Assembly (NCBI RefSeq): GCF_963576615.1
Contig: NC_088711.1
Location: forward strand, 15,733,869 to 15,797,868
Reading direction: 5' to 3'
Origin: Watersipora subatra
Lineage: Eukaryota; Bryozoa; Gymnolaemata; Cheilostomatida; Watersiporidae
DNA length: 64,000 nt
Within the stretch, counting starts at the first letter, position 1. Each line of letters opens with the position of its first letter. Below the pieces are notes generated by a model, which saw only the letters and a program-made list of their open reading frames with translations, had not been told where the DNA came from and searched no databases. A program made the translations under genes and the position numbers. Shown here one piece after another: positions 1 to 64,000 of this stretch.

Positions 1-373
1 TTTTAATGCACACATCTGCTGATCAGCATTTGTTCATGTTGAAAATGGTACTATAACCCTTTCTCTGTGACCTTAGATCATTATTGTCTCCTACTTGTAT
101 GTTTAGATAATTTATATCTTAATAAGCCAGTTCATTGCATAATTAGTCATCGCACCTGTAACAGTTGTTGCCTGGACTTTGTCTAATAAAGGTGTTTAAC
201 TTGAGAAAACTATCCAAGGATATATACATTTCACAACCCAGTTTCAACTGTTCAAATGATTATCATGTTAAGGCAGACCACGTTTTTACTATAGGAATTT
301 CAAATGAAATAAATAAACATATATAACAATAAAAATCTTCATTAAACAGTCATGCTAATTTAATACAACTCAC

Positions 374-600
374 TCAAATGCCCCGATCACGTGATGTGGT
401 GGAAGGAAACCCATACTTGATAGCTTTTGTACAATATCTTGTACATTACAATCTTTCTGGTATGCGGATTTCAGACCAAGCGCTGCCACCTTCCGAGAAA
501 CACTCTGGGTGAAGTGGAAATAGCACCCACATATTGCTACATTGGGCCATGCTGATTTTACCGCTTCGTGGAGACTAATCTCGAAATCACAAACAACCTC
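374..600 (-). pseudogene. MULE-type transposase fragment, copy 1
   Basis: The minus strand reads open from about 600 to 374. It gives EVVCDFEISLHEAVKSAWPN, then VAICGCYFHFTQSVSRKVAA, then LGLKSAYQKD and so on. The order DFE, then A-W-P-N, then GC-FH-TQ with R-K is the hallmark of the MULE (Mutator-like) transposase core that often accompanies FLYWCH zinc fingers; the D of DFE is a predicted catalytic acid. The frame ends at a good splice donor (GTGAGT, minus strand, from 373), so this looks like one exon of an intron-containing element or domesticated gene. Upstream (600-720, minus) a second frame is Lys/Gln/Glu-rich like a coiled coil but has an in-frame stop. The rest of the transposase is not visible. 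It is called a relic because no full ORF surrounds it, though this copy itself has no stop. Confidence 0.6.
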
Positions 601-823
601 CAGAGCATTCCCGCCAGTAGCTATTTATTGTTCGTTTTCCCTGCTCCAGCTGTTTCTTGAGCTTTTGAATCTGTTCCTCTAACTTCTGTTATTTTTTCCG
701 CCTGCGAACTATCAGTTTCCCTGAAATGAAAGTTATTGCATATAAATAAAAATGCATTTAAAAAGCATTTTGGGGTTTGTTATCAGTTCCACTATTCATA
801 TATATGAATAGTGGAATATATGA

Positions 824-1062
824 ACACCTTTGTAAATTTGCCTAATTAAATGAGATTATCCCCCCTTATCAAGCTTTAATTTGGCTGATTATTATCCTAT
901 TGAATTCAAACTTGCTGTGTGCTTGTGGTTTGTGATAGTAATGAGTTTTAAAATATTTTCTTAGCTTACATTCCTCAATGTTATCCATTGTTGTAGCTTG
1001 GTAAATTCTATGCCTATAAGAAATTCTATTTGACGCATACATACATATATACATGTATATAT

Positions 1063-1106
<44 letters not shown>

Positions 1107-1359
1107 ATATATACATGTATATATATACATGTATACATGTATGTATGCGTCAAATAGAATTTCTTATAAGCATAGATTTTACCAAGCTACAACAATGGAT
1201 AACATTGAGGAATGTAAGTTAAGAAAATATTTTAAAACTCATTACTATCACAAACCACAAGCACACAGCAAGTTTGAATTAAATAGGATAATAATCAGCC
1301 AAGTTAAAGCTTGATAAGGGGGGATAATCTCATTTAATTAAGGCGATTTACAAAGGTGT
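824..1359. repeat. 536-bp foldback palindrome with AT/GTAC-rich centre
   Basis: Two arms of about 210 bp are near-perfect reverse complements. The left arm begins ACACCTTTGTAAAT at 824 and the right ends ATTTACAAAGGTGT at 1359. The centre (about 1037-1145) is a run of ATATAC/ATGTAT dinucleotide-like repeats that is itself self-complementary. The two arms yield near-identical 94-codon open frames on opposite strands; these are shadows of the symmetry, not genes. It resembles a foldback (Tourist/MITE-like) element. No target duplication was identified with confidence. A fragment of one arm (TTGGTAAATTCTATGCCTAT) recurs at 2041-2060. Confidence 0.85.
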
Positions 1360-3648
1360 CTGGAGGGCATTGAATTTGGAACTCAATTTTAAGCATTTTA
1401 CAATCTGAAACACAAACTTTTGATGGTTTTAATAAAATTTGCATATGTTAATTGGTATGAAACATGAGAAGAATGTGTGACTTTGTTGAAACCACAGGTT
1501 GACCTTGACCTTGACTTCTACTTTTGCAGTATTTCTACAAAGAGCTTAATCTTGTATGGCTTCTAGATGCTGACCCGATGAATCGAGAGAGAAGATGAGA
1601 CTTGTTTTGGATAGCTGAGGCCTGGAGAATTTCAGAAATATTAACAGAAACAATGGCAAATTATATGTTAATAGTGATAATTGTGTTTGAATAGTGGCTA
1701 AAATAGCATTTTCGGTCATTCTTGTTCGGAGTTATCTCCCACATTATTCATCCGAAAAATTTCAAACCTATTTGTTTGTGTAAATATTGAAATTGTGTGT
1801 AGACAAATAAAAATCTAGACCTCTAACTTGTATATTCTTGAATTTATATGAGTCTAAAGTAAGCTAGATGTGACTTGCCCTCAAACTCAGGCGACAAATA
1901 GTCAAAGTTCAAATCCTCATAGCACCTGAACCGATGACCCTAGAGGATAAAAATTTGGGATTTGAGCGTTTTTCAATATAGGCAACAACATATTAAAAAA
2001 TCTTCAAAATCTGAGACTATGAGGTTTTTTTCAGTTACACTTGGTAAATTCTATGCCTATAAGTAATTAAGTATTAAGCATAAATTGTGTCATAGAGCAA
2101 TTATTGCTCTATGACACAATTTATACTCACTCAGCAATACAAATTAATCATTATGTCACACAAAGTCTGCCAAAGAAAGTAGATTACTATGATAGTTCCC
2201 ATATTCAGCAGCTGCTGCGGCTTGTTGTTTATACAATACTTCTTCGTCCTCTAAACATGAAATGAGAAGCTATATCGAAGGGTGCTTTTTCCAACCATGC
2301 ATTGAAATGACTGTTCCAGGCTAGGCATTAAGGAAAAACACTTTGCTGAATAAGCTTATAATATGATTAAGCTATACGAATTATCTTTTTCAACCCAAAA
2401 TTTTGGATGAAAATCGCATACAGTTTTTATTTTAACCTTGTGGAAGCTTGTTTCTGATTTACAGCAGATTGCTGTTAGCTCACTAGCCTTTTAGGATCTT
2501 AGCCTAAATACTGACGACTGCGCATTCGCACTGTTGTCTACATAAAATTTTATATGCACATATGCAGTAAAATATTTAAAAAAAAAATTTTTAAATATGA
2601 AAATCAATTCTTATCCATATAGCTCGTGTTCATACTATCCATAGTTACTAATTAACAAAATCTTGATGGCACGAGCAATGTGGATAAATAAAAAACAATT
2701 GTTCATGGTTGTTGAAGACGAAAGACTTTCCAGCAAAAGCCGTTATTATTGAAACCCTTTCATAAATAGCAAATAGCAAATAAGCCAAATGGCAAATTTA
2801 ATGGCGACGAAGCATGCATTTGTCTACGGATTCACAATCACTCATATTAATGATAGTTCAGCATATAAATGTTAAAGCTATTTCACAGAAGTACCAGTAT
2901 CAAATATCAGCGAAGATACCATATATATTTCTACTGAACATGCTTAGTACATCACTTTCAATCATAATATGGCAGGCGCTAATGTTATGCTGAACTACTA
3001 CTGATCGGTTTTAAGTTTAACAAGTAATATATTCGGAAAACATTAGGCGAAATATTCCAACTGTAAATTCTAAATAGACTATAGATATGCACTGTTTGTT
3101 TTTTTACTACCTCCTGAGCAGCCCACACCCAATTGAGAACAGGCAATGCTTAACTTTTGTTTTAGCATGTGATCCATTCACAAACAATATCATAAGTGAG
3201 TCAACCAAAACCTCGTTTAAAACATACCGATGAACTCTATTTATCATATCGAATAAAAAACTTTTGAAAGCTATATTTTTTTCGGATAGCAACAATCGAT
3301 ACAGTTATAGTGCTTCTAAAATATTCTGGAATAGCGGGGTGAACTTATACATGAGTAATACTTATAATAATACAATTTTTGCCTTAAAAATGCCTATCCA
3401 CTTGTAAAGAATTGCCATTTATACTAATGTAAGCGTTCATTTCATATATTTTTGTAAGATTCTATTAACCAAATACTCTATGTAGAGCTAATCTTCCAGG
3501 CATAGAACTGCATTGATTACTATAGCATTAAACAACTTCTACTGTAGTTTGCTTATTAATCAGTAAAATACTTTCCACTCTTGATTTGATCGTTAGTCCT
3601 ATCACCACCATTTTTCGATAACCAGGTGTATTAACTTTTAAATAACTT
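1360..3648. other. Gene-free spacer
   Basis: No convincing coding sequence was seen on either strand. The only structure noted is a fragment of the foldback arm (2041-2060), followed by a small palindrome. A 62-codon minus-strand frame near 3107-3295 has no recognisable features and is not called. Confidence 0.6.
2080..2124. repeat. Perfect short palindrome
   Basis: ATAAATTGTGTCATAGAGCA and its reverse complement are separated by only a few bases, giving arms of 22 bp around a one-base centre (2102). It lies directly after a partial copy of the 824-1359 foldback arm, so it may be the collapsed terminus of a second foldback copy. Confidence 0.8.
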
Positions 3649-3782
3649 TTTAATGCGCACAATTGCTGATCAGCTTTTGTTCAAATGTTTATCATGTCAA
3701 ATAATATTCAAATGAAATTAATAAAATTGTATAACAACAAAAATCTACCTTACAATAATCATATTAATTTAATACAACTTAC

Positions 3783-4012
3783 TCAATGCCCCGATCACGT
3801 GATGTGGCGAAAAAGATCCTATACTTGAGAGTGTTTGTACGATCTCTAGTGCATTACAATCTTTATTGTATGCCAATTTCAAACCAAAAGCTGCAACCTT
3901 TCAAGAAATACTTTGGGTGGTGTGGAAATAGCACCCACATACTTCTACATTGGGTCCTGCTGCTTTTATTGCTTCGTGCAGACTGATCTCAAAGTCGCAA
4001 ACAACCTCAAAG
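3783..4012 (-). pseudogene. MULE-type transposase fragment, copy 2 (broken)
   Basis: This is a diverged copy of the 374-600 fragment in the same orientation: EVVCDFEISLHEAIKAAGPN, then VEVCGCYFHTTQSIS. The codon equal to the conserved Arg of copy 1 (CGG) is TGA here, so the frame is stopped right after TQSIS. A donor-like GTAAG lies at the same place as in copy 1. The flank also matches: 3649-3690 resembles 1-45. Copies 1 and 2 are therefore parts of one duplicated unit of at least 600 bp. The conserved Trp of copy 1 (AWPN) is Gly here, which supports decay. Confidence 0.6.
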
Positions 4013-4019
4013 GCACTGA

Positions 4020-5540
4020 ATTCTTCAGTGCCGTTGACTACCTTGAGCATCTACAAATGTATACAGTAAAGCCTTAATGCTTTATTATTTTTACTTGCCT
4101 TTTTATTTTAATTTGCAAAAAGAGAATGTTTTGAAAAACTCGACCTCATGTAATGTCATTACTTTGTGTGTTGAGACAAACACTTACTAAAAATTTCATG
4201 GTATGTTAAAGATATTGTACATAGCGGTGATGATAAACCTTATCAAAGTAAAAACATTATTTTAAGAACTTAAACTTCTGACTTAAATTATTAAGTCAGA
4301 CAATCAAACGGAGCAAATGTTTACGACTACATGTATATAAATGTGGCTGCAATAAGACACTTTTCTGACATACCCTCCAATAGCCTTAATTTTTATGAAC
4401 ACAAATAATAATGTCACAACATAACTTATGCTCAACTGCTGCTGGGCACAAGGAAAACTAAAAAAGTGAATAACAATTCTCAGGTTGATAAGCTGGCAGT
4501 TGTCAGTCCTGAATTAGTGCCCATATTCCCCCATAAGCCTGATTTATTCTGCTGGCTACGTGTTCAGTGGGATGATCAGTATAGGTGCTTTTATAAAAAC
4601 ACCATAGGCATAAGAAAACGGCTATCTACAGCCATCTCCTTTCTCGGTGGTCCCTGATGATCAGACTCAGAGTTACAGAGCCTGAGTGAGTATGAGTTGG
4701 CTGAAACATACGACATATTTATTGTTGCTGCGAGCATAACCTTCTGATGTGAAATATGATCTTTCAGCTTTATGAACACCACCCAGGGAGCCTGCATAAG
4801 CAAAGTTGAATTAGAGTAGAATGACAAACAGGACTCCCTGAATAACCTACATTTATAATAGGCCTAACATCACATAAGCATAGGCCCCAAACATACTTGC
4901 TGGTAGTTGTAAGATAAACTGCACCTCTTTGGTCAGTTGCAAATTTTTCCAAAGTTGCTTAAAATGCGCTGTTGCTGGCTTGGTAGCAAGTAAACACAAA
5001 TACATTATACATCGCTAAATTCAAAATCTCATCACTACTTGGAATACCTCATCACGCTATGGTTAGAATGCAATAAGATTGAATTTCCTGAACGTTCCCA
5101 AACCCAAGTTCCCAAAAGTTATTGATTAACTTGAGCATCATAAGGTTTCATCACAGGTTTTTGTATTCTAAAAGGAAAGAGTGTAAATGTATTACTCCAA
5201 AATTTGAGTCTTGAGGTCATTTATAAAGGCATGTTTTGTATAATGCCAGAAAAAAGGTTTTTTTTTTGTATACAGTATACATAACTGAATTGTCAGTTTC
5301 AGCATGGCTCACCCCAGTGAGCAACAGCGAGTTGTTTTACGCGAGAACAAGCAAGAAAAATCCGACTGGGCAGAGCCAAACATAGGGTCACACACATAGG
5401 CAATTTTTTTTTACTTTTTTGTGATCATAATTTTCTGTCAATTAGTGAGTAAACATGTTCAGACATACAGAAACAAGAAAGTTTTTATAATGAAATAATC
5501 TCTCATGATGATATGGGGTATGCAAGTAGATTTTTCTGGT
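4020..5540. other. Gene-free spacer
   Basis: I see no supported gene. Short frames of 60-78 codons near 4466-4952 overlap on both strands and lack recognisable motifs. A short frame at 5304-5399 starts MAHPSEQQRVVLRENKQEKS, which could be the lost start of the transposon-like ORF further down, but the link cannot be shown. Confidence 0.5.
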
Positions 5541-5543
5541 ATG

Positions 5544-7100
5544 GTGTGTGACGGGCGGCACAATAGGTCATCTTTTTTAAAATTTTGCTATTCATTCTGA
5601 AATAAATTTTGCTTTTCTTTTATAATCAATACAAAAGTAGATTTTTAGCTTAGGTGTTTTTTCCTAACAAATGCAACTTTTTTTTACCATTCGCGTGAGC
5701 AAAGAATAGCTTGTTCCGCGTGTCACAATTTTAGTGCATTTAGTTGCAGCCTGTTCTTCCTAAGCTATCTGAGGTAAAAATCTTTTATCTATAAAACGAG
5801 ATTTGGCGAGAATTGGCGAGTTTGACCAGCCAAACTTGCTAATGAGCTGAAAATATAGCTAGTTTCGGTTTTATGGGCACATGGAAGTATTTGTGACACG
5901 CCGAACAATTTTAATAATATGACGATGTCTGCCTTTGTTTGAGATTTCATTTTGATACCTTGCATGGGAAAACATCGCTGGATATTCCAAGGCAAAAAAG
6001 CCAGTTTCTTTGAGAGAAATAAAAAATTAGAATTAATTTACGATGTTTCGAACTCAAAACATGGAGTTGGTCAATATTACCCTACTGATACAAACACTTG
6101 GCGTGATGCCCGTCAAATTGTGAGGTAATCTTTGAACTGAATGTGTGTTTTTAATGTATGATTACAAAAATCACATCGCATGGCGAAGGTATAATAGATG
6201 GTATTGAGGAAAAGCATCAAACAACAGGTGCTAATGGCAGTGTACCGGAAAAAAGTATGTCGTAAACTCTGCAGTCATTTGCGAAAGCTGCAACAACAAT
6301 AACTTCCAAATCAGCGAAACCAATAAAGATATTCTCTATCTCAAAAGATAAGATTACTGAAACTGCGCAAATGTGCAAAGAACCCTGGTCCATGGTGCCT
6401 TTAATTCATGGCATTTGATCGTGCCATCACATTGCAATTAAAAAATAGTTATGTTGCTCTGATTGATTGATCCCACCTGGCAGCCAATTCCACACACACA
6501 GAGCAGCGAACCTAATCAAGAAGTTACCACAAGAGATACTTCACAAACATTAATGGAGTTTTCACCACAAATGCTGGTCGCATTGGCCTATGACTCTGAA
6601 GTCAACACGGGAGAAATTCTCATTGCAAAGGCCAATGAAAGTAGCTGAACTATAAAGTACATGCACAGTGCACGCAAGAAGTTCATGCAGCCAAACCCCA
6701 ACGACAAAAGAACCACCCAGATGAACTTTCCTCTTAAAGTATCTCCAGTTATTGCACCAGGGGTAACTATCAGGTCACTGTGGTACTTTTTACTAAAAAA
6801 TGAGAAAATGACAATGGCAGAATATGACGATTTTAAGAAAAAATTGTTTACTGCATAAAAGTCTCACAATCTTTGAATCGTATGTGTCTTATAATTCACG
6901 GTTAAATAAAATAAGTATAATATATACTAATTTTAAATTATTAGTTGGTTGACCACATGTATATGGGTAGATGTTGTGACTCCAAATCATGACAATTTGT
7001 TGTCTAAATACTACAAAACGTAGAGAAATTCTGGATTTTTCGTAGTGTTATTTTTGTCCCACGCGTCACAGTACCGCGCGTCACAGTTCCGCGCGTCACA
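5544..7100 (+). mobile_element. Possible DNA transposon bounded by TGTGACRCGC motifs
   Basis: A motif close to TTGTGACACGCCGAACAA occurs in direct form at 5544-5562 and 5891-5908, and inverted at 5711-5728. Three tandem inverted 15-bp copies lie at 7056-7100 (each ending GCGTCACA). The outermost copies face each other like terminal inverted repeats around a broken transposon-like ORF. No target duplication could be fixed, so the ends are provisional. Repeated subterminal motifs of this kind are typical transposase-binding sites. Confidence 0.35.
6170..6858 (+). pseudogene. Broken transposon-associated ORF
   Basis: Two pieces in different frames can be read. The first (from about 6176) gives SHGEGIIDGIEEKHQ, then TLQSFAKAATTITSK and later MCKEPWSMVPLIHGI. 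The second (6463-6858) gives FSPQMLVALAYDSEVNTGEI, an in-frame TGA at 6646, then MHSARKKFMQPNPND and a Lys-rich end. From memory, the SHGxG(x)(x)DG motif, an AQSFA-like motif and a late V-A-Y-D-x-x-x-x-x-GEI / MHSAxxKF block match a family of uncharacterised proteins common in invertebrate and fish transposons. I cannot name the superfamily. At least two stops and a frameshift show that it is dead. Confidence 0.4.
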
Positions 7101-7640
7101 GGTGGTAGTCTTCTTTCAAACCTCACAGAATCATTAAACTTGGTCCTAAAAAACAAAACAGTACATATTTTTAGTAGAAGGGTAGTAGAGATATGAGCTT
7201 GCTGAACAATAATGTCATGTGTCAAAAACTTCAGAAGATTTTTGCAATTGATCACAAATCAGTTTTTGATGTCAAATTATGGTTATCACACCAGGTTTGA
7301 TATTTAATAATTTTTCAATCCATTACATGACAAGGATGAAACCTCATTCAGTGATAGTTTGTGCCAAGTGCTGCCTAAAGCAGCATAAATGATAGCAAAA
7401 GTTCACATCTAGGCTGTAAAGTATGCGAGGGAGCATTCCAATGTGCTGCGCCTCACAATCATGCCAAAAATGGCCGTGTCTGACTTTATGAGATCTTAAG
7501 AGCTTTATATGATCTAGCAAGACTAGCATGCAATATCAAGGAAAAACCTCGGCCATATGACTATTCATGATATAACAGAATGAAGAACACAGATCCTACT
7601 GATTGTATTTATATCAGGATTGAGTGACTAACATAGCCTC
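7101..7640. other. Gene-free spacer
   Basis: I see nothing beyond AT-rich sequence between the GCGTCACA triplet and the start of the tandem array. Confidence 0.5.
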
Positions 7641-9330
7641 TTTGAGCATGTTCCGCATTACCAATTGAGGATTATAAGCCCAAGCAATCGAGTGAGAAAC
7701 CTAGGCCCAAGGGAGTATATTGCCCAATATGAAGTGAGGAATATAGGCCCTTTGAGTATATTGCGCAATCTTGAGTGAGGAACATAGACCCAAGTGAGTA
7801 TAACATGCTCATTATGAAGTGAGGAGTATAGGCCCTTTGATTATATTGCGCAATCTTGAGTGAGGAACATAGACCCAAGCAAATGAAATATGCTCATTAT
7901 GAAGTGAGGAATATAGGCCCTTTAATTATATTGCCCAATTTCGAGTGAGGAACATAGACCCAAGGGATTATAATATGCTCATTATGAAGTGAGGAGTATA
8001 GGCCCTTTGAGTATATTGCGCAATCTTGAGTGAGGAGCATAGACCCAAGCAAGTGTAGTATGCTCGTTATGGAGTTAGGAATTTAGGCCCTAGTGAATAC
8101 CTATATCGTAATATCTCGAGTGAGGAACATAGGCTCAAGCGAGTACGTTGTACAATATCGAGTGAGGAACATAAGCCCTCATGATTATAATTATGTTATA
8201 ATTGAGTGAGGGACATAGGCCCTCATTATTATATTTATAATAAAATAGAGTGAGAAACAGAGACCTTCATGATTATATTTATATTATAATAGAATGAGGG
8301 ACATATTATATTTATAATATAAATAACTATATATAGTTATGAGTGAGTAACTATATATGTAACTAGTAATAATATAACTAATTTAGGTAATAAAATATTA
8401 AAAATATAATATTGTTATAGTTATAATAAAATAGAGTGAGGAACATAGTCTTTCATTATTGTATTTATATTATAATTGAGCGAGGAACATAGGCCTTCAT
8501 TATTATATTTATAACATGATAGAGTGAGGAACAGAGACCCTCATGATTACATTTATAATATAATAAAATGAAGAACATATTATTTTATAATATACATAAC
8601 TATATACAGCTGATAATATAAATAATTTAACTAATAAAATATATATAATACAACATTGTTACATTTATGATAAAATAGAGTGACGAACAAAAACTCTCAT
8701 GATTATGTTTATATTATAATAAAATGAGAAACATATTATGTTTATAATATACGTAACTATACATAGCTAATAATATAAATAATTTAACTAATAAAATATT
8801 TATAATATAACATAATTATATTTATAATAAAGTATAGTGAGGAACATAGGCCTTTCACGGTTTTTATTTTTATGCTAATAGAATGAAGGACACAGGCCAT
8901 CAGGGTTATCTTTATAACAGAGTGTAGACCATAGGCCATCACGATTATATTTATAATATATTAGGGTGATGAACATAGGCCCTCATGATTATATTTATAA
9001 TATAATAGAGTTAAGAATATAGGCCCTTATTACTATATTTATAATATAATCGAATGAGGAACTTTGGCCCTAATGATTTTATTTATAATATAGTTGAGTG
9101 AGGAGTATAAACCTCATGATTATATTTATACAGTATTATAATTGAGTGAGGAACATAGCCTCATGATTATGTTTATTTACTATATCATTTAGTGTAGAGC
9201 ATCGGTTTTCTTGGCATACAATATCATATGGTGGAACATTGCGCCTAGAAGAAAAATTGTATAATATTACAGAGTACGTAACATAGGCTTACATGATTAT
9301 GTTAATATTGTTATGGAGTGAGATATATAG
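7640..9330. repeat. Degenerate tandem array, about 84-bp units decaying to shorter units
   Basis: From 7732 to about 8070 the sequence repeats with a period of 81-86 bp. Each unit has a GAAGTGAGGARTATAGGCCC half and a TTGAGTGAGGAACATAGACC half (units begin near 7732, 7818, 7899 and 7984). After 8100 the units become shorter and AT-rich, built on TGAGGAACATAGGCC followed by CATGATTATATTTATAATAT, and are broken by ATAACTATATATAG palindromes. The 68-codon minus-strand frame at 7672-7878 is an artefact of the repeat. It behaves like an old satellite or the inside of a repeat-rich element. Confidence 0.8.
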
Positions 9331-10096
9331 AGTTTATGGCTTTTATAATTAAAAATGTAGGCTTACATGAACGCTTGTCTATAATTAAATAAAAAAATGA
9401 AGTAGCCTTTAAATTTATCTATATTACTTTAAAATAAAAATGACTGAAAAAGATGGTTTTTTTTGCGTATTCTAATTTGATAATTCGTGTATTATCACTA
9501 CTAATTTTTAGTGAACGTTCATTCGTCAGATCTTTTTATTTTCTCTCAAGTTCAGCAGAGCGGTTTGTATTTTCCCAACGGCGTGATTTCACAACGACGG
9601 TTTTAATTTAAACAGCAATAATTGCATTTGCTTTAGAAGTTGTCTGTCCTTTTCAGAAATTTTATCCGATTTTGCGGAAAAGTGCGGAACATAGGGCCTT
9701 GCGGAACATAGGGCGTGCGGAACATAGACCTGTCACCACTATATCGGCACGATATCGTATTTTGAAATTTTCATTACTATTTCCGGCTGTAGATTTTACT
9801 CGCTTATGTACGCATCGGATCCTAAAATATAAGGTTACAAAAAACGAAGGGCCCTAGTGACGGCTCACTGATTGTTGATAAATCAGCGTCTCAGGCTTCT
9901 ATAAATCCTATAATGAAATTGCGGTTCCGTTTCTTTATTTTGCTAGTCGATATCAAAAACATATTTCGCAAAGCTGTTAGATTTGTCACTGTATTTGTAT
10001 AGGTTTTGAAGTACATCAGTTTTTAATTTTGCTTAGTTAAAAAAGAATGTGCTTTTAGGCAACTAACTTATCCTGTATAATTGCTCATTGAATTTA
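9331..10096. other. Spacer with three GCGGAACATAG motifs
   Basis: No gene is supported. At about 9683-9731 the motif GCGGAACATAGG occurs three times at 17-22 bp spacing. It is close to the GAGGAACATAGG core of the array that ends about 350 bp upstream, so the two are probably related. The 61-codon frame across it is not a convincing gene. Confidence 0.5.
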
Positions 10097-10104
10097 ATAA
10101 CACT

Positions 10105-10407
10105 CAGGCCTGCCAACCCAAGAGTGGGACAATGCTTGAGATTTGGTTTTGTGGCAGTTGATGTTTCAATGATAGTATATATAAAATTGTGGAAATTTGG
10201 ACAAAAATCTTATGCGTTCCGGTCTGCCAACCCAAGAGTGGGGCAATGCTTGAGATTTAGTTTTGGGGCAATTGATGTATCAATGATAGTATATATAAAA
10301 ATGGTGGAAGTTGGGGCAAAAATCGCACGCATTTCTCACGCATTTTCATTTTTTCGTTGGGGTGATGCGTGAGTCTCACGCCCAGGTTGTGAGAGTTGGC
10401 AGGCCTG
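10105..10407. mobile_element. Non-autonomous hAT-type MITE with perfect 8-bp TSD
   Basis: The element starts CAGGCCTGCCAAC and ends GTTGGCAGGCCTG, giving perfect 13-bp terminal inverted repeats. It is flanked by the identical octamer ATAACACT at 10097-10104 and 10408-10415. CAGG-type ends with an 8-bp duplication identify the hAT superfamily. Inside, a segment of about 113 bp that includes the left end is tandemly repeated (from 10105 and from about 10218). There is no transposase; the 94-codon frame across it is incidental. Confidence 0.9.
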
Positions 10408-10415
10408 ATAACACT

Positions 10416-11625
10416 CTCACGGGTGGAGGTGGAGAAATTATGTCATGCATAATTAATCCGAATCCACACACATCAGTGTTGAAATTGCTTTGCCATTTCC
10501 TTTTATTTTGACTAGGTTCAGTTTGTGTACTTTTGCTTTGTCACGTGAGAACTAATTTGTTTATTACTGGTTCAGGTACAAGTGCAGTTCTTAAGCTATT
10601 GTAAGCAATACTGATATTTACCAGTAAAAGGCACTTCTTTATCTTTCAAGTACAACAATTAAAATACACAATTAACAAAATTCTAAACAATAATATTAAT
10701 GACAAAAGGTTAAAGTAGCTAATAAAAGTTACACTCTTACTCAAACGGTCCTCCATGTTTGCTTGCTCAGTCCTGCGCAGCTGCTAGTTTTGACAGTCAA
10801 ACGAGAGTCATGGCAGTCACTATATATAGAGGCTCGGTAGTTGAGATTGCGAAGTAGAAAAGGATCAGCTGGTGATAGAAAATGGGGCTTCATAGGTAGA
10901 AAAGATGTAGAGGCTCTAGAGAGAAGAGGGAGGCTCCAGAAGGAAGAGAGAGAGGCTTCAGAAGCAGAGAAACGCACCTCAGCAGACAGAGGGAGTCTTC
11001 AGCAAGTCTTTAAAAAGGAAAGATATATAGATCGACCGACGCTGAGTCAGTGAAGCTGCTCTTTTTTATAGATGTCTCTGTTAGCCTGTGAGAAGCTGTT
11101 TAGGCGCTCAGGTTTTGTTCTTTATGTTGCTGAGGGTTAGCAATTGAGTGAACTTGTCATCATGATAGTATAATGTTTAGAAATTATGACCAATTCCAGT
11201 TGTCTTGGTCGTGTTTCGTACAGGTCTGATATCTTTTAACGGTTTTCTGGCATGCCGATTGATGTCTCTTTCTTCATGGGCTACTTCCACAGGAGGTTTC
11301 TAAGCTGCTTGTAGATGAGTATATGATGACTTTTTATTGCTAGTCCTTTAATGTATTAGGTGTCATATTCATTGTAGTATATTGCATATGTCTCTGGTGT
11401 TCAGGCATTTCTCCATTACGCTATCTGCTTTTGCTAATACTTCTGTACAACAATGCGATCGGTCTATTTTATTACACTATTCGAATAATTTTTTGACACA
11501 GATTGTCTATGAATATCAAGTGTTAACTCATTGTGTAGGCTGTAAATTTACTTCAAGTGCATGCAGTATATTCAGGTTTATTTTATTTCAGGTATTCTTC
11601 TACCTAATCAGATGACGGCTTTCTC
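10416..11625. other. Upstream region of ABHD13; possible promoter
   Basis: No coding gene is supported. A TATA-like ACTATATATAGAGG lies at about 10818-10831, followed by about 200 bp of purine-rich sequence that could be a 5' untranslated exon. Immediately before the ABHD13 start, TTTATTTCAG at about 11583-11592 looks like a 3' splice site, which would place a 5'UTR intron between the two. Both points are inference without transcripts. Frames at 10741-11053 read through the purine tract on both strands and are low complexity. Confidence 0.3.
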
Positions 11626-14547
11626 ATGCCGACCTCTATTGGGATGTACTTGAAAAGATTGCTTTATAAAATTCGAAGAATTTTGCTCAAGTCTACAACC
11701 ATGGTTCAGTTACAAGCAATTTTGATGAAGACTCCGTTGCTCTACCAGTTTAGTGAAAGATTACCTTCCTTATGCTTGCTGATATTCTCATTTTATTTGG
11801 GATGCGGAATTTACTCTATATTCTTGGACCTCCTTATTCTTCTTTTTACACTATGGACAATTGCCGGTGAGTACGTAATGCATAAATATAACCGCATCTC
11901 ATATCAATACTTTCCGTGGTTCATTAGTTATTTCATCATTAACTATATTTATGTTATAACATGGCGTTATTGTTTATATGCTTTAGTAAGGTCTTGTTCA
12001 ATATTTATGTTGGCTAAATCTTTTAGTTCTTTTATTTTCATAAATTGGCTAAATGTTTATTTGCAGTTCAAAAACCTTATTCTTTTTTTTGTTTGTTGTA
12101 TCAGACTTATTTCAGATTGTCCAGATGTTTGTGAGTTCTGAAAATTATTCATTCTAATTGACTTTTTTGTATTGCGGACACAGTACATGACATTCAATTC
12201 TTGCTGTTGCAGTTTTGCTTTATAATGCTCAAGACAAGCTGCTATATTTCCCTTGTGAACCCGAGACATCGCGCGTGTATGTGCCACGCATCTCAAAGAT
12301 TTCAGACTGTGAAAGCATTACTATTACTTCGTCTGATGGCACGCTTATCCACGCATTTCTTCTTAAGCACAGTCATCCTATTGAGCGACCTACAGTAATA
12401 TTTTATCATGGCAATGCTGGAAATATTGGATACAGGTTGGTGTAGTTAGACAGGCCTTTCGTATCTATTGTGGCATGCTATGCTTTATATAATATCCTTC
12501 GAGTTGCCTGCTCTTTGCAGGATGGAAAATGGATTTCATTTAATGTCTGAGTGCGGAGTGAATGTACTTCTTATGGAATATAGAGGGTATGGTCTCAGTG
12601 GTGGGGAGATATCCGAACAAGGTGAGTGTCAGTTCTTACAGACGTACCTTTCCCAGTGCACATTTTCAAATTAGGTCTGTATGAATGGCATTATTAACCT
12701 CTAATGAACTCGGATTGTTTATAGAATTTCTAAATAAGTTTTAATTTCACTGAAGGATAGCAATTGCGGTAAGGTGAGGTAATTAAGGTATACCTCAAAA
12801 GGTATGGTGTGTTAATTTATCTAGTTGATTTATTTAGCAACAAAAACAATTCTTTCTACATTTCATTATTTTCAAACTGTTTTAGGTATATATAGCGACG
12901 CTCTAGCAGCAGTGAAATATGTGAAGAATCGGGTTGACCTTGACAGTAGCAAGGTTGTAATTATGGGAAGGTCACTCGGAGGAGCCATCGCTATAGAGAC
13001 AGCAACTCATCCGGAGTGTTCTGATATCTTTGCTCTGATTCTGGAGAACACATTTACAAGTCTTCCAGATATAGCCAAGCGAGTTCTCAACATCTCTTTA
13101 ATAAAGGTAACCATGTTCTTTGAATTGTTGGTTCTTAAGGGTTCAGGTTTTTTATATCCCTAACTACATCTACTGGGTCTATTATTTGGGGAGATTTTAA
13201 AATTGCTCTTGAGACCTCATTATTTCTTAAAATTAGTCAAATATTTCTTATTACTCAAATACTGCTGTTACATGGTACAAATACTGAAAGGCATATATAA
13301 CTAGTTTCGGGAACCAAAGACTTCATCATTTTATAGTATCTTGCCAGCAGATGTTCGTCAGCTTTGTAACATTGGAATAAAGTAAAATATTTATTCAATC
13401 TCGGAAGTTGCATTACCTTCATGCATGACTGCAATTTGCTAATGTGCGCCGATTTATCTTGCTATCTTGTTAATATGCACCGATTTGTCTTGTGCTACTT
13501 TCATGCAGGACTGCAATTGGCTAGTATGCACCGATTTATTTTGCTAGCTTCCTGTCTCCTATTCCAAGTTATCAACAGAATGTTTGTTCAATATTTGTCC
13601 AAATCTCATTGTCAGTAATGATGCTGCAAGTTAAGACGACTCTACTGAAATTCAGTAGCTCATCATTTATTTTGCTTCATTGCATTTCGTTAGATGGTTC
13701 CAGAATGGTGCTATAAAAACCGATATAAAAGTTTAGACAAAATCAGGCGGGTGAGGCAGCCAACGTTGTTTCTCTCTGGTAGATCAGATACACTCATCCC
13801 TCCCACGCATATGGATTCGCTTTATTTGGTAAGCTAAATTTTAATTTCATCATCAAATTTAATTTTATTATCAATGATCTATTCCTTCTCTGCTGCATGT
13901 ATGGCACTTTATTCCCAACCAACTAAATATACTGTAACCCTCTGCACATGGAGTTAGGCACAGGATCAATTGTGGCTGGATGCCCTTCCTAACACCACTA
14001 ATGGTCCTTCTGTGATTTGAACCACTGACCTACACTGGTTATATGCCAGAACACAAACACTGAACCACGGCTGCTGTGTGGTTCATGCCACGGATGTTCA
14101 TGCCATGACATGTTCATGATTTGAATGCCATTGCAGTGTGTTTGCATACATCACACCTTAAAACTAGCATGAATAGATGAACTGAAGATAAGCAACTAGG
14201 AATCTTAGAAACATTTATATAATATGTTTTACTTAATGTGCTAGCGTGTCATAGCCCAAGTTCTAAATAATGGATACTTCAACGTAGCGCATCCGGTACC
14301 AAGCAGGCTTTTGTTACAGTTAATTTAAGTGTACAACTAGATGTCACATTTTGTTCTTATTCATAAGTTCGTGAGATTTTCGAACACAAGCCCTTATGTG
14401 TTTACAACAATCTTATGTTGTTATGTACCACAGGCTAGTGGCTCTACAAAGAAGGAGATGTCAAGCTTTCCAGACGGTGATCATAACAGCACATGGACAG
14501 AACCTGGATATTTTTTCGCTGTCAAGTCTTTTTTACAATCTTTGTAA
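11626..14547 (+). CDS. ABHD13: ABHD13, alpha/beta-hydrolase domain-containing protein 13
   Basis: Six exons join in phase: 11626-11866, 12213-12435, 12521-12621, 12886-13106, 13694-13828 and 14434-14547. They give 344 residues, against about 337 in vertebrate ABHD13. All introns are GT-AG. A hydrophobic stretch at residues about 45-84 is the N-terminal signal anchor, so the enzyme is a single-pass membrane protein with the hydrolase domain behind it. YHGNAGNIG (145-153) is the oxyanion-side motif. GRSLGG (216-221) is the nucleophile elbow with Ser218. SGRSDTLIPP (290-299) supplies Asp294 and FPDGDHNSTW (319-328) supplies His324, so the catalytic triad is intact. VLLYNAQDKLLYFP and EYRGYG are family signatures. 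ABHD13 is a serine hydrolase; its physiological substrate is not shown by the sequence. The start is the first ATG in frame with the membrane segment; a further Met lies at residue 7. Nothing is broken. Confidence 0.95.
13929..14095 (-). mobile_element. tRNA-derived SINE in ABHD13 intron 5
   Basis: Read on the minus strand, the head carries an A-box-like GTGGTTCAGTGTTTGTG and a clear B box GGTTCAAATCA (plus-strand 14013-14023), the internal RNA polymerase III promoter of a tRNA-derived SINE. It is followed by the core-like block GGTGTTAGGAAGGGCATCC (plus 13975-13996 region), which is shared by SINEs of several invertebrate groups as I recall. No poly(A) tail or target duplication was delimited. 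Confidence 0.65.
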
Positions 14548-14732
14548 ATCTCATCAAAATTTTTGCTTTCATACTATTGTTCAAGTATCTTCTGTGTGAC
14601 AGTTTTAAGCCAGATGATGGGGTGTAATCTCACTCAATCCTTGAGTATGTTACGATATGGAAGCATTTCTGACATACTTTAATACAGATTAGCCAATTTT
14701 ATTTCTTTATACCACTGTCGTCGTTCTGCTTC

Positions 14733-14995
14733 ATAATAGCTATGGTAGTATATGGTGTTTTCAATCATTTTCAAGAATGTCGGTGTGTAATGCATTAGAT
14801 CTGTGTATCGACTGACCATTACTACACAAGCCGAGTTTCTGGTGAGAGTAAAGTGATGTAATAATTGACAATAGATTTGTTTCAAGAATTATTTATCATA
14901 GTGTCATTAATAAATCATTTACCACGATAAGGAATTTGCTTATGGAAATGGCTTCCTTTTTGTCCACGCTCTTTCTAAGCTGCATTTCCCTAGAA
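14733..14995 (+). repeat. Dispersed repeat, copy A (3' of ABHD13)
   Basis: About 250 bp beginning TTTTCAATCATTTTCAAGAA and including ACTACACAAGCCGAGTTTCT and ACCACGATAAGGAATTTGCT recur in the same orientation at 21536-21775 inside ORC4 intron 2, with roughly 10 percent differences and small indels. It contains AATAAA near 14908 that could serve as an ABHD13 polyadenylation signal. No coding content was seen. Confidence 0.8.
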
Positions 14996-15451
14996 GTTAA
15001 AGTTGCCATAGAAATTTGAAAATGTGATACTTTTTACTTTCGTGGCAATTAATAGCCATATTGTCATTTGTTGGTTATTATTTTAATTGTGAGAGTGACA
15101 ATAAAGAAGTTTTTAGTATGCACCTAACAAGTTTTTGGCATTCAAATGTCTGCCACTAACAAACTTATTGTTTTTTATGGCTTAAGTTTGTATAATGTTG
15201 AAACAAGAAAAGGTTTGAAGACTTTGCATTTACACTTGTGATTTACACGGTGTGATATCGAATTCGTAGAGCCACAACTCTGAGAATGAATTCTCTGAGC
15301 CACGATTCGAATTCTCGAGCGTTTCAAATAGCCAAAAATTTGATATTTATTTTTTCAGTTATGTAGCTGTGAAAACAAGTAGCTAAAGTCGGGAGTTGTC
15401 TTTTTTATATATTCGGTCGACTGCTAAATGTCTATTGGAATACATACGTAC

Positions 15452-15482
15452 CAGTGTCGTATAGGGACATTATACGACACTG
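15452..15482. mobile_element. 31-bp P-element-type excision footprint with 8-bp TSD
   Basis: CAGTGTCGTATAGGGA (16 bp, identical to the start of the neighbouring P-like element) is followed by three bases and then TATACGACACTG (12 bp, identical to the inverted end). The octamer ATACGTAC flanks both sides (15444-15451 and 15483-15490). This is what remains if an element with these termini is cut out about 17 bp inside each end and the break is joined. Confidence 0.75.
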
Positions 15483-15554
15483 ATACGTACATACCTACAT
15501 ACATTAGTTTTATGTATAGCTCTATGTCGCGGGAAATTCCGGGGAATGCGAACG

Positions 15555-18350
15555 CAGTGTCGTATAGGGAGAGTTACGCCACCAACGGAGCCTATACAAA
15601 CGCATCGAAAGTTCCAAACAAACATCGGCCACGCCTACTTTTATATAGAGTTACAATGGACTGCACTTACCTGTCTTTGTTTATCAGTTAATAAAACTAC
15701 TTTGGGTAACCTTAGAGCACTATCAAGTATACCACAAGAAAGCTCAGGTTTTGCTCTAACTCACATAGCAGTTGTAAAAGTGACAACTTCATATTTACAG
15801 GTTTTCTGCTACTTCATAGTAAATACCTCCTATTATCTGCACTAGAATGTCTTAGCTAAATTGTGTTTACTTGCAATTTCACAACTTTGGGCGACCAAAC
15901 GAACAATTAAATGTATTCACAATGATAATTATATTATAATACCATCACTTGCCAATTTTTTTGTTCATAAAACTTATAAACAGGCTTGTTTTATGCAAAT
16001 TAATAGACAACCACAAATTTATTACGGACAATGATTTCAACTAAACGTGCAAGAAGTATGAGGTACAACATAAAAATTGAACAACTTTCCATAATAAAAA
16101 CTGAATACTAAAAGAGCATATTATACTACATAGAAAATCTTTCATAGTAATGTTACAATAAAAATTATTAACTTCAAATAAACAAGTCAAAGAAGCTAAG
16201 CTGTACTAGTACTATAGTAAGGTACGCCAACAAAGTATTTTGTGTGCAATAGCGGACTTACACATGTTTATAACATATAGAAATATAATACTAGTCCACA
16301 AGAATGAGTACAGTAAAAATGGAGAAAGCATCAAATTTCAACAACACTTAATGATGAATATTCTGAGCTAGTGTTCGCATGGCCATGCTTCTGCTACCAA
16401 ACTGCACTGATTGTGAGGCGGAGGTATGTTTTTTACATAAAATATGAAGTCTAACATTCACAAACTTTCTCACTAGCTTCTGCAATATAGGATGACAAGT
16501 GGGCAGCTCACATGGCATATCAATATTCTCCATGCATTTAGAAGCTATCAAAGTACCTATATGGTTGTTCTTAAGATGAGGTTCAAAGCTTCTCACGACA
16601 GACTCCCACTTTTTGAACAGAGCAAATGTGTCACCGGAAACTTCACACAAAGCACCCTCTTTAAAGTTTTTAAATTGCAGAAAACCAGACCTACAGTGCG
16701 GAACACCAGATGTGTTAGATAGGCTGGTGCAACAACCTTCACATACTTGCTTCAGCTTTAGCAAACTCTGTAGACAATAGCCAGCAAGATAGTATAATGA
16801 CTCTTCTTCTGCTGCGCTGATTTCCTCACGTGAAGCCAGAGGTACATCTATGAGCAAAGGCTCGGCAGTTGGTACTTCTATGGTAGATGGCAATAAATCT
16901 CCGAAGTACTCTCGCTCATCTTCTACATAGTTAGAAGCTTTGGTCGGTTTGAGATACTGTGCCACAGTGATCAGTTTTAAAGCATATTTAAATTCTCTAG
17001 CTGTAGGCACAGGACTCCTACATCTTACCGAGCTGAAAAGGTTCTCGATACAGTCTTGTGTCAACCTGGAGGTGAGTAAGAACTCCATGTTGTCAAGCAT
17101 GTCATCACAAATGTTGAGTATGGACCGTGTAGATAGGTGAATACCAGCCTGGACTGGCTTCCATGCATACTTGAATCCTATCCGCATTGACTGAACTATT
17201 TGTATGAAATCATCAAGAAATGAACGAGCATCTGCATAAGCGTCAAGTTTGTGTTTAGATAAAGCCATTACCGAATGTCGAGAGGACATCAAATCAAACC
17301 AATGATCGACTGTGTCAATAAACCAAGCCGTTGTCAAATACTCCTCAGATCTACCTTCCTTACTAACGAGGTATCTCAGAGCAGCACTAACAGACTTACT
17401 AAAGAGATGCATGGCATTCGCCACATTCATCTTGCTGAAGTGTCCTGTAGACGAGACAGTTTTATCAGACAGATTGGGTGCTAATTTTAAGTCTTTACCA
17501 GACTGGAATTCAAGAAGATCCAAAACATGGGCGAGTTTAATGCAGTTAAAATGAAGATTATGTTTTCTACAAATATCGTCAGCTATTGTAAAAACTTTAT
17601 GAGTGGCAAACGCATTTCTTAAATTTTTAATAACGTGAGGAACGTCAGCTAAGAAATGAAGTACATTACTTCCAGAATCCAACCTGTAATTTTCACATTG
17701 ACACTGTTTAAATAAATAAAATAATAAAAAATGACTCCGTTCACATAGGCCTGACACGGCTATGAATAAGTCTACAACTATCCTTAGCTTTCCTACTAAT
17801 CAGTTCAATATTAAACTTATAGTAATATCTAAAGCTATACAATTGCAAACACTAAAAACAACTTGAATCTTACCTGCCCACTTTAACAATCCACGCATTC
17901 CTTCTTTCAGGATCTTTTGGGAATTGAAAAACCTGTAGACCTAACTCCGATCTGCCTGAGCATCCCACAGCCCAACAATTAACCATTGTGATGAAGATAT
18001 TTAAATCACAATTAAATTTAAAATTATAAAAAATAAAGGGGAAATGTGTTGACGCAAATATCGAAATAACTCCACGCTGTGTGATGAACGGAACTTTGAC
18101 TTTAGCCTGGTGTAAATCTAACGAACTATAGATAAGGTGCTCGTGTTATACATGAAAAAAATCAGAAAATTCTGACGATCTTTGTGGTATATAAAAAGGC
18201 TAAGAAAATGGTGATTTCGACTGTGTTTAAGTCGTATTTATGATTCGATACCTTAATTTTCAGCAGAACTTTATATAGCAAAGCGAGTTTGTTTGGAACT
18301 ATCGAAAATGAGGTAACTCCAGTTGGCGTAACTCTCCCTATACGACACTG
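15555..18350 (-). mobile_element. P-element-family transposon, internally deleted (2,796 bp)
   Basis: The termini are 27-bp perfect inverted repeats (15555-15581 and 18324-18350) beginning CAGTGTCGTATAGGGAGAGT. The target duplication TGCGAACG is perfect at 15547-15554 and 18351-18358. An 8-bp duplication with a THAP-type transposase identifies the P superfamily. The gene runs on the minus strand: a THAP exon at 17874-17986 and a long 3' exon ending at 16348. Only about 190 bp separates them, too little for the missing middle of the protein. The intact ends and perfect duplication point to recent movement, presumably by transposase from a full-length copy elsewhere. Confidence 0.92.
16348..17986 (-). 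CDS. P-element (THAP9-like) transposase, middle deleted
   Basis: Exon 1 (17986 down to 17874) encodes MVNCWAVGCSGRSELGLQVF then QFPKDPERRNAWIVKVG. This is the first half of a THAP zinc finger with Cys4, Cys9, the FP pair and the Trp, but without the later Cys-x2-His ligands. It ends at GTAAGA in phase 2. The next open stretch is 469 codons (17757-16348). An acceptor at 17684 (ATTACAG) would join it in phase and give about 482 residues. The downstream part is the C-terminal half of a P transposase: LADVPHVIKNLRN (ORF residues 36-48) carries an Asp expected to be catalytic. TQDCIENLFSSVR (233-245) carries the catalytic-type Glu, and YYLAGYC is another family signature. Human THAP9 has 903 residues. 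The missing segment covers the rest of the THAP finger, the leucine-zipper region and the first catalytic Asp, so an active enzyme is unlikely. It may still be expressed as a truncated protein. Confidence 0.85.
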
Positions 18351-18358
18351 TGCGAACG

Positions 18359-20900
18359 TACAGTACGCTTCGTGAGATGTTTTTCTTGTTGAAAATTATA
18401 CCGACTGAAACTAATAACTGTTTTTTTTAACAATACAGAGAACTGTGTGTTGCCAACTCGTATACACCAGAGTTTTTTAAACTTGGGATGTCATAATCGA
18501 TACTGTAATTTTTAAAAACTGACTAATTAACCTATAGTACTACACGTAGTATTCGTGAATTAACTGTAGGGTTTTGTAAAAAAAACGAAAACTCGGATTC
18601 TTATTTGGAATTGTGTAATTAAGAAGACGACTGATCTGAAAGATTGTCTAATAACTGATTTAGTAGCAATAAATAAGGTATTATCCAGTACTGTGAAGCC
18701 TGCATTTACATGGTACTAATTAGACATCCATATTTGAATAGTTATAAAACAAGCAAAAAACAGGGCAGTAATAAAACAAATAGTTCATTCTTCAAATTTT
18801 ACAAAAACATGGTGTAATTCACTAACCTGTTCTTCTTTCTACTACAATTCCAACTAGTCTGATTTGAAGATAAACTGTGGAGCTATATATGTACATGTAT
18901 GTAGTTGTCAATCTAGGACACAGCGGTAGTTAGTGCACAAAAACACTGGCCATCCAAATGCACATTTTAAGGACAGCATGATTAATCCTACCCATCCGGT
19001 TACATTACAGAGGTAACGTCAGGATTCCGGTGCAGCTGCTGAGGACAACCCTATTGATAGAACGTTTAAATAAAAAAACGATGCGTTTTAGTAATTGTGT
19101 GTGAATGAGTAATTGCAGCAACTGTGATGAGTGCTATCTAATTTTACTACACTAAATATATTATATATATGCATGTCTGCAATAAATTCACATCGTATAT
19201 CATTTAGTTTAAAAATTTTTTTTATAAATTTGCTGAGCTTATTTTATCAAGCTTTTATCTCAAATGAAATAATAGTACTGTAAATGCAGTAAGAATGAAC
19301 CATTAAGTCTTATTGGTGGGAAGTTAACTGCACATATTTGCAAGAGTTAGATAGATGGTACGTAATGATTCTAATAGAAGTTAAATAAATTACCGCCAAA
19401 ATGTAACAAATGTTTTTTGATAACAGAATAGGCTTCTACAAACCAACTTTCACTGGTTGGGTATTACCAATAGTGCCTAGCTTAATTACTTTTTCAAGAA
19501 CATTCATTTGTGCTTTTTTACACAAACAGCAAGCAGTGAACAAGCCACATATACAAATCTCAAAAAATTACAAAATGTAGTCATTAAGAAATCCATTGCC
19601 ATGTAATAATAGTGAGCTGTAAACTATTGAGATGTCCCTAAAGTATTTGCATAATGCTCGTAGCAACCACAATTGGCAATTTTTAAAATTCTTTAAAAAA
19701 TTCTGAGAGGTTTACTACAAACACAGGTTATAGCATAAAATTATAAAATAGCTTGTGCTGCTACCTATCAGTGCATTGGAGTGCATCAGATTACGTTAGA
19801 GCTGCCCTAAGCTGCAGCTTGGCAGTTGTGACAAAATATGGGTCATTATATAATTATTTGGCATCAATTTTTTTATTGCTAACTGTAAGGTTACTTCAAA
19901 GTGGTTTTAGCGCATAAATATCTCCATCTACGTAGGTTTTAACCAATGTAGAGCTATTAATATTATTACTCTTTGTGTGACCATCAATCGAAGTATTTTT
20001 TGGAGACTAAACACCAAGCTGAATAAAAACCTTTTCAAACTGTTCATTTTCTTTTTCGTCAAATCAGTCTCCACATGTGGTTGAATTAGAGTTAAATATT
20101 TGCAATCTTAAAACTAAAATAGAAGTTGCTTGTATAAAATCTAGTTAGTCGAAAGCCCTGATAACAACCTGCCTTTTTTGTGTTTTTAAGTAAATATTGC
20201 TAACAGTCCAATATATATTTGCAGCTCAGAATTGCATACTATATGTTCTTGAATAGGAGTTATATGTAGCTATCTGTATTTTACTAATCGTTTCAAGATA
20301 ATCTTCAGCATATGAGATCATCGTCAGCATCGCGTGTAGCATATATAGGGCCTAACTGCTACTCGCTCCTACCTTGAGAACTGCTGGTCATTTTAATCAG
20401 ACTCTTTATTTCATACTTGTTGCATTCTAGTATTAACTGCAAAAGACTAAAGCTCACCAGTTAGTTACGTCCTACGTATCAGATATTCCGTCTGACTTTG
20501 TACACACGACATTACCTACTTATTTTTAGAGACACTATTGATATAATCATTTGACTTATGTGTAACCTCTTCATAGCTAAGACTAGTTTATTACATGCGC
20601 GAGCGTGTTATAAAGATGTATACGCAAAGCATACTTGTGTGCACCATTGCATCTTTTAGGAGCACCTACCAATCTATTCTCTCAAATTAACAATCTAACA
20701 GAATCAAGGCTATTTCTCTCAAAATTGGCTTTTTGCTGTCATACTTGTCATACGAGCCAATAAAGTTTCAAGTGAGACACAAGTTAGACTTGAAATCGTG
20801 CATTCAAATCACATATTTTGAAAAGATTATGTCAGCAACCTTTTAATTTGATTGCAATTGCGAATATTGTGATATTTGTTATTTGCAGCTGAATGTTGAT
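18359..20900. other. Gene-free spacer upstream of ORC4 coding exon 1
   Basis: No coding sequence was recognised. The sequence just before the ORC4 start ends in TATTTGCAG (about 20881-20888), a 3' splice site, so part of this region is probably a 5'UTR intron and contains an unrecognised first exon and promoter. Confidence 0.5.
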
Positions 20901-23900
20901 ATGCCTTCCCGTGTAGATGTGTCCCAACTTTGCCAAACTCTTCTCGATAAACTGTTTCATTCATCCGAGGGGAAGGAAAGTGATAGAGATTTTGATTTTC
21001 CTTCCCAACGTCAAGGCTTCAAAGAGCTTACAAGCCTTCTTAATAAATGCATCGCTTTTGGTAATATTTCTTCAGCAGTTATCAGCATTACCTTTTTACT
21101 TATGTATTAGTATATGTGACCTGCACCCTATACTAAATTTGAAACCCACTTGATCAATGTTTGAAAGAATGAAATGAGTAAAACAGTTTTTATTAAGTTC
21201 TGGTTACTTGTTACAACTTATAACTTGCTGTTTGCGCTTTAGGGGAAAGTAACTCCATACTTATTATCGGGCCAAGAGGAAGTGGTAAAACTCATCTGGT
21301 CAATAATTCTCTGAAGAAGGTTCTCGCTCAGAATAGTGAGCAGGTGGCAGTAGTAAGTTCAGATGTTATACATGTACATTATATAGCAAGCTTCCTTACT
21401 CGCTGTTATAACGAACCACGAATGCTTGGACTATGCTGCCTTTTTGGAGTTATTGTATAATGCTCTTTTGTTTGACAATGTTTGTTTAAACAATCATGAA
21501 AGCAGAATTGGGTTTCGTAATTTCTTAACAAAGTACATGGTGTTTTTAATCATTTTCAAGAATGTCAGTGTGTAAAGCAATAGATATGTGTATCAACTGA
21601 CCATTACTACACAAGCCGAGTTTCTAGTGAGATCAAGTGATGTAATAATTGACAATAGATTTGTTTCAGGAATTATCATTGTGTTATTAATAAATTATTT
21701 ACCACGATAAGGAATTTGCTTATGGAAATGGTTTCCTTTTTGTCCACGCTCATTCTATGCTCCAGTTCCCTAAATCCGTTATATTTACTAAGTTATTCGC
21801 TATTCTTTACCCTCTTTCTAGTTTTTATTATTAAAAGATCACTATTTTTGCTAGTCATTTGGGATGATGTACAATATGATAATAGAGCCACAACGAAAAT
21901 TGATATGAACAAATTGAATTTGGAATTTAAAAATTAATTTTAAAAAACGAACCCGCAGTAGTTGTCAGTTGTCACCTCGTCTGTATTTTATAATAATATA
22001 TAATAATTGTAATACATGTATGTATTTTACTTTGTCTACGCAAGTGCACATTGCAACAGATTAATCTGAAGCTGATGGCCCTTACAACTGCGCCCGAGTA
22101 TTAAGGCTGCTGAATACGCGTGATGCAATGTTTCCACACTAATAAAAACCATGTTGTTATAAAATATTTTTTCAAATTTTGCATAATGCAAGCAACTAAA
22201 CTTTATCAAACATATCGGATGTTTTTTATTATACATGTAGGTACGTTTGAATGGTTTATTGCAAACTGATGACAACATAGCCCTGGAGGAGATAACTCGG
22301 CAGTTGAAATTGGAGAATGTCATGGAAGATATGGTGTTTGGTTCATTTGAGAAGAAGTTACAATTTCTCCTCGAATCACTTCGAACAGGAACAAGAAACA
22401 GTCAGCCCATTGTGATTGTCCTAGATGAGTTCCACTTATTCTCTGAGCACAAGAATCAGACATTGCTTTATAACCTATTTGATATCTCGCAAACAAACCA
22501 GACACCTATCTGCGTAGTCGGTAAGTCTAACCATGCCGTATCAGCCTTTATGAGTCAACTTAATTTATTTCTTATCATTCTTGTCAGCGTTTTATGGTAG
22601 TAAAAGTGTTTTATACCCGACAGTTTAAAGTTGTCATTTTGGATCACTCAATATTCATACTCTCCTTCATTCCAGCACTACTGGTCAAGTTTACCAGGCA
22701 AAGCATTTAGAGTCAATAATTGACATACAATTTATTGAGCTACACTCAGACCCGTTTAGTGTCACATCAGACTTTTACTGGTATATATCTTGGTTTTTAT
22801 GCTAGTCCGTAGTCAGTTGAATATATATAGTCAGTTATATATGTATTATTTTTAAGCGCTGCATAATCGCATCCCCAAGTTATGCTGCTACTCGTGCGTC
22901 GCTAGCTTAGCCATAATGAAGCATTAATTTTACCATGTCGGTAGGAGTTGTCTGCCCCAATTAACACATGGTGCTGAGAGTATGTACAGTATACTACTGC
23001 TCCTTTAACTTGTCGAGCGCATCTCTTCTTTCAATGATTGGTATTTTTCCATTTTCTTGTTTTCTTTACTGGTTATATTGTATTCATTTGTAACCCATAA
23101 ATGTATGGATGTTTTCAGTGATGGCGACACACCTTTTGAACAAGTCTTTCATGTATAGAGTTTCTTGAAATTCCAAATATTTTGTCCAATTTTTCAGACC
23201 TTTCGTCTTTAAATTGTTCTCGAAACAAGAGGGCAAATATTTTCATAGAGATGTTTCGTAACGTGAAACTTCTTCGTAAAGATGTTTGTAAGTAAAGATA
23301 CTGCTATATTTGTTATTGATAATTACAAGCATAAAATTCGGATTCAAATTGACTAGTACTGTTATTATTAAAGTGTATGATATTTTTAGAAGTCATCACA
23401 CTTCTAATATTCACAAGAATTCCACAAATTGTTCAACTTTGCGTCTCATTGAATTATAGAACTGAGATTTGTGATCATTCCGTATGGTTAGAAATATACA
23501 TGTACTTAATGCTAGTTATGTAGTAATATGCTTGCTGGGTAGCATGCTACCATTGTATTTGTATCCTCATATCACAACTCGATTCTATCATTCAATGAGC
23601 TGTAAAGTTAAAGAAGAAATCATGACAGTCTTGCAACTACCCGTAATAATAATGGTCCATCTAGCGTTATTCGCTACGCTAACAAGACAAGGTGCACTTT
23701 CCTCTGAAAATTGATTGTTTGATAAAGTTTAGGTTTGATTTCTTTGTCAAATTGCATATAACAGAATCAAAATACAGCATCGCTAGAAATACATCTATAC
23801 TGGGCTGAAACAATTTGCCACAGCCAAGTAACTAATACTAAATAGTGATTGCTTTTCACATATTAATGTTACTGCCTGACATGTTTTTTGACTCATTGTT

Positions 23901-26900
23901 AACCCATTTTGTAAACAAAATACTAAATAGGTATGCTGAGCATTAATTTGTTTTTACCTCTGTTCCATAATTAATGCTATTGTCTAATGCTGAAGGTAGA
24001 AAAGCTATACATTAAAATGTAACCTGTACAAATAGCTTAGCCGCATGTCATTTTCTGTAGTGGTTTTCTCAAGAAATTGCGTGTCGTCATCTCTTGTGTA
24101 AAGGCACCTTTAGTCAGTAATGTTACCCACTCTATCTGATCTTATGGGTTTATATTTTTCAAAGACAATTGAGGAAGGCTTTGCAAATTAGCTAGTTACA
24201 TAGTTACACATAGCCCAAAGTAGTCTATTGCTTATCATATTCCTCGGATGTATATCAGGCTTTAGTAATTAGTCGTTCGCACCAAATATCTAGTTGGTCC
24301 AATGACAGTTGTATGCATGTATTGCATAGACTAGATTTACTGTTTTTCCTCATTCTTCACGTCTTCATAAGTTATGATTATATGGTGGGCTTATGTTGTA
24401 ATCCTGTTCCTGGCATTTAAAATTTAATGTTTTTTAGTATTTTGGACCAAAGGAACATCAAAGTGTCTCGTGTTGTATATCAGTCAAAATATTTGGTTCG
24501 TTGTATTCTATAACCTGTGGTTCTAGGACTAACTTGCCGTTTGGATACAACCGAGCTCTTGGAGAAGAGGGTGAAGTCGCGATTTTCCCATCGGTATATC
24601 TACCTGACGGACCAAGTTGCATATCCAGAGCTTCAGTCGCTATTAGCCTTTTATTTGAAGCATTCCGAATCGTTGTGCAGGGCCAAAGGCTCGCTCGCGA
24701 CTCAGTGGAATAAAAAGATAGACCAGTTGCTGCTTGACCCACAGATTAAGGACTCTCTCTTGTTCCGCTTCAGCATATCTGCAGATATGAATTCGGTAAA
24801 ACAACTGGCAGCTCTTATCATTACTGCCTGTTCTCGGTCCCAAGCTCTACCAGATAATTCACACTTTCTTGAATCCTTTAAGATACTGGACACAGATCCT
24901 AAAGCCACCATGTTACAAGGTTTGTCATTTCACATAATCGCTAGCTTTGATGCGCTAGCCACTTCAGGTGCAATTGTCCTACATGACACTATTATCAAAG
25001 AGAGGATAACTCTTAGTTAAACATTATATTGTCAGCAAATCTTGTTATTAAGTGAGACCTTTCAGGTTCTGTCAATTGAGAAGCATATTTCTGCGTTTGT
25101 TCGTATTTCTCACAACATCCTGGTTAATAATGCTCTCTTATTGCCTTGGCTCCTATATTACACCCTGCATCTACTCAGAGCTGCCCTCAAATCATCTCAA
25201 ATCATGGTGATTTGAATATTCGAATATTTGAAACAAATCATATTGTACTGATTTGACACAATTGGTGATTTGATTTGAAAAGTTTGGGAAGTAACTTAAT
25301 TTGAAGTTTCAGGCTGATTTGAAGATTTGATTTGAAAACTAAATCAAATCACACCGCTACCTATAGCCTTGTTGTTTGTAACTGATCAAAATATTTTTAC
25401 ATCTGATATGCACGAAACTTTGGCAAAAAATACGCACCATTGATACTGAGGCTAAGCGCACGCGCAGGTTTCCCTCTACAGAAAAAAGAAAAGGACCGCG
25501 TGTCATGTCGAGTGTTTGGTAAAAGTGGCTTCACCATGAGGCCACACAAGAGCTCATTGACATCTGAAAACTTGTGCAAGCTAGTTTTTTTCTAAAATGC
25601 ATCTTGTGTACCCTAAGACACTTATGTATTCGCGGCATCTAACTTTCGCATTTTCGCGGCAACATCCTCTCGCGAAAATTTCATGAGTGAAACTAATCTA
25701 TCATAACGAACGAATCATAATGAGCGAAAACGCGAAATTAAATGGCTTTGTTCATTGATATTCACAATAAAATCGTCATATTAGAAATGCAGGCAAGTTT
25801 CGTGTGTGGTTGGCTCATTGGGCAATTTTTGCTAAACTCATTATAGCTAATACACCGACTGAGCAGCATGGCAAAACAAATTAAGATAATAAGTTTTTTT
25901 GGAAAAGCCTAGACAAATTAGGAAGATGATGATATTAGTTTAATCATTGAATTTGTAACTGATGAGGATGACAGTCTGGTAGGGAAAGTCATAAAATTGA
26001 ATAATAATTATTGTGGTGAGGAATTTTATTACCAACCAAAAGCAATAACAACCCGGAGCCATGGCCACCGCCTGCTATAAATACTTGAATTCTAATATTG
26101 GTACCACATAGGTCACTGCGGCAGGGACCTTGACGTCATTGATAGTCTAGGAAACAAATGGCAGCAAGCGATCAAATTGCATTATTGATCTCGCCTACAC
26201 ATTTCTACCTGCGGTTCACAAATAAAAACTACCGTACTTTTTGGACTATTAGCCGCTACTTTTTTCTAATGATTTGAGCCATGCGGCTTATATAAGGGTG
26301 CGGCTAATCTGTGGCTTTTTCTTTCACTGCTAGGGCGCATTAACGGGAATCTCCAATTAGTTTCTAGCGGTGAAAGAAAATACGAAACAATGCCTCACGG
26401 TACTGTCCGTTAGGCACTAAGTTAAAAAGCATCGGATAATACGAAACTGTGCCGTTCTGCACTGTTCCGTTTTAAATGGCAAAGTTGCTGCCACGTTAAT
26501 AAGCAGTCCTTAGTTCTGCGGCCTATACAAAGGTACGGCTTATGTATTGTTTTATTATAGTTTATTGGAAAATAAAGCAGATTCAGCTTATATAGAGGTG
26601 CGTTTTATAGTCCGAAAAGTACGGTAGTCCCAAATTGAAAAATATTTCGTACCAGTGAACTGGACCTGAGGAATCTAATGATGTTTGTTCCACTGCATTT
26701 ATTTTCACATCATTATATTTTCGCACTTATCAGAGCTACGAAATTAAGTTGCAGCGAAATTTTACTCTGTATGCTACTCACGAAACTAAATACTAGCGAA
26801 ATATAAGTGTCCTAGGGTATGTAAGTTATAGCTGTGCAATATGAGTTTTTTGCATTCCGATACAATATGCAATAAATATCTACGATATCAATATTCGATA

Positions 26901-29900
26901 CGATATTTGCATTCCCAATGATTAAAGAGTAATTAATGATGTTAGGTTTTGCAGTGACATAAATGATAACTGTATTGTAATAAAACCAAATGTTAGAAAA
27001 TGGTATGATGTGCTCTGCAATGATGTTTTAACATACCTTGTAGAACATAGAACAAAACCAAATCTAATGATGAATTTAGCATTCATATAGTGGTACAGAG
27101 TCGCAGCTTTACTATTCCTATTCATAGAACCCGAAACGGGCAGGGAAACTCCCTGCCCTTCCCATCTGATTCAGGTGGATAAGACTACAGGCTACAGCTA
27201 CATTATATACTGTAGATTGATCATACTGTGCAACAATCGAGCGAACAATCTGAAAGAGTATTTCAAATCATTCTCAAATGATTCGGGATTTGAATTCGTT
27301 ATAGGGCTGATTTGATTTAATTTGCTTCGAATCTGCTGACAAGGGCGAGGGATTTGATTTGTAGTTCGCCGGATATAATTTGATTTGAGTCATAAAAAAG
27401 TGATTTGAAAGCAGCTCTGCATCTACTATCTTGCCAGTAGAACTAAAGTGTGTGATCTATTAGGCTGCATACCTACTCAGTGTCGTCATCGAAGATGTGA
27501 ACAAAAAGAAATCATGTCGTACTTAGTTTCGCTTCAACTTTGTTTTTGAGGTAATGCACAACCAAACATCTCGCATGTTGTGGTTTGATTGTATAAGTAT
27601 ACTTACAGCTACTATTGTTGAGAATCTCTGCAGAGATGCGTATGAGCTCAACGATTATTCATAGCTCAAATACTTTTTGCTTTGGTACATGGATTTTGAT
27701 ACAGTGAAGGCGAACATTAACGAACTCAAGTTTTCTTATTTTAGTTTTTTACTACTTATAGCTATCATTTTATATTATCTTATTTTCCCATTATGTTCAA
27801 TGACAATCAATTTGATTTACTAAACTAAAGGTATCTGAATTTGTACTTGTTCATTTGGCATCAGAATCTCATCAGCTAAAACATCCGTGGGAAACATCTA
27901 AATGCTTTTTATATTAATGTTTTAATATATGTATATAAAGATTTTGAAAAAGTATGGAAAGTTTGAAAAATATATATGTAGGGGAGAAGTGTGTAATGTG
28001 GACAGTTTTTCTTTTTGTTACAGTTACCACTATTCTATTCACTTTAGAATGCTCTAAATTATATCTTTAGCTTGCAGAGTTTGTTGGCTCTCTTTTCTTA
28101 ATTGCATGTTTAGTAATCCAAGCAATAGTTTTTCCAGAATCCACCATTTCGTAAACCACATGATTATCCACATTACCCACCATCGGTGGGTAATGTGGAC
28201 CGGTGCAGTGGGTAATGTGAACATGTCATTTTTTGTCAATAAAGTAAAAAAAAATCAGATATTCAAATAACTACAAGTAATATCTGCATGTGGTTATATG
28301 TAATTTAACATAAACTATACATGAATAATTCAAATCTGACAATATAAGATAATAATTCTACTAAGTCATGGTAATAAATCAGATTGTCTTTTAGTGTTGT
28401 TGGTATAACAAATTATGTCTAGATCTTAAAACCAAATATGAATCCACTTCTGGTTCTTTCTGTATTTCCGTGTGACAGCGGTTTAGTTAAGACTAATTCG
28501 AGCTGGCTGCGGCTCACATATTTACAATCGGGTAGGTCTGGCTTGAAAACCTTCCCACTCCTGTGCCGGTAAAAGTCTACTTCCAACTCTTCAGAGGCAA
28601 TAGTTTTAATCAAATTAAGGCAATTAATTTAACATTCATTTTTATAATTACAACATTTTAAAAAACTCGCGTCTACTAATCACAATCAATAGATGGTGCA
28701 AAACCACATTCACTTTTGCATTCGTAGTTATTGGCAAATAATTGTTGGACTGAGAAATCTACATGCACGTATATTAGTAAATTTACTAGTAAGCCTAGTA
28801 GTAGTAGTAGTAAAAATTTAGACTTAACATTGAAACTAGCAAATTAAGCAGTTTATGTCATATGCGTTGCAGCACAGAGTAATTTGGACATGGCATAAGG
28901 GTAATGTGGACATGTCCACATTACCCCATCTTATATATTATTACAAATTTTGATAAACCTCAGTCATAGTCTGACAATCAATAGAGATAAACAGCACAAT
29001 ATGCTTTGTTTGTGTACATATTGCCCCAAAAGTTCCAACAACATTCACATTATGTAACCCAGGTAGTAAAATTTAATTAAAAATTACTATTTGTATGATA
29101 AATATTCAGATGTTTACAGATTGATGTATGATGGATAGAAACTTCCAAAAAAGCATGTGGCTTCTTCTAACAGGAAAAGGAATGGTTTTATAACATGAAA
29201 CAAGTGGAATTGGTTATAAACTTTAGCTAATAATTTAACTGTCCACATTTCCCAGCTGTCCACATTACCCACTTCTCCCCTATATGGCATGGCTCAAACC
29301 TTCCATATTTTCATGTAATAAATTTGTTATGAATTAATATTTTTGTATAATGTCAAGAGAACACCGTATTTTAACAATATGTTAGAATTAGAAAAATGAA
29401 CAGAAATAATCATTTTTTCAATGTCGACTGGAAATAGTTTCAGGGCTCTATAATTATTTTAAATTCTTTAAGTTTAAGTGCTAAAATGTATAAAAATTAT
29501 CTATTAAAATTCCTCTGTCTTAAAAGTAGAGTATTCGTAAAATCGTTTTCAATCGTCATAAATTTTTGTCAACGGTTTGCAAAAAAAAGGTTTTCACTAG
29601 TAACGCATTCTAGAAGATTCTAGGACACACAAACAGACTGGCATAATCTTAAAACCATAACTCAAAAGCTATCTGTCTGATATATAAACATGATAGAGGT
29701 GTTTGCTACTGGTGCGGTGCACTTGACCTTGCCCCTAGTGTGCAGATGATTATGTTGTAAGTGGCGCAAGGCAGCAATAAAAAATGGCGGCCACTATTAG
29801 ATAATTTATCTGGTCGGTATTGATATGAAGACGCTTTTTGTAACTCAAATGTCTGTTTCAGAGCTATGCATCGTGAGCTTATATTGCAATTACCTTGTTT

Positions 29901-31343
29901 CAAAAGTGGTGTGTCATTTTGCTAATAGTCATTTTGGCTAATAGCACACTCATTGCCAAAAAGAGAATAAGCATTATTCGACTATTGACAGTTATGATTT
30001 TGACATGTTGGCATTTACCCGATAAGAGCTGATAGCTATATATGCAACAGTGTTTAGTATGAACCCCATTGGTGTTGATTCCTAGATCAGCGCGTTAGCA
30101 TTTGCTTGTATAACTTTTGCTTCCCTCGCATCTCATTGGCTAACTCTGATAAGAGCATTTTGGATGCAAAATTTGGATGCAATTAATCTAAATATATGAA
30201 TTTATATTAATATATATAAATGTCCGTCGTTTGGTCTGTCCAACTATAGCCGTTAAAATTTAGGACTGAAATATCAGCTTTGTGCTGTATTTCATCTCGA
30301 AAACGCTCTCATCGGAGTTAGCCAATGAGATGCGATTTCATCGCATCTCATTGGCTAACTCTGATGAGAGCGTTTTTTAAATTTGGATGCAAGTAATCTA
30401 ATTATATGAATTTATATTAATATATATAAATGTCGTCGTTGGGTCTGTCCAACTATAGCCGTTAAAATTTAGGGAAAAAATATCTAAATATCCCCCCCAT
30501 TCCCTAGACGATTATCTTACCAATTAAGCTATGCTATTCATTAGACCTTGTGAGTTAAAATACGCATAACACTAAAGCTTGCTCTCACAGCTCTTATTAG
30601 TAAGTTTAGCAAAATGAATAGTAGCTTACTCAAATTAGCCATCGGCAATGTGCCAGGCTAATGGTAGGCAACTACATTACTTGTTACTGTTTATAAGCTG
30701 ATTTTTATTACCAGTGCAACGCCGGAATTCGGCTAGTATGTCCATAAACGATAATTACTTTTGTGATAAAAAAATGTAGAAAAAAAGCATTAAAAAGAAT
30801 CTTGGACTAATGCGGCTAATGTTAGAGAAGCAGTGCCTTCAGTCTGGCATCAGCCTTCTGTCTACATATCCATTTATGCATATTGTTCCATTCTGAGTAT
30901 CGGAAGGCTAAGGAATGGTTATCTAATTAGCCACCTTTTTAGATAAAGTGAGGCACTTTTAAAAAATAAAACTTGGTGATTCTCTTTTGTTCACAGGTTT
31001 GTCAATTGTCGAACTCTGTCTGATCATTGCGATGAAACAACTCACAGAAATTTACTCGGATGAGCCCTTCAACTTTCAGATGGTGTACGAACATTTTAGG
31101 AAATTCAGTGAAAGAAAATCTTGCATGAAGACTTGTCCGCGGACGATCGCTATAAAAGCTTTTGAACATTTAATTGATTTAGAAATTGTTACTCCGGCAG
31201 ACCAATCATCTAAAGTCTTGAAGCAGTATCAACCAATGAGACTGCTAGTTACAGCCAAAGAAATTGATGATGCTGTCCTGCACTACACCGGATGTCCTTC
31301 TGAAATCGTGCAGTGGTCATATATGGATTGTGCACGGGTTTGA
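20901..31343 (+). CDS. ORC4: ORC4, origin recognition complex subunit 4
   Basis: Five coding exons join in phase: 20901-21060, 21243-21352, 22241-22520, 24527-24919 and 30997-31343. They give 429 residues, against 436 in human. Introns are GT-AG. ORC4 is an AAA+ subunit of the hexamer that marks replication origins and loads MCM2-7 with CDC6 and CDT1 in the nucleus. GPRGSGKT (63-70) is an intact Walker A motif. IVIVLDEF (147-154) is Walker B with Asp152 and Glu153. [15 protein letters not shown] follows at 159-173. [20 protein letters not shown] carries the conserved arginines of the inter-subunit ATP site. [14 protein letters not shown] and [15 protein letters not shown] belong to the C-terminal winged-helix part. 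ATG 20901 gives an N-terminus of the usual length, and a splice acceptor 12 bases before it implies a 5'UTR exon upstream. The last intron is 6.1 kb and full of transposons, yet no exon is damaged. A polyadenylation signal AATAAA lies at 31597-31602. Confidence 0.96.
21536..21775 (+). repeat. Dispersed repeat, copy B (ORC4 intron 2)
   Basis: Same-orientation copy of 14733-14995, with TTTTTAATCATTTTCAAGAA, ACTACACAAGCCGAGTTTCT and ACCACGATAAGGAATTTGCT in the same order and spacing. Similarity stops at about 21775. The 73-codon frame beginning in its end has no recognisable product. Confidence 0.8.
22521..24526. other. ORC4 intron 3
   Basis: The 2.0-kb intron shows no gene or delimited element. 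A 76-codon frame at 23484-23714 is hydrophobic in part but has no recognisable domain. Confidence 0.6.
25611..26817. mobile_element. TA-flanked DNA element nested in the hAT element
   Basis: The left end CCCTAAGACACTTATGTATT and the right end ATATAAGTGTCCTAGGG are imperfect inverted repeats of about 22 bp, with further CGCGAAA/TTTCGCT-type similarity inside. The dinucleotide TA flanks both ends (25609-25610 and 26818-26819), which fits a Tc1/mariner-type insertion. No transposase frame was seen. It is itself interrupted at 26232-26624. Confidence 0.7.
26232..26624. mobile_element. CCGTACTTTTYGGACTAT MITE, innermost insertion
   Basis: The ends are CCGTACTTTTTGGACTAT and ATAGTCCGAAAAGTACGG with TA on both sides (26230-26231 and 26625-26626). 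GCGGCTTATATAAGGGTGCG and related GCGGCCTATACAAAGGTACG blocks lie inside. As I recall, this end sequence belongs to a MITE family found in many animal genomes. It is 393 bp long and has no coding capacity. Confidence 0.85.
27981..29280 (-). mobile_element. pogo/Tigger-like element with repeated terminal motif
   Basis: The ends GGGGAGAAGTGTGTAATGTG and CACATTACCCACTTCTCCCC are near-perfect inverted repeats, and TA flanks both (27979-27980 and 29281-29282). The terminal motif GGGTAATGTGGACA recurs inside as two palindromes: 28167-28199 (15-bp arms) and 28899-28926 (a 28-bp perfect palindrome). A minus-strand relic frame resembles the tail of a pogo-type DDE transposase, in keeping with the TA target. 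At 1,300 bp it is too short for a full gene. Confidence 0.75.
28419..28613 (-). pseudogene. C-terminal relic of a pogo/Tigger-type transposase
   Basis: The minus strand reads [20 protein letters not shown] followed by [20 protein letters not shown] and an FIFGF end. The pattern V-x-F-x-R, then F-x-x-P-x-x-x-D-x-x-x-V, then a Leu-x-x-P turn and a final F-x-F resembles the region after the DDE domain of Tigger/jerky-like transposases. No catalytic residues are present. It is a fragment of 64 codons inside the 27981-29280 element, which supports the assignment. Confidence 0.4.
30123..30482. repeat. Direct duplication of about 150 bp around a 37-bp-arm inverted repeat
   Basis: The segment from CTCATTGGCTAACTCTGAT through GTCCAACTATAGCCGTTAAA occurs at 30129-30271 and again at 30347-30469 with few changes. 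Between them, 30300-30336 and 30340-30376 form a hairpin with 37-bp arms, one mismatch and a 3-base loop. The hairpin arm is the same CTCATTGGCTAACTCTGAT block in opposite orientation. A tRNA-like stretch on the minus strand follows at 30488-30545 (TAGCTTAATTGGTAAGATAA), so this may be a SINE-associated repeat. Confidence 0.75.
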
Positions 31344-32197
31344 TGGTTAGCGACATGGATTCCTGTATAGTACCCTTCAACTACGCTATTCGAGAGAGAG
31401 CTATAATATTAGCATTGTCCAAGGTGATCTGAAGGTGAATGTTGCATTTCGGTTTGCTTTCATCAGCCTGGAGTGATGTGAAGTTGGCTACTAAACAGTC
31501 AAATGGAAAGTTGCTGGCTCAAAGACTGAAGTATGAAGGAAAACTCTATTTAACTTATACCCTCATTTTGTCTCTCTGTTTTTACTACAAGATTGCAATA
31601 AAGTATTCGGTAAAAACGTCATTTTTCATTTTTTCAACTGTTTTTTAACTTTGGTTTTGCATAGTTGGTACAAATATACCTAATAGCCATTTTATGCACG
31701 TTACATGCAATAATGAGCCAAATAAAAACATTTCTATTTTGTATATATGTGCAGTTTAGTTAGTATCAATAACTCTAGATTGTAACTACGAGGAGTTACA
31801 ATGCGTGGCCATACTTCACCCATAATGCAAGGAACTGTTATTAGAACAACATATTGGTGATCATAACATTAATTTTGGTATGGCAGGTTGCCTAAAATAT
31901 CATGTAATAACTTAATTACATTGGTATTTGAGCTTTTAAAAATCAATGATTGATTAGTTATAGAGCATCATATGTGGATCAATATAAAATGTGTGGAAAC
32001 CCAACAGCGTCGATAGAAATGCTCAACTGTTTTCAGATAACTCATCACTGGCATCAGTTGTTGTCATGAGTTGCATAAAGAGATATCATAGCAAATCCAC
32101 CTGTAGCCTATGACTCGAAATTTGCATTAGAACAATCACAGTACTTCCATTTAGCCATTAAGGTGTTTCCTTAGCAAACATCACAGTTAATATAACC

Positions 32198-32235
32198 AAT
32201 GATATACAGTCCCCACATGGGGGTTGTATATCATT
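32198..32235. repeat. Hairpin of the AATGATATACAG family, copy 1
   Basis: AATGATATACAGTCCCC pairs with GGGGGTTGTATATCATT. The two non-Watson-Crick positions are G-T pairs, so an RNA copy would still fold fully. A perfect relative lies at 37013-37046. Confidence 0.75.
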
Positions 32236-32646
32236 AATATAACAACTACAGTTTGAGCTTTAGTGAAATCATTTTGGGTATGCATCTTTAAGAAATGTAC
32301 TCACACAACCGTTTTGTATAGCTACATTGAGTCATTCTATGTTGTAAGGCATTGGGTATCTTAGACAGTAGTTGACACAGTAATTATGCATGCAGAGGAT
32401 CATAGATATGTGATCTGGTTAGCTACTGGCTTTTTAAACAAGCCTCTTTTTCAATTTCAGAGACTAATTTACATTAAAACGGGGTTAACTTGTAGGTCTA
32501 TTCTGGGTATTCTAAAAATGTGGTTGTGAAATGTAATTACAAATACAGGTGATGCATTGCTGTGTATATTGCTGTATATTCTGGATATTTGTGCATTGAT
32601 CCATGAGCTAATTTCATCTTTACTTACCTAGACATCTGGGTTTTCT

Positions 32647-32880
32647 GAATTTCATTACACACAGTAAACACAATATTGGATAGCCAAGCCTAGTGCTATT
32701 TTACAAAAGTGGACTACAGCCATATTGTAAGGCATTTTTGGAGTATAGAGAAGATAAATCTTGATCTGATCAATGAAGATAGAATTTGCTAATTCTAAAT
32801 AACCAGTATTAGTAAACAGCCTACAGTAGTTATAAACTTCAAGAACCTAAAACCTAGGAAAGATAATGTTACCATACAAC
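32647..32880 (+). repeat. Dispersed repeat flanking the unidentified gene, copy A
   Basis: Shares order and sequence with 35408-35640, for example GAATTTCATTACA, GGACTACAGCCATATTGTAA, TAGAGAAGATAAATC and AGATAGAATTT. The copies are in direct orientation 2.8 kb apart on either side of the gene at 33581-34642. Confidence 0.7.
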
Positions 32881-33580
32881 TGCTATGAAATTACTAAATA
32901 AACTATTGAGAGAAGTTAGTAGTATACTTGTTCCTAAATTCTGATTGTTCAACTACCTAATTTCACTTTGTGATCAACAAGACTGGTGTAATAATAAAGC
33001 AGACCAAAATTTTAAATTGCCCCAACATTGATATTCTCACATAAAAATGTATTCAAAATATAATGCACCGTTGAACAGTATAGCTCACATCTGGTGCTAC
33101 TAGAAATTTTAGTTCACTGTTACTAACTAACGGTTTTCATATGAGGCCATTTCACAAGTCTGTTACCAGGCAATGTTTTAGGAATTCCTTTACACATAAC
33201 TGTAATATTTCAGATGTTGCAAGACTAATAGAAATGTACTGAAATGAACTATCATGGCAATTCGAAAACATTTTTGTCAATCAAGTAAGATTCACCAGTA
33301 CTATCCATTGTTTGTACATCTGTCTATCGGTACTTTATACATAGCATTGCTGTATTGTGATCAATGAGTATTTACTCTCTAAGTTTATGTTTTAATTTTA
33401 TTACAAAAAAACTTATTTTCATACTTTTTCTACTTGCGACATGACTTCAACTTTATGCCAAGCTTTTCAGACAGTTTTAAATAGTTTTTTGGTGTCACAT
33501 GACCTTTCACTCCTTGTCTCGGTTTATGCTTGTACAAATGTAACTAGCCAATATTTTATCACAATTGAATACTTTTGCAG

Positions 33581-34642
33581 AATATAATTTGGAATTTCCT
33601 AACAGAAGATGTAGATCATCGTCTCGCAAAAAAGGTCGAGCTGGACAAAAACGGCGGAGTGGTAATCGTATGTTTGCATAGATATATTTTTTAAAATGTT
33701 AAGTAAACCATTGGAATTGTTGTTAGGAAACAGTCTAAAACAAATGGTGCTAAAACAAATAGTTAAACCAGGCAATCAATAATTAATCGTTTCATTATTC
33801 TTTTGCAGTTTTCTTTGAATAATAAACAAAATCGATTAGAGCTAGAAATCTCCCTTTTTGCTGTTATTGCTGATTGTAAATTTGGTTTACTGATTCATCT
33901 TTAATCAATAATCTGTTCGTCATACATCGATATATTTTTTCAGTTTTTTACAAATTTTCCCATAACATGAAAGTTCTTTCAATGATTACTAAAAACAAAT
34001 TTTTGGAAAGCCTTGTTTGGTTATCTTGTTAAAACGCATTGATAAGACAAGAAAAAGCAGAATTTACAAAGTTTAGCTTTTAACTACCCAATCAGCAAGC
34101 AGTGGACTGTCTAAGAAAACAAGAGCTTACAACTCCCATATCACATAATTTTAGAAAGAAGTCCTCTGTGTTCTGGCTCAACATCTACCCGACACACATC
34201 AAGCAGGCGTGTGCGCAGAGGGAGGGTTACAAGAAAGGCAAATAGTAATCGAAGGACACGGAAAGGCAGTCAGACAGTTAAAGAAAATCGAAGTGTTACT
34301 TCATCTAGCAGCAGACGATCAGTCGCTAGCTCTGCTACTACAGCATCTAAACGTCAAGCTACATGGAGTCGTTGGAAAACTTATATCGACAGCATTCAGG
34401 CAACAAAATCTCCAATAACATCAACACATAGCTCATCGTATAGTGATTCTACAGATGTTGATGTTTATCGTCACAGTATAAAAACCGTCAGCATTCTAAA
34501 GCAATCTAATAGCGGGCCTACATGTGACATGCCTGTTAGGTTTCGGCTTCCCAATTCTTCACGAATTGTGTATCCGATAAAGTCGTATAAGCGAGGTAAG
34601 GAACTGGAGAGTGACTCATCGGAATATATGGACTACTGTTGA
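33581..34642 (+). CDS. Unidentified Arg/Ser-rich protein, 3' exons only
   Basis: Two exons can be supported: 33581-33661 (acceptor TTTTGCAG, donor GTAATC) and 34155-34642 (acceptor AATTTTAG, stop at 34640-34642). They join in phase, exon 1 ending with one base of a codon. The first exon begins two bases into a codon, so earlier exons exist but were not found. The readable end of about 188 residues is basic and serine-rich: RRCRSSSRKKGRAGQKRRS, later RSVTSSSSRRSVASSATTAS. It then becomes more ordered with VSILKQSNSG, DMPVRFRLPNSSRIVYP and an acidic end ELESDSSEYMDYC. No zinc finger, membrane segment or enzyme motif is visible. SILK followed by VRF resembles paired protein phosphatase 1 docking motifs; this is inference. 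I do not recognise the family. Confidence 0.5.
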
Positions 34643-35407
34643 CTCATAAGTTGTCTGCTCACTCAGTTTTGCACGCCTTCGCCAGTGCAGTTGTTTCTCG
34701 TGTGTGGCTAATGTGATTGTGCTATTGCTTTGATGTCAACGTTTTTATATATTTGTACTAATTTTGGTTTTACAAGTAAAATCAAAGAAGCTTAAGCAAT
34801 AATGGTTGTTAATAGTTGGCAAGGAAATCTCTGCATATTTGTGTGAAACAGTTAGTTTTAGCTGTAGACAGCCAACAGTAAATAATAAACTGCATTGACC
34901 AGTTCTCTGCTGCCAGAAAGTACTTAAACATTTAAGATAAATAAAGGCATCACTGTCGGGCTGTTCTTGCAAAGTATTGCTATAAAACGAACAAATCTTT
35001 TTCTAATCAGTAAATTATATCGCTAGCAACAATTAAAAATGTATTTTAATTGACAATTTTATGCGAAAAGTATACTACCAAATGATCTGAGGTCACTTTT
35101 GAGGTTTATTAAAATAAATAGATGACAAGAGCAAAAGACATCTTTAGTTAAAGATGAATATTGGCTGTTTATGTTATAAATAAAATAATGCTCTCACTTT
35201 TATTACAAGGTAAACACAAAAATTACCAATTTAAAAACTTTCATTGTGGTAAGATGAAACTGGTCCTTACAATGCTAGAAATAGTATCCAGAAATTGGCT
35301 TGTCTAAAATTAATACGTACCTTCACCATGCTATTGCTATCCATTGCATATAATAGCATTGTATGTTCTGTATATAAACTTGATTGAATACGCAAAATTG
35401 TCCGAAT

Positions 35408-35640
35408 TTCATTACATCCGGTAAAATTTATTGGATAGCAAAGTAATGCTACATAAATTTCACAAAAGTTGACTACAGCCATATTGTGAGGTTTTTGAGT
35501 AATAGAGAAGATAAATCCTAACTTAATCTGAGCAATGCAGATAGAATTTCATAATTCTAGACAGCCAGCATTAGGGACAGTAATTACAACCTTCTAGAAT
35601 TTGATAAAAACTTAATCATATGATTGCTATGACTATATTA
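35408..35640 (+). repeat. Dispersed repeat flanking the unidentified gene, copy B
   Basis: Diverged direct copy of 32647-32880; it includes TGACTACAGCCATATTGTGA and TAGAGAAGATAAATCCTAAC. No coding content. Confidence 0.7.
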
Positions 35641-36644
35641 AATAAGTAACAAAAACCTTCCGTCCAACTGGTTTTTCAATAGCAGAAAATCATGTTGAAA
35701 ACATTGTAAAATTAGAGTTTGTTTGGAGGTTTGGTAACTTTCTACATCCTAGAAAGTTTAGAACAATCTTCTAGAAGGTTGTAATTGTATAGACTCTGAC
35801 AACTTGATAGACTTACAAGTAGCGGAAGCATAAAAAAGCTATTACAAAATATCAATGGTTCTTCGGAGGAAGACAATTTATATTGTGTTCTATAAAAAGC
35901 AGCCAGAATAAACAACATAGTAATAGAATTTCAAGTCTTTATGTTTCTAAAAAGATTATCTCTCGAGCAGTGCTTGTAATCTTAAGTTTTGGTAATTATT
36001 GCTGAATAAAAGAGCTAGCAACATAAATAAAAAATCCAAATTGTATTTCAAAAGTCGCTAGTATCTTTTAAAGCACTTTTTAAAAAAGCATGTAAATATC
36101 CTAAAACTAAGTCAAAGGTCAAGTTCCTTTACAACTGAGTAGAAAATGTATGAATTAATTCTGGAATAATGAAGAATAAACCAACAATTTTAAAACAAGC
36201 CATTCTTTATGAGTTCATGGTAAGGTGTTTATGAGGTGTTCCATCTAAGGTATTTTATATACTTCCAATAAACCTGAAGTGCATATACTTTTAATAAAAA
36301 TTAGTGCAGTACCTAATGTAGACCCAGTTTGTAGCTATTGGGGCAGATGATGTGGACTGATACAAATAACCAATTATACAAATCCATAATTGTTCCTTGC
36401 TTCTGTATGCGTAGTCATTATATGTGTAGCCATTATTTAATCATATGTTGATGGTGGGGCCTGTTTTTTATTACAAACTCTCATGTACCTAGCTATTCTC
36501 TTTAACCTGGTTAAACTTGCCTGCCTTCTAAGATATAAATACCCCGCCTGTATGAATATGTTCATTCTTGTGCACAATACAAGACATACTGCAACCTTCA
36601 ATGGATCTTTTTATGAATATCAACTAAATCGACTTCACCTGTAT

Positions 36645-36805
36645 TGCACCAGCATACACATTGCGCCAGCATACACATTGCACCAGCACACACACTGCAC
36701 CAGCAAACATAAGTGCACCAGCAAGCATCTTCAATTAACAGTTAGGCTGACAATTTCTCAGATTGCACCAGCATCTCAGATTGTACCAGCATCACAGTGC
36801 ACTAG
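36645..36805 (+). repeat. Degenerate minisatellite, TTGCACCAGCAYACACA units
   Basis: About eight imperfect copies of a 16-18-bp unit containing CACCAGCA occur here, interrupted once by unrelated sequence near 36730-36760. Confidence 0.7.
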
Positions 36806-37012
36806 CAGGACAGTTGCATCTCTCTGGTCATTTTTACTTGTCAGGATCCAAAGGAAGTTGTATTTTTTCCTTACCAAAAAGCAGTAATAAATTAGGAGTT
36901 GCAATCTCTTTAAAACAGAAAGTTAGAGATCAGGCAACCCCTTTTAGACTACTAACTTAAATTCACTTCAAACAATGTACAGTATTAGAAAAGTGAACTT
37001 TTTACTACAAGC

Positions 37013-37046
37013 AATGATATACAGCCCCTGGGGGCTGTATATCATT
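37013..37046. repeat. Hairpin of the AATGATATACAG family, copy 2 (perfect)
   Basis: AATGATATACAGCCCC, two bases, then GGGGCTGTATATCATT: 16-bp perfect arms. The unit matches 32198-32235 in the arms but not in the flanks. Confidence 0.85.
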
Positions 37047-39165
37047 ATTACAAGCATGTCAGGCCATTTGACATAATACACATAAAAAAATACAATTATT
37101 CAATAACCTAAGATTTGGTTTAGATTTTTTGTTTCCTTAAAGCATTAATTTTTAACATCTGGCAGTTGCCTAGCTAGGCATGGCACAAGACTAGAACAAT
37201 GCAATGCTAAACGTAAACTATAATGTGAAGTTGTCCACTCATTTTACTTCTAGAAGTTTGAGAAAATCTTTTTTAAACTTTCTATTACGCAGTTATAGAT
37301 ATAAAAATATCACAAATAATGCCAGGTGTCCTTGAGTGAAGTTATTATTTCAGGTTATAATGATTTCTTCAATAGATGAGCGTAAAAATAAACGACTGCA
37401 TTTGGCTAGTAGCTCAAAATATTACTTCATATGAATGAAAATTACTCTTTATTTATTTATAAGGTCACGTGACGTAAATCTCTAAATTACACGAAAAATG
37501 GCCGAATGTTTTAGTATTCTCTAAATATTTCATTGTAAAGTTATTTCTCTGTTTTCCAAACGGTGGTTACATATGTGAGCACCACCATATCATGAAAGTA
37601 ACGCTTTCGGACGCATATTCGTTCCTGAAGTTACCATTCGGTAAGAATTCTTATCCTTGTTGCGTTTCCTAATAAAAAGTGTTGCACACCAAACGCTGCA
37701 GCTCACTGTTTTCAGCTTGTGCACACTGAGCATATAATTAATTGTGACAAGCTGTCGCTTTGTAATGCTATGTTTTGCGATCTTTTAAATTTTTGTGTGA
37801 ATTGCTAGACCATTGGTTGTGGACTGGAGAGATGTCAGACCAAACGTCCGTTTCGTTATACATGTACTGTTTTTTTATATAAATGATTTCCAGGTTGTAC
37901 ATATTTGGACAAATGTATCCAATGACATATTTTTTGTTTGTTACAAATGCAAACTATAGAATCACCAATCACAACAGCGCAGTATTTTTGTGAGATCGAT
38001 GGCCAAGCTCCTACTGATTGATCAGATCCGTTTGCCGTGGTTGTCCATTTATAGGAGCAAGCTGTTTATTGTCGAGCCACATTTTTAGTTTAGACTGTTT
38101 GTTAGAATTTTTACTAGAGATTCGTTCTTTTACTGCAACATCGTTTATAGAAATAATGAGGAAATTCGTTTAATCTGCTACAAATTCTGGGAGATCATAA
38201 TTTAGTTTTCGGTTAGTTCGACTGAGTTGTGTATTTCAAATATTAACTATTTAGAAAATCTAAAATGTTTTTGTTTTGCTAAGCGATAGCAACAGGAATA
38301 ATGAACCAGGTAGGCTATACCTGCTCAATACCCAACCTGCTCAGGGTATGGAAACAACACTCTAGAAACGTATTGACAAAGTGAATGTCGAAGCCTTCTA
38401 GAACGATTGTTGATGAATTCAAACACAATCACTGGCATCACTAGTTATAAATATGTGCTCATTTGCCAATACCCCTTCGGTCTTTCTGTACACATATATA
38501 TTCTGGGTCTAACACAGACCGTAAAACCATTCACTCCATAAAAAACTGCACTTCTTCAAGTCCACTTAGCTTCGTAAATTGAATGTTTTGTAGTATATAC
38601 CTAAAACAGCCCTTGCGAGTTATTTTGATTTAGGTGAGGTCCTACTGATTTTTTACTTGACTTAGTGCTCTGCTCATCTCTCGATTTTATCCAGCTTTTG
38701 AGCTACTAACTCCTGAAGAGAATTTTTGCTCTTGCTTCTAGTTTGTAACACTAGTGAACAAATGTTAGACATACATGTAGATGTAAGGGCATATCAAAGC
38801 ACTACATCTAAATGGCATGTTTGTTTTGAATAAGATGGTTAACTGATCGTTTCGCTGGTTATTTTATTAATGCTTTTATTTTCCTCCAAACATGTAGGCC
38901 TACTTTCAACCACGACTTGGGATGGTCTTAACATATCAAAATTTGAGCAAGTATTTGACTCACTTGGCATTCTAACAATTAGTGTTTGACAGTTCTTAAA
39001 AATTTGCAGTGTTATAACTCAGAATGTATATATGATGTTGCCCATCACTTAGTTTGATTTTATGGTGTTTCAATTATATTCAATAACTAGTGCTTTATAT
39101 CTTTTTTTGTTTTATAATCATGGATTCCGAGAAGACTATCGCGATTTTTAGGTGGTTAAGAAGGG

Positions 39166-39339
39166 AAGAAAGCAATGCTTTCTCTAAAATTAAAGCTAGA
39201 AATTGTAGCAAAACTTGAGCAAACAGCTATGGATCAATCCTTTAGAAAGTCTATAAGGTGGTCTGGTCTAGCAGTTATTGTGAGGAAGAAAGTGGAAATG
39301 AAAATTTTAGATACGTTGATTGTTAAACAAATTATATGA
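39166..39339 (+). pseudogene. CENP-B-type DNA-binding domain relic (pogo/jerky-like)
   Basis: The frame reads KKAMLSLKLKLEIVAKLEQT, then AMDQSFRKSIRWSGLAVIVR and KKVEMKILDTLIVKQII before a stop. The L-S-L-K-x-K-L-E-I-V-x-K-L-E start is typical of the first helix of the CENP-B N-terminal helix-turn-helix in Tigger/jerky-like transposases and domesticated relatives. Only about 57 codons remain, with no DDE domain near, and the upstream frame is not continuous with a start. It is called a fragment. Confidence 0.45.
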
Positions 39340-42300
39340 AAAATCAAATATGAAAACAAGCGACAATAAATGATTGATGCTAATTTAAAGATCATGTCAT
39401 CTGTATTCACCTCTCTTCCCTATGAACCATCTGCCTTTTGTATCATCAAAGCAGCACTGCTGTTTGCTTGCCTCTCAGTGTAAAGGTGAGGTGACCTTTG
39501 CATCTTCATTGTAAAAGTAAAGTAACTATAAATACTTATTTTTATTGTTTATAGCTTATTAAGCTTCTGCATAGTTGTGTATAATGCATTTGTTTTCATG
39601 TTATATTTTATTCCTAGAATTATTTACCATCAAGTTTTGAGCTGTGAAGTGAATTAAATGAAATATGGTGTCTTTTTATGGAAATATTTACTTTACAACG
39701 GTTTTGATATAGGTTTCACTGTACTTAATTTTATTACCGGCAGTCTAAAGTCGTTCTATAATGTGTTTTCATTTTAATTCATGCCTATTTTCGTTGAAAC
39801 TTTCTAAGTACTATGGAATATCTCACAGTATTTATACATCAAACTTTGCATGAAAGTTAAATGTTAATGATATTTAATCTGTGTGTTACATAGTTTTAAA
39901 GTATCTGTGACTTCATAGTTTGAGATTGTCAAATGATTGTAATTATCTAAATACACATATTTTTAGTGAGTTGATAATAATAATAATATAATTAATAATA
40001 ATAATCAGGACAGAAAATCTTTTCAATAAATGATTGTGTCTGTCACGGTTGGATGTTGGAAAAAACTCATAACGATAAAGAAACAACAAGGATAGGCATG
40101 GATAGCAATTGTTTAATAGTTGATGGTTATGGTATTAAATATAATCATGGCTAGGTTTAAGACCAAAAAACAGTTCTTAATGTCGTTATAATTTCTTCCT
40201 GAATGCATTCACTGTTTAAACCACGAAATACCTATTATAGCGGCAAATATTTAATAAGCATTATTACTGACATTTTAATGGTTCTCACTATGTTTGTGAA
40301 AACAAAAAAGTTATGAAAGCCAACTTATAGGTTTACTAATTTTTATCTAAAAAATCTACGCAATCTTCTGTGTGGAAAACTATACGATAACTAGTGCTAA
40401 CATAGAAGAGTTTCTAACACTTACTGATCCTACATGCCGTGTCTATGTAAAATGCCGTATATATACACTAGTATATATAAGTTATTTTTACATCTATATT
40501 AATATAAGCTTTGTTAAGGCTGCTGGTGACTAAGTTTATTGAGCAAAGCATAAATTCACCAACATCCATAGGAATAATTATTGTATAATACGCTTTTAAT
40601 TTGGATTGATGAGGATTTAATATCTGTTGATTTGTGAGTTGATGCTAATAATCACATGTTACGCAAACATGTCGTCTTTGTATGTGTACATCTAATGGAG
40701 CCAACACATCTGGTAAAAGCAAACTATAATTAGTGGACGCACATGAAATTCATCACGAAGGAAAGTTTCTTGTGGCGCATTCAAGTTTTCCAAGCTTTGC
40801 TTGCTATCATCATGGTAGTAACCTGATAAAACTATGTTAAAACAAGCTGTTTTGATCAGAAGTACAGGTAGCCGTGCTGACCTATAGCACACTTGCACCC
40901 ATATTGCTTACAATCTCATCCTACACAAATTATGGGGAAGATTGGAGTCATTACACTCTGCCACTTCTGGGCCATAGTAATATAAACATTGTAAGCTGTG
41001 TAACTTAGATAAGTGTGTTACAGTGTTACTCAATCCACACATATGGGTTGAGCAAATTAGGGATGTTTTAACTTCTCATTGCTTTGTTAACCTTGAAAAA
41101 ACATAATTGACTGCTGTGTGAATGTGTTCAAGGTGTGAACACCTTACAGTTACTGTACCTTATAGTTACAGTTCTGACCTTGTAGCTTGTATGCAAAAAC
41201 ATAGTATTTACATCTACTATCTCGAAAGGCCTTAGGCACACGTACTGGTATTCTAGTGGAGTCGGGCCTGCTATCCACTCAGTGTGTGCATTAGCTCTCT
41301 GACATTATTGTATGATTCAAAGTGCCTTATCAAGCTGTGAACTTGTACTCGAATGCCGCAATCAAAAAGCCAAATATCATTCATGCTGTTCATAAATTGA
41401 GATAAATTTGTAAATACTTATGCATACATAACTACCGGGTTTTGGCCCTTGTGCGAGCTGATTGTTATAACCCAGGTTTTCCTATTTATAAAATAGCATT
41501 ATTCCACAGTTATAAAATTTATTAATTGCATTACTGGTGCTCTTTTTCAAATTTATTTATTTCAAGACATTGAGCCACGTGTCGCATCACAATGCCAATC
41601 AGTGCTCCTTATTACTAACAATGATATCTTAAACATACCAACGAGGAATGGCATTGCTTCACAATGTTTAGTAATTATTGAAGTAGACTTTAAACAGAAA
41701 ACTGTGAGCTTTATTTCTAATAGATCTTACATGATTGTTTTTTATATGACCAGAACAGTCATTCTTAACTTCTTTTATGTCATTGTACATTCACAAGCGA
41801 TAGTTAATTGAGTTTTTTGTACAAATAGCGTATATCACTTTGTATAAAGTGAGCTTCACAGGCTGGTGTTTCATTGAGTTGACGCGCTAATATCAAACAC
41901 CTCACCTTGTAAGGCTATCTTCTTGCTAAGGTTCCATCATAATGATTTACAAGAAATTGCTATTTGTTAATAATACCTGCCTTTTTTATTTTGGGCCTGT
42001 AAAGTTGTACTTTTAAGGTTATTTTAAACAAAGTTTATCAGATGTAAAAAAATTCCGAAATTGCAGTCTCATCATTTTTCACAATTTTTCAAAGCAAGTA
42101 ATACGTTCCCTCGAAATTAGACAATGAAAAGCAATCGATGCAAAGAAAGGTATTCTCATCAAACACCGACCTGCATGGCATTGCTAAACAGGATATTTGA
42201 TACATTAGTTTGTGTAGCCACTACCTACATGTAAGAGAAACCCGAACTCAAATAGGCTGTACTAAACTTCAAGGTAGAATATTAATCAGTCATTGACACT

Positions 42301-43700
42301 TGAAGCAATAGGGTTTATAAAAATTGTTTGACCAGTAACAGCTGAGTTAATCATTTTTATAAAGATGAGAAACTTCTTAGCTAAGAGGGAAATAGTGGGA
42401 AATACTATGCAAAATACTTGGAACAAATTTTCAGTGTAAAAATTGTTTGTAATTTGGATGATAGAAAGCAGTTTATACAGACATGGCACAAAGTTATTCA
42501 ATATCCTAGTAGTCAATCCTTGACCTACTATCATCTCTATGTACACATTTTCTGACTGATGACATAAAATTTGAGCCAATCTTTTCCCGACATACGACAT
42601 CATTTTCATCTTAAGATCCTTACAAGATTGTAAAAGTAAAAAGGATGATGACAATGAAATAAGATGCAAAAATAATAGTGAGTATAAAAATTAAGTTTGT
42701 TTAAAATATATCGGTGTAAGTTAGAGCAAGTTATATGACATACACCCTAACATACATACCCAGTATAAAGCTGTCTGATATAATGGGGGGCTGAATATAA
42801 TGCAGTCAGAGGAAATAGAGGTTGAAAAATATTTAAAAAACATGGTCAAGAAAAGAGAAGTTAGAGGTTCTTGATAATGTTAAAAACTGGGGAGAAACAG
42901 ACAAATGTCTAGAGGATTAGGAATCGATGAATATATTCTTTGAGGCTGAATTTAAAGTTGAAGAAAAAGCAAGGAAAGCACCAACTCAGTTTGATGAAAG
43001 TAAAGGGTTACACAGAAAATAGGTAAAGCAAACGTAAAATAGACTTGCCACTTGACAAAGCCATGCTCTATTGACCCATGGTATTGTGGTCCTTGAGCTT
43101 TTGAGATTAGCTATTTTCAATGTCACGGGTTTTATGGGATTGTGCAATCTTGTACGGTTATTGTAATTCACAAAAAGTGCTAATCCGCTGGTTTACCTTA
43201 AATGCATATATGTTGTCAGACTCGGATATTATTTGCTATGTTGGTAGGTACTAGTTTGGGACTTGTGGAGAGGCAATACCGCCATCTTGCTTATCGATAC
43301 CACGTTAAGGGCTCTCTCAAGGTAACTGCAATCTTTTCTTCGTATTACACTGTCAACTGACTTTTATAAGACTTTGTAAATTTATATTGGGTGCAGCAAA
43401 AATGCTAGTAAAGAACGTAGCTGTTCTTTTGTAAAACAAACAAGCGTTTTTCTTTTGAAAAACTTTTTCAACTTAGTTTCAGCAATATAACTGAATTGGA
43501 AAAACTAAATTAAGCAACATAAGCTAAGTAAATATGCCAGTTCAAGGTTAAAGAAATGCAGTGAGCAGTTTTGGCCGCAGTTGTGGCAAACAGTATGTTT
43601 AATGAGATAGCATGTGACTATCGGATGAAGTGCTAGATTTGAAATGAAAATCAGGTATTGGTTTACTAACGATAAACTGACAAGGTCATTCAACACATTT
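39340..43700. other. Gene-free spacer with an AAT microsatellite
   Basis: An interrupted (AAT)n run lies at about 39977-40008. A 127-codon minus-strand frame at 42286-42669 (Leu/Ile-rich, starting MHLISLSSSFLLLQ) has no recognisable domain and is not called a gene. Nothing else was seen. Confidence 0.5.
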
Positions 43701-43701
43701 G

Positions 43702-44020
43702 TTGTATCACTCAGTAGTTGTTAAAAGTAGTTGTATCACTCAGTAGTTGTATCACTCAGTAGTTGTATCACTCAGTAGTTGTATCACTCAGTAGTTGTAT
43801 CACTCAGTAGTTGTATCACTCAGTAGTTGTATCACTCAGTAGTTGTATCACTCAGTAGTTGTATCACTCAGTAGTTGTATCACTCAGTAGTTGTATCACT
43901 CAGTAGTTGTATCACTCAGTAGTTGTATCACTCAGTAGTTGTATCACTCAGTAGTTGTATCACTCAGTAGTTGTATCACTCAGTAGTTGTATCACTCAGT
44001 AGTTGTATCACTCAGTAGTT
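43702..44020 (+). repeat. 16-bp minisatellite, TTGTATCACTCAGTAG, about 18 copies
   Basis: Nearly identical 16-bp units run from about 43726 to 44017. One isolated unit precedes at 43702-43719. Both the isolated unit and the end of the array are followed by TTGTTAAAAGT. Confidence 0.95.
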
Positions 44021-44082
44021 GTTAAAAGTGAACTTGCACAAAATTTTGGTAGATTTTATTAAAAATTATCGAAATTTTTCTA

Positions 44083-44500
44083 TCATTTCTGATTGCTTTT
44101 TTGATGTTTGAAGTGATCTGGCGGCCAGGATGTTTCAATTTTAAAATTCACAAAATTTGATTGCAGTTAAAGAGATTGTTTTTGATGTTTGAGCTGATCT
44201 GACTACCAAAATGTTTGAAGATAGAAGTCGACAAAACTTGATCACGGTTAAAACGCTCAGATCAAGTAAAAGTGTGATTATGATGTTTATAATTGCAAAG
44301 CCACTGACAGAATAGAGACGCGTAATTCTGCAATTTGAATGCAATAGCTTAATATCAACTACATGTATATCAATGATAGCAACTAGGAATGGCTTTCGCA
44401 CTTTTTTTTCGAGCATTTCAACCGTAATTAAGTTTTGTCGATTTTAATCTTGAAAAGTTCTGGCAGTCAGATCAGCTCAAACATCAAAACAATCTCAAAG
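44083..44500. repeat. Inverted-repeat element, TTTGATGTTTGAGCTGATCTG family
   Basis: 44164-44257 and 44415-44500 are inverted copies (GATGTTTGAGCTGATCTGAC against GTCAGATCAGCTCAAACATC). A third, diverged direct copy precedes at 44083-44163, and another lies at 63690-63790 near the window end. It is probably a MITE-like repeat with one end duplicated. The 91-codon minus frame across it is incidental. Confidence 0.7.
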
Positions 44501-44745
44501 GATAACATTTTGAGTAAGCTCATTTTAAAACTGACTGATATTTGGGTAACTGGCATATTTGACCTGAATTTTAATTGTCGCTACATTCCTATCTATTGTC
44601 ATCCGCTAACTCTTTACATTAGCAAGCAGTGTTGAAATTATATTCATCAATGCAGGTGTTAGGTTTCATGCAAAGGGTTTTTGTTACCTGTTAATAATCT
44701 AACAAAAAATGATCATAGACAAAGACAGCAAGGTCGTTTGCCCAT

Positions 44746-45870
44746 CAGGGTTGGCTTGGTTTAAACCGAGTGGTTTAAACCCAGTTTAAACCAGCCCGAA
44801 AAAACTGGTTTTTTTGGTTTTTTTCATTATTTTTTGTGACAAACATAATATTTTAAGCTCCTAGTGGTTCATGTGCGGTAGAAATGCATTTATATGTAAT
44901 TATCAGCTGTGGAAGTTTATTTAGGACACAGTAGTAAATTGATGGCAGAGCTCAAGTTGAAACTACATGAAATCCAAGCACAACAATGAATTAGTGAGTT
45001 TCAATTTCAATTGGTTTTATCAAGTGATATGATGATCTCTTTACTGATGAAATATAAAAACCATGTGAAATATACTAATCCCATCATTGTCTCTAATAAA
45101 GAATGAATACTTTCTCAAGTCTGGCCAGTGAGAAAGGATTACTTATAATTAGAAATTAAAACAATAAAATCCTTTTGGGCCAAAGCTTCAAGTTTGCAAA
45201 CTAGTATTTCATTTATTGGGCACAAGCCAAAGTCGTTGGATTGTTAGAATTCAATTTATCAAGTTTGTTGTGTTTTGAAAAGTTTTGAAAGGCAAAGGTT
45301 TTAAGGCAAAACGTAATAGGTGTGCTGTCGTAACGCGAGGTCACGCGGATAGGCTTAAAGCTCACGTAGCAAAATGTCAAGCTAAAAACACCAATTTAGA
45401 CAGTGATGCTAATATTCAGGAGTCATCTGCCACTGTTCCAAACACTAGCAATGCATCTGCATTATGCTATGCTCTACACTACCACACGACTAATCACTGG
45501 GATTAAAGTTCCTACTTATACATAGAGCTCTATGTAAAATATTCACTTTATGTGATAAGATTTCTGCTCTGTATTTAATCGATTATGTTTGATTTAAGAC
45601 TCATTCTGAAATTTTCATGTTTTCTCTCTTTTTTCCCATAACAACTCCCACAGTACCATCTATAGCAGATGATTCCACATATGTGTTCAATACTCAATCA
45701 TGCAGCTATAGTAAGTGATGTGAATTAGACTTAAAATTGCAAAAACCTTGGTAAAATTATATAAACAATAAAAGCCGGTTTAACCATAAAAACCAGTTTA
45801 AACTATAAAAAACCGGTATAAACCAAAAAACCTGGTTTTTTCATAAAAACCGTGGTTTTGTCCAACCCTG
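44746..45870 (+). mobile_element. hAT-type element with BED-finger relic
   Basis: The ends CAGGGTTGGCTTGG and AAAACCGTGGTTTTGTCCAACCCTG (last part) share CAGGGTTGG inverted. Subterminal regions are packed with GGTTTAAACC-type repeats. The flanking octamers TTGCCCAT (44738-44745) and CTGCTCAT (45871-45878) match at 6 of 8 positions, a decayed hAT target duplication. At about 45285-45506 the plus strand reads KGKGFKAKRNRCAVVTRGHA, then DRLKAHVAKCQA. The L-K-x-H-x-x-x-C ending is that of a BED zinc finger as found at the start of hAT transposases. The rest of the transposase is gone. Confidence 0.75.
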
Positions 45871-45879
45871 CTGCTCATT

Positions 45880-46640
45880 GTTCCATCCGCACCACTTAAT
45901 TTATTTGTTTTTTCCACAGAATTTTCTCTTGTCTGTTTTTCAGATGTCAAGTTGGATGATTATTAGATTGGTTTGTACAAGAGTTGATATAAGTTCAGTG
46001 TTCTTTGCTAAAATGTAGTATCACAATTACATACAAAACATAAAATTAAGAGTTATCATCTCTTTCATTTTAACGCCCATCAAAAAAGAACAGATAACTC
46101 ATATCATATTTTCTTTTAGTTCATTGGAGTTGAATCAGCGCCTCTCCGAACCACATTCAAATGATTGGTCAATTTGAATGTTTATTGAATGAATTGGTTT
46201 TTCCTTTTGAACGATAGAGCTAGTTTTAAATGCATCAAAGCAATGCATCAACTACCATCTTTGATGGTAGTTTTCTTCCCAAAATTATTGAATTGATGTA
46301 TAAAAATGTTTCTATCACATCTGTCAGAGAAGAAAGTTTATGGTTACCAGTTACTAATTCAACCATGAGGGGAATCAACACCTCATCAGTTTATTATCTT
46401 CAAGTTTGAAATAATATATGTTCTGGGTTTCAGCTTAGAGACACAATTTTGCATTGCAAAATAGATTCTCAGAAAATCTATAGAGGAAATCTATTTTACT
46501 ATTTTAGCTTTCGTTTTATTTTAGAAACTACAACAGGTGTTCTGCGCATACACACGAATAGTTACTCCAGACAGCTCAGACGAGGTTGTTATGGACATGG
46601 TGGGTATTATTGGACTACAGCTGTAGGCGCTTCTACAGCG
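45880..46640. other. Gene-free spacer
   Basis: Only a small AACTACCATC/GATGGTAGTT hairpin at 46249-46272 stands out. No gene was seen. Confidence 0.5.
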
Positions 46641-46644
46641 TTAA

Positions 46645-47287
46645 CTCTTTCGCTACCGAATTTATTTCTAGCTCTGCCCAAATATTTTTTTCTATTCACA
46701 CAAATGTTGACATAACGTCACTAATTTTGTAATGACTTGAAAAAGAATGAAGATATCCACTTAATTTAAAAAACAAGTTGTTAAAAAGAAGATACTTTAT
46801 TGAAAAAATCTTAAATTAACTTAATTTAAAAACGGTAAAAAACTTTACGAACTTCACCAACAATATTTTGCCAGCAGTTTTGATAGTCGTATTTTGACTG
46901 TCGCCATAATATTTGGTTACTATTATAGTTTTTCACATGAAATACATGCACTAGAAGAGTCAGAATCACTCGATATAGAGTTATTGGAGTCCCAATGGCT
47001 AAGAATGTTAGAACCTTCTGCAGATTAAATGAGTGCAGTAATATTTTTTGTCCGTGCTTTTTCCGCGGTGAACTTTCTGTTTGATAATCAGTGAGCCGCC
47101 AGTGAGAGGGTTGCTACTTAGTCTATATTGTTAGCAACAAGCTTGTTTTCATGGAGACCAGATCTTATTGGTATATCTGAAGCGAAGGCTGAGTAATTAT
47201 AAATAAACTAATGCTTCCTGCCTCAAAGATAAGATAACTCTAGCCGATACATCCGCTAGGATACATCGGCTTGCGGTAGTGAAAGAG
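46645..47287. mobile_element. piggyBac-type MITE with TTAA duplication
   Basis: TTAA (46641-46644) precedes CTCTTTCGCTACCG, and CGGTAGTGAAAGAG precedes TTAA (47288-47291). The 14-bp inverted ends differ at one base. TTAA duplications with short C-starting ends are diagnostic of piggyBac. On the minus strand, around 46930-47035, an acidic stretch (LSHWDSNNSISSDSDSSSA) resembles the acidic N-terminal segment of piggyBac transposases and may be what is left of the gene after internal deletion. Confidence 0.8.
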
Positions 47288-47291
47288 TTAA

Positions 47292-48537
47292 TAATGCATT
47301 CCAGGAACGTTTACGTTATAGAGATTTTACGTTATACGAACAGTAAAATACATGTAAATTAACTAATCTTTTCCAAGATCTTTCAAAACTCCCTCCTTTG
47401 GTCATACAAAAAGGAAAAACTAGACTTAATTGTTTAATTTGTGGGCTGTACTGGAACTGCAGTATTATTGGTTTGCATCGTCAACTTTTCTCCTTTTTTT
47501 GATCAATTTCACTGGTTTTATAGACCATGATTGCAGTAATTTTACAACAAGTTGATGAGAAGCACACATCGTCGTACACAGTCGAGAGCACACAGTCGAT
47601 GTTCATTTACAACGATTTGCTTATTTGTTCTAGGCAGCAAAGTCTATTCTGCAAAGTAAAACTAATAACAAATATTTTATATGTCTACAAAAAAGCAAAA
47701 CACAAGATATTTTTACTTTGAAAAAAGCGGTTTTACCTGTTGACCATCTATCTGTACCCAGGGGTCAAGGTTAGAATAAAAGATAGCTTTCGACAATACT
47801 TCCAACTCGTAAAATTCAGATTGGTAGAACGACGCTGTAACACCCGCACTAATTGATCACCTTCAAGTATTTATTAACAACTATGCAGCTACATATTCTC
47901 TGTTTTGTCGACATATCTGACAATCTATCACTACAAACTAGACTGTCATAGAAGTTGTTAATACGATAGATATAATGCTATATGCGGATCGTTTTTTTCT
48001 CACGCAAGTGTGGCGAGATATGTTACCATTTAAATAGAATTTGGGAACTTGCCCCGACTTGACACTCTACGTTATACGGGTTTTTTTTACGTAGTATGAA
48101 ACAATAACTTCACATAAATTCTTTACATGAATATTTGAAGTTTGTGTTATAGGAGGGTCTGCTATACATACATACATACATACATACATACATACATACA
48201 TACATACATACATACATACATACATACATCATTGCTTGTTCTCCTAAACCCTCACACTGTTGCACCTTACCTAAAAAAATGAGAGTTTGCTTATTGTCCT
48301 CTCAATCCCTTTTTCTGTCTTGCCTGGCTAGAATTTACTTACCTAGAGAAGGTGCGAGCTCCATTCATTTGCCGTGGAATTTTAATGGGGCAAAGAATTT
48401 TCATGCTCTACTATCAAGTAAAATATTGTACAAATGAAGGAAGTGATATCTACCTCATGTTTGCTCCTAGCTAATGCTTACTTGTAGCATTAGAGTAGCA
48501 TTAAAGTACTTCTCTTAAGTCTATCTTGTAGGAGACA
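47292..48537. other. Spacer before the TTC31-like gene, with ATAC microsatellite
   Basis: A (CATA)n run of about 16 units occupies 48165-48229. The phrase ACGTTATA occurs near 47310, 47329 and 48069, possibly from an old element whose ends I could not pair. Sequence just before 48532 ends in a splice acceptor, so an upstream exon of the TTC31-like gene may lie in this stretch. Confidence 0.6.
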
Positions 48538-51500
48538 ATGAAGGACTTATTCAAAAACATATTTGGATCCGGTACAAGAGGTGAGCTACCTTCATGTTAT
48601 ATGATGACCTTGGTACATTGAGTCTTTCGTCTTACAGTGGATGCAGTAGTAGTTTTAATGTTATGTCATGTTTTTTTGTAAGTCATGCATGATGTTATCA
48701 TTTTCTACAGACAGCGTTGGCTTGGATGTAGAGGATGTGGAGGACAGTCTCTCTGACAGCGACTATTCTTATGGTAGGCCTTGTATTTACTTGTGATTGG
48801 CTAAATAATAGAATTAGCTGTAGGTGCGAGTCTAATGTGATATCCATGTTGCTCTTCAGTAAAAATAAACGAGTTTAGCTAAAAAATATAACATAAAATT
48901 ACATGAAATAAAACGTTTTAAAATATGTCTTACTGTGAGATGTAAGAATTGTTACATGATAGATATTTCATCATTAGCAATATATAGCAAACTATTTTTT
49001 CCACAACATTCTAGTAGAGAAGTAATCTTCTCTTTCTCTCTCGAATCGAAACAAAATATATTTAGGAGTCACCATAGAATGTTTCTAGATAGTTTTGACA
49101 CCTCATATCTACTGTTGAAATTAGCTACTTCGTAACAGAGGATTGAAATGTTGTGGGATTACACTCATTTTATAAAGCAAAATATTGTGTTCAAGATTTG
49201 TTGTAAACCGATTTCAAGGGCCTATATATGTGTGGACCCTTATGGACCTCGGGCAAAGAGTAGAGATTCCTATCTACAAACTTTACTATAATAATAGTCA
49301 TATCCATCCTTCAGTTTGTCTAAAACCACTCGTTTAGAAGAAGATTACACTGCAAAGGAATTGAACTCCTAAAACCAGATTTGCAGCCAAGTATACTGCC
49401 AACTGGACCGCTGTACAGCGTAGCAGAATAATTGATAATCTCTCACGGCGCAAGTGGCTGCCAGTGTACTAGTCTATTGGTCTGTCTGAAGCCAAGGTTT
49501 TAGGTTTGGGAAAAAGATTGCATCCTACAGGATCCGTACTCACGACGTGCGGCTTGGTAGATGAACTCTACCACCCGCACCATTAGACTACCTTCTAGCC
49601 TTCCCAATAATTGTGCATATAGCTATTCTCTATGCAATAAAATGTAACATTACAATGTACTATCTGCAGTACGTACCGTAAGGAGTTCTTACCTTCGAAA
49701 CAGACGTATAACATACTAGAAATTCCACTGTCATACAGCCCACAACCAAAGTGATAATGGAAAAAAGAAAGGGGACTGTCGATTGTTGAAAAAGTAGTTC
49801 TCAGCAGGAATTGACAGAGTATAGTGTAAATGAGACTTGTTTGAGATGATATAAAATAAATTTGAGGGAGCACGACTCTAAAAAGGTGCAACTAACAGTT
49901 TATTTTGGAGGTAATGTTGAGTTGAAACCAGGTATACAAGTAATTGGTTAATTGTTGATATTACAATATCTGTTATAAGTAGGTTATACAGTATCTGTTA
50001 AATGTCGCGCAGTCTAATCTCCTCTCTTTTGCGTTGTAACATTTTGTCATTGATAGCTAATCGAGTGATGCGCTCCCTAGCGAAGTTGTTAACAAGTAAG
50101 TCATTGATGTTTCGAACTCGAGAGAGAGCAACAAACGATATTCCAGCGGTCATTCTGTGGTGACCTATATCAATGACAGCTTTAGCCGTGGTAGGACCTT
50201 GACTCTTGTGTATTGTCAAACCCCATGCTAGATCGAGAGAAATGCCTCGTCATAAAGGGGCATTGTAGTTCGGCCCTAGCTTGTACATAAGTTGTAAAGA
50301 ATTTCGGCTAACGTTTTAAATAGTTCAATGAAACCTTCGGTGATTGGACAAAACAAACATAGGCTGATAAACTGTGTACCACAATTTCTTACCTGTAAAT
50401 CGGTCTACGCTTCAAACGGTCTACGTTTATTACAGAAGCCTTCGAATAAATTCGGTTACAAGTAAACAAGGCCATAGACTGGTGAAATTAGCAAGGTTTT
50501 CTCGTGAAATGCGCACTGCTAAGTAGTTCTACTATCTGTCGCACAGCTTTATTGACGTTTCAATTTTCGGTCTTAACTTTTATTAAACCGAGCTTTTCAA
50601 GCGTTTTGTGACAATTTTCGTCCAAATAAATCTGTCTATTTGTGTATAATCCGATCAGATGGGTAAGTTTTAAGATAATAACGACGGTTTACAAAGACTT
50701 GGTAACATATTTAAATAGGTTTGTATGTGTTTTGTATCGTTATTATACTTTAATGACTCTACAAAACGATGGTTAAATTTGTTGATGAAATTTTGATACA
50801 AGGGTTCGTCTCATTGTTGACGAATAATTTTCGGGAATTGTGTGCACATGTGCATTTATCATAAATCTCCCAACCAATCGCTTCGTTCTGTTTGGTCGTG
50901 GGAAAAGTTGAGTTTAACTTAAATGAATTTAGCTTACTAAACACATACGTAAAGCTAAGTTTTACTATGTATTTTGCTAAACTATACTTCCACTTTGTCA
51001 TCGGCAAAAATATTATTACCTATCTGTTTCTGGTTTCGTTTTCACTATAGCTTAAAGTGAATAACACTGAAGTGAAAGCGAGAAAGAGAGTGATCATCGT
51101 ATCTCTTTCAAGTGTTGTGAGAGGGATATCGGTGATTAGCGCATCGTCATTTTCATTATTTCAACGTATTTAGCACACCAACTGCCAAATTTCAATTTTG
51201 AGAGAAATTTTTGGTGATATCGTATGACGAAAAAAATCTCTCATGGCGAGGACGAAAAAACATTGTTTGTGACATCGTAAGGCGAAAAAAATCATATTAC
51301 AATTCTATTCCGGGTCACACTGTATTTAGTCTAGATATAACTCATGTAACAACTGAGGACAATTTGTGATGCGGTCAGTTACAGTGGTGAAAGTTCTTTG
51401 TGTTCGCTGTTTTGTTTTAATATTTACTAATAACAGAATTCCTTTTGATTTATATGACAGTTTGCTGCATTGTTACATCCTTTATATCCATATTTGCATT

Positions 51501-54500
51501 AATCTCAAAACATGTTTCGAAATCATTTTCAACATCTTTGTAATCCTATAAAACTGATAGATCCTTTTGTATTTTTATGGCATTAAAATTTTTGAAGTAT
51601 GTGTTGGTGTCAGATAGAAGTCACTAAACCTGTATATTCAACAGTATTATTTATGTGTTAGTTGTGCTCTTTTACGGTAAAAATTCCTTTTGATGATTAG
51701 CTCTAAAAGTTGAAGAATTAAACGTCACTCTTGATTGACCTTCACCTATCTTTGAGGCTGAGCATCAGCAATTGTTTAGCAGTTATTTATATAAAGGAAT
51801 CAGCTTTTGCTGGGTAAAACTTGGAGTAAGTCTCGTGATTAATGATGAATATAGGCATAGTTAGACTAAGCATTACTGTCGAATATTTAATGTCTTAATA
51901 AAATTAAAACTCATTGACACATAATTTCATTTGGTTTATCAACAGATTCCATCGACATATATTTGTATGGTGATGTTGCCTGCCCTGCCAATTGCAATTC
52001 CTACTGCTTATCTCTCTGTATCAATGCACTGGCAAAGTTTTTAACCAACATATACCACTCATCTGTATGGATGAAAACAATGTCTTAACTCAAGTGTAAC
52101 TAATAACTGTGATGTGAAGTCAGTAAGGAGGCATTATATTCCGATATATACCTTTATACGAATGCTTGGCTAGTGTATGTTTATGCTACCTGCGCATACA
52201 TTTCCGTTTGCAGATGAGTATGATGCTGACCTTAGAATTCTCAAAGTAAGTTCTGTATTTATAATATTAGTGCGACTTTTGTTTTGTTCTTCATCTGTCA
52301 TCAGCCGGTCTGCCAGTTCAATATGATCCTATCATCAAAAGAAAGATACACTAGTTTGTTTAGTTAATTTGCTAGCAGCAATAACTTTGATACAATTGTG
52401 TGGTATGTTTATCAACGTTTGCTGAAGTAACAGTTTGGAAGGTTTTTGAGCTCTTCATGGTTTAAGCGTTTCTACAGCAGCAGAAGAACGAGGCAGTGGC
52501 GACCTCATGGGCAATGGCAAAAGAGCTTATCGGTGAAGAAGAAAAAGAGAAGAGAAAGGCTGAGAAACGAAGAGCAAAAAAGAAGGTAAGTTTTTGTTAA
52601 CAAACGCAACGTGTTGGCAAAGACACAAGCTGTAAGTGAGGCAGCGTGTGTCACACGGGTTGGTAAAGACACAAGCTGTACGTGAGGCAGCGTGTGTCAC
52701 ACGGGTTGGTAAAGACACAAGCTGTAAGTGAGGCAACGTGTGTCACACGGGTTGGTAAAGACACAAGCTGTACGTGAGGCAGCGTGTGTCACACGGGTTG
52801 GTAAAGACACAAGCTGTACGTGAGGCAGCGTGTGTCACACGGGTTGGTAAAGACACAAGCTGTAAGTGAGGCAGCGTGTGTCACACGGGTTGGTAAAGAC
52901 ACAAGCTGTAAGTGAGGCAACGTGTGTCACACGGGTTGGTAAAGACACAAGCTGTAAGTGAGGCAGCGTGTGTCACACGGGTTGGTAAAGACACAAGCTG
53001 TAAGTGAGTCAGCGTGTGTCACACAGGTTGGTAAAGACACAAGCTGTAAGTGAGTCAGCGTGTGTCACACGGGTTGGTAAAGACACAAGCTGTAAGTGAG
53101 GCAACGTGTGTCACACGGGGTGGTAAAGACACAAGCTGTAAGTGAGGCAACGTGTGTCACATGGGTTGGTAAAGACACAAGCTGTAAGTGAGGCAGCGTG
53201 TGTCACACGGGTTGGTAAAGACACAAGCTGTAAGTGAGGCAACGTGTGTCACACGGGTTGGTAAAGACACAAGCTGTAAGTGAGGCAGCGTGTGTCACAC
53301 GGGTTGGTAAAGACACAAGCTGTACGTGAGGCAACGTGTGTCACACGGGTTGGTAAAGACACAAGCTGTACGTGAGGCAGCGTGTGTCACACAGCGATGA
53401 AAAGATGAAAATAACAAGAATATAATAATAATAATAGATGAGACTAAACCTCACTGGTTGCAGCATTTATAAGCTTTTATAAGCTTGAGCTGTCAAAGCT
53501 TTTCTACAATGGAATAGTTCAGTATGCTGAGTAAGTTTTTAATCTTTGCATTAAATTAGTTAAAAGTCTCTGCTTTTGAATTACATGTAGTTGAAATTGT
53601 GCATAAACTTAGTCTTTTCGAGTTTATCGCTGTTTCTTAAAGGCATTGGTTGTGAAAAGAAGACGACTACTGTATAGATTTCTTGTACTGTACAAAATAC
53701 AGTAGTGGCTAGTAAGTGAAAATGAAACCCAACTAGTAGGAAGAGGATGTTACTCCTTGACGGTATCTATCCTACTTCTCACCCACTTTACTTCTATGTA
53801 TTCGCTGCAAACTATAAATATCTCTATGCAATTCGTGGTCGTCTGCTCGTTATCAATCATAATTGTAGATAATGGTAATTAATAGTTGAAATCACTATAT
53901 TTATAGCATAACAACATATAAATTTTGTAAAATATTTAGAAATCAACAGGAATGTGATGAAATTGTCTAGCTGTGACTATATTACAAGACTTTTGTCAAT
54001 AAGTCAATTGAAGTAATAGTTTTCTCTGGCGGAAACCTGTGTGTTCCTGTCAAACCTGTGTATTCCTATCAAACCTGTGTATTTCTGTTGAACTTGTGTG
54101 TTCCTGTCGAAACTGTGTAGTTCTGTTGAACCTGTATAGTTCTGCTGAACCTTTGTGCTCCTGTCAAACCTGTGTGTTCCTGTCAAACCTGTGCGCTCCT
54201 GTCAAACCTGTGCGTTCCTGTCAAACCTGTGCGCCCCTGTCAAACCTGTGTGTTCCTGTCAAACCTGTGTGTTCCCTGATTTGATTATTGGTTGGCTAGA
54301 ACTGTCACATAAAATATTTATATTATGTAAATGACATGCAGTTCGTCGAATTAGAGTGATTAAAAAGAACATATGGGTCATGGTCACGGAAACCATGATT
54401 AAGTCGGAGTTGTAAGATTTGGAGTTATCTACATTAGCAAAAGGAGAAAATTCTCAGTTATTTTGCAAAAAAATTTTTGATTTTAGCTTAATTACAACAG

Positions 54501-57500
54501 GTTTTATGGTCAATAAACTGAATGCATGTTTACCATTAGTGCGAAAACATAGTTTTAAGAAAACTGGTGTTAAAGTTTGAGAAACGAAAACCAATGCACA
54601 ATTTTGTTTACATTTTAAAACGTCATAATAGTTGGAAGTATATTGTAATTATAAGTGTCCAAAATGTCAGAGTTATCTTTAAAATCGGCAAAAAAGAAAC
54701 GATTATATTTATCGGACGCCATTTTTCAGTACTTCCTGTTGAGCATAGCAACGGTTTTAAGGGGGTTTTTCCGAGGGTTAAAAGACTTGTATTGGCTAAA
54801 CTGACTTCAGATTCAGAAAGTTCACTATTTGATTTGTCCAGATGTACATGTTATAAAAGACGTTACCAATATTATAAATTCAGTTGGTGCAACTTCAAAG
54901 TCGGAAAACTCAACTTCGTGATTTGCGACTTAACCATGGTTTCTGTGACTGCGACACATATATGCTTGCTTCTCTCTACGCAAGCAAGCATTGTGTAAAG
55001 TTATCATTCTTTATGGTTTCTGAACCCAAAAGCTGCTATTCATTAGAAGGCAACATATAATGAGTTTTAAACCTTGCCTCTGTTTTGTTTCTTATTTAAA
55101 TTATATTTTCTCAACTTTCTTGGTTAAAATATACCAAAAATTTTAGCTGCTCTATATATATAAATCTCAATGTTTGTTGGTTTGTTGGTCTGTTGGTCTG
55201 TCGTATGTCCAGTTACAGTGATTAAAATACACTCCCGAACTGCTAGGAATGAAAAACTGATTCACACTGCAGCTGAACTTGTAAACCAGTTTTTCAGGCA
55301 TGCACGCTAACCACTACGCCATGCTGCCACCTTGCTGTACTGTGGAATAATTGTAAACATGCTTATTACACATGTTAATCTTTGATGGACTGCCAGTGTA
55401 CTAGAAAGAAAATACGTGCCCAGACTTACCCCAAATGCTATAAATATATGTATATATAGCATAAATTTAATTAAACATATAGCACACACACCAATAAACT
55501 AACACCTTCATATAAAAGTAAATTCTTTGTGCAAAAAAGTTTTTTATTACCTGTGGAACGCCTCGCATTCACCTAGTATATATGCGTGTATTGTATATAC
55601 ACATACGCACACGTCCTTCTCAGATAATTGTAATTAATAATTCAGAAAGTATTTTACGATTAGCATTGTCACAACATACATTTACTTTCATTCGGTTAAT
55701 ACGTCATTTCGTGTAGTAAACTGATCTAAATAAGCTTACTGCAGCTCTTGAAGTATACATACATGTATATAGAAAGGTAGCTTCAAATTACTAATCAGCC
55801 CACAGCAAAATATTAGTTTGATATTTTATTACTATTCAGATCAACTTCTATTGGATAGTCAGTTGATCAGTCGGCCGGCTGGTTCTAAATTAACAAATTA
55901 ACTCGCTAATCTCTTGATAATTCTTGCATTATACTTTTTCTTTGTTTTTTTAGAAACGACGCGAGAAAAAAAAGTTGGAGAAAGAACAAGGATTTCGAAC
56001 AACACAAAATGGTGGTGATGATGGTCGGAATGAAACCCCTAACGGCATAAAGTTAGTCATATCAGTGTTTTGCTTGTGTAGGATTGACATCATTTTTATG
56101 TTATGACACAAGTTGGTAAAGCGTTGGTTTCCTGTTGATATTATACTAGTTGGGATGTGCATAACTTCTTATTACTACTACGTAAGTAGCTCATTAGCTT
56201 GGTCAGCTTGCTGTTGCTGTCTCATAGGGTACAATCATGATTAGGTGCAGATGAGCTTCTTGATGCAGAGAGGTCTTAATGTTCACCTCATCTTAGGTCA
56301 TCAGATGAAGGAGAGGGCATTGATCCTAATGCAGCTTTTGTTAAAAAAATTAACAAAAAAAAGACAGAAGCTACAACATCAAAAATAGATAATAGTCCAT
56401 CTTCATCTCATCCAGCTGGAGACAGGCATAATGAAACAACAGATGTGAGTGAGATGTATTTATGTTTGTGTAGTAGGTGGTGCTTGGTTTAGAAGGTGGT
56501 GGGTGGCAGCTGTGCGGTGCCACGGTGTTAGGAGCACTGGGTCATGTACACTGGCATATGGAATAAAATGTTATTACAATTGTATTCTCTCATTGTATTG
56601 AATAACTAGTGCATCGTTACTAAAATGTCCAAGGTTTTATCAAGCTAATTGTAGGTTTTGTCAAAATCCTCGTTTGTTCGATGTAAACTGGGCCATGTTC
56701 ACGCATTGAAAAAGTCTGCACAGTGCATTAAACAGCCTGTATGTCTCGCTCATACTCCGATGTTATAATATGGTACAATATGCTCATACAGGATGTATGA
56801 GAGAGTAAAACATGGTTATACTTGCAATAGGATTCATTATTTAGTATTAATAGCAGTAATAATAACAAATGAAACTAGACAGTGGCAAGGCTGGTGGAAA
56901 ACTGGCGAGAAAACTCACGTCTCGTTTGCGTTGTCTGTCGCGATAGCCATCTCCCAGTCAAAGCTGATGTTCTTCAGACAGACACGGCTGCCTCGGACAA
57001 TCGTTTAGACTCTGGATGTTGTCCGAACAATTGAAAATTCAGCGAAGCCAAGTCCGAAAAAACGAGTCGACTGTATTTACCATTTTGGATGAAAAGTGAT
57101 CTTTGGATATTTTAGCTTTAAACTGCATTTCCATGTTTCGTAGTTAGGTCCTTCGTAGCATCCTCCGAAAACCAACACTGCCCTAAAATATGGATATTTT
57201 ATTTGTAGAAGAAGTTCTGTTATTTTGTATAGTAGAGATCCTAGGTTTTATAAAAATTCTAATTGCTTCAAATGATGTCTGGTTTACATTCATGATTAGT
57301 TGACCATTCATATCCACTTTTTATAATAAAACTTAATATAATTTTATTTTGAAAAGACAAACAAAGGATTGTTCCTAAATAGTTCAATGCAATTAATCTG
57401 ATAAAATGAATGACTCATATGGTAAATGTGCAGCAGGAAAGAAATAGATGGGCGTACAATGGTGTGATATGGGGGCAGTTACTCACTGCTTGTGAACTTG

Positions 57501-60500
57501 TGTCTTTAGTACAGCCATAATCTTAAAGTTAACATTTTGGGTTACAATTTGCTCTGGCTGCACAGAGCTATACTTGTGAGTAGCTCTGAAGGTATGACAA
57601 TTTCTATGAAGAATATTTTTAAAGTATGGTATGAGAGTGATAGTGTATTTGCTGGTACGTTCAACCTTACTGACATATTTACTGGCTGTATCGTTTTAGT
57701 GAACAGCTCTTCTGTTGAGTCAGGTTTTCTAGTGTGACGACATCATGTGGTATTATTATATAATCACTCCTATTTTTTGTGTGTATTAGATCATTTTTCC
57801 CAAGAAGCATCAAATTTGGCTATTTATCAATTGCTCAGGTTTTCAATGGTAGCCGTTGTCGATTTGAATGTGTAATATTGACCATGGTTATAGATAAAAA
57901 ATTAATGTGGCGTGGTTGTGTGTATTCCATGTCATAAATTCTGATGGTCAAATGAGGCGTTGCCCTCATACTGGCTATCAAAACATATAATGAATTGCTT
58001 ATCATAATATTTATAGACTGGTGAACATGGTAACTCACATACAAAAAAGAGTCGTCAAATAGCACGTGAGTTCATCTTTCCTGCTCTGTTGACTGCGTCT
58101 AGCAACTCTGTGTATCTGATGATTTAACCCTTGCATCCATTAAATACCACAATTTTTAATGCATGCACAATGTTTTGTTGCGGTATAATTTACACATATA
58201 TAAACGCTGTTTATGCCAAAATTGAAGGTGAACTCCATAGTAAAGAAATCTTGCTGTGTCAGAACCATCATTCCGATGATATAGTAGCTATTAGATGAGA
58301 TTCACTAATTCTTTCTATTCTGTCCTGTGTTGTAGGTCTGCCTGGTTTATGCTGTTGATTATATCGTCTATTTTTCAGATCCATTCTATGTTATTATTCA
58401 TATTAGACATCTACTCCAGCTTTATACATTATGTTTTCATGGTGTGGAGTGCTTCGGAGTTGCGCTCTCTCCGAATCATAGAAACTGCGTCTTCGCACTG
58501 AAATTACTGCGCACTGATCAGTGCGAAGACAGCGCTAATTCGCAGCAAGAAAACAGCAATTGCGTAGTGGCTGCGTAGGTATGGTATAATTAAGATGGCT
58601 CTTTGTGAAATCACAGCCTACGAGCTCTAGTCGGTTTGAAAACTGTGTAGCTGTGTTGGTGATTATATGTAATCAGTAGTACCATGGACGTAAGAAAATA
58701 GTTTTGTATAGCTTTTAAAAGAAACCTTTGACATTTTTAACATTTGAAATTTTTAAAAAACTGTTGCCAAAATTTATTTCTGTGTACATTCCGGAACCGA
58801 GTTAGGAAATGCGGGCTAGAAACTCACAAATAGTTATCTTTTTCAAATCTTGCCAGCTGCGCATGGCTCTCTTGCTGTGGAGGCAGATTCATCAAGCGCC
58901 ATAAACAAATACAAAAGTGTTCCTGCATATCTTGTTTTTTTTGTATTTTTCTGTTCTTCTTTCTGCTCTTCTTTCACTTAAATTCAATAATGCCGGTTAT
59001 TACTTTGTAGAAATTGTGTTAAAGTTAGTAACACATTGTAAAGGTGTAATGTAAATAAAAGTATAGTGACGAGAAAAGCATAAAAAAATCGTTTCTGGTG
59101 TTCGGTCGTCATGATCGCTGTGCGCAGGCACCTCGGGCGGCGATTCGATTTATACAATTTCTCTTCTCCGGCTAGTTAGCTGGAAATCACTGCACAGCAT
59201 GGAAATGCCTAATCCCTCAACTTCGGAGGGGGCAACTCCGAAGTACTGCCCATCATGGAAACATAGTGATAGACATTAGCACTGTAGGAGCTGATAGCAA
59301 AAGATTAGTGAACCATACAAGGTGTGTCAAAGAGACACTGGCTCATTGTGGCAGACCTGTTTTAGACAATGGCAATCTTGCTGCTCACAATGGCGATTAC
59401 CCAGAAGCCATTGCACAATTTACAGAAGCCATCAAATTGGAGCCATCTGATTACAGGTTTTATGGAAATAGATCATACTGTTATGACCGGATAATGGTCT
59501 TTGATAAGTAAGTTTAATTTTTATAAAAAGTATTTTTGGTGTTAACATTGTTATCTTCAGTTAGACGGGGTTGGTTAATAGTTGAAGGTTTCTGTTTTTA
59601 TCATGCTTACCCTTGATTAACCAAAGAAAGACGTATAATCAGCAGTGTTGACAGCGTTCTATTTTTAGACTAGTTCAGTTAATGGAATGAAGTTTTAAAG
59701 TTTATGTTTTCAGGATCTGCGCAATGTTGCTATGATTTATCAAATTACAGTTTTATTGCTTCTGAAGCGTAGCCCAGTTTATGTTATATTTATATAAGAC
59801 GACCCTTGATGTTCTCATTTATTGCCATTGAACTAAACATTGCAATTGCATTGAAATGGGCACTTAAATCTTTAAAGAATATTCGATAAATATTAGACAG
59901 TTATTATATCGAGCATTAAGCTTGGTCCACATATAATTCATGACAAGAGGCGCGGAAGTGACTCATAAAGTTCTTGTCTGTAGCTAGTCATACACCTGCT
60001 GTGATGGTGGTGATGTATAGAAGCGTTTCTCATCATCACATAGAGGCGTAACATGACTAGACTTTCATGTGGCCGTAAGAACTCTGAATAGCTCATTAAA
60101 TGTAAATTTCCCACTTTGGCTCAAGTGCCTCTTGCTTCCTTTTTAAACTGATTTAGAAAGAGCACAATGTGCCGGCTTCTGAAAAGTGAGAGCTTTTAGA
60201 TTATGCTACTTCACAATCTATGGGATTAGTCAAAGAAAGCAATCGGAGTGAAGCAACTGCAAGGTGTAGCATACTCCATTAATTGCGTAATTTATGTGAA
60301 CCAGGTGTTAGATCAGGGATGTCAAACTCAATTGTACAAGGGCCAAAATTCAAAACACACTGTTGGTCACGGGCCGAACGAAAAAAACAATTATTGAACA
60401 CACTAAAACTAAATGTTTTTGGAACATAAATATAAATAAAAACATACAGGACTATCATTCTGAAACAGACTTGAACCTTAAATAAATTATATTTAATATG

Positions 60501-61923
60501 TTCCTCTCCTTAAAAATATCTCCTGTCAAAATTATATTATATTGCATTGTGAGTAAACATATACTTAGCCTTCTATTGGTTATTAAAGGCTCTGTTTTCA
60601 GAATCAACTTTTCTAACTTTGTAATATCTTTGAATAGCTAGACTTAATTAACAAGAAAAGTACGTTGCGTTGCATTATGGGACCTGTAGCCCAAACCCAA
60701 ACTGCTTCATATCGATGGGCATGAATAACGATTATGTAAAATTATCTTGTGGGTCGGATATAATTACATAGTGGGCCGGTTTTGGCCGGCGGGCAGTGAG
60801 TTGGACAAATGTGTGTTAGATGATACTTTTAAAGCAAGTTTACATCTATTGTATGTTTACATAATTTTACAGTATGAATTTAGCGCTTTGCCTCAACTAA
60901 CTCGTGTCATAATCGTCAACTGAAACTCATCATGCTGATCAAGTTTTATACAATGCAAAGTTAAACTAGAGAAATTTTTTATTCTGTTTTGATCGGAGAT
61001 AGCATATTCCGTGTTTTATTTACTTCTACCGAGCTTCAGTATGGAATGTTTTGGATGACTTTGGGTGTTTTACAGAAGTTATACAGCAAGTCTATCCACA
61101 TGAGTCACACTGATATGGTAGTCTTGTGACCATCCTTCTCAGATAATCGTAATTTGTAACAGAAAGTATTCACAAGATTCCAAGATTCACAAAATGCGCT
61201 CTAAATTGCAAAACCATGCTTTCGTTTGTGTTGCATTTAGTACTTTACTATGTGTAGAAAACTGCTTTAGGTAAGCTTGCTGCTGCCGTTGAAGTATACA
61301 TACTTAGGTAGGCATTTTCAAATAGCTAATCTCACAGCAATCACTTTTATATTTTATTATTATTTAAATCGACTTTATTTGGTGGTCAGCAAATCAAGTA
61401 TTGCTGCCTGGTTCTCAATAAACAAATTAAATTACTAATTTATTGATATTACTTGCACTATACATATGTATATTGTATATATACAATATATATGTATATA
61501 TATACGGTAGATATATTTCTTTATAGTTTTTTTGTTTTTTCTTGGTTGAAGCAAAAGAAATGAAAAAGCAACACAAAATTAAAGTTTTACTAAAACTAAT
61601 TAGCTTTGTAAGGTTTTGATGATGAATAATTGACTAATGACTATGGCATTTGTATTGACACTGGTACAGTGATAGTATGAAATAATATAATGCTGGGTGT
61701 CGGTGCACCGATGCTCAAAATATTTTATGACTTCACTTCTTTTTTGTATTCAGATATTAAGACTGATTATTCTCATGCACAAGTCGAAATTTGAGTCGTA
61801 CAATTATTAATTTATTTGTTGTTTCTTTGCAGAGCCCTTTCAGATGCTGATAAATGTATAGAATTATCACCAGAATGGCCAAAAGGATACTTTAGACGAG
61901 GGAGAGCATTAGCAGGCTTAAAA
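48538..61923 (+). CDS. TTC31: TTC31-like tetratricopeptide repeat protein (partial)
   Basis: Exons supported and in phase: 48538-48580, 48711-48773, 52214-52245, 52478-52585, 55954-56051 and 56297-56444, giving 164 residues. TPR exons follow at about 59366-59507 (5' boundary uncertain) and 61833-61923. The join between 56444 (phase 0) and the TPR exon is not resolved, so an exon may be missing. The N-terminus MKDLFKNIFGSGTR leads into an acidic stretch (VEDVEDSLSDSDYSYDEYDA). Then comes ATSWAMAKELIGEEEKEKRK with a long Lys/Arg helix, equivalent to the EELVAEEE-basic segment of human TTC31. GNLAAHNGDYPEAIAQFTEA, IKLEPSDYRFYGNRSYCYDR and SPEWPKGYFRRGRALAGLK form a TPR pair closest to TTC31. TPRs are protein-binding scaffolds; the cellular role is not shown here. 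The start ATG is 6 bases after an acceptor, so it could be internal. The gene continues past 61923, probably beyond the window. Confidence 0.8.
49330..49605 (-). mobile_element. tRNA-like SINE fragments in TTC31 intron 2
   Basis: On the minus strand two pieces resemble tRNA-derived SINE heads. One has TCCAGTTGGCAGTATACTTG with B-box-like GAGTTCAATTCC (plus 49355-49420). The other has TAGTCTAATGGTGCGGGTGG followed by AGAGTTCATCTACC and GAGTACGGATCC (plus 49525-49600). Boxes are degenerate and ends are unclear. Confidence 0.45.
49998..50252 (-). pseudogene. PIF1-like helicase C-terminal relic (probably Helitron-derived)
   Basis: The minus strand reads RGISLDLAWGLTIHKSQG, then AVIDIGHHRMTAGISFVALS and RVRNINDLLVNNFARERI. 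The A-W-x-L-T-I-H-K-S-Q-G block and the F-V-A-L-S-R-V-R block are the last helicase motifs of PIF1/RRM3-family enzymes. Cellular PIF1 would need the Walker A and B regions, which are absent upstream; a stop lies just before RGISL. Animal genomes carry many such pieces from Helitron Rep-helicases, so that origin is the best inference. It lies antisense in an intron of the TTC31-like gene. Confidence 0.7.
50256..52213. other. Remainder of TTC31-like intron 2
   Basis: No gene was seen. Short repeats of GGTCTACGYTT (50401-50430) and of TCGTAWGRCGAAAAAAATC (51222-51293) hint at old element pieces, but no ends could be paired. Confidence 0.45.
52613..53393 (+). repeat. 46-bp minisatellite, about 17 copies, in TTC31-like intron 4
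   Basis: The unit runs TTGGTAAAGACACAAGCTGT, AAGTGAGGCAGCGTGTGTCA, CACGGG. Copies are 95 percent or more alike and differ mainly at three positions: TAAGTGAGG or TACGTGAGG, GGCAGCG, GGCAACG or GTCAGCG, and CACGGGTT variants. The array starts about 27 bases after the splice donor of the exon ending 52585. Confidence 0.95.
53394..54032. other. Spacer between minisatellites
   Basis: Only an (AAT)n-like run near 53419-53436 was noted. Confidence 0.5.
54033..54275 (+). repeat. 18-bp minisatellite, AACCTGTGTGTTCCTGTC, about 13 copies
   Basis: Imperfect 18-bp units, most diverged at the left and most uniform at the right end. Because 18 is a multiple of three, short frames stay open on both strands (60 and 81 codons); these are not genes. 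Confidence 0.9.
54276..55239. other. Intronic spacer
   Basis: A 143-codon plus frame (54567-54998) is Lys/Ile-rich without recognisable motifs. I do not call it. Confidence 0.4.
55240..55335 (-). mobile_element. tRNA-derived SINE head
   Basis: The minus strand reads GCATGGCGTAGTGGTTAGCG, an excellent tRNA A-box region, followed by GCATGCCTGAAAAACTGG and a degenerate B box around ACAAGTTCAGCTGC. The preceding plus-strand phrase GTTGGTCTGTTGGTCTGTCG resembles GTCTGTCCAACTATAGCC in the 30.2-kb repeat, so the two may belong to one SINE-related family. Confidence 0.6.
55612..55935 (+). repeat. Dispersed repeat in TTC31-like introns, copy A
   Basis: Shares CCTTCTCAGATAAT, CAGAAAGTATT, TGAAGTATACATAC, CTGGTTCT followed by AACAAATTAA, and a CTTGCATTATAC-like end with 61133-61462 in the same order. 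It ends 18 bases before the exon that starts at 55954. Confidence 0.75.
56445..58446. other. Intronic spacer
   Basis: No exon or element was recognised. A missing exon of the TTC31-like gene could lie here. Confidence 0.4.
58447..59248. mobile_element. Possible DNA element with CTTCGGAGTTGC ends
   Basis: The left edge AGTGCTTCGGAGTTGCGC and the right edge GGGGCAACTCCGAAGTACT are inverted matches of about 13 bp plus a second TCTCCGAA/CTTCGGAG match. Inside lie palindromic GCACTGATCAGTGC and CTGCGTCTTCGCACTG/CAGTGCGAAGAC arms. No target duplication was found. It ends about 115 bp before the TPR exon. Confidence 0.4.
60314..60813. mobile_element. hAT-type MITE (CAGGGATGTCAAACTCA) with perfect TSD
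   Basis: The octamer TGTTAGAT flanks both ends (60306-60313 and 60814-60821). The left end CAGGGATGTCAAACTCA and the right end (minus strand CACATTTGTCCAACTCACTG) are imperfect inverted repeats. Subterminal GGGCCA/GGGCCGA and GGGCCGG blocks are typical of this animal-wide hAT MITE type. It is 500 bp and non-coding. Confidence 0.88.
61133..61462 (+). repeat. Dispersed repeat in TTC31-like introns, copy B
   Basis: Direct, diverged copy of 55612-55935, about 370 bases before the exon at 61833. Confidence 0.75.
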
Positions 61924-61989
61924 GTAAGTCATATGTCGATAATTATTGTCTGAGACGTACATAGTAAGTTCTTGATAATTGTTCTCATC

Positions 61990-62712
61990 AGTTACACTAG
62001 ACGCAGTTTCGCTAGACGCAGTTGCGCTAGACAACTGTTTCGCTAGACGCAGTTACGCTAGACGCAGTTACGCTAGACGCAGTTACGCTAGACGCAGTTA
62101 CGCTAGACGCAGTTACGCTAGACCCAGTTACGCTACGCGCAGTTACGCTACGCGCAGTTACGCTACGCGCAGTTACGCTACGCGCAGTTACGCTACGCGC
62201 AGTTACGCTACGCGCAGTTACGCTACGCGCAGTTACGCTACGCGCAGTGACGCTACGCGCAGTTACGCTACGCGCAGTTACGCTACGCGCAGTTACGCTA
62301 CGCGCAGTTACGCTACGCGCAGTTACGCTACGCGCAGTTACGCTACGCGCAGTTACGCTACGCGCAGTTACGCTACGCGCAGTTACGCTACGCGCAGTTA
62401 CGCTACGCGCAGTTACGCTACGCGCAGTTACGTTACGCGCAGTTACGCTACGCGCAGTTACGCTACGCGCAGTTACGCTACGCGCAGTTACGCTACGCGC
62501 AGTTACGCTACGCGCAGTTACGCTACGCGCAGTTACGCTAGACGCAGTTACGCTAGACGCAGTTACGTTAGACGCAGTTTCGCTAGACGCAGTTACGCTA
62601 GACGCAGTTACGCTACACGCAGTTACGCTACACGCAGTTACGCTAGACACAGTTACGCTAAACACAGTTACGCTAGATACAGTTACGCTAGACACAGTTA
62701 CGCTAGACACAT
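61990..62712 (+). repeat. 15-bp minisatellite, about 48 copies, CGCTACGCGCAGTTA
   Basis: Units of 15 bp fall into blocks. The left edge has GCTAGACGCAGT, the centre about 28 units of CGCTACGCGCAGTTA, the right edge CGCTAGACGCAGTTA again and then CGCTAGACACAGTTA. A few single-base variants are visible (for example near 62249 and 62431). The period is a multiple of three and the unit has few stop codons, so frames of 176-247 codons stay open on both strands; no gene is inferred. It starts about 66 bases after the exon end at 61923. Confidence 0.95.
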
Positions 62713-62897
62713 GGAGCTATAAACAATTTGGACTCGTAAAAACCTTCAGTTTATTATTTCTCGAGGCGAAGAATTGATGTCTGCGATTAGTAAGAATTGT
62801 TATGTGTTAATAGAGGGTTAAATTGTAGGTTAACTAGTCTTTATTTCATCTCATGGTTTATGTCTCTGCATATATATTAGTAGTGTATATGTATATA

Positions 62898-64000
62898 CAG
62901 TCAAACATGGATAACTCGTCCACGGATAGCTCGAACACATGGTTAATTCGAACATTTCCTTTGGTCCGTTCCCACGTAATGATAAATTGCTATAGATAAC
63001 TCGAACTCAACACGGTTAATTCGAACTGTTTTTTTGCCCAACAGCTACCGAAACGGTTGTTTTCGCTTTAGAAAATCACTTTATTCAAAGCCATAGAGGT
63101 AGACTTCATCTTTTCGTAATTCATAAGCGTCGTTATTACCACCATCGGCAAAATATTTTTGTCAACGACTTTTCTAAAAGTTTGGTGAAATTTGATTTAT
63201 ACTGCGATACGATGAATAGCACGGGCTAGCCGGGTCACGCGCGCAAGAATTTTCGCCACGCACATACAAAACAAAAATCGCATGTTGTTTTGCATGTGCG
63301 TGGCGAAAATCCTTGAGTGCGTGACTCGGCTAGCTCGTGATGAATAGTTTTCCGACGTTGATTCCGTGTTGAATCAACGTCGGAATGTTGAATGTTTAAA
63401 ACGTCTTAAAAAATGTTGTAATTAAACGTATACGTTGTCTGAGCTACAAAAAACTATTCATCGTTTGACCTAAACACAGAATACGTGTGTACATTCAATA
63501 AGTATCTATTAAAAAAGCGTGAGTGATATAGAATGTACCGTAAAACCTCGTAAAACTTCTAATTGAACTGCCTCGGAGTGTTGCTCTTAACGAATCCCAG
63601 GTAAAGTAAGGTAATCTGCATAAACTTCAAGAAAAAACGGCAAAATTGATCGTGGGTAAAACCCCAAAAGAAAAAAATGTCTTTTCTTTTGAGCATTTCA
63701 ACAATGATCAAGTTTTGCCAATGTCAATCTGAAAAACGTCCTGGCAAATAACATCACCTCAAACAACAAACCAATCTCAAGTGATAGAAAAATCTCTATA
63801 CTTTTTCATGAAAACGTTTTAAACTTTACATTAGAAGCATTTAATTTGAAACAAGCCATTTGTGCTTTTGATTTATATTATAGTTTGTATATGTACATGT
63901 ATCTACTAATAAATAAGTAAATATATGGACTTGTGACAGTGCTCTGATAACTTGAACGCTCTGATAATTCGAACACTTTCGCTCGGTCCCTTGAAGTTCG
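62898..64000. mobile_element. Tigger/pogo-type element, right end beyond window
   Basis: TA (62896-62897) precedes CAGTCAAACATGGATAACTC, followed by repeated GATAGCTCGAACA/GGTTAATTCGAACA motifs and TTTGGTCCGTTCCC. Near the window end GATAACTTGAACG, GATAATTCGAACA and CGGTCCCTTGAAGTTCG mirror this, so the right terminus probably lies just outside. Inside are two hairpins (63221-63338 with 54-bp arms, 63350-63385 with 15-bp arms) and a copy of the 44.2-kb repeat (63690-63790). No transposase frame was seen. Confidence 0.65.
63221..63385. repeat. Two adjacent inverted repeats inside the Tigger-like element
   Basis: 63221-63274 pairs with 63285-63338 (54-bp arms, a few mismatches, GTGCGTGGCGAAAAT core). 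63350-63364 pairs with 63371-63385 (TTCCGACGTTGATTC, perfect, 6-base loop). The first is probably a separate MITE inserted in the element. Confidence 0.85.

Follow-up and report, generated by a model that had tools for sequence, protein, structure and literature searches.

Does a 31-bp sequence in the genome of the bryozoan Watersipora subatra mark the place from which a P-superfamily element has departed, and, if so, did the family of the related element that lies 72 bp away leave it there? Excision scars of P elements are known from fly experiments; the series described here is a natural one of dozens of scars, with empty sites for some of them.

The 31-bp sequence and its neighbour

The sequence, CAGTGTCGTATAGGGACATTATACGACACTG, occupies positions 15452-15482 of the window (the whole 64,000-nt stretch analysed), and its parts, read as the remains of an excised element, are as follows.

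15444..15451, plus strand: left 8-bp target duplication, ATACGTAC, of the excised element
15452..15468, plus strand: left tip of the excised element, 17 nt, CAGTGTCGTATAGGGAC; 16 nt are common to the neighbouring element, and base 17 is C, not G
15469..15470, plus strand: join between the tips, AT
15471..15482, minus strand: right tip of the excised element, of which 12 nt are kept, TATACGACACTG
15483..15490, plus strand: right 8-bp target duplication, ATACGTAC

The first 16 bp (a 16-mer with 0 matches in viral contigs) equal the left end of the neighbouring element, at 15555, and the last 12 bp equal its right end, at 18350. The original prediction had described a two-tip unit of 31 bp between perfect octamers, 72 bp from a P-like element, and its coordinates, ends and target site duplications (TSDs) were all verified. 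Besides the parse given above (17 nt + AT + 12 nt), the sequence can equally be read as a product of the type found at L041, L051 and L065, three loci of the series described below; the join in these reads AC, and the window sequence differs from them by a single C-to-T change at its 19th base. Both tips stand in inverted order between identical 8-bp duplications at this locus, as expected of an excision footprint. Since the window TSD lies within an ATAC-rich tract, it is by itself weaker evidence than the TSDs elsewhere.

The neighbouring element has the following features.

15547..15554, plus strand: left TSD, TGCGAACG
15555..18350, minus strand: P-superfamily element, 2796 bp, an internally deleted copy of a 5497-bp family
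15555..15581, plus strand: left terminal inverted repeat (TIR), 27 bp
15605..15623, plus strand: left subterminal inverted repeat, 19 nt, with its partner at 18287-18305 (95%)
16981..17064, minus strand: TNP-like RNase H C-terminal piece (Pfam, 20.3 bits, under the cut-off of 24)
17269..17637, minus strand: TNP-like GTP-binding insertion domain (2.5e-13)
17667..17669, unstranded: internal deletion junction, with 2701 bp missing relative to the full-length copy L009 and a 2-bp overlap
17873..17977, minus strand: first part of a THAP domain (21.3 bits, under the Pfam cut-off of 23.9)
18287..18305, minus strand: right subterminal inverted repeat
18324..18350, minus strand: right TIR, 27 bp
18351..18358, plus strand: right TSD, TGCGAACG

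The two TSD copies form a perfect 8-bp pair, a feature absent from the original prediction, and the two 27-bp TIRs match perfectly. An alignment of the window copy (minus strand) to the Drosophila P transposase (PDB 6p5a; 1.7e-11) spans the region 17269..17637 and beyond, and no RNase H N match was found in this copy. In the 784-Mb assembly, the left end of the element has at least 39 other matches at 94-100% identity (40 of 271 candidates scored). Twenty of these 39 copies were fetched, and both ends were resolved in 19 of them (L025 was dropped): 14 are flanked by an exact 8-bp TSD, L012 and L022 show one TSD mismatch, L014 and L027 have duplications of 9 bp and 7 bp (flanks read by eye), and L020 has none. 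The full length of the family, 5497 bp, is that of L009, which carries RNase H N (PF21787, 3.6e-13) and the GTP-binding insertion (PF21788, 3.5e-13), together with three matches under the Pfam cut-offs, one to RNase H C (20.1 bits) and two to parts of THAP (21.3 and 17.0 bits), and aligns to 6p5a at 4e-21. Membership of the P superfamily is thus indicated by the transposase domains of L009 and by the 8-bp TSD of the window copy. Because the window copy is about 99.9% identical to L009 apart from the internal loss of 2701 bp, and because L009 carries P-transposase domains, the neighbour is, judged from these sequences, a recent, internally deleted P-superfamily copy. In addition, related full-length copies are up to 99.96% identical (L014 to L009), which suggests that a P-like system was very recently active in the same genome.

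A genome-wide series of two-tip loci

A search for further two-tip scars between 8-bp duplications, which had been proposed as a check of the excision reading, was productive. Over 784 Mb, a pattern that asked for 12 nt from both tips and a spacer of 0-30 bases matched 38 loci, against 0 for the reversed control pattern. The loci are 29-53 bp long, and exact 8-bp duplications flank 25 of them, or 30 when one mismatch is allowed; the other eight have no TSD within one mismatch. As a control, the left 8-mer of one locus was compared with the right 8-mer of another: six of 1406 such comparisons were exact, the number to be expected since one repeat accounts for L042, L049 and L060 (the individual pairs are not itemised), and shifts of 1-4 bases gave 0 exact matches in eight comparisons. 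Four loci were left out of the analysis of tip edges, namely L049 and L060 as repeat copies of L042, and L057 and L058, which share a 41-bp palindrome without TSD and were rejected as scars. Among the remaining 34, 23 have exact TSDs and 28 have TSDs within one mismatch.

Most of the 38 loci have the left tip GGGAC, and the reading GGGAG at bases 13-17 occurs at one, L043. Since base 17 is C in the window scar and G in the neighbouring family, a difference that the original prediction did not weigh, this family is probably not the source of the scar; it was rejected as the maker, and the claim that one and the same family had both inserted and excised here is not supported by the comparison of GGGAC with GGGAG. 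With GGGAG at a single locus, the neighbour's young family left at most that trace in the search. The 2.8-kb neighbour probably belongs to a related family that inserted here recently and independently, and is not the departed element.

How much of each tip was kept was read from the 20 scars of at least 34 bp (40 tips), which were used because their two tips cannot overlap; bases 13 onward lay outside the search pattern, and up to 27 bases were allowed per side. Pairwise agreement among these tips is 0.86, 0.95, 0.73, 0.64 and 0.69 at bases 13-17 and 0.27, 0.26, 0.33 and 0.23 at bases 18-21, and it lies near chance throughout bases 18-22 (0.23-0.33). Base 17 is C in 33 of the 40 tips, a cleaner count that supersedes the 58 of 68 tips over all 34 loci, a figure inflated by the overlapping tips of 31-bp scars. 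In the 40 tips, at most about 17 nt appear to be kept per end, and the window scar keeps 17 and 12. One may argue that the units are extreme internal deletions from interrupted gap repair, with ends that were never rejoined as tails; interrupted repair shrinks P elements, and the neighbouring copy is itself internally deleted. Such deletions would stop at any distance, however, whereas the agreement stops at 17 nt although tips of up to 27 nt were allowed, and we regard this origin as highly improbable.

The junctions of the series are heterogeneous, as expected of end joining, with 33 of the 38 sequences distinct and with varied fillers. L041, L051 and L065 consist of 17 nt + A + 13 nt, while other joins combine two full 17-nt tips (base 13 being free) with T, AT, CC, ACTG, GTGTC or a longer fill. 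L083 and L093, which belong to the single-tip places described below, are 21-bp products of 17 nt + ACTG followed by the TSD. Seventeen fillers measure 4 nt or more; their longest matches to tip or flank sum to 109, against 68.4 in shuffles, and seven of the 17 reach p<=0.013 and ten do not, including the long fills of L044 (p 0.87) and L040 (p 0.98). The joins appear to have formed by microhomology, short fill or tip-copied fill, and the longer fills often seem to copy tips.

The commonest length is 31 bp (11 of 38), and the 31-bp scars include two sets of three identical sequences, L041/L051/L065, whose exact TSDs are unlike each other, and L034/L050/L053, in which the TSD of L053 has 2 mismatches. 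Moreover, an L041-like unit hosts a later insertion in L106, and L142 is one base from L041. These observations would suit a stand-alone miniature element of 31 bp that transposes by P transposase with its own TSD, and the recurrence of the form leaves some weight for it. Nevertheless, we consider such an element improbable: 27 of the 38 loci differ in length and have dissimilar centres, some with inserts copied from tips, the 17-nt edge would be left unexplained, and the same 31-bp outcome arises with the base-13 tip variants G, A and T, as a favoured repair product would give (L053 and L062, with A and T, lie at one common site and may be a single event). The finding of the 31-bp unit at many loci, which had been named as a result that would speak against excision, is real as far as the 11 loci and the two identical triplets go, but these are placed among many unlike scars, and one favoured repair product fits the recurrent form better than a mobile repeat. 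It is just as improbable that a subset of the 31-bp units is truly mobile, as excision products that keep enough tip for pick-up in trans; we know of no smaller cut-and-paste elements than these would be. In the D. melanogaster P element, transposition and excision need at least 138 and 216 bp of the ends (PMC1562414).

The dozens of heterogeneous scars with TSDs, the 17-nt edge and the empty sites in repeat copies described below fit excision, fit a mobile unit poorly and support the excision footprint that had been predicted. The 31 bp in the window are very probably the excision scar of a P-superfamily element, probably one of a lineage other than the neighbour's. In the mechanism that we propose, a P-superfamily element with tips CAGTGTCGTATAGGGAC would have inserted at ATACGTAC and duplicated it, as the anatomy of the locus and, at other loci, the comparison with empty sites suggest. 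Its transposase would later have cut in P style, at the 3' ends of the element and about 17 nt inside its 5' ends, leaving each chromosome end with a 17-nt 3' tail of element sequence; both steps draw on the 17-nt edge and on Drosophila biochemistry, in which the cut stagger of the P transposase is 17 nt (PMC7776569). The tails would then have been end-joined, with 17 nt from one side, 12-13 nt from the other and A or AT at the join. The resulting scar should be immobile, since the more internal end sequences required by P elements are missing from it.

Shared sites, empty sites and the putative source element

One and the same site of a repeat is occupied by a 31-bp scar in L034 and by a 48-bp scar in L040; the TSD is GGATAACT, with one mismatch in L040. 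Four repeat copies were read at this site, from a family with 2902 first-look candidates, 40 of them scored. L149 and L150 have an uninterrupted GGATAACT site with just one copy of the octamer, which is altered at one base in L149; L147 and L148 have no scar either, but other short insertions. L047 has the same left flank as L034 and L040, with a third two-tip sequence, an unrelated right flank and no TSD seen by eye. In another repeat, L032 and L042 lie 10 bp apart, and each is the empty site of the other. Empty sites with a single 8-mer were thus found both for the GGATAACT site and for the L032/L042 pair. A third shared site holds L053 (31 bp), L062 (31 bp) and L044 (47 bp), and the flanks of L066 are similar. 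A 36-bp scar with the TSD GCTGTATA has been amplified inside yet another repeat family (L068 and 36 other carriers) and has the same length in all 37 carriers read, which comprise 3 of the 38 loci and, among the single-tip places described below, 19 of the first set of 40 and 15 of the second set of 20. As this scar multiplied within the repeat, its excision predates the spread of the repeat.

Where one site has different scars, either several copies of a single filled site underwent excision or a favoured site received separate insertions. Excision is required in both cases, except if an old scar had been remodelled at its centre. This last possibility would give each repeat family one ancient palindrome, with a centre remodelled by template switching and no independent excision, and it would account for the several scars with different centres at one repeat-family site (L034/L040; L053, L062, L066 and L044). 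However, when flanks were compared within the series, 24 of the 38 loci matched no other member at E<=1e-4, most loci have TSDs of their own, and neither the 17-nt edge nor the constant length of the amplified 36-bp scar in 37 of 37 carriers agrees with it. We consider it the least probable of the explanations weighed here, and the scars are better read as products of excision.

The departed lineage was sought with the 17-mer CAGTGTCGTATADGGAC, which has 115 genomic matches, against 4 and 0 for controls. The GGGAC tip matches read comprise 60 single-tip places, in a first set of 40 and a second set of 20, and those inside the 38 loci, 95 of the 115 in all. No intact long element with GGGAC tips was found among these 60 places. 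In the first set, besides the 19 carriers of the amplified 36-bp scar and L080, a TSD-like octamer stands within 200 bases downstream in 18 of the 20 others (12 exact, 6 with one mismatch); it is lacking in L066 and L070, and L095 is a copy of L093. In the second set, besides the 15 carriers, an exact octamer was found at L141 and L142 and none in the short stretch read at L135, L143 and L146. L076, L081 and L087 contain inserts and span 156-190 bp.

L080/L106 was considered as an intact sister element with GGGAC tips and rejected, given that the 20 other copies of the L106 element that were read are without this tip and nearly all start at CATTGAACTT or a one-letter variant. L106 is therefore an CATTGAACTT-ended element inserted, with the TSD AGGGACAC, into a 31-bp scar. 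The element occupies the reverse strand of L106 at 201-2991; inspection by eye showed a THAP-like reading frame in it, and the host scar has a TSD of its own, GTCTCGTG. In L081 (417 bp), a CAGAGCC...GGCTCTG miniature element sits inside a scar with the TSD GGGACACT. At L015:6200-6318, an older CAGTGTCG scar contains a 32-bp palindrome of CATTGAACTT tips that is flanked by copies of CGACTCTC and itself resembles an excision scar. These three nested cases hint at a preference, among elements that duplicate 8 bp of target, for insertion into palindromic scars.

Relation to known P systems

In PMC2895639, the footprints of P{wa} in D. melanogaster are like the scars here: Table 1 gives products composed of a TSD, a tail of up to 17 nt, microhomology or a short and in some cases templated insertion, a second tail and the other TSD, and some products recur many times, 14 recoveries being given for some of them. 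Those footprints were induced in the laboratory, in spn-A mutants in the case of Table 1, whereas the scars here are fixed in the assembly, have another tip sequence and have no intact source in the places read. The neighbouring family shares with the Drosophila P element and its transposase (PDB 6p5a) the 8-bp TSD, TIRs of about 30 bp and subterminal inverted repeats and, in L009, the RNase H domain with a GTP-binding insertion, the THAP matches being weak; it differs in its full length (5497 bp, against 2.9 kb in Drosophila) and in its tips (CAGTG, against CATGATG).

The zebrafish element Pdre2 is likewise a non-insect member of the P superfamily with an 8-bp TSD and is excised by zfTHAP9, but its TIRs are 13 bp; in S2 cells, the flanking deletions left by zfTHAP9 exceed those of the fly transposase (PMC10983969), whereas the scars here keep their tips. 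P-MITEs of Anopheles gambiae are also short P derivatives, but PMC1562414 describes them as holding less than 100 bp of P sequence per end and as having very high copy numbers, whereas the scars here keep about 17 nt and are distinct at 33 of 38 loci. No survey of natural P scars was found in the open-licence literature searched. The present series, left by an element lineage without an intact copy in the places read, makes two questions testable from sequence alone: whether the 17-nt P stagger is common beyond the fly element, and whether the germline end-joining route runs through microhomology or templated fill, as is the case with Drosophila polymerase theta.

Elsewhere in the window, there are two tandem arrays, at 43701-44022 (16-bp unit, 20.3 copies) and at 61989-62705 (15-bp unit, 47.7 copies). 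An open frame at 24514-25020 has five protein matches that carry PF14629, which we take to be the C-terminal domain of ORC4, and the frame is presumably an ORC4-like exon.
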